From positions 1 through 36,561 of the IMG/VR virus record IMGVR_UViG_3300010233_000104: a stretch of DNA of 36,561 nucleotides, one strand, 5' to 3'. Both the position numbers and the translations under genes were made by a program. A model generated the notes under the pieces. That model saw only the letters and a list, made by a program, of their open reading frames with translations, was not told the origin of the DNA and did no database searches. The stretch is from a virus. How positions within the stretch are numbered: position 1 is the stretch's first letter; every line of letters starts with the position of its first letter. Shown here piece after piece: positions 1-36,561 of the stretch.

Positions 1-726
1 GTGATTGAAATTGATGACACACCAGAATCTGAAAGATTGTATTGGGGACACAGAACAGGAACCTTTGAGGAATGGGGACCTCTTGGAGACAAGGTGATGA
101 AGGTGACCAGAAATGGTTATTCCATTACAATGGGCAATGAGAACGTTCTCATTGAAGGAATTTGTCAGGTGACCATCAATGGTGATGCCAGTTTGGCTGT
201 AAAAGGAAATTATGATGTGTCTGTGGGTGGTAATTATACATTGACCGTTGGAGGAAATTATATTTCTGAGGTAATTGGATCCAAAACAGACATAACCATG
301 ATTAATTCAATAAATGTTGTGGGGGCAGTTTATTCATTGGGGGCTGTTGGTAGTGCAACCATTTCTACTTTAGGTTCCTTAGGATTATCCGGAGAAATAT
401 CAGCCAGTTTGGGGTCGCTCGCCGGCGTTTCGGTTTCGGCCGGAGCAGGTTTGAATTTGAGTGCCCTTGGTTTGGTAAATTTGAGTGCCAAAGGCATTTT
501 AAATATGTCCGGTGCCATAACCTTTATCAATATGGGTCTGGATCAAATAGCCGGAATTGCAGGTGGTGATTCTGGAGAAACAGCATCCGGAATAACCTGG
601 GACACTCCAGATTTAACTGGTGGACAAGCTTCTCCAGGCCTGTCCAGTGGTGGTGGTAGTCAACCAATTCAAGGATCAGGTGGTACCAACATCACCGGTC
701 CTGGATCCGGAACCATATCAACCTAA
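1..726 (+). CDS. 5: Baseplate hub/needle protein, C-terminal part (gp5-like), 5' truncated by window
   Basis: The frame is open from base 1, so the GTG there is most likely an internal codon of a gene that begins upstream. The visible 241 residues start with an OB-fold/VgrG-like ending (IEIDDTPESERLYWGHRTGT). They continue into octad repeats of the VxGxxxxx type (VKGNYDVS, VGGNYTLT, VGGNYISE at about residues 67-90), the signature of the T4 gp5 C-terminal triple-stranded beta-helix needle. Residues 95-185 are a long Ala/Gly/Ser/Leu-rich stretch that probably continues the helix. The C-terminus is a Gly/Ser/Pro-rich tail. The role, known for the family, is the membrane-piercing needle at the centre of the baseplate, and a PAAR tip gene follows directly, as expected. 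Whether a lysozyme domain exists upstream cannot be seen. Nearest alternative: a VgrG-like spike of another myovirus type. Confidence 0.85.
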   Translation: MIEIDDTPESERLYWGHRTGTFEEWGPLGDKVMKVTRNGYSITMGNENVLIEGICQVTINGDASLAVKGNYDVSVGGNYTLTVGGNYISEVIGSKTDITMINSINVVGAVYSLGAVGSATISTLGSLGLSGEISASLGSLAGVSVSAGAGLNLSALGLVNLSAKGILNMSGAITFINMGLDQIAGIAGGDSGETASGITWDTPDLTGGQASPGLSSGGGSQPIQGSGGTNITGPGSGTIST

Positions 727-739
727 AGGAAAAATATAA

Positions 740-946
740 ATGGCAGCAGGACCAGCAGGACAATTTGACAAATGTCCATTATCGATATGTCCAACAGTAT
801 ATGTTGGTGGAATAAATGCAGTCAAGGCCTTGACTGGATCAGCCACAGTATTTGTGGAAGGTTTTCCTATAGGGAGACTAGGTGATTTAGATTTATGTCA
901 TTTGCCTATAACTAAATTTGCACCAACAGTTTTTATAGGAGGATAA
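740..946 (+). CDS. 5.4: PAAR-repeat spike tip protein (gp5.4-like)
   Basis: This 68-residue protein has two PAAR-type half repeats: TVYVGGINAVKALTGSATVF and VEGFPIGRLGDLDLCH, ending in APTVFIGG. The pattern xTVFVxGxPxxRxGD is the hallmark of PAAR proteins, which form a sharp metal-stabilised cone on gp5/VgrG needles. Candidate ligands are Cys and His residues in DKCPLSICP and DLCH. It is shorter than T4 gp5.4 and most PAAR proteins (about 90-100 residues). An AAGGA ribosome-binding sequence sits about 10 bases before the ATG. It lies directly after the gp5-like needle gene, and its stop codon abuts the next ATG with no gap, so the three genes are probably co-translated. Confidence 0.88.
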   Translation: MAAGPAGQFDKCPLSICPTVYVGGINAVKALTGSATVFVEGFPIGRLGDLDLCHLPITKFAPTVFIGG

Positions 947-2005
947 ATGGCTGGTTCTAATACAATTTTTATTGGAAATGGTTCCGAGGTTTTATACAAT
1001 GCCTATGCTGAATTAATTGTTTCGGCGGCAACCACTCCAGCAAACACAAACGGCAACACAACCTCAGCCATGTCCATGGCTGTGTCCAATGTTTATGTTC
1101 TAATGGCTTCAAATACAACAATAGGAACAAATGCAGCCGTAATAAATCCTGTTTCAACTAATATTGCCACATTGCAATTGGCTTTAACCTCCATGAATGC
1201 TGCCGTAACAGCAAATGTTGGTGGATTTTCAAATACGGATCAAACTAATATCATGGCCAATGTTGGTTTGTTGTTTGCCCAAACAAATTCTCTTTTGGTT
1301 CACACAAATATACTCTCCAGTGTTACACCGGTTGGGGCAGCCGGCTCTCCAGGAACTCCGGCGGACTTTACCGGTGTGTTAGGAGCAGGTGTGGCCATGA
1401 ATGGTTTGACAAATACGGTTAATGGAACCCAAGGATGTTTTAATTTACTGGGTATGTTGTCAGCTTTGTTGTCTGGACCACTATTGGGACAATTCACTCA
1501 AGAAATTAATTTCTTGATTGGTTTGATAAACACACCAGGAACTTTGGCATCATTTGTAATCAACGCCATTAATGCCATGATTACTAGAATTATCAATATT
1601 ATTGTTTCGGACATTCAATATTATTTGAATGTGGTGTTGCAAATGAATCTGTTTTCATTTGCAAATGCCCTTATAGCCGCTTTATCGAATCCTTGTGCCG
1701 CCTTTTTATTAGCTGAAAATGTGGCCGGAGGAGCCTTAACTTCTGGATTGGGTATTGCCACATCGGCCTTGAATTCTATTGTCACATCATCCGGATTGGG
1801 TACAGCCATTGCGGGTGTTTCTAGTACCATTACTGGATTAGAACAAGGAGTATTGCAATCCATACAAAGTGCCATTGCAAGTATAACGCCAGGAACTCTT
1901 TTTAATCTTGGAGGAGCAAGTGCCTTATCTACTGGTGGATTTAGTGTGGATCAATTAAACAATTCTACCGATATATTGGATTCTAGTTCTACAATAGATA
2001 TATGA
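947..2005 (+). CDS. Unrecognised hydrophobic baseplate-region protein
   Basis: This 352-residue protein matches no family I can name. It is rich in Ala, Asn, Thr, Ile and Leu with very few charged residues. Residues 1-130 are Thr/Ala/Asn-rich and look helical. A Gly/Pro hinge around 125-145 follows (VGAAGSPGTPADFTG). Residues about 160-260 contain several strongly hydrophobic helices (for example FVINAINAMITRIINIIV) and two isolated Cys (in GCFNLL and NPCAAF). The C-terminal part is Ser/Gly/Ile-rich. The ATG follows the PAAR stop immediately, preceded by GGAGG in the PAAR gene. Its position between the spike tip and gp25 suggests a baseplate hub or spike accessory. Insertion into the cell membrane or the tail lumen is possible but is only inference. 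Confidence 0.8.
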   Translation: MAGSNTIFIGNGSEVLYNAYAELIVSAATTPANTNGNTTSAMSMAVSNVYVLMASNTTIGTNAAVINPVSTNIATLQLALTSMNAAVTANVGGFSNTDQTNIMANVGLLFAQTNSLLVHTNILSSVTPVGAAGSPGTPADFTGVLGAGVAMNGLTNTVNGTQGCFNLLGMLSALLSGPLLGQFTQEINFLIGLINTPGTLASFVINAINAMITRIINIIVSDIQYYLNVVLQMNLFSFANALIAALSNPCAAFLLAENVAGGALTSGLGIATSALNSIVTSSGLGTAIAGVSSTITGLEQGVLQSIQSAIASITPGTLFNLGGASALSTGGFSVDQLNNSTDILDSSSTIDI

Positions 2006-2038
2006 TAGACCTTAGGTTGGTTGGCATAAATATTTGAT

Positions 2039-2470
2039 ATGACAATCACATCTATTGCCGCCAAAAATAGAAATCCTACAGTTTATAGAGATATAGATTT
2101 AAATTTTTTGCCTAATCCAGGTACAGGTGATGTGGGGTTTTTGGTTAACAATAGAGCAATAATAGAATCTGTAAAAAGATTAATTTTTACTAATTTTTAT
2201 GAGCGATTATTTCATCCTGAAATTGGTAGTGGTGTTCAAGCTGATTTGTTTGAAAACAACACTTCTATGGTTGATAAATTATTACAGGATGATATAACGG
2301 AATGTTTAAATAATTGGGAACCAAGAATTAATGTAATTAGTGTTACTGTTGTCCAGGATCAAACAAATTTGAATATGGTAAACATAACATTGACTTGTTC
2401 TTTTGTGGGATTGCCTCAGGCTACTGGACAAACACAAAATATTAGCATATTGTTAGAAAGAGTAAGATAA
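2039..2470 (+). CDS. 25: Baseplate wedge protein gp25 (GPW/gp25 family)
   Basis: This 143-residue protein carries the family core: a conserved start (YRDIDLNFLPNPGTGDVGFL), the block VKRLIFTNFYERLFHPEIGS, and the EPR motif at residues 94-96 (NNWEPRINV). EPR is the diagnostic sequence shared by T4 gp25 and the type VI secretion protein TssE. T4 gp25 is 132 residues, so the length is normal. In the family, gp25 sits at the inner baseplate, joins the wedge core bundle (gp6/gp7) to the sheath and nucleates sheath assembly. Here it is placed just before gp6; in T4, gene 25 is in a different cluster. The preceding 33-base gap contains CATAAATA, only 6 bases before the ATG. Confidence 0.96.
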   Translation: MTITSIAAKNRNPTVYRDIDLNFLPNPGTGDVGFLVNNRAIIESVKRLIFTNFYERLFHPEIGSGVQADLFENNTSMVDKLLQDDITECLNNWEPRINVISVTVVQDQTNLNMVNITLTCSFVGLPQATGQTQNISILLERVR

Positions 2471-2472
2471 AA

Positions 2473-4572
2473 ATGGCTAATACAATCTTCCAAATCACAG
2501 AATTGGATTTCGATTTAATCAAATCCAATCAAATCAATTTCTTCCAAGGTCAAACACAATGGCTTGACTATAATTTTACAGGAAGTGGTTTGAATGTGTT
2601 GATGGATGTTTTGGCATATAACACACATTACAATGGTTTCTATGCAAACATGGTTGCTAATGAAATGTATTTGGATTCGGCAGTCATAAGAGATTCGGTT
2701 GTAAGTCGAGCCAAGGCACTTGGTTATGTTCCATCTTCAAAAAAAGCACCAACAGCTAATATTCAAATTGTTGTGACACCACCATTTGCGGGAAATAATT
2801 CTCCTACACTAACTTTACCTGCCTATAGTAGATTTTTATCAGAACAAATAAATGGTATTAATTATCCTTTCATTACCCTTGAATCTTATACTGTTTCAAA
2901 AAATCTTGTATCCAATGTATTTACCTTCCCATCTGTAACTGTTGTTCAAGGTGAGGTTATTAATTATAACTTTGCTATGGACGGCACATTAGGTTTACCA
3001 TTAACCTCTGTGTTTATTATCCCCGATGATAGTATCGATACATCCACCTTAACTATCGTGGTTCAGGCTTCGGCAACTAATTTAACATCCAATACATTTA
3101 TTCAGGCTAATGATGTTACTCAAATAGATGGCAATTCACAGGTATTCTTTTTAGAAGAAACATATAATGGTCAATATGGAATATATTTTGGTGATGGATT
3201 TTTAGGGGCACCATTATCTAATGGTAATATAGTTTTATGTACCTATATTTCTACTGATGGATCTGCCGCAAATAGTGCCAATCAATTCACTCCCCTAACA
3301 ACTATAGGTGGACCAACATTCAAATCCTCCATTACCACAAATTCTTTATCTGTTGGTGGCAGTGATAGAGAAAACATAGAATCGATTCGTTTCAGAGCAC
3401 CAATAGGTTATATTGCTCAAGGTCGTGCCACAACCGAACAAGATTATAAATCCGTTATATTAAAATATTATGGAAATTTCATTGACCAAATAAGTGTTTG
3501 GGGAGGTCAGGACAATCTTCCTGTTGTTTATGGTCAGGTGTTTATTTCTATTAAACCAAAAACTGGTTTTGCAGCCTCCAACACATTTAAAAATCAAATC
3601 ATATCAACACTAGTAAATTCATTAGGCGGTTTAGGAATTATTCCAAACATTGTTGATCCAACATATTTGTATGTGTTGTTACAAGCTTCCGTAAATTATG
3701 ATCCAAGTCAAACAACCTTGGCTCAAAGTGATATTCAAAATTTAGTATCGAGTCAGATTGTGGATTTTGCTGCAAATAATTTTGGTCAATTTGGTGGAAC
3801 AACATTAAAGTTATCCAGATTAGGTACAGCCATTGATGAAACCGAACAAAGCATAATTGATAATGACATAACAGTATTTTTACAAAAACAATTGATACCA
3901 ACATTGAATGTATCTCAAAACTATACACTTAATTTTTATGCTCCATTACATCGTGGTGGTCCGGATGAAAAATTATATTCATTCCCTGCTTTCAACCAAT
4001 ATGATAATTCTGGTATATTAAGACAGATGTATATTGAAGAGGTTCCGGAATCATTTACTGGCTTGCAAGCCATTCAAATATTAAATCCTGGAATTGGTTA
4101 TACTAGAATTTCACTAAACATCACAGGTGATGGTAGTGGCGCAAATGGTTATGCAACTATAGTCAACGGTAAATTGGCCACAGCAAATGTAGATGTGCCA
4201 GGTTTTGATTATAGTCTTGTTGAAATTAATATTGATGGTGATGGTTATGGAGCAATCTTAAGTGGTATATTAAATCAACAAATAGGTTACCTAAGAAGTT
4301 TCTATTTTGATTCAGTTACAGGAAACAAAATCATTTTAAACAATAATGTAGGTACCATAGATTACATTAATGGTATCATCAATTTATATAATTTACCAAT
4401 TGTCTCGGTCGTATCTAATCCATTTTATTTGAATGGGGTTTTGACATTTAATATTAGATCTGGATCAACAGGAAACCAATCAATTGCTGCTGTTAGAAAT
4501 TCATTGGTCGAATTAGATGCCACAAATCCTCTTTCTGTTCAAGTAATTGCTAATCCTATTTCATCGGTGTAA
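2473..4572 (+). CDS. 6: Baseplate wedge protein gp6
   Basis: This 699-residue protein (T4 gp6 is 660) has the typical N-terminal signature: SNQINFFQGQTQWLDYNFTG, then a stretch reading NVLMDVLAYNTHYNGFYANM around residues 40-60, followed by a DSAVIRDSVVSRAKALGYVP-like helix. The gp6/J family forms the dimeric ring that holds the wedges together and triggers baseplate opening. The middle region (about 260-480) keeps the gp6 pattern of RFRAPIGYIAQGRATTEQDY and Asp-rich loops. Residues about 540-596 carry a Gly-rich beta module (GIGYTR, GDGSGANG, then GDGYGA) that recurs in neighbouring baseplate proteins. The gene starts 2 bases after the gp25 stop. Confidence 0.95.
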   Translation: MANTIFQITELDFDLIKSNQINFFQGQTQWLDYNFTGSGLNVLMDVLAYNTHYNGFYANMVANEMYLDSAVIRDSVVSRAKALGYVPSSKKAPTANIQIVVTPPFAGNNSPTLTLPAYSRFLSEQINGINYPFITLESYTVSKNLVSNVFTFPSVTVVQGEVINYNFAMDGTLGLPLTSVFIIPDDSIDTSTLTIVVQASATNLTSNTFIQANDVTQIDGNSQVFFLEETYNGQYGIYFGDGFLGAPLSNGNIVLCTYISTDGSAANSANQFTPLTTIGGPTFKSSITTNSLSVGGSDRENIESIRFRAPIGYIAQGRATTEQDYKSVILKYYGNFIDQISVWGGQDNLPVVYGQVFISIKPKTGFAASNTFKNQIISTLVNSLGGLGIIPNIVDPTYLYVLLQASVNYDPSQTTLAQSDIQNLVSSQIVDFAANNFGQFGGTTLKLSRLGTAIDETEQSIIDNDITVFLQKQLIPTLNVSQNYTLNFYAPLHRGGPDEKLYSFPAFNQYDNSGILRQMYIEEVPESFTGLQAIQILNPGIGYTRISLNITGDGSGANGYATIVNGKLATANVDVPGFDYSLVEINIDGDGYGAILSGILNQQIGYLRSFYFDSVTGNKIILNNNVGTIDYINGIINLYNLPIVSVVSNPFYLNGVLTFNIRSGSTGNQSIAAVRNSLVELDATNPLSVQVIANPISSV

Positions 4573-4576
4573 TATT

Positions 4577-7270
4577 GTGTCTTTAATTCTTGCGAATGGT
4601 AATACAACTATAGCTGATTCTATTTCGGGTTTGGTTAATGATCAACTTCCGGAATATATTCGTGTAAACAACACCAATTTCACTTTATTCTTAGAATCGT
4701 ACTATGAATATTTGGAACAATATAATGTTGCCTGGAACACGGCTAATACAATTTCTCAAGGTAAAGGTCAACAACGTTTAAAGAGTTTATTAACCTATGC
4801 AGATGTGGATAATACCATTGATGGATTCAAACAACATTTAGCAAATGAAATATTAAAATTCTTCCCTCAAAACATTGCAGCTAATCCAACGTTGGTTATG
4901 AAAAATGCGAGACAATTTTATCGTTCGAAAGGTTCACCTAATTCATTCAGATTTTTGTTTCATGCATTATATGGTACCAATGTTGATATTTACATACCTA
5001 AAAATAACATTCTAAAAACATCATCTGGTAAATGGTTCATTCAAACATCCTTAAGAATATCAAATTTAGTAATTAATGGTGTTGCAAATAATACCTTGAG
5101 TGGGTTACAAACTTTTGTTAATACTCAATTGACCGGTCAGACAACAAATGCCAAAGCTATTGTTGAGAAAGTTTTAATTTCAATACAAAGTGGTGTGTCT
5201 GTTAGTCAATTGTTCGTTTCAGATTTACAAGGTGATTTTCAAAATGGTGAAACCATAACAACCACTGATATTAATGGCGATCAATTATCTGCCATGTTGA
5301 TTTCGGGTTTGGTAACAGAAGTATTGATAAACAGTTCAGGTACCTTGTATAATATCGGTGATCCTTTATTATTTTCAGCACCCCCAATTCCAGGAAATAC
5401 AGCCAAAGGATATGTGTCCGCTGTTAGTCAAGGTCGAATCAACACTTTGTTGATTACAAAAGAAGGTGCCGGCTTTTTAGTGAATGATCAAATATCATTC
5501 ACCGGTGGTGGTACAACACAAAATTCAAATGCCTATATTTCAGCTTTGGATGGTGCTGCTAATAATTTTTGGCATCCAAATACATACAATATCAACTCAG
5601 ACATTATATCTAATTTTTTGAATGTGGTTATTAATGCGAACAACTATGGTTTCACAACACCAAATGTGAATCTGTTATCTCAGATAGCGAATTCTTGGTC
5701 AAGCTTTTCATATGGTCCTTGTGGCCCTGCTCAAACCATCACGATCCTTGTATCTGCTAATAATTATATCACCACACCTACTGCCGATATTGTATCTAAT
5801 TCTAGAGTTAAGATTTTAGGTGTACTTGGTCGCATTTTCACTGTGACTGGTGGAATAAATTATAATGTCGGTGAACAATTAGTGTTCACAAATGTTCCCG
5901 GAGGTTATGGTTCCGGAGCAAATGGTATTGTTGCAAACACAGCCGCTAATGGAATGATATTAAGATGCCAATTAACCGCCCAGACAGGATTTTTAATAGG
6001 TGGCGCCGGATATGATATTAACTATATGCCAAATGTGTCTGTGACTACAGCAAATGGTTCTGGCGCAAAATTAGTCGCAGCCTCCTTATTAGCTGTAGGT
6101 TATCCATCATCTAACGTTATCATAGGTACATCAAATCTTGGACAAATTCTTGCAACGGTTATAACTGATCCAGGATCATTATATCCTACGGCTCCTTTTA
6201 TTAATATGACAACCTATGGTGATGGTAAGGCAAATCTTCAGGCTGAAATTGTTACTGGTGTTTACATGTATCCAGGCCGTTTCTTAGATGAAACAGGATT
6301 CCTTTCTTCTGCATCCAATTTCTTAGAGGATCAAGATTATTATCAAAATTATTCTTATGTGTTAAAAGTCCAACAAAGCATCAACCAATATGCAAATGTA
6401 ATTAAAAATCTTGTACATCCTGTTGGTTATAAAATGTGGGGTGAATATACAATAGAAGAAATTGGATATCCATTAACAATTACAACCCCTCCAGAAAATA
6501 ATACGCGCATTGAAACCATTTATACAGCTAATGCGGTTGAATCATTAACTTCTGGATCATATTTGGTAAAAAATACAGCATTGACAAATGTAACCAATAC
6601 TGTAACTGGTACATTATCTATGTGGTTAAACATTCGTGAACCTGTACCCAATGCAAATAGTTCAAATGCGGTTATTTTTTATATTGGAAATAATTCTCCA
6701 ATAGTAACTTCTTTTCTTGTTAAATTAGCAGCAACACCGGTATCTAATGCAGCTAATCTTTTCATAGAAATTGTTGGTAAGGATATTAATGGTAATGCAA
6801 TTTTGAAAATGGCTACTAATACCAAAGATGTTATTACTCCATCTAATAATTGGATTCATTTATTAACATCTTGGGATTTGGGTAACAATAATGCCACAAT
6901 ATGGTTGACAAATGTTAACTCTACTAATCTCTCCATATTTACACCAAATGCTAATGTTTATTTGAATGTTAATGCTGCTGGTGTTCTAGCTAGAGCAAAT
7001 GGATCAGAAGAATATTATGGTGATATGGCAGAATTTTGGTTTGATACACGCTTTATTGATTTAACTAATGTAACTAACAGAAACAAATTCATTTCTGTAG
7101 GACTCAAACCAGTTTCATTGGGGGCAAATGGAAATATTCCAACTGGTATTTCACCGTTGATTTATTTAAGTGGTAACGTGACAACCTTTAATGTGAATCA
7201 GGGAACTGGTGGTAATTTTAATACTGTAGGATTGTTGACTAAATCAAACACGGCGCCAACAGATATATAA
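4577..7270 (+). CDS. Baseplate wedge protein, gp7-like, with C-terminal LamG/concanavalin-like domain
   Basis: I chose the GTG at 4577, four bases after the gp6 stop, giving 897 residues starting MSLILANGNTT. The upstream TTG at 4547 would add 10 residues encoded inside gp6 and fits less well. Residues 15-155 are a helical domain (LPEYIRVNNTNFTLFLESYY, then FYRSKGSPNSFRFLFHALYG) known to me from wedge proteins of environmental T4-like phages. The position between gp6 and gp8 matches T4 gene 7 (1032 residues). Residues about 245-310 and 475-560 hold Gly-rich beta modules. Residues about 677-870 look like a LamG jelly roll: TLSMWLNIREP, WIHLLTSWDL, ATIWLTNV, then a GDMAEFWFDTR-type strand. The gp7 assignment rests on order and the N-terminal domain. 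The lectin-like domain suggests glycan contact and is inference. Confidence 0.75.
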   Translation: MSLILANGNTTIADSISGLVNDQLPEYIRVNNTNFTLFLESYYEYLEQYNVAWNTANTISQGKGQQRLKSLLTYADVDNTIDGFKQHLANEILKFFPQNIAANPTLVMKNARQFYRSKGSPNSFRFLFHALYGTNVDIYIPKNNILKTSSGKWFIQTSLRISNLVINGVANNTLSGLQTFVNTQLTGQTTNAKAIVEKVLISIQSGVSVSQLFVSDLQGDFQNGETITTTDINGDQLSAMLISGLVTEVLINSSGTLYNIGDPLLFSAPPIPGNTAKGYVSAVSQGRINTLLITKEGAGFLVNDQISFTGGGTTQNSNAYISALDGAANNFWHPNTYNINSDIISNFLNVVINANNYGFTTPNVNLLSQIANSWSSFSYGPCGPAQTITILVSANNYITTPTADIVSNSRVKILGVLGRIFTVTGGINYNVGEQLVFTNVPGGYGSGANGIVANTAANGMILRCQLTAQTGFLIGGAGYDINYMPNVSVTTANGSGAKLVAASLLAVGYPSSNVIIGTSNLGQILATVITDPGSLYPTAPFINMTTYGDGKANLQAEIVTGVYMYPGRFLDETGFLSSASNFLEDQDYYQNYSYVLKVQQSINQYANVIKNLVHPVGYKMWGEYTIEEIGYPLTITTPPENNTRIETIYTANAVESLTSGSYLVKNTALTNVTNTVTGTLSMWLNIREPVPNANSSNAVIFYIGNNSPIVTSFLVKLAATPVSNAANLFIEIVGKDINGNAILKMATNTKDVITPSNNWIHLLTSWDLGNNNATIWLTNVNSTNLSIFTPNANVYLNVNAAGVLARANGSEEYYGDMAEFWFDTRFIDLTNVTNRNKFISVGLKPVSLGANGNIPTGISPLIYLSGNVTTFNVNQGTGGNFNTVGLLTKSNTAPTDI

Positions 7271-7290
7271 TTTAAGGAATAAATAATATC

Positions 7291-8622
7291 ATGCCAAGTA
7301 TAATCTCTAACAAATTTAGAATCAATACAGGTGAAGAATTTATAAACAGTTTAGTTCAAACTGGTATGAATGTGAGTATCTATGCCACTATTTCTAAAAT
7401 TGATGCTTGGGCTAATGGCGATAGTTCTCCAGACACACCGGTCGACAATAGACAGAATGAGGTGAATGTTTGGAATAAAATGACCGGTGGTTCTAAATTG
7501 ACTGCCTATAACATGTCCTTAGTTATTCCACGAATAAATTGGATAGCAAACACAATATTTTCTTATTATACCGATGCAAATTCTACACCAATATTAAATA
7601 CCAATTTTTATGTTGTGACTTCCGATTTCAATGTTTATAAATGTATTGACAATAATTTTGGTGCTAATTCAACTGTAATGCCATCTTATACGGCTATTGA
7701 TTCTACACATACGGAATCTGATGGTTATACATGGAAATTTATGTATAATATCGGCACCGCCGATCAATTACGTTTTGTGACACCATATTGGATACCAGTT
7801 AAAAGATTGGGATTAAACGATGGATCATTACAATGGTTGGTTCAAACAAATGCTGTTGACGGTTCCATATTATGGATTAGAAATATCAATGGCGGAAATA
7901 ATTTCAACAATGTATCTAATATAATCATCACAATTGTTGGAGATGGATCAGGTGCCCAAGCTGTACCGGTGTGGAATGCCAACTCAAATTCTATTACATC
8001 TTATGTTATGTTAAACTATGGTTCTAGATATCATTATGCTAATGTGTTTATAACAGATTTGGGTGGGATCGGAACCAATGCAGTTGCTCAGGCTGTTATC
8101 AGTCCTCAAGGTGGACATGGTTCTAATCCTGTAGAAGAATTGGGTGGTTCTAATGTTTTGATTGATGTTAGATTAAAAGCTGATGAAGGACAAAAATTAA
8201 CCATTGCTAATTATTATCGCCAAATTGCTTTGTTAGAAAATCCTATTACATATGGTGCTAATAATGTTTATTCGAATACCGCTTTTAATCAAACACTGAT
8301 TTCTCAACTAAGCGCAGGAAGTGGTAATTATATTCTCGGTGAATATGTCTTTCAAGGCATAGCTTTAGCCAATAGTTCCTTTTCTGGTAGGGTATCAGAT
8401 TGGGATTCTGTAAATAATGTGATAAGAATAACAGAAACAACCGGTACTCCTACAGCAGCAGGTTTATTAGGAGCTAATAGTGGTACCATTAAATTTATTA
8501 TTAATACAACTCCTCCAGATCTAATTCCATATTCTGGCAGACTAATGTATATTGATAATATAGTACCAATCCAAAGAAATTCTAGTCAGACGGAAGACAT
8601 AAAATTTATCATCCAATTTTAA
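7291..8622 (+). CDS. 8: Baseplate wedge protein gp8
   Basis: This 443-residue protein (T4 gp8 is 334) has clear gp8 signatures: NVSIYATISKIDAWANGDSS with a following DTPVDN, LVIPRINWIANTIFSYY, VYKCIDNNFGANSTVMPSYT, DGYTWKFMYNIG, and GGHGSNPVEELGG. gp8 forms dimers bridging gp7 and gp10 in each wedge. The extra length is explained by two inserted beta modules. One at about residues 205-270 is Gly-rich (GDGSGAQAVPVW, then LNYGSRYHYANVFI). The other, at about 350-403 (GEYVFQG ... DWDSVNNVIRI ... GANSGTI), recurs in gp14 and gp15. An AAGGA ribosome-binding site precedes the ATG, and AATAAATA sits at 7278-7285. Confidence 0.93.
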   Translation: MPSIISNKFRINTGEEFINSLVQTGMNVSIYATISKIDAWANGDSSPDTPVDNRQNEVNVWNKMTGGSKLTAYNMSLVIPRINWIANTIFSYYTDANSTPILNTNFYVVTSDFNVYKCIDNNFGANSTVMPSYTAIDSTHTESDGYTWKFMYNIGTADQLRFVTPYWIPVKRLGLNDGSLQWLVQTNAVDGSILWIRNINGGNNFNNVSNIIITIVGDGSGAQAVPVWNANSNSITSYVMLNYGSRYHYANVFITDLGGIGTNAVAQAVISPQGGHGSNPVEELGGSNVLIDVRLKADEGQKLTIANYYRQIALLENPITYGANNVYSNTAFNQTLISQLSAGSGNYILGEYVFQGIALANSSFSGRVSDWDSVNNVIRITETTGTPTAAGLLGANSGTIKFIINTTPPDLIPYSGRLMYIDNIVPIQRNSSQTEDIKFIIQF

Positions 8623-8629
8623 AAAGTAG

Positions 8630-8637
8630 GATAAATA
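8630..8637 (+). promoter_or_regulatory. Candidate late promoter (GATAAATA)
   Basis: This octamer has 7 of 8 matches to the T4 late promoter TATAAATA. It lies in the 42-base gap before the DUF4815-type gene, 27 bases upstream of its ATG, with a TTAAGGA ribosome-binding sequence between. The spacing leaves room for a short leader. The region is AT-rich, so chance occurrence is possible. Confidence 0.4.
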
Positions 8638-8664
8638 AACTATTAGAATAAGTTAAGGAATTAA

Positions 8665-11600
8665 ATGACAACAACCTTAGATCAGATATCCCAATCTCCG
8701 TATTATGATGATTATGCCGAATCAAAAGAATTTTTGAAAATTCTTTTCCGACCCGGGTATTCTGTCCAAGCTAGAGAATTAACACAATTACAATCTATTC
8801 TACAAAATCAAATAGGTAGATTAGGCGCACACATTTTTCAACATGGTTCTCCTGTTCTTGGAGGTCAAACCACTTTAGATCTAAATGTTATTTCCTTAGA
8901 ATTGGTTGCTAACACTCCAATTGCAGCATCACAATTTGTTGGTAGTGTTATTACAGATACTTCTAATACTGTAAGAGCATCGGTTATTTCTTCGGCTCCC
9001 GCATCTAATTCCTACAATCAATTATTGTTTGTTAAATATTTAACTGGTGCTACATTCGCTAATGGTGCCACAGTACAGACCGAAAACTTTTTATATGCTG
9101 CGAATCTAATTTCTGCTAATGCTTCATCCAATGCATCGGCCGTATCAATTCAAGATGGTGTTTATTTCTTGAATATGGTAGAAAATCCAACCATTTCTTC
9201 TAACACTGCAAACACAAACGGATATTTCGTAAGAGTAGATTCCCAATTATTGATGTTAGATTATTTTGATAATACTCCAACCTATAGTGTTGGTTTACAA
9301 ATTAATGATGCCATCATTGATGAAACAGTTGACACCTCCTTATTAGATCCAGCACAACAGGCTTCTAATTATCAAGCACCAGGTGCAACAAGATATCAAA
9401 TCAATCTGCAATTGGTTGCCAAAACCTTACCATCATCTGATACATCACAATATTTCGAAATTCTTAAGGTTCAAAATGGTGTGGTTATATCTCAACAAAA
9501 TTATGCCATTTATTCAGATATTTTGAACACCTTAGCGCAAAGAACCTATGATACAAGTGGAAATTTCTTGGTGTCTCCATTCTCTATTGGTTTCACAGCA
9601 CCTTTAGATGCTAATACATCTAATTTCAATGTTACATTATCACCAGGTGGTGCCTTTGTTCAAGGATACGAATACAAAACCATATCAACAACTAATTTAG
9701 AAATTCCTAGAGCAACAACGTTTGCTAATACCACAAATTATGATATGGTAATGAATTATGACAATTATATTCAATGTAATACCCTATTCGGATCTGTAAA
9801 CGTTGCAACCTTACCATTACTTGATTTACATTGTGTTCCACCAGCTTTAGTTAATACAGCAAATACTCAAATCTATGCTAACACTAAAATTGGTACTGCA
9901 AGAATCAGAGCGTTGACTCTTACAACCACACCTAACACAGCCCAACCTAATACTTTCATCTATGCAGCATATTTGTTTGATGTTAATACTGCCTCTTTCG
10001 TATCCAATGCTGTTGGTACATCTGCAAACACAATTCAATTTTCAAATTCATTTTCTGCGGCAGATAATGCTTATATTGGAATGGCTGTTAGAATTCCATC
10101 AACAGGAGATGGTCAAACCATCGTATCTTATAATGGTGCCAATCGTCTTGCAAACGTAACCCCTTGGGTGTTTGGTACTCCAGCATCAAATGCTGCATTT
10201 ACTATTTTACCAACATTCGTAAATCTAAAAGGATTAGGAACTCTAAGTGCTGGTTCTTTCTCCAACTCAATGCAAGTGGATCCTGAAAGCATAAACTTTA
10301 TCACTCAATACAATCCAACTTTTTTCATAGATCCTCAATTCTTATCTCTTGTATTCCAATATCCAAATCAACCGGTTGTTCCCGGTGTTTCTAATATGTC
10401 CTATCAGTATCGTGCTATATCACCTGGTGTATCCTTTACATCGAATACTGCAACCGTTACTGTTCCTGGTGGTGAAGAATTCCCTGGATATGTTTCTTCA
10501 GGTCCTATTGGTGATACTCTTGCATTACAAAATTGGATTGTTGTTGTTACTTCTGCCGGAACCTCACCATTTTATGTTGGTGAAGTTATTCCATTCACAT
10601 CTACATTCGGTAGAAGCATTACACTTAATAGCTCAACCCAAGCATCCTTAAATTGTGGTGTTACCGGTAACAACTTTACAGCCGATATATATTTTACTTC
10701 TTATGTTCAAACGGCTGCTGCAAAAACAAAATCTCTTATTAATGCAAACACAACCGTTGTGTCTACTGCTGGTGGTACTACTGTTGGTGCCATTGCAAAT
10801 GTCTATTTGACAACCGGTCAAGTTCAATTCCCTACTCCATTGACAGGTGCTAATTTAGGTACACCTGGTTTAGCACAAAGCCTGTTTATTTCTGATGGTT
10901 ATCAATTGGTGGCTGTTATTGACTCTCAAAGTCCTACAACTCCAGTAGCTAATTCTGATTTGACCATAACATCAAAAAATATCACATCAAGATATACATT
11001 CTCAACTGGTCAGAAAGATGCATATTACGGTCAAGCTAAACTTACCTTAAATACTGGACAACCTGCTCCAACAGGCCAATTACTAGTATTGTTGAATTAT
11101 TATTCACATACAGGTACTGGTTTCTTTGATGTGGATTCTTATCCAAACGTAGCAGCAGCTAATACAATCGTGCAAACAGCAGCATATGGAGCAATTCCAT
11201 TCTATTACTCACCTCTAAGCTTGCATACGGTTAACTTAAGAGACACTATCGATTTTAGACCGCGTGTGGCAGATGCAACAAATGTGGTTGCCTTCACTGG
11301 AACAAAAATACCTCTACCTCAAAGCAATTTCATATCAAACTTCTCATATTACTTAGGAAGAACTGATTTAATAGTATTGTCTAGCACAGGAATATTCAGT
11401 GATATTCAAGGAGTGCCTGGAACTAGTTCTCCACAACCAAATTATCCTTCTACCTCCATGTTGTTATACATTTTAACAATACCTCCATACACTTTCGCAC
11501 CTTCGGCTGTATCTGCACAATATATTCCACACAAAAGATACACGATGGCTGATATTGGTGGTCTAGAACAAAGAATAGTTAACCTTGAACAATATGCAGC

Positions 11601-14600
11601 TTTGAGTCAGTTGGAAAATCAAGCAACCTCTACATCCATAACCAGTAGTCAAGGTTTAGTGAAACCACAAAATGGTATTCTTGTTGATAGTTTCACCGGT
11701 TCATCTGTAGCCGATGTGACCAACCCAGATTTCTATGCTGCTATCGATACAGTGGATGATCAATTGAGACCTCCATTCACAATCACATCATCCTTGTTTA
11801 CATATTCTAATTCAGCATCTACAAATTATTTCACCGGTCGTGGTGTGTTTATGTTACCATGGACTGCAAATACAATGATCGACCAATCTTATGCATCACA
11901 AACTTTGGATATCAATCCATATAATGTGGTTGTATTCGTAGGATCGATTGTTCTACAACCATCATCTGACAATTGGGTTGATACAAATACTGCGCCGTCC
12001 ATAGTAGCAAATCTATCTGGTGATAATGATGCTTGGTTAGCAATTGGAAATGCTCTTACTGCCCTATCGGCTGGTCAAAGCAATCCTAATAATCCATTTT
12101 CTGTAAATTGGGGTTCTTGGCAAACCATATGGTCCGGAACACAATCAACTTACAGTCAAGGCACATCATATACAACAACTGGTATATTTAATCCAAGTAT
12201 TCAGGGTTTAGCTCTTTCAGGTACTTATGATGGTCATGGTGCCTATCTTGATAATTATCAAACAATAGGTACCACAACTTCTGTTACAACTAATCTTCAA
12301 CAAGCTACCGGTACCTTTAGTGCACTAGGAACAGATCAAATAACACAACAGATTGGTGATAATGTTATCAATACTAGTATCATTCCTTATATGAGATCCA
12401 TTAATGTTGCCTTCTCAGCTTCTGGTATGAGACCTGTAACCAATCTTTATTCCTTCTTCAATTCAACTGCTGTTCAAAACTTTACTCAAAGAGCAACAAG
12501 AATTAATTTAACAGCTAACGTTAGTTTCTTAGATACGGCCGGAAACACAGAAGTTATTTACAGTGGAAGTAACGTTAATGGTTGGGGTGCTAATAGCGCT
12601 GTAGTATTAATGTCAAAAGGAAATAAACTTTATGTGGGTGGTCTTATCGGTCAATTGTCTGCTGGTCAAACAATAACCGGTTCTGTTTCTGGTAATACAG
12701 CAACTATATCTTCTGTTGATTATAGAGGTGGATATGTGGGTGAACCTGCTGGAGAATTCTTTAAATTGGTCTCAAGCAACACATTCATAACTGCAACCAC
12801 TCTTAATCTATCTGGCGGTGCATCAAGTAATGACAATTATTATATTGGCAATACAGTATATGTTCTAAATGGTACAGATGTTGGATTAAATGGTGTTATC
12901 ACATCTTACAATGGTGCAAACAGAATTGCAACAGTTAGTGGTGGATGGAGTGCACCATTCGTTCCATTTACCTATGCTAATAATCAAAATTTCGTATATT
13001 CTATTGGACAACTATCATCTGATGAAAATGGTGACTGTGTAGGTGTGTTTATAATTCCAGACTCAGCTAATACTTATACATTCCCTACCGGTTCTGCAAT
13101 TTTTAGATTGATTGATAATTCTGTTAACAATACTTCCCAAGCAACCACAAGAGCGGATATCAATTATACTGCAAGTGGATTATTACAAACAACCCAAGCA
13201 CAATATGTAACCACCACTGTACCAACGATACAAAGTCAATCTATACAAACCACACAAATGGTACAACAATCACCGGTGGTAACTCAACAAGTTGTAGCAA
13301 CTGGTCAATTATGGGTTGATCCTCTTGCTCAAATATTCATGGTTGATCCTAACCAATATCCTAATGGATGTTTCATTTCATCTGTTCGTATTGCCTTTAC
13401 ACAAATCGATCCTAAGATTCCTGTAACATTGCAAATTCGTCCAGTTGTTAATGGTTTCCCTTCATCATCTGAAATTATACCATTTGCTCAATGTACTCTT
13501 GCTCCATCTCAGTGTTATCTATCTACAGAAGGTTATCCAGATTTCAACACATCCGGACAATATACCGAATTTGATTTTGATGCTCCTGTTGGTTTGCAAC
13601 CTGGTGGCCAATACGCAATAATATTAATGTCCAACAGTGATCAATATATTACTTACATTGCTGTGGCAGGTCAAACTAATCTAGCAACCAATGCAATGAT
13701 TTCACAAATTCCATATTTGGGTGCATTTTTCCAATCTCAAAATGCTTCAACCTGGACACCATTCCAAGGACAAAATCTTGCCTTTAGAATAATGCAAGCT
13801 GTATTTAATACCCAAGTAACTCCTACAATCACTTTCTTGAATCAGGCTAATAACCCTCAAACAACTATTGGAGCCAACAATGTTCCTGTTGCTGTGCCAC
13901 AATCTAATACTCCATATGATTCGTTTTATGTTTTGAATGGTGATGTTGTATTACCTAATACATCCATAACTTATGGCTTTAAAACAACATCAAATGCAAC
14001 AGGGTTAGTTGACACAAGCTTTACTGCATGTGTACCTGGTGAAAATTTCTATATGCCTAACAGAAAGAACTTGAATAATATTCTTCCTGGTTCATTTGAA
14101 TTCCAATCTGTATTATCCTCTCAAGATCCAAACATTTCACCGGTTTGTGATATTACAAGATTAGGATTGTTATGTTTCACCAATCAAATTAATAATGGTC
14201 AATTGTCTAATAACAATTTAACACTTATTAATGGTGGTTTTGGATATACCAATGCTAATACCACAGTTACAGCAATTGGTGGAGGAGGTTCTGGTGCAGT
14301 ATTAAGCTTATGGACTAATGCTTCTGGAACAGTCCAAAACGTTTGGGTTATTGGAACTGGTGGATCCGGATATATTACAACACCTAATATAGTGATAGCA
14401 TCAACCGATGCTGGAAATTCTGCTAATGCTAATGTGGTATGTGCTGGTGAAACATCCACCTCTGGTGGTAATATGATTGCTCGTTATATTACTCGCGCCG
14501 TTACACTTGCTACTGGTTTGAATTCTGGTGATCTTCAGGTTGGTTTCTTGGCTTATAAGCCAGCTGGAACAGATATCAGAGTATATTACAAAGTATTGGC

Positions 14601-14871
14601 TACTGATGACACAAATACTCTTGCACAAAACCCATGGAATTTGATGGTACAAACTTCACCAGCAAATCAAATTTCAACTGGTATCAATGATTTCTATCAA
14701 TATACGTATAGTCCTCAAAATTCATTAGGTCAAGCGGTAAATAATATTGTGTATTCTACATTTACATCATTCCAAACATTTGCCATTAAGATTGTTATGT
14801 TATCTTCAAATCCAACTATTATACCACAAATTGTAAACTTTACATGTGTGGCAATGCCAGCATCAACCTAA
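8665..14871 (+). CDS. DUF4815-type giant baseplate/tail fiber-network protein
   Basis: This is the largest gene in the window (2068 residues). The N-terminus has the DUF4815 signature: YYDDYAESKEFLKILFRPGY, then SVQARELTQLQSILQNQIGR and LGAHIFQHGSPVLGG (residues 12-68). This family is a known virion component of cyanophages and other environmental T4-like phages. Around residues 955-1040 are a conserved IDFRPRVAD motif and a short helical segment (DIGGLEQRIVNLEQYAALSQ). Residues 464-500 and about 1386-1428 hold two copies of a module with the core SYNGANR. A Gln/Thr-rich linker (about 1510-1545) leads to WVDPLAQIFMVDPNQYPNGC and a beta domain. A Gly-rich module sits at 1856-1920. It occupies the place of T4 genes 9-11, so it probably connects fibers to the wedge; that role is inference. 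An alternative is a fiber proper. Confidence 0.85.
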   Translation: MTTTLDQISQSPYYDDYAESKEFLKILFRPGYSVQARELTQLQSILQNQIGRLGAHIFQHGSPVLGGQTTLDLNVISLELVANTPIAASQFVGSVITDTSNTVRASVISSAPASNSYNQLLFVKYLTGATFANGATVQTENFLYAANLISANASSNASAVSIQDGVYFLNMVENPTISSNTANTNGYFVRVDSQLLMLDYFDNTPTYSVGLQINDAIIDETVDTSLLDPAQQASNYQAPGATRYQINLQLVAKTLPSSDTSQYFEILKVQNGVVISQQNYAIYSDILNTLAQRTYDTSGNFLVSPFSIGFTAPLDANTSNFNVTLSPGGAFVQGYEYKTISTTNLEIPRATTFANTTNYDMVMNYDNYIQCNTLFGSVNVATLPLLDLHCVPPALVNTANTQIYANTKIGTARIRALTLTTTPNTAQPNTFIYAAYLFDVNTASFVSNAVGTSANTIQFSNSFSAADNAYIGMAVRIPSTGDGQTIVSYNGANRLANVTPWVFGTPASNAAFTILPTFVNLKGLGTLSAGSFSNSMQVDPESINFITQYNPTFFIDPQFLSLVFQYPNQPVVPGVSNMSYQYRAISPGVSFTSNTATVTVPGGEEFPGYVSSGPIGDTLALQNWIVVVTSAGTSPFYVGEVIPFTSTFGRSITLNSSTQASLNCGVTGNNFTADIYFTSYVQTAAAKTKSLINANTTVVSTAGGTTVGAIANVYLTTGQVQFPTPLTGANLGTPGLAQSLFISDGYQLVAVIDSQSPTTPVANSDLTITSKNITSRYTFSTGQKDAYYGQAKLTLNTGQPAPTGQLLVLLNYYSHTGTGFFDVDSYPNVAAANTIVQTAAYGAIPFYYSPLSLHTVNLRDTIDFRPRVADATNVVAFTGTKIPLPQSNFISNFSYYLGRTDLIVLSSTGIFSDIQGVPGTSSPQPNYPSTSMLLYILTIPPYTFAPSAVSAQYIPHKRYTMADIGGLEQRIVNLEQYAALSQLENQATSTSITSSQGLVKPQNGILVDSFTGSSVADVTNPDFYAAIDTVDDQLRPPFTITSSLFTYSNSASTNYFTGRGVFMLPWTANTMIDQSYASQTLDINPYNVVVFVGSIVLQPSSDNWVDTNTAPSIVANLSGDNDAWLAIGNALTALSAGQSNPNNPFSVNWGSWQTIWSGTQSTYSQGTSYTTTGIFNPSIQGLALSGTYDGHGAYLDNYQTIGTTTSVTTNLQQATGTFSALGTDQITQQIGDNVINTSIIPYMRSINVAFSASGMRPVTNLYSFFNSTAVQNFTQRATRINLTANVSFLDTAGNTEVIYSGSNVNGWGANSAVVLMSKGNKLYVGGLIGQLSAGQTITGSVSGNTATISSVDYRGGYVGEPAGEFFKLVSSNTFITATTLNLSGGASSNDNYYIGNTVYVLNGTDVGLNGVITSYNGANRIATVSGGWSAPFVPFTYANNQNFVYSIGQLSSDENGDCVGVFIIPDSANTYTFPTGSAIFRLIDNSVNNTSQATTRADINYTASGLLQTTQAQYVTTTVPTIQSQSIQTTQMVQQSPVVTQQVVATGQLWVDPLAQIFMVDPNQYPNGCFISSVRIAFTQIDPKIPVTLQIRPVVNGFPSSSEIIPFAQCTLAPSQCYLSTEGYPDFNTSGQYTEFDFDAPVGLQPGGQYAIILMSNSDQYITYIAVAGQTNLATNAMISQIPYLGAFFQSQNASTWTPFQGQNLAFRIMQAVFNTQVTPTITFLNQANNPQTTIGANNVPVAVPQSNTPYDSFYVLNGDVVLPNTSITYGFKTTSNATGLVDTSFTACVPGENFYMPNRKNLNNILPGSFEFQSVLSSQDPNISPVCDITRLGLLCFTNQINNGQLSNNNLTLINGGFGYTNANTTVTAIGGGGSGAVLSLWTNASGTVQNVWVIGTGGSGYITTPNIVIASTDAGNSANANVVCAGETSTSGGNMIARYITRAVTLATGLNSGDLQVGFLAYKPAGTDIRVYYKVLATDDTNTLAQNPWNLMVQTSPANQISTGINDFYQYTYSPQNSLGQAVNNIVYSTFTSFQTFAIKIVMLSSNPTIIPQIVNFTCVAMPAST

Positions 14872-14881
14872 TAAATAGAAT

Positions 14882-15088
14882 ATGTATGTGAAAATAAAAG
14901 ATAAACCCAATTTAGTTAGAGATATTCATTCAAAAGCCTTATTGAGTACCGATAGACAGGCTGTGACTAATTATGAAAAAGCACAAGCTGCTATTAAACA
15001 AAGAGAACAAGAATTTAAGGATCTGAAGGATCAGGTAGGGAGATTGGAAGCCCTACTTATCGAAGCATTAAGTAAGATGAATAAATGA
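14882..15088 (+). CDS. Small coiled-coil protein, unknown function
   Basis: This 68-residue protein starts MYVKIKDKPNLVRDIHSKAL and then forms one long predicted helix (about residues 28-66) with heptad-like spacing and alternating Glu/Lys (AAIKQREQEFKDLKDQVGRL). Similar small proteins, with a short beta N-terminus resembling a phage 'NLVRD' motif and a coiled coil, sit beside fiber genes in T4-like environmental phages; I recall the pattern but not a named function. The ATG of the next fiber gene overlaps its stop (ATGA), indicating translational coupling. It may be a fiber assembly factor or trimerisation partner; that is inference. Confidence 0.8.
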   Translation: MYVKIKDKPNLVRDIHSKALLSTDRQAVTNYEKAQAAIKQREQEFKDLKDQVGRLEALLIEALSKMNK

Positions 15089-16383
15089 TTTACGTAATAA
15101 CTGCTAACGATACATTTCAAACATGGTTGACATCTACTCAACAAGCAATTGTTGTGGTTAATCAATTTTTGCAAGGTGGAAACATCAATGTCAATTTTGC
15201 AAATGCAAATTCTATTAATGTTATAGGTTCAGGCATTTCATTAAACGTTTCTAATTCAGTTTATATCGGTGGTAACGTAACTGTCAACCAAAATGTTACT
15301 GTTCTTGGTGCTCTTGTTACAGGATCCCAAACAGTCACCGGTGATGAAACCAATAGTGGTAATATAACTGTTAATGGTGTAATTTCAACTTTCGCCGGCA
15401 ATGTAAAAGTTGCTGGTAATATAACTGTAACGTCAAGTATAACGGCTGCCGGCATAAATCTTACACCAACAATAATTGCTGCCTTTAATCAAGCAAATAC
15501 AGCAAATGTTAATGCGGCTTTGGCTTTTGGATATGCGAATAGTGTTGGAAGTAATCTAACTTTGGCGTGGGGCAGAGCCAACAATTCATTTGGAAATATA
15601 TTAATATCAACCGCAAATGTTGGTTTTACATGGACTCCTGCAAGTAATACATCTTATTTTGCTAATGCTACATCCAACTCTGTAAAGATCGTTTGTGGTA
15701 CAGGATTACTTTTCTATTCTGATACTGTAAATAATGCAATTCTTATTACCGATATAGGAACTAGTTCTACAGCAAACACATTAAATAACATGATCAATTT
15801 CTTTGTTCCTACTGGAGGAGTTATTGATTATTTTGGAAGCTCAGAACCAACTGGTTGGTTATTTTGTTCCGGTAATGCAATTAGTAGAACAACCTATGCT
15901 AATTTGTTTGCTATCATTGGTACTACATGTGGAATTGGTGATGGTTCTACCACCTTTAACGTACCTGATTTAAGAGGTAGAGTGACTGTTGGTCGTGATA
16001 ATATGGGTGGTAATGCTGCCTTCAATATTACGATTGCAGGTTCAGGTATAAATGCAAATTTAGTTGCAAATTTTGGTGGTTCACAGTTTGTCCAAACTCA
16101 CACCCACGTTCTGTATGATCCTGGTCACACCCACGTAGTTAATGATCCTACCCATGCTCACATTTTGAATTCTGTTGTTGATAATTTAGGACCTTTTGCC
16201 GGCACAGTTGCTACTGGTGTAAATGCAACCAATTTGCAAATTTCAAGTGGACCTACAGCATATGCTGCAACTGGTATCACTATAGCAGTACATACAACTG
16301 GTGTTAGTGCAAATACATATGGTTCTGGTAATGCTAATAATATGATGCCAACATATGTAACAAATAAAATAATTAAAACCTAA
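15085..16383 (+). CDS. Tail fiber with phage tail collar domain and HxH metal motifs
   Basis: This 432-residue fiber has four parts. Residues 35-130 are short beta repeats (GGNVTVNQNVTVLGALVTGS, then NSGNITVNG) typical of triple beta-helix shafts. Residues 131-168 are a short Ala/Asn helical segment. Residues 169-221 are one copy of the 53-residue beta module shared with two other fibers here. Residues 247-310 are a Tail_Collar domain (PTGWLFCSGNAISRTTYANL, then IGDGSTTFNVPDLRGRVTVG). Residues 337-359 hold three HxH pairs (H339/H341, H348/H350, H357/H359). In T4 gp12 and gp37, comparable HxH motifs bind zinc or iron at the trimer axis. This suggests a trimeric, metal-stabilised short-tail-fiber analogue. 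It starts in the ATGA overlap with the preceding small gene. Confidence 0.9.
   Translation: MIYVITANDTFQTWLTSTQQAIVVVNQFLQGGNINVNFANANSINVIGSGISLNVSNSVYIGGNVTVNQNVTVLGALVTGSQTVTGDETNSGNITVNGVISTFAGNVKVAGNITVTSSITAAGINLTPTIIAAFNQANTANVNAALAFGYANSVGSNLTLAWGRANNSFGNILISTANVGFTWTPASNTSYFANATSNSVKIVCGTGLLFYSDTVNNAILITDIGTSSTANTLNNMINFFVPTGGVIDYFGSSEPTGWLFCSGNAISRTTYANLFAIIGTTCGIGDGSTTFNVPDLRGRVTVGRDNMGGNAAFNITIAGSGINANLVANFGGSQFVQTHTHVLYDPGHTHVVNDPTHAHILNSVVDNLGPFAGTVATGVNATNLQISSGPTAYAATGITIAVHTTGVSANTYGSGNANNMMPTYVTNKIIKT
15589..15747 (+). repeat. Fiber beta-module copy (about 53 codons)
   Basis: This is one of nine related modules spread over three fiber genes. The pattern is F-x-N-I, then TDxxYxWTxxGN, xANxTSNxLxFxSGxGI, and DxxNNAIxI. 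This copy reads FGNILISTANVGFTWT at its start and VNNAILI at its end. Confidence 0.75.
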
Positions 16384-16393
16384 GGAAAATTAA

Positions 16394-16732
16394 ATGGCTG
16401 GTTTCGCTGAATTAAATATGGATCAAGGAACTGATTTCAGCACCGTTATTTCATTAACGGATGATACTTATGGTATGCCCATAGCTCTTTATGGTTATAA
16501 TGTGGCATCCCAAATGAGAAAATCTCCATACTCTCAAAACGCAACCGCTAATCTTATTTGTACTATATCAGATGCAACAAATGGTGTTATTACTTTATCC
16601 ATGAATAATCAAACCACATCTAATATTTCTGGTGGGAAATATGTTTTTGATGTTAGATTAATAACATCAAATGGTTCCATCACTAGAGCTATTGAAGGAT
16701 TTATTACAGTTGATCCTTCTGTATCGAGGTAA
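16394..16732 (+). CDS. Small Ig-like beta protein of the fiber region, unknown role
   Basis: This 112-residue protein starts MAGFAELNMDQGTDFSTVIS and has a regular beta pattern: DDTYGMPIALYGYNVASQMR, a short Ser/Ala loop, TISDATNGVITLSMNNQTTS, GGKYVFDVRLI, and a final strand ending TVDPSVSR. The layout (N-terminal 'input' strands, xxGYxxxSQMRK, TISDxxNGxIT, GxYVFDV) resembles the N-terminal Ig-like domain of siphophage receptor-binding or upper baseplate proteins and of small proteins next to fibers in environmental T4-like phages. It probably anchors or decorates a fiber; no enzymatic motif is visible. AAGGA precedes the ATG, and the next gene starts 5 bases after its stop. Confidence 0.8.
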   Translation: MAGFAELNMDQGTDFSTVISLTDDTYGMPIALYGYNVASQMRKSPYSQNATANLICTISDATNGVITLSMNNQTTSNISGGKYVFDVRLITSNGSITRAIEGFITVDPSVSR

Positions 16733-16737
16733 ACTGT

Positions 16738-19104
16738 ATGACGACCGCTAGAGTATTAAATCCTTCTGTCAATAGAATAACTCTTACAAAAGCTGTTCCT
16801 ATAACTATAGGAACACTAAGGAGTTTGACAGACGTAAATGTTGCTGTTGGTTTAGGTGATCAGTGGACCTTAATTTATGATCAAGCCAATAATCAATTTA
16901 TTTTTGCTCAAAGTTCTATTGGTATTATTGGTACTGTTTTTCAACAAGCCAATGCGGCTTATGTACAAGCCAACACAGCCAATGCTCTTGCTTATCAAGC
17001 CAATGTCAATGCCACTGCTGCCTTTGCACAAGCTAATGCTGCCTATAATGCTGCAAACTCAGCGGCTAGCGTAGCAGGTAATGTTTTTTCTAACATTATC
17101 ATTTCAGGAACAGATTCTAAATTTAATTGGACCATTGCTGGTAATGCTGATATAATAGCTAATGCTACAGCTAACTTGGTTCGTTTCATATCAGGTGTTG
17201 GTATTGAAATTGATACTGATGTGCCAAATAATGCCATTAGGTTTGTTACTGGTGCCTTTGCTCAAGCCAATGCAGCCCAGACCGTTGCCATTGAAGCCTT
17301 TGCTATTGCAAATCAAGCAAACATTTTAGCTGGTGAGGCATTCAACCAAGCTAATACCGCATATAATGAAGCTAATATAATTTTTAATAGTGCCAATGCA
17401 GCTTTTGGTGAGGCCAATTCAGTAAATGCTAATTTAATATTAGCATGGGCTACTGCTAATTTGGGTGCAACAAATGCAGTGGCAGCCTTTGCTCAAGCCA
17501 ATGCAGCCCAGACCGTTGCCATTGAAGCTTTTACGGCAGCCAATTCAGCCAACACTTTAGCTGCCGAAGTATTTGGTGTTGCTAATGGTGCCATTTCAAA
17601 TTTAACTATTGCATGGGGAACAGCCAATGGTGGTTATACTCAAGCCAATAGTGCCCAAACCTTAGCTATAGAAGTTTTTGCGGCTGCAAACCAAGCTAAT
17701 CTTTTAGCAGCCGAAGTTTATAATGTGGTCAATAATGCATTTGGTAAATCTAATGCTTCCTTCAACGTTTATCTAACAGGAACGAACGTTGGATATAATT
17801 GGACACAAACTGGTAATGCATCTATAAATGCAAATGCCACATCTAATCTTTTGAAATTTGTTTCCGGAAATGGAATTGTTCTTTTCACTGATGTTGCAAA
17901 TGATGCAATTTTGTTCACAGATGGTGGTGCCTATGGTTATGCAAATAGTGTTGGTTCCAATTTAACCCTAGCCTGGGGACAAGCCAACAATGCTCAAACT
18001 GTTGCCATAGAGGCATTTACTCAAGCTAATTCTGCCCAAACTGTGGCAATTGAAGCCTTTACTGCTGCCAACTCGGCCAATACTCTTGCAGCAGAAGTGT
18101 TTGGTGTTGCTAATGGTATTGCAACAAACACTGCCTCTGCTTGGAATCAAGCCAATACAGCATACAATGAAGCCAATCTTATATTTGGTGTTTCTAATGC
18201 TGCCTTTGCTCAGGCTAATGCTGCGCAGACCTTAACCATTCAGGTTTATGCTCAATCTAACCTAGAATTTAATGCTATTAATGCTGCCTTTGCTCAGGCT
18301 AATGCTGCAAGATATACTGATAATGCATACGGCAATATAGCCATATCAAATACAGATTCTCATTATACTTGGACACAAGGTGGTAATGTTTATCTTCAAG
18401 CAAACAATACATCCAACACTCTCAATTTAATTTCTGGTGCAGGAATCGTATTATTTGCTGATCCTGTTAATAATGCAATAAGAATCAATTCAACAGCAAC
18501 TGGTACCGGTACTGTTTCAAATGCCTTTGCTAATCTTTATTTTTCCAACACTGATGTTAATTTTAATTGGACTGCTGTTGGCAACATAGGATTTACGGCC
18601 AATGCAACATCTAATGTTCTAGAATTTATTTCAGGTGGTGGCATTGCAATTTATTATGATGCTCAAAATTCTGCCGTAAGAATTAATTCTACTGCTACAG
18701 GAACAGGTACAGGAAGTGCAACCTTATTAATTTCTGATGGACCTCCTGCGGGTCCAAACACATCTAACACTCTTTGGTGGGAATCAAATACAGGTTTCTT
18801 AAAGGTATGGTATGTTGATTCTAATGGAGGTCAATGGGTAGATGCATCACCTAATGGTGGTGCAGCAGCCAACACTCCTTATGCATTTGCCAATATTGAA
18901 TTAACAGGAACCGATTCTGGATATAATTGGACAAAAGCCGGTAATGTTAATATAACTGCCAATTCTACATCCAATCAGGTTCTTTTCGTAGCCGGCTCTG
19001 GCATAGAATTAGATTTGGATGCACCTAATAGTGCCATTCGAATTGTAAGTACAGGTGGTGTTGCTATCAATGATACGATCATAAATAGTTTGATATATGG
19101 ATAA
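16738..19104 (+). CDS. Long tail fiber: coiled-coil heptad arrays alternating with five beta-modules
   Basis: This 788-residue protein has an N-terminal attachment-like domain (residues 1-65, with LTDVNVAVGLGDQWTLIYDQ). Helical heptad arrays at about 67-115, 172-340 and 394-530 are built from units such as AFAQANA/AQTVAIE/AFTAANS/ANTLAAE/VFGVANG, each exactly seven residues. Between and after them lie five copies of a 53-residue beta module, at about residues 117-169, 341-393, 531-583, 597-649 and 717-769. Residues about 660-706 hold a small domain (PPAGPNTSNTLWWESNTGFL ... VDSNGGQWV) common in phage fibers. This is a shaft of trimeric coiled coils broken by beta bulges. It lies where T4 has wac (fibritin) and genes 9-12, so either a whisker-like or a receptor fiber is possible. 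No enzymatic motif is visible. Confidence 0.85.
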   Translation: MTTARVLNPSVNRITLTKAVPITIGTLRSLTDVNVAVGLGDQWTLIYDQANNQFIFAQSSIGIIGTVFQQANAAYVQANTANALAYQANVNATAAFAQANAAYNAANSAASVAGNVFSNIIISGTDSKFNWTIAGNADIIANATANLVRFISGVGIEIDTDVPNNAIRFVTGAFAQANAAQTVAIEAFAIANQANILAGEAFNQANTAYNEANIIFNSANAAFGEANSVNANLILAWATANLGATNAVAAFAQANAAQTVAIEAFTAANSANTLAAEVFGVANGAISNLTIAWGTANGGYTQANSAQTLAIEVFAAANQANLLAAEVYNVVNNAFGKSNASFNVYLTGTNVGYNWTQTGNASINANATSNLLKFVSGNGIVLFTDVANDAILFTDGGAYGYANSVGSNLTLAWGQANNAQTVAIEAFTQANSAQTVAIEAFTAANSANTLAAEVFGVANGIATNTASAWNQANTAYNEANLIFGVSNAAFAQANAAQTLTIQVYAQSNLEFNAINAAFAQANAARYTDNAYGNIAISNTDSHYTWTQGGNVYLQANNTSNTLNLISGAGIVLFADPVNNAIRINSTATGTGTVSNAFANLYFSNTDVNFNWTAVGNIGFTANATSNVLEFISGGGIAIYYDAQNSAVRINSTATGTGTGSATLLISDGPPAGPNTSNTLWWESNTGFLKVWYVDSNGGQWVDASPNGGAAANTPYAFANIELTGTDSGYNWTKAGNVNITANSTSNQVLFVAGSGIELDLDAPNSAIRIVSTGGVAINDTIINSLIYG
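17086..17244 (+). repeat. Fiber beta-module copy 1 in long fiber
   Basis: Encodes FSNIIISGTDSKFNWT through NNAIRF. Same module as at 15589, 17758, 18328, 18526, 18886, 22928, 23381 and 23723. Confidence 0.75.
17254..17297 (+). repeat. 44-base exact direct repeat, copy 1
   Basis: The 44 bases starting GCCTTTGCTCAAGCC and ending TTGAAGC are identical at 17254-17297 and 17485-17528. They code for a heptad pair (AFAQANAAQTVAIEA). The 231-base offset equals 77 codons, or eleven heptads, so recombination between the copies would keep both reading frame and heptad register. Confidence 0.85.
17485..17528 (+). repeat. 44-base exact direct repeat, copy 2
   Basis: Second copy of the repeat at 17254-17297. 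Further, less exact copies of the same heptad coding lie at about 17990-18060 and 18200-18240 and again in the fiber gene at 22808. Confidence 0.85.
17758..17916 (+). repeat. Fiber beta-module copy 2 in long fiber
   Basis: Encodes SFNVYLTGTNVGYNWT through NDAILF, following the shared module pattern with Asn in place of the usual Asp at the TDS position. Confidence 0.7.
18328..18486 (+). repeat. Fiber beta-module copy 3 in long fiber
   Basis: Encodes YGNIAISNTDSHYTWT through NNAIRI; followed by a Thr/Gly linker (STATGTG) that recurs after copy 4. Confidence 0.75.
18526..18684 (+). repeat. Fiber beta-module copy 4 in long fiber
   Basis: Encodes FANLYFSNTDVNFNWT through NSAVRI, with the same STATGTG linker after it as copy 3, suggesting local duplication of module plus linker. 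Confidence 0.75.
18886..19044 (+). repeat. Fiber beta-module copy 5 in long fiber
   Basis: Encodes FANIELTGTDSGYNWT through NSAIRI near the C-terminus. It follows the LWWESNTGFLKVWY domain, the same order seen in the fiber at 22808. Confidence 0.75.
19080..19087 (+). promoter_or_regulatory. Possible late promoter (CATAAATA)
   Basis: This octamer has 7 of 8 matches to the T4 late promoter. It is inside the last codons of the long fiber gene and 26 bases before the ATG at 19114, where AAGGA supplies a ribosome-binding site. The spacing is plausible, but the region is AT-rich and the match could be chance. Confidence 0.25.
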
Positions 19105-19113
19105 GGATAAGTT

Positions 19114-19443
19114 ATGAGTGCCACCACTGGATTATATCTATTAGCAAATGTTGGTGTTACAGGAGCAAATATCGTTTATACTGCTCCAGCCAATACAGCT
19201 ATAATTGCTTTAAATGCAACAAATAAAACAAATACTATGGCTGTAATAGACATGTTTATTACTAGAGGTGGATCCAATGTTTATTTGTGTAAAGGCCTTT
19301 CTGTTACTCCAAACAACACTATGTTAATTTGTGGTGATTATGCAAACAAACAATTCATGAATACAAATGACATTCTTTCAGCTATTTGTTATTCAGCTAA
19401 CACATTTGATTTGGTTATGTCCGTAGCAATTGGAGTATCATAA
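19114..19443 (+). CDS. Small beta-rich virion protein, unknown role
   Basis: This 109-residue protein reads as an all-beta fold: NVGVTGANIVYTAPANTAII, then NKTNTMAVIDMFITRGGSNV, LCKGLSVTPNNTMLICG and a final strand ending VAIGVS. The arrangement (YTAPAnT, then a strand with VxxFITRG, then xxVTPnxT) is familiar from small tail-associated proteins of many phages, but I know no assigned function. It has no signal peptide or membrane segment. It follows the long fiber and precedes a second beta-rich protein by 3 bases, so it probably belongs to the same appendage. Confidence 0.75.
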   Translation: MSATTGLYLLANVGVTGANIVYTAPANTAIIALNATNKTNTMAVIDMFITRGGSNVYLCKGLSVTPNNTMLICGDYANKQFMNTNDILSAICYSANTFDLVMSVAIGVS

Positions 19444-19446
19444 TCC

Positions 19447-20703
19447 ATGCCAGCATTAGGTGTCAATCAAATAGCTCTACAAGATGCGGTTGTTTTATAT
19501 TCTGCTAACGTTGTTGTTACTGGACCTACTGCCTGGATTGATACTACAGGATTTCAATCCATAGTAATTGAAATCAATAATGGGGCGGCTATTGATTCCA
19601 TGTTTACAGCCACCTTAGAAGGTACCATAACACAATTTGATGCCTATACCCTACAAACTGTAAACATGTCAGAATATTCTATAAATGATCAGATGTTATT
19701 GGAAGGACATTATTCAGCTACCACAACATCCAAATATGTTAGATTAAATATAGCAAATCTTGGTTTGAACAACTTTTTGATTGTTAATATTCTTGGTAGA
19801 AGTTCTGAAGGTTATAGAGGTGCAGACCTATTATCTCTTGCCTTAGATAAAGAAAATGGTATACCTCTTCAGGTCCAATTACCAGTCAATTTGAAACAGG
19901 ACATACAAGGTGCTTTAGTTGCTTCGGATGCACCTGCTCCAATATTATGGGAATCACCAACAGCTTCTAGTATATTAGTAGTTGATACATCCGGATATGA
20001 AACTGTAATTTTTCATCAACAAACAGCCGGCATAGTTACACCAACAGTTTCGAATGATGGTGTGAATTATGTGGCTTGTACCATGTGTTTAACATCCGCT
20101 TCAACCACTTTAACTAATGCCACAACTGCCGCCGGCATGTGGATTATACCAGTAACTGGTCGATATATTAAATTTACTGGTCCTGCATCTGTTGTAACTG
20201 CCGCGATATATTTAAGACAGGCGCCATTTAATCTTTCTGCTTATGTGGCTGTTCCTCCTGTAAATACCGCACAAATAGGTGGAACTGCTGTTGTCAATGC
20301 AGGTGTGGCTGGTTTACAGGCTATTGGTGGTAACATTGCCGCAGGTACTGCTCCTACTTCTAATCCTATACCAATAGGTGCAATCGATGTCGCCGGCTTA
20401 ACCAGAAGAATCCTATCCAATATGATAGGACATTTGATGATTGCCTTACAGGATCAACAAAATACCGGTAACAACGTTTTGAGATCTATTGCCTCTTCCT
20501 ATCAAAACATACCAAGAATACCAGTATCTGATGTTACTCAATTTGAGGGTAATTCTAAAGAAGAAATGTTTGCACAAATTTTATTGGAATTACAAATTTT
20601 AAATCAACAAATATTTGAGCTACCTAATCTACTAAATAGTGGTAGTATAAATCAAACTGAACCGGGTCAATATCGGATAGATCCTTCAGCTTTCCAAACT
20701 TAA
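19447..20703 (+). CDS. Beta-rich appendage protein, unknown role
   Basis: This 418-residue protein has two similar beta halves. Each contains a 'W-x-D-T-S/T-G-Y/F-x-S/T-V/I' strand (WIDTTGFQSIVIEI at about residue 30 and VVDTSGYETVIFHQ at about 178), followed by a noise-like strand set and a 'KYVRLNI / RYIKFTG' strand, as in jelly-roll proteins. Residues about 275-325 form a Gly/Ala-rich stretch (IGGTAVVNAGVAGLQAIGGN, then TSNPIPIGAIDVAGLTRRIL). The C-terminus is helical (EEMFAQILLELQILNQQIFE). No enzymatic motif is visible. It is most likely a fiber or decoration protein that works with its neighbours; that is inference. Confidence 0.75.
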   Translation: MPALGVNQIALQDAVVLYSANVVVTGPTAWIDTTGFQSIVIEINNGAAIDSMFTATLEGTITQFDAYTLQTVNMSEYSINDQMLLEGHYSATTTSKYVRLNIANLGLNNFLIVNILGRSSEGYRGADLLSLALDKENGIPLQVQLPVNLKQDIQGALVASDAPAPILWESPTASSILVVDTSGYETVIFHQQTAGIVTPTVSNDGVNYVACTMCLTSASTTLTNATTAAGMWIIPVTGRYIKFTGPASVVTAAIYLRQAPFNLSAYVAVPPVNTAQIGGTAVVNAGVAGLQAIGGNIAAGTAPTSNPIPIGAIDVAGLTRRILSNMIGHLMIALQDQQNTGNNVLRSIASSYQNIPRIPVSDVTQFEGNSKEEMFAQILLELQILNQQIFELPNLLNSGSINQTEPGQYRIDPSAFQT

Positions 20704-20728
20704 TAACAATTTTTAGGAGAAACTTAAT

Positions 20729-21364
20729 ATGATAGTACAAGCCCAAGCTGGTCCAGTTGCCACAACCTCTTCTTTACAACCAGGTGCCCAGGCTCCTGTA
20801 AGACTCGGTAATATGGGTGATGTTATAATTTCCGAATTACATGGTAGATATTATGAATCATCTTATCGTAGAGCCTTATTTTTCGGAGCAACACAGGCTG
20901 GCCAAACAACTACAATTGGTGCAGCCTTAACTTATGTTGGTATATGTTTATCTAATCCAGTTGGTTCTCCAGTAAATTTGTGTCTTCAGAAGGTTGGATT
21001 TGCATTCACTGTATTGGCACCTAACGTTGCTGGTATTGGATTGATGACTGGATATAACTCTGGTACTAACGTAACCCATACAGTTGCTTTGGTGCCTAAA
21101 TCTTCCTTTACCGGTATTGGTGCTCTTCCAACCGGTACTATCGATTCTTCTTCAACCTTGCCAACCGCTCCTACATTTACACATCTATTTGGTACATCAT
21201 ATACTGGTGCTCTTACAACAACTACCGTAGTTGGCCCAACAATAGTGGATCTTGAAGGTTCAGTAATTCTTCCTCCTGGCGCATATGCTGCTACCTTTAC
21301 CACTGCTGCATCTGGTGCTGCATCATTCTTCGGAAGTATGGCTTGGGAGGAAATTCCTACCTAA
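20729..21364 (+). CDS. Beta-rich tail protein, paralogue A1 of a tandem pair
   Basis: This 211-residue protein has the pattern GNMGDVIISELHGRYYESSY, then CLSNPVGSPVNLCLQKVGF, GLMTGYNSGTNVTHTV and the ending IVDLEGSVILPPGA ... WEEIPT. The same blocks occur in the gene at 21578, with about half the residues identical by eye. Related beta proteins (HGRYYE start, SNPxGSxxNxxL strand) are common in environmental T4-like and other phages near fibers; no function is established to my knowledge. A strong ribosome-binding site (TTAGGAG) precedes the ATG. The last codons contain GGGAGG, which would serve as ribosome-binding site for the endonuclease remnant that starts one base after its stop. Confidence 0.8.
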   Translation: MIVQAQAGPVATTSSLQPGAQAPVRLGNMGDVIISELHGRYYESSYRRALFFGATQAGQTTTIGAALTYVGICLSNPVGSPVNLCLQKVGFAFTVLAPNVAGIGLMTGYNSGTNVTHTVALVPKSSFTGIGALPTGTIDSSSTLPTAPTFTHLFGTSYTGALTTTTVVGPTIVDLEGSVILPPGAYAATFTTAASGAASFFGSMAWEEIPT

Positions 21365-21365
21365 A

Positions 21366-21584
21366 ATGGCAAAGAAAGGTGTAAAACAATCTCCAGAACA
21401 TATAGCCAAAAGAGTGGCGGCCAATAGAAAATCTGGAGCATATGATATAGCTTCAATTAATTGTAAAGAATTAAGAACAGATATTAATAACGGAAGAACC
21501 TTATGTGAAAATTGTCACAGATTAACTCCAACATGGGGTAATGGTTCTAGAGCCAAAAATTATGGAGAACAAGTAATATGCTAA
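21366..21584 (+). pseudogene. HNH homing endonuclease remnant with internal in-frame deletion
   Basis: I chose the ATG at 21366, giving 72 residues starting MAKKGVKQSPEHIAK. The frame also reads upstream to 21285, but that part is a shadow of the tail gene. Residues 7-35 match the N-terminal NUMOD3-like part of the full endonuclease at 22224 (QSPEHIAKRVAANRKSGAYD). Residues 36-58 match its last HNH segment (LRTDINNGRTLCENCHRLTP). The 114 codons between are missing, including the first Cys pair and the Asp-His that coordinate metal and cut DNA, so it cannot act as an HNH nuclease. The break falls at TAAAGAAT, an 8-base sequence present at both ends of the missing part in the intact copy (22337-22344 and 22679-22686; 342 bases apart). 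Its stop overlaps the next ATG (ATGCTAA). It may still be translated as a small basic protein. Confidence 0.85.
21464..21529 (+). repeat. 66-base identical direct repeat, HNH 3' segment, copy 1
   Basis: Identical to 22679-22744. It begins with the TAAAGAAT microhomology and codes for the final HNH segment with CxxCH. Confidence 0.9.
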
Positions 21585-22222
21585 TTCAAACACAAGTTGG
21601 ACCAATTGCAGTTCTAGCTTCTATTCCTGCAAATATTCAACCACCATTAAGAAGTGGTAATATGGGCGATCTTATAGTTTCCCAACTCCACGGTAGATAT
21701 TATGAAACCAACTACCGTAGAAACATGTTTGTTGCTACATCAAACAATTCTATAGGATCAAACACATCTGCTGGAACATTAACAACTTATTTTGGATTAT
21801 GTGTTTCTAATCCTGTAGGTTCTCCTGTAAATATTGTATTAAATAAAATTAATTTTACTGTTGCCAATGCATTCACAACTGTAACTCCAATTGGTTTAAT
21901 GACTGGTTATAATTCTAGTACAAGCGTAACCCATACTGCTAATGCTTTTGTTAAATCTGCCTTTACCGGTGTTGGAGCAGTAGGTCAAGGTTTAGCTGAT
22001 TGGTCAGCCACCTTATCAGCCACTCCTACTGTAACACATGTGTTTGCCACAGGTTATACGGGGGCCATATCAACAACTCCTCTACCTAGTTCTCCAACAA
22101 TTGTGGATCTTGAAGGTTCAGTAATTCTTCCTCCAGGAGCCTTTGCTGCTATATGGACTCCTACTGCCTTACCATCCTATGCATTATTTGCTGGAATGAG
22201 TTGGGAGGAAATACCTACCTAA
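21578..22222 (+). CDS. Beta-rich tail protein, paralogue A2 of a tandem pair
   Basis: This 214-residue paralogue of the protein at 20729 shares the blocks GNMGDLIVSQLHGRYYETNY, SNPVGSPVN, GLMTGYNS, the TxTH strand, IVDLEGSVILPPGA and the terminal WEEIPT. The middle loops (residues 50-70 and 130-160) differ most, as expected for surface loops under host-driven change. The DNA is nearly identical only near the 3' end (32 bases, GTGGATCTTGAAGG onward). The ATG overlaps the stop of the endonuclease remnant by 7 bases (ATGCTAA). Like A1, its final codons carry GGGAGG, which can serve the following HNH gene. The function is unknown; it is probably a receptor-contact or decoration protein. Confidence 0.8.
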   Translation: MLIQTQVGPIAVLASIPANIQPPLRSGNMGDLIVSQLHGRYYETNYRRNMFVATSNNSIGSNTSAGTLTTYFGLCVSNPVGSPVNIVLNKINFTVANAFTTVTPIGLMTGYNSSTSVTHTANAFVKSAFTGVGAVGQGLADWSATLSATPTVTHVFATGYTGAISTTPLPSSPTIVDLEGSVILPPGAFAAIWTPTALPSYALFAGMSWEEIPT

Positions 22223-22223
22223 A

Positions 22224-22799
22224 ATGGTAAACCTAAAACACTCTCTAAAAGGAAAAAAACAATCTCCAGAACACATAGCCAAAAGAGTGGCAGCCAATAG
22301 AAAATCTGGAGCATATGATAAAGCTTCTATTAGGTGTAAAGAATGGAATAAAAGTTTAATAGGTTCTAAGATATCTGAGGAAACAAAATTTAAAATTTCC
22401 AAATCTATGAAAGGAAAACAAAATTCTTTAGGAGTTAAACGTTCTGTAGAATTTAGACAAAAGCTTTCTCATTATTATAAAACTAATCCTGAAAAACATA
22501 ATCATTATATAGATGGTAAAGGACATGAAAGAGTAACAGCTAGATTAACTCACATGGGAACTTTAGAATATAGATTATGGAGAGAGCAAGTTTTTGAAAG
22601 AGATAATTATACTTGCCAAATGTGTGGTGAACGTGGTGGCAAATTAAATGCGGATCACATTAAACCATACAATTTATTTAAAGAATTAAGAACAGATATT
22701 AATAACGGAAGAACCTTATGTGAAAATTGTCACAGATTAACTCCCACATGGGGTGGTCGAGTAAATAAAATATCCCCACCAACCCTTATTAATATATAA
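22224..22799 (+). CDS. HNH homing endonuclease with NUMOD3 repeats, intact copy
   Basis: This 191-residue protein has three parts. NUMOD3-type DNA-binding repeats lie at residues 9-38 (KGKKQSPEHIAKRVAANRKS) and 42-82 (GSKISEETKFKISKSMKGKQ). A linker follows. The HNH domain spans about residues 114-177: YRLWREQVFERDNYTCQMCG, C131/C134, the D144-H145 pair in NADHIKPY, and C166/C169-H170 in LCENCHRL. These are the two zinc knuckles and the catalytic His expected of the ββα-metal fold. Such enzymes in T4-like phages cut unoccupied alleles and spread their own gene. It starts one base after the A2 tail gene stop, with a ribosome-binding site inside that gene. It is a free-standing gene; no intron or intein is visible. 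Confidence 0.9.
   Translation: MVNLKHSLKGKKQSPEHIAKRVAANRKSGAYDKASIRCKEWNKSLIGSKISEETKFKISKSMKGKQNSLGVKRSVEFRQKLSHYYKTNPEKHNHYIDGKGHERVTARLTHMGTLEYRLWREQVFERDNYTCQMCGERGGKLNADHIKPYNLFKELRTDINNGRTLCENCHRLTPTWGGRVNKISPPTLINI
22679..22744 (+). repeat. 66-base identical direct repeat, HNH 3' segment, copy 2
   Basis: Identical to 21464-21529. The first 8 bases, TAAAGAAT, also occur at 22337-22344 in the same gene and mark the deletion endpoints of the remnant copy. Confidence 0.9.
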
Positions 22800-22807
22800 G
22801 GTAGGCC

Positions 22808-24238
22808 ATGGCTATTAATTTTCCAGCAAATCCTTCAATAGGACAACAATATTCTTTTGGTCCAGTAACATGGACCTGGAATGGTCTATCATGGGTTGGA
22901 CAAAATAGTGCCATCCTAGCTAATTCATTTTCAAATGTATTCATAACTGCCACCGATTCAAATTATTCTTGGTTACAGGCTGGTAATAATTATATCCATG
23001 CAAATGCGTCCGCTAATATATTAAATGTGATTGGTGGTTCCGGTATAACTTTATATGGTGATAATTCTAACAATGCAATCAGAATTACAGATTCTGGAGC
23101 ATTCAATGCTGCAAACCAAGCTAATATATTAGCCGCAGAAGCCTTTACGGCTGCTAACTCTGCAAACATATTGGCTGCTGAGGTATTTGGTGTAGCTAAT
23201 AGTACCCAATCAAATTTAATCATTGCATGGGGAACAGCCAATGGTGGATATACCCAAGCCAATGCTGCCCAAACGGTTGCCATTGAAGCCTTCACGGCTG
23301 CCAACCAAGCAAATATATTGGCTGCTGAAGTTTTTGGTGTTGCTAATTCAGCTTTCTTGAAAGCTAATAATGCAAATGCATTTGTTAATGTTTTTACAAC
23401 CAACACTGATTCAGGATATACATGGACCGCCGCTGGAAATGGATCTGCCTTAGCTAATAATTCATCAAACGTCTTACATTTAATTTCCGGATCTGGAATT
23501 AATCTTTATTTTGACTCAATAAATAATGCAATAAGAATTAATGCATCTGGTGGTGGAACTAGCACCGGTGCCACTATTGTTATGCAAGATTCGGCACCTA
23601 GTTCCGGTAACACCCCCAATTCTACTCTTTGGTGGCAATCAAATACAGGCATTTTAAAAGTTTATTATAATGATGGAAACAATTCTTATTTCGTAGATGC
23701 TACTGCATTACCTGAACCTGGTTTTGGAAATATATCCTTATCTAGGACAGATTCAGGATATAATTGGGCTACCTCATCAAATACAGTAATTTGGGCCAAT
23801 GGCGTATCAAATTCTGTAACTTTTGTTGGCGGTGCTGGTGTTCAAATAGGATCAGATGCTCCTAACAATGCAGTAAGATTTTATACGGGTGGAATGGTTG
23901 CATCTTTATTTTATGATAATATAAATCCAGGACCTCAATCATTCTTTATTGCTCCTATTCCTTTAACTGTTCTTTCTATATCATGTCGAGTTGATGCGGC
24001 TGCATTATCCGCAGCAACAATGAATGTGGTGAAGGCTGCAAATGGTACATCAATTGCTTCTGGTAGTGCTATTCATTCTGGTTCATTTTTTGCAAATGGT
24101 ACAACAGCCACAGTACAAATTTTGACATTAGTTACAGCCAATTGTACTCTAAATGCAGGAGATGCATTAGGAGTTATAACATCAGGAACATTAACTGCAT
24201 CTAATGGTTCTATCATAATTCAATTACAGGCAACATAA
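22808..24238 (+). CDS. Tail fiber sharing modules with the long fiber
   Basis: This 476-residue protein begins with a short attachment-like domain (INFPANPSIGQQYSFGPVTW, then WNGLSWVGQ) that is also present at the start of the gene at 24241. It holds three copies of the 53-residue beta module (residues 41-93, 192-244, 306-358), one heptad helical array at about 96-190 (EAFTAANSANILAAEVFGVA), and an LWWQSNTGILKVYY domain at about 260-300. The C-terminal about 110 residues form a different beta domain (FYDNINPGPQSFFIAPIPLT, then NAGDALGVITSGTLT), a type I associate with phage fiber tips. It reads as a shorter relative of the 788-residue fiber at 16738, with a 26-base identical DNA stretch shared (17608-17633 and 23222-23247). 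The likely role is receptor or glycan contact. Confidence 0.82.
   Translation: MAINFPANPSIGQQYSFGPVTWTWNGLSWVGQNSAILANSFSNVFITATDSNYSWLQAGNNYIHANASANILNVIGGSGITLYGDNSNNAIRITDSGAFNAANQANILAAEAFTAANSANILAAEVFGVANSTQSNLIIAWGTANGGYTQANAAQTVAIEAFTAANQANILAAEVFGVANSAFLKANNANAFVNVFTTNTDSGYTWTAAGNGSALANNSSNVLHLISGSGINLYFDSINNAIRINASGGGTSTGATIVMQDSAPSSGNTPNSTLWWQSNTGILKVYYNDGNNSYFVDATALPEPGFGNISLSRTDSGYNWATSSNTVIWANGVSNSVTFVGGAGVQIGSDAPNNAVRFYTGGMVASLFYDNINPGPQSFFIAPIPLTVLSISCRVDAAALSAATMNVVKAANGTSIASGSAIHSGSFFANGTTATVQILTLVTANCTLNAGDALGVITSGTLTASNGSIIIQLQAT
22928..23086 (+). repeat. Fiber beta-module copy 1 in second fiber
   Basis: Encodes FSNVFITATDSNYSWL through NNAIRI; same module family as in the fibers at 15085 and 16738. 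Confidence 0.75.
23381..23539 (+). repeat. Fiber beta-module copy 2 in second fiber
   Basis: Encodes FVNVFTTNTDSGYTWT through NNAIRI; follows the heptad helical array of this fiber. Confidence 0.75.
23723..23881 (+). repeat. Fiber beta-module copy 3 in second fiber
   Basis: Encodes FGNISLSRTDSGYNWA through NNAVRF; follows the LWWQSNTGILKVYY domain, the same order as in the long fiber's last copy. Confidence 0.75.
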
Positions 24239-24240
24239 AA

Positions 24241-25176
24241 ATGGGATCTATTCATTTTCCTTCAAATCCTAGAGCAAATAATGTTTATACCTTGAATGGT
24301 CAAGTTTGGTGGTACGATGGCATGTCCTGGAATGCTATAGATAGAGGTTTAGCTAATCCATGTCCTCTTGATAGTCTAACTGCTAAAGCAAATGTTGCTT
24401 ATGGATGTAGACAATTATATAAATCCTATACCGGACCTATAGTTCAATTACGTAGAGCATCTGATGGTGTAACTACAATATTTAATGTTCAAAATAACCT
24501 ACATGCAAATATAGCTTCCTTCCTTACTGGAACCACAGGTTGGGTTGTTGTTTGGTATGATCAGTCAGGAGCAGGATTAAATGCTATCCAATCTGTCCCG
24601 GGACAACAACCTGGATGGAATATATCCTGTCAAAATGGACAATCAGCATTAGATTTTCCTTATGCTAATTCACCCGGTTTAATAGCTAACACATCTTCCT
24701 CCTTATATTCAGCAAATAGTAATTTTACAATGTATGTATCTACCTCTTCTTGGGCTAATCAAGCATCATATCCCACTTTATTAGGTATGGGAGGTTCAAG
24801 TCAAGGATGGGTTTTGCAAGATACTACATCCGGTTCAAATACATTTACTTTTTATTCATCAACATATGGTGGAACATTATCAGGTGTCACCACATTAAAT
24901 GATAATAAATGGCGCACTTTCTTAGTTACCTCAAATGTAATAACCGCCGCCGTTAATATATATGCGGAAAATGCATTATCTGGATCATCATTTAATGGAG
25001 GAGGATTAGTAATACCTAATACTGGATTATATATAGGACCTTATAATTATGGAGATCCTTGGGGTGGATCTATAGGAGAATTTGCCTATTTCATAGGTAA
25101 TACAGCCAATCCATTATCATCAACTGATCTAAGTACCATTTATAGTTCATCATTATTTTATTGGGGAGCCAATTAA
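24241..25176 (+). CDS. Fiber-tip protein with arabinofuranosidase-B-like jelly roll
   Basis: This 311-residue protein has an N-terminal about 35-residue attachment domain (IHFPSNPRANNVYTLNGQVW, then WYDGMSWNA) like that of the preceding fiber. Residues about 45-311 show the pattern of the arabinofuranosidase-B catalytic-type fold (GH54, concanavalin-like): AYGCRQLYKSYTGPIVQLRR, ASDGVTT, a WVVVWYDQSGAGLNAIQ strand, QPGWN, ALDFPYANSPGL, and a final GSIGEFAYFIG strand. In known enzymes this fold cuts arabinan side chains; in phages it is common as a virion domain, and whether it cuts or only binds cannot be judged here because I cannot place the catalytic acids. It is probably a glycan-contact tip protein. 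Its stop overlaps the gp13 start by one base (TAATG). Confidence 0.78.
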   Translation: MGSIHFPSNPRANNVYTLNGQVWWYDGMSWNAIDRGLANPCPLDSLTAKANVAYGCRQLYKSYTGPIVQLRRASDGVTTIFNVQNNLHANIASFLTGTTGWVVVWYDQSGAGLNAIQSVPGQQPGWNISCQNGQSALDFPYANSPGLIANTSSSLYSANSNFTMYVSTSSWANQASYPTLLGMGGSSQGWVLQDTTSGSNTFTFYSSTYGGTLSGVTTLNDNKWRTFLVTSNVITAAVNIYAENALSGSSFNGGGLVIPNTGLYIGPYNYGDPWGGSIGEFAYFIGNTANPLSSTDLSTIYSSSLFYWGAN

Positions 25177-26138
25177 TGCCTTTAGTAAATTCTAGACAAT
25201 CCTTAAAAGATTATTGCCAGCGTAAGCTTGGATTTCCTGTTGTTCAAATCAACGTTGATGATGATCAAATGGATGATCGTATTGATGATGCGATTCAATG
25301 GTTCCAAGATTATCATTTTGACGGAATGGAAAAAATATATCTAAAACATCTTTGTTCTCAAGATGACATTAACCGCCAATGGATTGATATGAATCAGGCC
25401 TCAGGAACAGCAACCGTTGTAGCAGGTTCAAATATTGTAACTGGAGATCCTTCAACTAATTTCATTAATGATTTTGCCAATAATGTAACAGTCATGACCA
25501 TTAATGGTGAAACCTATACAATGATACAGGCACAATCTGCTACTCAAATGGTTATGTCCAGTCCATTTATAAATTCAGCAAATCAAGTTCCTATTGCTGT
25601 TCAAGGTGGGGCTGATTCAATATTTGCTGTAACAAGAATATTTCCATTTTCATCTTCCAATTTAAATGTAAACATGTTTGATTTAAGATATCAAATGAGA
25701 TTGCATGAATTGTATGATTTTACTTCTACATCCTATGTGAATTATACCATAACACAACAACACATTCAAACTTTGGATATATTATTTTCTGGTAAACCCA
25801 TCATGAGATACAATAGGCATCAAAATCGTTTATATCTTGATTTACAGTGGGGTGAGGCTGTAAAAGTAGGAGATTATATTGTTGCTGAATGTTGGAAATT
25901 TTTAGAACCAGATGCCTACACCACAGTTTACAATGATAGATATTTGAAGTCATTGGCTGCTGCATTTATTAAACGTCAATGGGGTGAAAATCTGTCTAAA
26001 TATCAAGGTGTGAAATTACCTGGTGGTATAAATTTCGATGGTAATAGAATATTTAATGAAGCAAGTAAAGAAATTGATAATTTGATTGATAAAATTCAGG
26101 ATGCATATGAATCACCACCAGAGTTGATGATAGGTTAA
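25176..26138 (+). CDS. 13: Neck protein gp13 (head completion)
   Basis: I chose the ATG at 25176 (320 residues, MPLVNSRQSLKDYCQRKLGF). A TTG 15 bases earlier lies inside the previous gene. T4 gp13 is 309 residues. Conserved gp13 features include the N-terminal RQSLKDYCQRKLGFPVVQIN, DDQMDDRIDDAIQWFQDYHF, YRQMRLHELYDFTS-type strands, a LDILFSGKP turn, and the C-terminal WGENLSKYQGVKLPGGINFD with a following helix (EASKEIDNLIDKIQDAY). gp13 and gp14 form the neck complex that seals the filled head and accepts the tail. In T4 the two genes are adjacent; here a homing endonuclease gene sits between them. Confidence 0.94.
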   Translation: MPLVNSRQSLKDYCQRKLGFPVVQINVDDDQMDDRIDDAIQWFQDYHFDGMEKIYLKHLCSQDDINRQWIDMNQASGTATVVAGSNIVTGDPSTNFINDFANNVTVMTINGETYTMIQAQSATQMVMSSPFINSANQVPIAVQGGADSIFAVTRIFPFSSSNLNVNMFDLRYQMRLHELYDFTSTSYVNYTITQQHIQTLDILFSGKPIMRYNRHQNRLYLDLQWGEAVKVGDYIVAECWKFLEPDAYTTVYNDRYLKSLAAAFIKRQWGENLSKYQGVKLPGGINFDGNRIFNEASKEIDNLIDKIQDAYESPPELMIG

Positions 26139-26167
26139 ATCTTGCATTGAAAGAAAGATTTACAATT

Positions 26168-26740
26168 ATGACGATATATCATAATCACCATATTATACCC
26201 AAACATATTGGAGGCTCAAATGATTCTTCCAACATTAAGAAATTGACTATTAGACAACATGCCTTGGCTCATAAAAAATTGTTTGAAGAACATGGTAGAT
26301 GGCAAGATAAAGAAGCTTGGTTATCTTTGTCCGGACAAATAACATGTGCTGAAGCTATTAAAAGAGCACAAATATTATCCAATAAAACTAGAATCATATC
26401 TGATGAAACTAAAATAAAAATGTCATTGAGTCATAAAGGTAAACCTTCTGCTATGAAAGGAAAACACCACACTCAAAAATCTAAAGAAATGATATCATTA
26501 GCAAAAAAAGGTAAACAACAAAAAGAATCTACGAAAAAATTATGGAGTATTAACAGAACAAAAAAATTTAAAGAAGGTATAATGTTTGTTCCTACATTTA
26601 CTGGTAGGAAACATAGTGAAAATCATAAACATAAAATGAGTTTACTTATGTCTGGTAGAAAATTATCAGAAGAAACAAAATTAAAGATTAGTTTGGCAAA
26701 AAGAAAGAAAGCACAACATGTCAACCAATCCATTCTTTAA
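26168..26740 (+). CDS. HNH homing endonuclease with NUMOD3 repeats, inserted between gp13 and gp14
   Basis: I chose the ATG at 26168 (190 residues, MTIYHNHHIIPKHIGGSNDS). A TTG at 26147 would add seven residues. The N-terminus is a compact HNH core: HNHHIIPKHIGG, SNIKKLTIRQHALAHKKLFE, then EEHGRWQDKEAW. The rest holds three or four NUMOD3 repeats (ISDETKIKMSLSHKGKPSAM, HTQKSKEMISLAKKG, FTGRKHSENHKHKMS, LSEETKLKISLAKRKK), which bind DNA. It is strongly Lys-rich and more AT-rich than its neighbours. It is unrelated in architecture to the HNH at 22224, where the HNH is C-terminal. A GAAAGAAAGA sequence precedes the ATG. Its last 23 bases overlap the start of gp14, so it also carries gp14's ribosome-binding region. 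Confidence 0.9.
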   Translation: MTIYHNHHIIPKHIGGSNDSSNIKKLTIRQHALAHKKLFEEHGRWQDKEAWLSLSGQITCAEAIKRAQILSNKTRIISDETKIKMSLSHKGKPSAMKGKHHTQKSKEMISLAKKGKQQKESTKKLWSINRTKKFKEGIMFVPTFTGRKHSENHKHKMSLLMSGRKLSEETKLKISLAKRKKAQHVNQSIL

Positions 26741-27620
26741 TAATTTCCCAAGTTCCGGAAATCCTAGTTTTGAGAGTCAATTTGTTGAAGATTTGATTCA
26801 AGAAGTGATTCAAATTTATGGGGTGGATCTTTATTATCTTCCTAGAGCCAGTCAAAGTAGTATCGATCAAATATATGGTGAAGATCCTGTAAAATTGTAT
26901 AACAAGGCTTATCAATTAGAAATGTTGGTTGAAAATGTTAATGGGCCCGATGGAGCATCTGAATTCTTTTCCAAATTCAACCTTGAAATAAAAGATCATA
27001 TGAGATTGGTTGTAGCCAGAAAAACTTTTAACAAATATGTTCAAAATTTAAACAGACCACGAGAAGGTGATTTAGTTTGGGTACCATTTTTAAATAATCT
27101 TTTTGAAATTAATTTTGTGGAAGAAGATAAAGATTTTCATAGATTTGGACGTAGACCTCCATATTATATGTTTTATGAATTGAGATGTGAATTATTCAAA
27201 TTTTCAAATGAAGTGTTTCAAACAGGTGTGCCAGATGTGGATAATATGTCCTTAAATTATAATTATACTATAACCATGAATATGAATTCTATAGCCAATG
27301 TGTCATTAGGTAAAATGTATTTCCCTAGTGAGTATGTTTATCAAGGTGCAAATCTTACCTTTTCTACTTCTAGTGGTACAGTGAAGGCATGGGATTCTGT
27401 CAATAACATTATTCAAATTGTTAATGTCAAAGGTGTTATGGCTCCTAATGTACAATTAATAGGCAACACAACAAATGCCGTTTATCTTGTTTCTTCCTCA
27501 GTTAATAGAGAGGATTTCAGTAAGGTGGCCGAAGAAATTGCTGACAATATTGAAATTGGAAGTGAAGCAAATTCCATTTTGGATTTTGTCGAATCAAATC
27601 CATTTGGTACTCCAGGATAA
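26718..27620 (+). CDS. 14: Neck protein gp14 (head completion)
   Basis: This 300-residue protein (T4 gp14 is 256) has the signature VEDLIQEVIQIYGVDLYYLP (residues 23-42), EDPVKLYNKAYQLEMLVEN, FSKFNLEIKDHMRLVVARKT and GDLVWVPFLNNLFEINFVEE. These are gp14 hallmarks. gp14 forms the outer part of the neck with gp13. The extra length comes from an inserted beta module at about residues 205-258 (EYVYQG ... AWDSVNNIIQI ... GNTTNA), which also occurs in gp8 and gp15. Its start lies within the preceding endonuclease gene; AGAAAGAAAG before the ATG is a weak purine-rich ribosome-binding sequence. Confidence 0.94.
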   Translation: MSTNPFFNNFPSSGNPSFESQFVEDLIQEVIQIYGVDLYYLPRASQSSIDQIYGEDPVKLYNKAYQLEMLVENVNGPDGASEFFSKFNLEIKDHMRLVVARKTFNKYVQNLNRPREGDLVWVPFLNNLFEINFVEEDKDFHRFGRRPPYYMFYELRCELFKFSNEVFQTGVPDVDNMSLNYNYTITMNMNSIANVSLGKMYFPSEYVYQGANLTFSTSSGTVKAWDSVNNIIQIVNVKGVMAPNVQLIGNTTNAVYLVSSSVNREDFSKVAEEIADNIEIGSEANSILDFVESNPFGTPG

Positions 27621-27623
27621 TTT

Positions 27624-28679
27624 ATGGCAGAGTCAGGAATTTTTGCAAATTACTATTATTTTCGCATCACAAGAAAAATTGTGATTGCCTTTGCAACCTT
27701 ATTCAAGGATATGCAAATTATTCGTTATTCGGAAGATGGTTTAACGGAACTAGAAAGACTTTTGGTTCCTATTGTTTATGGACCAAAAGAAAAATACTAT
27801 GAAAGATTATCACAAGATCCTAATTTACAAAGAGCCATTCAAGTATCCTTACCTAGAATGACATTTGAAATTTCAGATATGGATTATGATGATACCAGAA
27901 AATTAACATCAACCTTATATGTAAAGGCCCCTAATCCATTTACAAACCAAACTATGTATCAACAATTTGTTGGTGTACCTTATAATTGGGATTTTAATCT
28001 ATCCATATACACAAGAAATATGGAAGATGGTTTGCAAATCATAGAACAAATTTTACCTGTTTTTAAAAGAGAATATACAGTACCAATAATTGTGGATCCT
28101 ATCATGAGTTTCAGACGTGATATTCCTATTATTTTAAAATCAGTTAAACCTAATATTCAGGATGAAGGTGATGGCGATGATTCAAGACTTATAACATGGG
28201 ATTTAAGTTTTACCGCTAAAGGTTGGTTATTTGGTCCAACAAGCAATAGTGGTATAATTTTACAAGCCAATACAGCCTTTTGGGATACAACAATTAATGC
28301 TCCAACAGATAGAACCTTTGCTTTGAACTTATATGCCAATGTTGGCATTGGTGCAACATTTACACAAGGTGAATATATATTCCAAGGTAACTCCTTAGAA
28401 ACAGCAAATGTTAAGGCCATCATTGTTAACTTTTCTCCTGCCTATAATAGAATATATGTTAGAAATCCAACAAATGAATTAGGTGGTTATGGTATATTCC
28501 AAGCTAACACCAATATTATTGGAGCATCATCTGGTACCACTAGAAATGTGTCGTCATATTATGTTTCATTCGTACCTGCTGTGGTTATGACTACAACTCC
28601 AAATCCACCAACTGCTAATAGTGCTAATGATAGTTTTGGATTTATAACCAAGATCAAAGAGACACCAAATACACCATAA
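27624..28679 (+). CDS. 15: Tail terminator / sheath-stabilising protein gp15
   Basis: This 351-residue protein (T4 gp15 is 272) contains the conserved core YYFRITRKIVIAFATLFKDM, IVYGPKEKYYERLSQDPNLQ, LPRMTFEISDMDYDDTRKL, PYNWDFNLSIYTRNMEDGLQ and IEQILPVFKREYTVPIIVDP. These are the gp15/DUF-type tail terminator blocks. gp15 caps the tail tube and sheath as a hexamer and binds the neck. The C-terminal extension (residues about 210-351) holds the beta module also seen in gp8 and gp14 (GEYIFQG at about 249, IGASSGTTRNV at about 305). It starts 3 bases after gp14. Confidence 0.94.
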   Translation: MAESGIFANYYYFRITRKIVIAFATLFKDMQIIRYSEDGLTELERLLVPIVYGPKEKYYERLSQDPNLQRAIQVSLPRMTFEISDMDYDDTRKLTSTLYVKAPNPFTNQTMYQQFVGVPYNWDFNLSIYTRNMEDGLQIIEQILPVFKREYTVPIIVDPIMSFRRDIPIILKSVKPNIQDEGDGDDSRLITWDLSFTAKGWLFGPTSNSGIILQANTAFWDTTINAPTDRTFALNLYANVGIGATFTQGEYIFQGNSLETANVKAIIVNFSPAYNRIYVRNPTNELGGYGIFQANTNIIGASSGTTRNVSSYYVSFVPAVVMTTTPNPPTANSANDSFGFITKIKETPNTP

Positions 28680-28688
28680 ATAGGTATT

Positions 28689-29309
28689 ATGACAAAGAAA
28701 AATGTGAATAAAAATCTTTCTAAAATTCTTGATGTTGAAGAAATTGAACAAAAAAAGAATGTTGATATTGTGAAAACAAAAGCAAACACAATGTTGGTTC
28801 CTATTGTGGAAACATCAAATAATTCTATTGTGGGTGTTTCTTCGGAAACACCAGTATCTAATGTGGCCGAACTTCAAGAAGATTTTGTTTATGTTAGGGA
28901 TAAATTGAAAGGCATTCTTCAAACTGGTAACACAGCCTTAAATAAATTAGTGGATGTGGCTCATGAAAGTGAAGAACCAAGAGCCTATGAAGTGATAGCC
29001 AAACTTATTACTAGTATAACTGATGCCACAGATAAACTTATGGATGTTCATGTTAAAAATAAAATTGTGAGAAATCCTATTAAAGGTAAATTCATAAAGG
29101 GTGCCCCTATTGAATTTGATGATAGTACCGGTGAAGGTTCTAATCAAATCAACAATATTGATCAGGCAATTTTTATAGGAAGTACCACAGAATTGATAAA
29201 TCATTTGAAGGATTTTAAGGAACAACAAGGCGAAACACCCAATAGATTTTTAAAAAATGAAATAATAATAGATGTTGAAGTAACAGAACATGCCAACACC
29301 TCAAACTAA
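28689..29309 (+). CDS. 16: Small terminase subunit gp16
   Basis: This 206-residue protein (T4 gp16 is 164) has the diagnostic central coiled-coil region: DFVYVRDKLKGILQTGNTAL, then NKLVDVAHESEEPRAYEVIA and a helix ending TDKLMDVHVKNK. In T4, this region builds the ring oligomer that regulates gp17 and selects viral DNA. The N-terminal 70 residues are Lys/Val/Ser-rich and poorly structured. The C-terminus is acidic. The last 20 bases overlap the start of gp17, as the two genes overlap in T4 too. CATAAATA lies 6 bases before the ATG, too close to act as a promoter with a normal leader. Confidence 0.93.
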   Translation: MTKKNVNKNLSKILDVEEIEQKKNVDIVKTKANTMLVPIVETSNNSIVGVSSETPVSNVAELQEDFVYVRDKLKGILQTGNTALNKLVDVAHESEEPRAYEVIAKLITSITDATDKLMDVHVKNKIVRNPIKGKFIKGAPIEFDDSTGEGSNQINNIDQAIFIGSTTELINHLKDFKEQQGETPNRFLKNEIIIDVEVTEHANTSN

Positions 29310-31047
29310 TTCTGGTCAAATAGGATATAATGGAAACTATTCGTTGGTTAAAGGAAACCAACCCATAAGTTTTACTAAAAAACAGGTTCAAGAAATACGT
29401 AAATGTATGGAAGATCCTGTTTATTTTGCCTTGACCTATGTTAAAATTATTAGCGTAGATAAAGGTTTAATACCTTTTAATCCTTGGGATTTTCAAAGAG
29501 ACATGATAAATGTCTTCAATTCCAATCGATTTGTTATAACAAAATGTCCTAGACAAAGTGGTAAAACGACAACCATCATTGCTTATCTTTTACATCAAAT
29601 TTTATTCAGACCTAATACCACAGTTGGTATTCTTGCAAATAAAGGTGCAACTGCTAGAGATATTTTGGGTAGATTGAAATTGGCTTATACTTATTTGCCT
29701 AAATGGATGCAACAAGGTATTGAAGTTTGGAATCTTGGTGATATCAAATTAACAAATGGATCAAGAGTTATTGCTGCCGCAACTGCATCTGACGCGGTTC
29801 GTGGTTATACCTTTAACATAATATTCCTTGATGAATTTGCTTTCGTACCTAATAATGATGCAGTGAAGTTTTTCAGTTCAACCTTCCCAACTATTTCTTC
29901 TGGACAAACAACACAGGTCCTAATTGTATCCACACCGAATGGTTTGAATCTTTATCATAAAATGTGGAAGGATGCAATTGAGAAAAAAAGTCGATTTATT
30001 CCTATTGAAGTGGCTTGGGACATGGTTCCGGGTCGTAATCAAAAATGGAAAGCTGACACTATTGCTAATATGGGTGAGGAACAATTCCGCCAAGAATTCG
30101 AAACTGAATTTATCGGTTCTTCTCACACATTAATTTCACCAAACAAACTTAGATTAATGTCCTGGATGGCTCCTGTTGAGGATGACAAACAAGGATTACA
30201 TATATTTTATCCACCTGAAGAAGGTCATACCTATGCTATTATGGCAGATGTTTCTGAAGGTCAACAAAAAGATGCCTCGGCATTTTCTGTTATTGATGTA
30301 ACCAATATTCCTTATCAACAAGTTGCCAGATATAAAAATGATTCTATATCAACCTTATTATATCCAACGGTTATATTTGGGGCAGGTAAAAAATACAACA
30401 ATGCTTATATCCTTGTAGAAATTTCAAGTATTGGAATGGAAGTTGCCAATATACTTCATCATGAATTAGAATATGAAAATCTTGTTAAAATTCAAATGAA
30501 AGGAAGACAAGGTCAACAAATTTCCCAAGGATATCTTAAGAGAATTGCTTTTGGTTTAAAACAATCTACAGCTACCAAAAGAATAGGATGTTCCAATTTA
30601 AAGGCTTTAGTAGAAAGTGATAAATTGATAGTCAATGATGCTGACACAATTTTGGAATTAACCGCTTTCACTGCCCAAAAAGAATCATATAAGGCAGAAC
30701 AAGGCAATCATGATGATTTGTGTATGACATTGGTGTTATTTGGATGGTTTATTGCTCAAAGACAGTTTAGGGATTCTTTAAAGAATGATATTCGCCAAGT
30801 GATGCAAAAAGAAGCATTGAATATTGATCAAGAAGATATGGTTCCTTTTGGTATAGTTGTTGATGGTACAGAAGATGATGCCGAATTGTTATTGGAAAAA
30901 GAAGAAAGGGCTGCCGGCTGGGAACTTGCCCGTAAACAGAATTATCCGTTCGATAGTTTCTATAATTGGGATTATCTTGGTAATGATATGGCTTTGAATC
31001 AACCACGACCAGGAATGCCAGTAGATTCAAATATATTAGAAAGGTAA
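29290..31047 (+). CDS. 17: Large terminase subunit gp17 (packaging ATPase-nuclease)
   Basis: This 585-residue protein (T4 gp17 is 610) has an N-terminal ATPase domain. The Walker A motif is CPRQSGKT at residues 86-93, Walker B IIFLDE at 177-182 with catalytic Glu182, and the coupling motif STPNG at 214-218. The adenine-binding region PFNPWDFQRDM is at 62-72. The C-terminal RNase H-like nuclease domain shows candidate metal-binding acids at D320 (YAIMADVSEG), E378 (ILVEISS) and D475/D476 (GNHDDLCMTLVLFGW). It packages DNA into the prohead through gp20 and makes headful cuts. All expected residues are present, so it should be active. The start overlaps gp16 by 20 bases. Confidence 0.97.
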   Translation: MPTPQTNSGQIGYNGNYSLVKGNQPISFTKKQVQEIRKCMEDPVYFALTYVKIISVDKGLIPFNPWDFQRDMINVFNSNRFVITKCPRQSGKTTTIIAYLLHQILFRPNTTVGILANKGATARDILGRLKLAYTYLPKWMQQGIEVWNLGDIKLTNGSRVIAAATASDAVRGYTFNIIFLDEFAFVPNNDAVKFFSSTFPTISSGQTTQVLIVSTPNGLNLYHKMWKDAIEKKSRFIPIEVAWDMVPGRNQKWKADTIANMGEEQFRQEFETEFIGSSHTLISPNKLRLMSWMAPVEDDKQGLHIFYPPEEGHTYAIMADVSEGQQKDASAFSVIDVTNIPYQQVARYKNDSISTLLYPTVIFGAGKKYNNAYILVEISSIGMEVANILHHELEYENLVKIQMKGRQGQQISQGYLKRIAFGLKQSTATKRIGCSNLKALVESDKLIVNDADTILELTAFTAQKESYKAEQGNHDDLCMTLVLFGWFIAQRQFRDSLKNDIRQVMQKEALNIDQEDMVPFGIVVDGTEDDAELLLEKEERAAGWELARKQNYPFDSFYNWDYLGNDMALNQPRPGMPVDSNILER

Positions 31048-31059
31048 CTACCCTATTTT

Positions 31060-31067
31060 TATAAATA
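31060..31067 (+). promoter_or_regulatory. T4-type late promoter TATAAATA upstream of tail sheath gene
   Basis: This is an exact match to the T4 late promoter octamer recognised by the gp55 sigma-like factor. It sits in the 65-base gap between gp17 and gp18, 45 bases before the gp18 ATG. The ribosome-binding sequence GGAG (31101-31104) lies between. A late promoter before the highly expressed sheath gene is expected from T4 biology. Confidence 0.75.
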
Positions 31068-31112
31068 TCTAAAGACAAACAAATCTTTATAAGGTATTTT
31101 GGAGAATAATTA

Positions 31113-33053
31113 ATGCCAGCATTACAACAGCTTTCACCAGGTGTGGTTTTTCAGGAAGTTGATCTAACAACAACAGTTCCTAATATTTCTACCACCACCG
31201 GTGCTTTCGTTGGTCAATTTCAATGGGGTCCAGCTAGATGGAAGACATTAATAACGTCTGAACCACAATTAGTTAGAACATTTTTAAAGCCTGACTCTAA
31301 TACTTATCTTTCTTTCTTTTCCGTTGCCAATTTCTTAGCATATGGTGGTCCATGTCAAGTTGTTAGAGCCGTAGCCAATGTTGCCAATAATTCAACTGCT
31401 AGCGGTAGTGGTTTATTAATTCCTAATGAAAACATTTATCAAAATACCTATTTCGGTGGTGGTGGTTTTTCTGCTGCTGGTCAATGGGCTGGTAGATATC
31501 CCGGTTCTATTAGCAATGGATTAATAATTTCTTTATGTCCATCCGCTAATGCCTTTTCTTCAAATTTGACCACAAGATATGTTGCTAATGCCAATACCAC
31601 TATAAATTCTAACGTTATTACTTTTTCTGCAAACGTTTATGGTCAATTACAAATTAATGATTTGTTGACTGTTGGTAATCAAGCAACTGTATTGGTAACA
31701 AATGTTGCAACAAATGGTGTTTTGGCTCTTATTAATAATGCCAGCTTAATCACCTCTACCCTTGCTTTTGCTGCTGCATCAAGACAATGGCAATATGCAA
31801 GATTTTTCTCTGGTCCACCAACAACCTCTGGATATGCATCTAAAGTAGGTGGTGCAAATGATCAATGTCACGTTATCATTGTGGACACCCAAGGATCCTT
31901 TACTACAACCACCGTATCTCCAATTAATATTGGTGGTGCTAATACCATTCTAGAACAATATTCATTCCTATCTTTGGCATCTGATGCTGTTAATAATGAT
32001 GGTTCGCAAGCTTATATTCCATCTGTTATTTTCTCTAAATCTAATTATGCATATTGGATGGGATGGCCTACTGCTGGTACCAATTGGGGTAACACCGCTG
32101 CGGCTACCACATTCACCAATGTGGAATATCCAACATATTCTTACATGTCTGGTGGTCAAACTGGCTCTCCTCTAGATGGTGATCTAGAATCCGGTTGGGA
32201 TTTATTCAACAATCCGGATGAAGTAAAAGTGTCATTGTTGATTACTGGAGCGTCCGATACCACTGTATGTAACTATGTTCTAACCAGCACAGTTCCAAAC
32301 AGACAAGATTGTGTGGCCTTTATTTCACCTCAACAAAATGACGTTGTAAATCAACCAGGAAGTGAATCAACTAACGTATTGGCTACTAGAAATACCTATC
32401 CATCAACCACCTATGGTTTCATGGATTCTAACTGGAAGTACATGTATGACAAATACAATAACGTATATCGTTGGGTTCCATTAAATCCAGATATCGCTGG
32501 TTTGTGTGCTCAAACAGATATGAAGAAAGGTGCTTCTTGGTGGTCTCCTGCTGGTTATAACAGAGGTTTGATCAAAAATGTTACACGTCTTGCTTGGCAT
32601 CCAAACAAGGCTTATAGAGACATTTTATATTCTGCTGGTGTAAATCCTGCATTAAACTTTGCTGGTCAAGGTCCATTGCTATTTGGTGATGTTACTATGA
32701 CCACTCAACCTTCTGCATTTAGCAGAATCAACGTAAGAAGATTGTTCATATATTTGGAACAAACCATCTCTCTTGCAGCAAAATATTCCTTGTTCGAATT
32801 CAATGATGAATTTACCAGATCCGCTTTCTTAAATTTGGTAACTCCAACTTTGAGACAAGTACAAGGTGGTAGAGGTATTACAAACTTCCAAGTTGTGTGT
32901 GATACAACTAATAACACACCGGTTGTAATACAAGCTAACCAATTTATTGGAGACATTTACATTGTTCCAAACTACAGCATTAACTTCATTAACTTGAATT
33001 TCGTGGCTGTTGGTCCATCCGTAACCTTCAATACTGTTATTGGTCAATTCTAA
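31113..33053 (+). CDS. 18: Tail sheath protein gp18
   Basis: This 646-residue protein (T4 gp18 is 659) starts with the conserved LSPGVVFQEVDLTTTVPNIS and TTTGAFVGQFQWGPARWKTL, ending in the C-terminal sheath core (RINVRRLFIYLEQTISLAAK, FEFNDEFTRSAFLNLVTPTL, then RQVQGGRGI and VVCDTTNNTP). The middle (about residues 95-300) is the variable protease-resistant outer domain. gp18 forms the contractile sheath around gp19. The preceding gap has a perfect late promoter and a good ribosome-binding site, fitting high expression. Confidence 0.97.
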   Translation: MPALQQLSPGVVFQEVDLTTTVPNISTTTGAFVGQFQWGPARWKTLITSEPQLVRTFLKPDSNTYLSFFSVANFLAYGGPCQVVRAVANVANNSTASGSGLLIPNENIYQNTYFGGGGFSAAGQWAGRYPGSISNGLIISLCPSANAFSSNLTTRYVANANTTINSNVITFSANVYGQLQINDLLTVGNQATVLVTNVATNGVLALINNASLITSTLAFAAASRQWQYARFFSGPPTTSGYASKVGGANDQCHVIIVDTQGSFTTTTVSPINIGGANTILEQYSFLSLASDAVNNDGSQAYIPSVIFSKSNYAYWMGWPTAGTNWGNTAAATTFTNVEYPTYSYMSGGQTGSPLDGDLESGWDLFNNPDEVKVSLLITGASDTTVCNYVLTSTVPNRQDCVAFISPQQNDVVNQPGSESTNVLATRNTYPSTTYGFMDSNWKYMYDKYNNVYRWVPLNPDIAGLCAQTDMKKGASWWSPAGYNRGLIKNVTRLAWHPNKAYRDILYSAGVNPALNFAGQGPLLFGDVTMTTQPSAFSRINVRRLFIYLEQTISLAAKYSLFEFNDEFTRSAFLNLVTPTLRQVQGGRGITNFQVVCDTTNNTPVVIQANQFIGDIYIVPNYSINFINLNFVAVGPSVTFNTVIGQF

Positions 33054-33071
33054 TAAGGGAAAAATAAAAAC

Positions 33072-33641
33072 ATGCCATCTTTTAACATAGAAACCTTCAG
33101 ACAAGCTCTATCATATGATGGTGCTAGACCGAATCTATTCCAAGTTTTGGCAAACTTTCCAACCAATGTTGTTGGTGGTGTAACCGTTTTACAAAAAGCA
33201 TCATTCTTAATCAAGGCTGCTTCATTACCTGGTAACACATTAGGTGTTGCAACTCAACCTTATTATGGAAGAGAAGTAAAATTTGCAGGTAATAGAACTT
33301 TTGATCCATGGACAATCACAGTTATAAATGATGCAGATTTTGCTATTAAGAATTCTTTCGAATCTTGGATGAATTTAATGAATTCAAATGCAGGAAATGT
33401 TAGAGATACTTCTATGTTAAATACAATTGCCTATTCGTGTGATTGGACAGTTAATCAATTGAACCTAGATCAAAGTATTGCTAAAACTTATATTTTCAGA
33501 GATGCTTTTCCAACAGACATTTCTCCTATTGATTTGGATTGGGGTAACAACGATATAATTGAAGAATTTTCAGTAACTATTCAATACCAATACTGGGAAG
33601 CTTCCGTTGCTTCTGCCCTTTCTCCAGTTACTACTTCATAA
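33072..33641 (+). CDS. 19: Tail tube protein gp19
   Basis: This 189-residue protein (T4 gp19 is 163) has the tube pattern: NLFQVLANFPT, FLIKAASLPGNTLGVATQPY, YGREVKFAGNRTFDPWTITV, NDADFAIKNSFESWMNLMNS and a terminal EEFSVTIQYQYWEAS strand. It polymerises in hexameric rings inside the sheath and forms the DNA channel. It follows gp18 by 18 bases, as in T4. The N-terminal segment before NLFQV (SYDGARP) is the usual tube start. A 71-base gap with an 8-pair hairpin follows. Confidence 0.96.
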   Translation: MPSFNIETFRQALSYDGARPNLFQVLANFPTNVVGGVTVLQKASFLIKAASLPGNTLGVATQPYYGREVKFAGNRTFDPWTITVINDADFAIKNSFESWMNLMNSNAGNVRDTSMLNTIAYSCDWTVNQLNLDQSIAKTYIFRDAFPTDISPIDLDWGNNDIIEEFSVTIQYQYWEASVASALSPVTTS

Positions 33642-33658
33642 TTTAAAACGCGAAAACA

Positions 33659-33677
33659 TGTTGTCGAATCGATAACA
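33659..33677 (+). other. Imperfect hairpin in the gp19-gp20 gap
   Basis: TGTTGTCG and CGATAACA form an eight-pair stem (one G-T pair) around a 3-base loop. It lies in the longest intergenic gap of the window. No run of T follows, so a factor-independent terminator is not supported. An RNA processing or stability element after the abundant tube transcript is possible. Confidence 0.35.
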
Positions 33678-33712
33678 CTGTGCATTGATTTATCATGGAT
33701 GAAAAATAAAAA

Positions 33713-35524
33713 ATGGCTGTAAATACAACTCCTGATCAAGGTGGCACCGGATCTACTTGGAAATTATTTGGTTTCACTATAACACGCGGTGAACAACCAA
33801 CCTCTAATGGTGGAATAGCCACCAATCAAACCCAAAATACACAACCATCTTTCGCTTTACCTCAAAGTGATGATGGTGCCATTGTCCTTCAAACTGGTGC
33901 CTATTTTGGTACCTATGTTGATCTTGAAGGTGTTGTAAGAAATGAAGTTGAATTAATCACCAGATATCGTGAAATGGCCATGCAACCTGAAATGGAAACA
34001 GCCCTTGATGATATTACGAATGAAGCCATCATCACAAATGATCAAGGCATCTCAGTTGAAATTGTAACAGACAATCTTAAAACAACCAAAGAAGTTAAAG
34101 ATAGAATTCGTGAAGAGTTTCGAAACATTCAAAGAATGTTGGATTTTGGTAATATGGGTCATGACATTTTTCGTAGATGGTATGTCGATGGCAGAATTTT
34201 TTATCATATGATTATCGATAATGAAGCACCTGCTGATGGAGTGAAAGAAATTCGTTATATTGATCCTAGAAGAATAAGAAAAATTAGAGAAATTCAAAAA
34301 ACAAAAGATTCACGTACTGGCGCCGAAATCATCACCAACATCCAAGAATATTATCTTTATAATGAAAGAGGTGTTATTGGAGCACATTCCAATTTAGGAA
34401 CAAGAATATCCCCCGATTCCGTTGTTAACGTAAATTCTGGATTGATGGATAGCCGTAGAGCAATGGTATTATCCTATCTACATAAAGCAATTAAACCATT
34501 AAATCAATTACGAATGGTAGAAGATGCAACAGTTATTTACAGAATGTCAAGAGCACCAGAAAGAAGAGTGTTTTACATTGATGTTGGTAATTTACCGAAG
34601 ACCAAGGCTGAACAATATATTCATGATATAATGGTTAAATATAGAAACAAATTAACTTATGATTCTTCCACTGGTGAAATTAGAGATGATAGAAAACATC
34701 TTTCTATGTTGGAAGATTTTTGGTTACCTAGAAGAGAAGGTGGTCGTGGTACTGAAATTCAAACACTACCTGGTGGTGTTAATTTGGGTGAATTGGAAGA
34801 TGTTAAATATTTCCAAAGGAAATTATATCAATCTTTAAGTGTGCCTATATCTAGATTGGATCAACAACAACAAGGTATTTCATTTGGTCGTTTGGCCGAA
34901 GTAACCAGAGATGAACTTAAGTTTTCTAAATTCGTCCAAAGACTTCGTAATCGTTTCTCCATTCTTTTCGATGATATTCTAAGGGTTCAACTTTCCTTGA
35001 AGGGTATTTGTACCACCGAGGAATGGATGCGCCTAAGAGAAGATATTTGGTATGATTATCTTAAGGACAACAACTTTAACGAATTAAAGGAAGCCGAACT
35101 TCTATCCAACCGTTTAAGCTTGCTAGCAACTGTTGATCCATATCTTGGTAGATTCTTCTCATTAAGATGGGTTAAGAGAAATGTTCTACAACAAACCGAT
35201 GAACAAATTGAGGAAATGGATGCAGAAATGGAGGACGAAAAGAATCGTCTCGGGGCATTAGCTGGTCCTATGGGTGGTGCTGGTATGGTGGATCCATTAA
35301 CCGGAGAACCATTAGAAACTAGTGATGCTGAAGGTGGTCCTGAAAATGATGGTGCTGATCCTGCCATGTCCTTAGATGATAAAATGGGTCAACTTGCCGG
35401 TCCTAAGGCTTCTGGTGCCACAGATAAGAAGGCAAAAAATCTTAAAATGGAAGGTACCTTTCCCCTAAATACTATAAAGAGAATTGCAAGGGAATCGAGC
35501 AATAGCGAAAAGGTTGTAATCTAA
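33713..35524 (+). CDS. 20: Portal protein gp20
   Basis: This 603-residue protein (T4 gp20 is 524) has the gp20 signature: YVDLEGVVRNEVELITRYRE, PEMETALDDITNEAIITND, then IRRWYVDGRIFYHMI-type sequence at about residue 155, IRYIDPRRIRKIREI, and IYRMSRAPERRVFYIDVGNL. The region SVPISRLDQQQQGISFGRLA precedes long helices. The dodecameric portal sits at one prohead vertex, starts assembly, and is the DNA channel and docking site for gp17 and the neck. The C-terminal about 95 residues are acidic then Gly/Ala/Pro-rich (GALAGPMGGAGMVDPLTGEP), an extension relative to T4. The first 45 residues are Thr/Asn/Gln-rich and probably flexible. Confidence 0.96.
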   Translation: MAVNTTPDQGGTGSTWKLFGFTITRGEQPTSNGGIATNQTQNTQPSFALPQSDDGAIVLQTGAYFGTYVDLEGVVRNEVELITRYREMAMQPEMETALDDITNEAIITNDQGISVEIVTDNLKTTKEVKDRIREEFRNIQRMLDFGNMGHDIFRRWYVDGRIFYHMIIDNEAPADGVKEIRYIDPRRIRKIREIQKTKDSRTGAEIITNIQEYYLYNERGVIGAHSNLGTRISPDSVVNVNSGLMDSRRAMVLSYLHKAIKPLNQLRMVEDATVIYRMSRAPERRVFYIDVGNLPKTKAEQYIHDIMVKYRNKLTYDSSTGEIRDDRKHLSMLEDFWLPRREGGRGTEIQTLPGGVNLGELEDVKYFQRKLYQSLSVPISRLDQQQQGISFGRLAEVTRDELKFSKFVQRLRNRFSILFDDILRVQLSLKGICTTEEWMRLREDIWYDYLKDNNFNELKEAELLSNRLSLLATVDPYLGRFFSLRWVKRNVLQQTDEQIEEMDAEMEDEKNRLGALAGPMGGAGMVDPLTGEPLETSDAEGGPENDGADPAMSLDDKMGQLAGPKASGATDKKAKNLKMEGTFPLNTIKRIARESSNSEKVVI

Positions 35525-35525
35525 T

Positions 35526-35720
35526 ATGCCAAAACTAATTAACGAACAATCAAAACAAATCGTAGAAGATATTCTTTCAGATAATGGTAGTTCTTTAAAA
35601 GAACATATCAACAAGGCTCTTTCCGAAAGAGCCTTGGAAGTATTAGAAACCAGAAAAGTTAAGGTTGCTAAACAATTTTTTGGTAAATTAAATGAAGAAA
35701 TTAAAAAAACCAAAAAATAA
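35526..35720 (+). CDS. Small helical protein, possible prohead core component
   Basis: This 64-residue, charged, almost entirely helical protein contains SLKEHINKALSERALEVLET followed by RKVKVAKQFFGKLNEEI. In T4, gene 20 is followed by genes 67 and 68 (small prohead core proteins) and then gene 21. Size, charge, helix content and the motif 'ERxxKVAKxxFG' resemble small scaffold-associated proteins of T4-like phages, but there is no clear sequence match I can name. It starts 1 base after the gp20 stop, and its stop overlaps the next ATG (TAATG). Confidence 0.75.
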   Translation: MPKLINEQSKQIVEDILSDNGSSLKEHINKALSERALEVLETRKVKVAKQFFGKLNEEIKKTKK

Positions 35721-36478
35721 TGTCAATAACCATACATCAATTTGAAAGAAAAATTAAAACCATAGAAGAAGCAAAAAAAAGACGTTTGCCAGAAGATAAG
35801 TTGTTACATTCAAATCCTTCTTCTATGCCTCCTCCTGCACAATTGACCATACAAAGAAAAGCAATAAGAGTATTTCCGGGAAACAAGGCTGTTGCCCTTT
35901 ATTACTCTCCAAAATTAAAAAAATATATTAGCATTCCATATGATTCACAAGAAGGTGATAATCTTCCTATTACAGAAGAAACACTATTAGAAGCTGCTAA
36001 AAAGAAAACAAAAATTGCTAAACCAGGTGTGATGGAAATATTTAAAACAGCCGCAGAAGGAAAACAACATACAAGATTTGTTCATAGGAGTGGACAAATT
36101 TCAAAGGTAGATCCTCATACCATAAAAGCAATAATGGGTGTACATAAAAAATTAAATAAGGACAACCAAGTTAAATTGGCAGATATGTGTCATAAGGATA
36201 AATTGAATTTTGGTAAAGTTGCTGCTTTTTGTTTAGGGGCTTATGAGGATGATAGTGCCGAACATATGGTACCATCTGCCGGAAAACAAAATGTTACTAA
36301 CAAACCGAGAAAACCAACTCCAGGACCAAATCGTCCTGTTGGTCACAGAGATTTGAAAGCTAAAAATCCTTTGGTCAAAGAAGATACAGTTGCAACAGGA
36401 AATAAACAAATAACTGGATTTTGGGGTGATGAAGTTAAAAGAAAAATAAAGGAAGATAAACCATGGCGTTCCAAATAA
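35720..36478 (+). CDS. Lys-rich protein of the prohead region, unknown function
   Basis: This 252-residue basic protein begins with a helix rich in Lys/Glu (FERKIKTIEEAKKRRLPEDK). It then has a beta segment, QRKAIRVFPGNKAVALYYSP followed by KLKKYISIPY, which resembles a small conserved domain in environmental T4-like phages. Residues about 100-175 are helical (MEIFKTAAEGKQHTRFVHRS, then DPHTIKAIMGVHKKLN and a LADMCHKDKLNFGKVAAFCL helix). The last 60 residues are Pro/Lys/Asn-rich and probably disordered. It lies between gp20 and the expected prohead protease/scaffold genes, so a role in head assembly is a reasonable but unproven guess. It overlaps the previous gene by one base and the next gene by 16. 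Confidence 0.78.
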   Translation: MSITIHQFERKIKTIEEAKKRRLPEDKLLHSNPSSMPPPAQLTIQRKAIRVFPGNKAVALYYSPKLKKYISIPYDSQEGDNLPITEETLLEAAKKKTKIAKPGVMEIFKTAAEGKQHTRFVHRSGQISKVDPHTIKAIMGVHKKLNKDNQVKLADMCHKDKLNFGKVAAFCLGAYEDDSAEHMVPSAGKQNVTNKPRKPTPGPNRPVGHRDLKAKNPLVKEDTVATGNKQITGFWGDEVKRKIKEDKPWRSK

Positions 36479-36561
36479 ATAAACTTCTTGACACTCAAAA
36501 AAGATTCGTTGTATTGGTTGTTGGTACTAATAACGTTGCTGCAACCACTTTAATTGATGCT
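36463..36561 (+). CDS. Start of a further gene, cut by the right window edge
   Basis: An ATG at 36463 opens a frame with no stop to the window end (33 codons: MAFQINKLLDTQKRFVVLVV, then GTNNVAATTLIDA). It overlaps the end of the preceding gene by 16 bases. The start resembles small virion proteins of environmental T4-like phages that begin with a helix and a 'KRxVVxxxG' strand. The AAGGA before the ATG (within the upstream gene) and the continuing codon pattern support it as real. The function is unknown. Confidence 0.6.
   Translation, partial: MAFQINKLLDTQKRFVVLVVGTNNVAATTLIDA

Follow-up and report, generated by a model that had tools for sequence, protein, structure and literature searches.

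What history leaves two diverged copies of a predicted virion protein gene side by side, each followed at once by nearly identical endonuclease DNA? The question is raised by two units, composed of genes here termed t and h, in an uncultured T4-like virus. The window, that is, the whole stretch of DNA analysed, is the entire IMG/VR record IMGVR_UViG_3300010233_000104 (36,561 bp) and holds a T4-like myovirus structural module. Upstream of the t-h region lie, in order, genes for a gp5-type lysozyme hub, gp25, baseplate wedges, and fibres. Downstream of it are gp13 (25161) and gp14 (26718), and the window further holds genes for the sheath stabiliser (27624), terminase (28689 and 29290), sheath (31113), tube (33072), and portal (33713).

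Layout of the tandem units and the predicted t protein

As the initial annotation had described, there are two consecutive units, t1-h1 and t2-h2, all four frames being on the plus strand. The t1 gene (20729-21364, 211 aa) is followed by h1 (21366-21584, 72 aa), t2 (21578-22222, 214 aa), and h2 (22224-22799, 191 aa). Both tail-type genes indeed end in WEEIPT, followed by one spacer base and an HNH frame, such that h directly adjoins the t stop codon in each unit. The t proteins are 54% identical, which bears out the original estimate of about half their residues. Two direct repeats of h (D5 and D6) flank t2: the 5' repeat pairs 21375-21471 with 22248-22344 (97 nt, 91% identical, spacing 873), and the 3' repeat pairs 21464-21539 with 22679-22754 (76 nt, 99% identical, spacing 1215). 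The similarity between the regions upstream of t1 and t2 does not exceed that of shuffled sequences (p 0.295), and hence no duplicated upstream region was detected. Predicted promoters and terminators in the t-h region are likewise no more numerous than in shuffles. A group I intron at the locus was rejected, as no Rfam intron match was found anywhere in the window. The region is itself flanked by two fibre-like genes that have in common a 231-nt direct repeat (17524-17754 and 23138-23368, 77% identical), recombination between which could remove the whole of it. A gene further along (24241-25176, plus strand) encodes a product with a Pfam match (4e-8) to part of the catalytic domain of alpha-L-arabinofuranosidase B and also a PHROG virion-protein match; this is possibly a lectin-like virion protein.

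AlphaFold2 models t as a beta sandwich (mean pLDDT 80) whose N-terminus is poorly predicted. Foldseek searches with this model returned low E-values only to uncharacterised viral proteins in BFVD; no PDB match had an E-value under 1e-3. In VIA-align the turret of HFTV1 ranked highest (Z 8.6 over 107 residues, 2.7 A), and many C1q/TNF-type folds came next with Z about 6. Values of such size can reflect a common arrangement only. The t product is thus a predicted C1q/TNF-type jelly roll, and it may plausibly be an oligomer exposed on the virion surface. Its likeness to other C1q/TNF-type jelly-roll virion proteins, such as the HFTV1 turret, lies in the predicted fold only.

A full-length endonuclease gene and its deleted copy

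The h2 product matches the HNH family PF01844 with 39.9 bits (gathering score 21.4), displays the expected motif residues (CQMC at 131, DH at 144, NN at 160, and CENCH at 166), and carries a NUMOD3 motif by Pfam match. The gene is intergenic, starting 1 nt past the t2 stop codon, and lies outside any group I intron or intein. On these features, h2 is predicted to be a free-standing HNH/NUMOD3 homing-type endonuclease gene. Its distribution is patchy. Profile scans for t recovered 83 other loci, comprising 80 from IMG/VR and 3 contigs from metagenome-assembled bacterial genomes, and relatives with t alone, which the initial annotation had suggested looking for, are the rule: an HNH-type gene directly behind t is seen at none of the 83. 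Weak endonuclease matches at a few of these loci are all more than 1 kb from t, and relatives of h2 elsewhere in 15 t-bearing records are weak matches only. Alleles without h include those of two T4-like relatives, L054 and L055, which have several matching structural neighbour genes and a single t; because the downstream genes differ in the relatives, no exact empty site can be defined. Two exact pattern scans of IMG/VR found no close relative carrying this h DNA, and tblastn found no match to t in GenBank phages. The window has a second free-standing HNH/NUMOD3 homing-type gene (26147-26740, plus strand), between gp13 and gp14. This gene is absent in L054 and in the relative L081, in which there is almost no gap at that position, and in the relative L057 homing-type genes occupy the gp13-gp14 and gp14-gp15 gaps alike.

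The initial annotation had assigned each unit its own HNH endonuclease, which does not hold for the first: h1 is a 72-residue, internally deleted remnant that has lost the catalytic core. Relative to h2 it lacks a stretch of exactly 342 bp, or 114 whole codons, which leaves the frame unchanged. This segment lies between two 8-bp direct repeats, TAAAGAAT, at 22337-22344 on its left and, 342 bp away, at 22679-22686 on its right, and a single copy of TAAAGAAT is left at the junction in h1 (21464-21471), all on the plus strand. Among pairs of h2 breakpoints separated by 100 bp or more, 0.04% have junction homology of at least 8 bp. When h1 is aligned to h2 without 22337-22678, near identity extends across the whole shared part. 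The two near-identical HNH blocks noted at the outset are both real, but what had been missed is that they are the two sides of one deletion: they adjoin in unit 1, whereas unit 2 has a further 342 bp between them. The deletion takes from h1 the first, catalytic half of the HNH domain, including the first CxxC pair and the histidine of DH. This histidine acts as the general base in HNH enzymes. Because both elements fall in the deleted part, the h1 product should be inactive. The full catalytic motif is absent from h1, which scores 18.3 bits against PF01844, under the gathering score. Its C-terminus past TPTWG also differs from that of h2, the DNA homology ceasing at 21539, before the h1 stop codon.

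Relative ages of the copies and the order of events

The two genes of the units differ sharply in their divergence. Over the codons that both h copies retain, 155 of 165 nt are identical, as against 407 of 636 nt in t (64% of the aligned DNA; Fisher p 1e-16), the h comparison being a small sample of 165 nt only. Where the amino acid is the same, the codon is identical in 47 of 52 cases for h and in 75 of 115 for t (p 6e-4). With Met and Trp left out, 46 identical codons were observed in h where codon usage would predict 27.5, and 69 in t where it would predict 52.1. Given that h is so much less diverged than t, a plain old duplication of both genes is unlikely. By these counts, and as originally proposed, the h copies are judged to be younger than the split of t1 and t2 or to have been homogenised later. 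The similarity of h could also come from constraint before the decay of h1, or from gene conversion, and selection may have added to the divergence of t.

The 3' region of t1 (21236-21309, plus strand; 84% identical to 22094-22167) includes a block of 32 identical bases upstream of WEEIPT, which is present in both t1 and t2. The initial annotation had suggested that the endonuclease cut near this block, and it was weighed as a possible trace of co-conversion with h. It codes for VDLEGSVILPP, a motif kept across the t family, and a run as long as this arises in 3.4% of same-amino-acid codon shuffles (p 0.034), making it only mildly unusual. The segment shared next to h takes in the last 24 nt of t, of which 21 are identical between the copies. 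The 45 nt separating the 32-base block from this shared end match at just 22 positions (49%), and there is thus no single continuous converted tract. The case for co-conversion through the 32-base block is accordingly weak, and it was set aside on account of this gap and the shuffling result.

The t family offers a view of the same locus from the side of the virion gene. In the contig L161 (831-2208) there is an independent tandem t pair with no HNH gene, the spacers being of hairpin type with a similar hairpin behind each copy; t therefore duplicates without this endonuclease too. Two further contigs have two t genes each, far apart. In a 67-row whole-gene tree t1 and t2 are sisters (98/86), a relation also supported by the C-terminal half (92/89). 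It is not recovered with residues 1-165 or 1-100, although the N-terminal 100 residues do not reject it (AU p 0.32). In ranks of local identity, t2 is far from t1 over the first 60 residues and nearest to it at 151-190. A clear sister relation thus fails as proof of a local duplication, and two readings both fit the trees: a local duplication whose copies diverged rapidly at the 5' end, and the union of two phage lineages.

Taking these observations together, we consider it probable that h recently came to lie behind both t copies, by homing-type recombination between the paralogues or between related phages both carrying t-h, and that the redundant first copy, h1, then decayed by slippage or illegitimate recombination. 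As the near-identical h repeats flank t2, homologous recombination between the two could delete this gene or raise its copy number. An unlikely alternative, weighed against this, holds that the whole t-h unit was duplicated in tandem long ago, that repeated gene conversion kept h and the end of t alike, and that the 342-bp deletion in h1 came late. The sister relation in the full-length tree, the inclusion of the last 24 nt of t in the shared segment, and the occurrence of a tandem t duplication in L161 would all agree with such a history, but conversion would have had to affect h and leave nearly all of t untouched, including the poorly matching 45 nt just upstream.

We give a similarly low probability to an amplification like that mediated by SegB, in which an HNH cut near t-h set off non-allelic recombination that made the array and altered the end of h1 at the junction, the internal deletion following later; the partners may have been two phages infecting one cell and bearing different alleles of t. 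The end of the h1 homology ahead of its stop codon, the failure of the N-terminal t trees to join t1 and t2, and the resemblance to T6, where tandem gene-endonuclease units have an altered 3' end in the upstream endonuclease, speak for it. However, the t copies are strongly diverged, the array is known from one assembled record, the sequence upstream of t2 has no significant similarity to that upstream of t1, and SegB is a GIY-YIG rather than an HNH enzyme. The broader proposition that an HNH homing endonuclease drives a surface virion gene both to amplify in tandem and to diverge, in the form of an expandable cassette whose copies diverge and whose pairing is fixed by decay of the upstream endonuclease, strikes us as rather improbable. 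It is very improbable that h1 has been kept as a short DNA-binding protein, for instance to regulate h2 or to prevent further homing. Its 72-codon frame is intact after an in-frame deletion and a NUMOD-like N-terminus remains, but a deletion has a one-in-three chance of keeping the frame, the deleted part is where h2 has its Pfam NUMOD3 match, and only half a zinc site is left.

Parallels in other phages

Were amplification driven by an HNH enzyme to be true, it would extend the SegB-type process to HNH enzymes and structural genes. The transfer of flanking markers from phage to phage is a known effect of free-standing homing endonucleases, and gene amplification has recently been demonstrated for one of them, SegB. 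In the t-h locus an HNH gene occurs naturally together with a dead copy of itself and two genes that have diverged from each other, which makes the order of events and the dependence on the endonuclease testable. For the most part, the locus appears to be a familiar case of a selfish gene that spreads and then decays, and it may in addition be linked to amplification.

The parallels with T6 SegB, Skunavirus, and the T4 endonucleases place it as a new example of known processes. The MobA-E enzymes of T4 are free-standing HNH homing endonucleases that are intergenic and patchy among T4-like relatives, and co-conversion of flanks is established for the T4 endonucleases (PMC2988022). Like them, h2 is an intergenic, free-standing, and patchily distributed HNH gene of a T4-like phage; unlike them, it sits behind a predicted virion jelly-roll gene, and its homing role is a prediction. 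In lactococcal Skunavirus, 56 of 268 HNH genes are incomplete and have been read as partially deleted remnants, which resemble h1 in this respect; in the part of that account available to us, no mention is made of such genes standing in tandem with two copies of a virion gene, as in t-h (PMC12724721). The amplification by SegB in phage T6 generates tandem units of gene and endonuclease with an end-truncated upstream copy, needs the nuclease together with UvsX/UvsY, and collapses without selection, and its authors left open whether HNH enzymes amplify likewise (PMC13096335). Tandem repeat units holding a gene and an endonuclease are found in t-h as well, along with an upstream endonuclease of altered end and direct repeats allowing expansion or collapse. 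However, SegB is associated with near-identical and unstable units, whereas the t-h array, observed once, combines an HNH gene with t copies that have diverged to about half identity.

Follow-up and report, generated by a model that had tools for sequence, protein, structure and literature searches.

A probable remnant of a free-standing HNH homing endonuclease gene, shortened by an in-frame deletion at an 8-base repeat, in a viral record that also holds the full gene

Background

Homing endonucleases that have decayed through deletion are a kind already known in phages, and the mechanism of their decay is known as well. In the sections of the cited papers available to us, T4 I-TevIII, the open-reading frame of the nrdB intron, is described as a deleted version of the HNH homing endonuclease found in phage RB3 (PMC2988022), and the T5orf172 homing endonuclease gp174* of ICP1 is described as carrying a 228-bp in-frame deletion produced by recombination between internal repeats (PMC10448857). 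Among Skunavirus phages, 56 of 268 HNH genes were read by the authors as partially deleted remnants, in the part of that paper available (PMC12724721). The same sections report that I-TevI represses its own gene (PMC2988022) and that the satellite protein CapR has sequence in common with the DNA-binding domains of ICP1 homing endonucleases (PMC10448857).

Here, we describe a locus in the virus record IMGVR_UViG_3300010233_000104, in which a short frame and a full HNH gene stand behind two sister genes, S1 and S2. As with I-TevIII, a large internal deletion appears to have inactivated an HNH homing endonuclease of which an intact version is present elsewhere; unlike the present case, I-TevIII is, in the available text, intron-encoded and has its intact version in another phage (PMC2988022), whereas here a single record contains both forms behind sister genes and the window gave no sign of an intron. 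The in-frame deletion between internal repeats is shared with gp174*, which differs, as far as the available sections describe it, in belonging to another nuclease family and in having its deletion in the DNA-binding repeats and not in the catalytic core (PMC10448857). The available part of the Skunavirus paper on truncated HNH genes does not report tandem paralogs followed by an intact and a deleted copy (PMC12724721), and a literature search returned no account of such an arrangement behind tandem sister genes, an absence that is no proof. We consider it likely that a free-standing HNH homing endonuclease gene spread between paralogous S sites and that the short frame is one of its copies, decayed through a microhomology deletion that removed the core.

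Results and discussion

Gene order at the S1/S2 locus

The window, by which we mean the whole stretch of DNA analysed, covers the 36,561 bases of the record and includes T4-type portal, terminase and sheath genes. Within its tail-gene region, four frames are closely packed on the plus strand: S1 (20729-21364; 211 aa), the short frame (21366-21584), S2 (21578-22222; 214 aa), and the full HNH gene (22224-22799; 191 aa). The short frame starts 1 nt past the S1 stop codon, and its end overlaps the start of S2 by 7 nt (ATGCTAA). S1 and S2 are 54% identical and form sister rows in a 62-row tree (support 98/84); a six-sequence tree left S1/S2 unresolved, and no Pfam or PHROG family match was obtained for either protein. 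Both HNH copies begin one base past an S stop codon, at the identical junction TGGGAGGAAATNCCTACCTAAAATGG, which joins the S1 end and its stop codon to the start of the short frame at 21344-21369 and the S2 end to the start of the full HNH gene at 22202-22227, both on the plus strand. The window has two exact matches to this junction, whereas 100 shuffles gave none even when up to 3 mismatches were allowed.

Several other features of the window were recorded. A second likely homing endonuclease lies at 26147-26740, with two NUMOD3 motifs (7.3e-12), a weak HNH start, and a PHROG match to 'homing endonuclease' (2.6e-15). A tail-region protein at 24241-25176 has a Pfam match to the alpha-L-arabinofuranosidase B catalytic domain (4e-8). 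The word TATAAATA, which we take to be a T4-late-promoter-like word, has a single copy in the window (31060-31067) against 6.0 expected from shuffles, and this copy precedes the sheath gene at 31113 by about 45 bases.

The short frame consists of the two ends of the full HNH gene

The 72-codon frame reported at 21366-21584 in a preliminary description of this DNA is indeed present, and corresponds to the two ends of the HNH gene at 22224-22799 minus 342 bases (114 codons), in frame. That description mentioned neither the S1/S2 tandem pair nor the insertion point common to both HNH copies. It had been described as equal to the full gene minus 342 bases, which holds for the in-frame loss and not for exact identity, given a 15-nt difference at the start, a foreign tail, and 10 substitutions in total. 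These fall as 9 differences in the left matched segment of 97 nt and 1 in the right segment of 76 nt, so that, within the remnant's matched region (21375-21539), divergence from the full copy is greater in the left part than in the right (p = 0.02, or p = 0.12 with the first 12 columns omitted); a single clean copy event does not account for this unequal divergence. The lengths of the full and short frames, 576 and 219 nt, differ by 357 and not by 342, because the start regions differ by 5 further codons (15 nt, in frame). Homology to the full gene ends after 21539, and the short frame then runs 14 codons into the leader of S2. Similarity between this non-HNH tail and the tail of the full gene was not found (1642 of 2000 shuffles scored as high), indicating that the stop codon of the short frame is not that of the full gene. 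The frame has thus been kept, as had been proposed, while the stop has not, and the start regions differ by the 5 codons noted above.

The 8-base word TAAAGAAT marks the deletion junction. It occurs at 21464-21471 in the remnant, at 22337-22344 and 22679-22686 in the full gene, where it had been placed before, and as one distant copy at 30779; the three former copies are on the plus strand. In the short copy, TAAAGAAT is the overlap of the two matched segments; in the full gene, its copies are separated by 342 bases, left end to left end, which is the length absent from the remnant. The two direct-repeat families have spacings of 873 and 1215, again a difference of 342. When all possible deletions of at least 30 nt in the full HNH gene were enumerated, only 85 of 148,240 (0.06%) had junction homology of at least 8 nt, which argues that the fit at the remnant junction is not due to chance. 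These results lend good support to the proposal of a remnant made by in-frame deletion between 8-base repeats. Repeats of such size are themselves ordinary in this gene, with 9 of at least 8 nt observed and 6.1 expected from shuffles, and an in-frame deletion would result from 5 of those 9. An open frame is expected in 59.6% of cases with 8 random substitutions and, after so few changes, its openness is no evidence for use. Neither the open frame of the remnant nor the way it fits between S1 and S2 goes beyond what chance would permit.

The close packing would also suit a remnant kept in frame for translational coupling from S1 to S2 and not for its protein, since the S1 stop lies next to the remnant start and the remnant stop overlaps the S2 start. 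We judge this to be quite improbable: an in-frame outcome has a one-in-three chance, and S2 has its own Shine-Dalgarno-like leader, GGAGAA, so that coupling is not needed for S2. S1 and four compared relatives have leaders of the GGAG or AGGA type.

An assembly artefact, with both copies at full length in the real genome or with a chimeric short form, has in its favor that the record is metagenome-derived and that 66 nt are exactly common to both units. We consider such an error very improbable, because the 8-nt junction would be shorter than any usual assembly word and because the 9 differences in the left part are private to the short copy, which was therefore not built from full-copy reads.

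The deletion removes much of the HNH core

The full copy carries an NUMOD3-like repeat, NUMOD3 (residues 47-82; Pfam 4.1e-8), and an HNH core (residues 131-171; Pfam 4.6e-10), and matches the PHROG HNH endonuclease family at 3.7e-15, thereby combining the NUMOD-type DNA-binding arm and nuclease domain of a free-standing homing endonuclease. Against HNH PF01844, it scores 39.9 bits (cut-off 21.4) and has 14 of 14 invariant columns, including both Cys pairs and the catalytic His, as defined in an alignment of 11 HNH proteins comprising the full copy and 10 relatives. The short frame scores 18.3 bits, below the same cut-off, and covers profile positions 24-42 of 47 only. It is collinear with the intact gene with the core missing, as a deletion-form remnant is, and has the altered start and foreign tail in addition.

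The closest solved structure to the full-copy core is the HNH endonuclease of phage GVE2 (PDB 5h0m; sequence E 0.00047), which is also its best fold match in Foldseek (E 2.7e-3), a weak match because the model of the full copy is only partly confident (mean pLDDT 69.1). The GVE2 enzyme thus resembles the core in sequence and fold, and is without the NUMOD3 arm. An intron-encoded endonuclease was considered and rejected, as no Rfam match was obtained at the gathering threshold across the whole window and the full HNH frame comes after a complete S2 gene.

Residues deleted from the full-length protein are about 39-152, and these include 8 of the 14 invariant residues (R120, D127, N128, Y129, T130, C131, C134, and H145), with 6 kept. 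As had been claimed, the first Cys pair (C131/C134) and the Asp-His (D144-H145) lie within the loss. Judged from these missing core residues, the short protein should not cut DNA and, with the first Cys pair gone, a four-Cys zinc site would not be able to form within one remnant chain. The NUMOD3-like segment and CxxCH were also said to be retained; the NUMOD3-like repeat (KQSPEHIAKR...) and CxxCH are retained, and the NUMOD3 match defined by Pfam is deleted.

Relatives carry the full form

The core is complete in 10 of 10 relatives in the HNH alignment, indicating that the full form is older than the short form; on sequence comparison, the polarity, full form first, is clear. This bears on the opposite reading, an ancestral short form into which the 342 bases were inserted with duplication of an 8-base target, as the TAAAGAAT copies flanking those bases would allow. 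Since every aligned relative has the core that these bases encode, this order of events was rejected and is exceedingly improbable.

The same deletion was looked for in relatives, as had been suggested, and none with the short form was found among HNH relatives at 48 viral-contig loci (best-segment identity 22-68%, with high values only across short stretches) or at 11 genome-contig loci. A degenerate pattern for the junction peptide, CKELRTDINNG, matched 0 stretches in viral contigs. Among annotated phages, the short form was absent from the 49 records with HNH matches, all of which were below 60% identity and none of which covered 80%. Two candidates whose matches to the short protein span both halves were rejected as short-form relatives: L005, which has the full HNH core in one 435-aa frame, and L026, a GIY-YIG-like protein, so named from its motif, with NUMOD3-type repeats. 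In L005 (1058-2362), the HNH core is in frame inside the 435-aa frame, and the N-terminal part resembles another gene product, as if inserted seamlessly.

The S family has 128 relatives, of which 80 loci were analysed; these contain 81 S copies, for 78 of which 600 nt or more of downstream sequence was available. At none of the 81 copies did the 1.5 kb after S include an HNH-profile frame. The same profile detects the full copy in the window at 1.5e-37 and the remnant at 4.7e-11, so a comparable remnant near other S copies would probably have shown. The full HNH protein had matches in none of the 6 relative records searched. The full copy is thus sporadic, lying beside a conserved S gene whose sites in these 80 loci are empty. 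HNH-profile frames occur about 2.3 kb downstream of S at L120 and L121, and a NUMOD3-motif frame about 1 kb downstream at L165.

The remnant is best read as a simple fossil

Two functions had been offered for the remnant, a working repressor or immunity factor and a simple fossil, and the latter fits best. A repressor would use the NUMOD3-like repeat and the CxxCH segment to bind the target or promoter and block the full enzyme. Its frame, start, and 5' half are intact, and its placement between S1 and S2 is translation-ready; I-TevI as an autorepressor (PMC2988022) and the likeness of CapR to the DNA-binding domains of ICP1 homing endonucleases (PMC10448857) are precedents in the available text of those papers. 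The suggested comparison of synonymous and non-synonymous changes also points this way, as 3 of 8 changed shared codons are non-synonymous, fewer than the neutral expectation (p = 0.03). This deficit indicates that some of the divergence accumulated under constraint, either in the full copy or at a time before the deletion; with only 8 changed codons of 55, the comparison is limited in what it can say of the age of the deletion. Against a repressor stand the loss of the Pfam-defined NUMOD3 and the first Cys pair, the lack of conserved short forms among the viral and genome loci searched and in the junction-pattern search, the open frame that is expected by chance, and the in-frame deletions that five of the nine repeats would give. 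A single-sequence model of the short protein also gave no confident fold (pLDDT 47.8), which is weak evidence. Overall, a working repressor is quite improbable.

The HNH copies are younger than the split between S1 and S2, or were made alike since

Of the codons whose amino acid is unchanged, differences occur in 5 of 52 for the pair of HNH copies and in 40 of 114 for the S1/S2 pair (Fisher p = 0.0006). This lower silent divergence indicates that the HNH copies split after S1/S2 or were made alike since. It counts against a tandem duplication of the whole S and HNH unit, which is otherwise favored by the sister relationship of S1 and S2, by the presence of an HNH copy at the same point behind each, and by the existence of independent tandem S pairs. 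Without conversion, the silent divergence of the dead copy should be at least that of S1/S2, and it is far less. This duplication would thus have to be followed by gene conversion of the HNH copies or by the swapping of one S by recombination, which we regard as a possible but rather unlikely course.

Such an independent tandem S pair occurs at L144 (831-2208), 1 of the 80 loci, in which the two copies are 66% identical, 73 nt apart, without HNH, and sisters in the 62-row tree. Two S-family genes also lie far apart on one contig in L131 with L135 (3300009151_000053) and in L125 with L172 (3300032242_000723), indicating that S paralogs recur in large phages.

In the reading that we prefer, a decayed homing endonuclease copied between S sites, S would have duplicated to give S1 and S2, which diverged, and the HNH gene would have arrived at one S end after that divergence. 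It would then most probably have reached the other paralog through cleavage, or priming of recombination, by the enzyme at the conserved 3' end of S. The copy behind S1 would later have lost its 342 bases at the observed TAAAGAAT junction, presumably by slipped pairing or microhomology recombination, and with them the first Cys pair and the active-site Asp-His, leaving a protein that should not cut DNA. Homing as the copying route has points against it, as the co-conversion signal at the S end is weak and homology between the right flanks of the two units was not found. The S 3' end and the rest of the gene do not differ significantly in codons that are the same between S1 and S2 (20/28 vs 54/86, p = 0.50), and a co-conversion tract at the S end was rejected on this basis; S1 and S2 have a single stretch in which 10 successive codons are identical (shuffle p = 0.03).

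Conclusions

This record would show a homing endonuclease at two stages of its life cycle, with one copy apparently intact and one lacking its core, at the same point behind sister genes, and the paired copies allow the HNH copies to be dated against their host paralogs, S1 and S2. The likeliest effect of the remnant, if it has any, would be in cis, where the occupied S1 end may be altered as a target for the intact enzyme, and such an interruption of the target is the simplest benefit that the remnant could give. That the dead copy has been kept as a shield, occupying the S1 end in cis and perhaps acting in trans as a nuclease-dead binder that protects the paralogous site from the intact enzyme, is a long shot. 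If true, one homing endonuclease would carry its own antidote, made from its own gene, and the record offers a tidy system for asking whether a dead copy protects its site.
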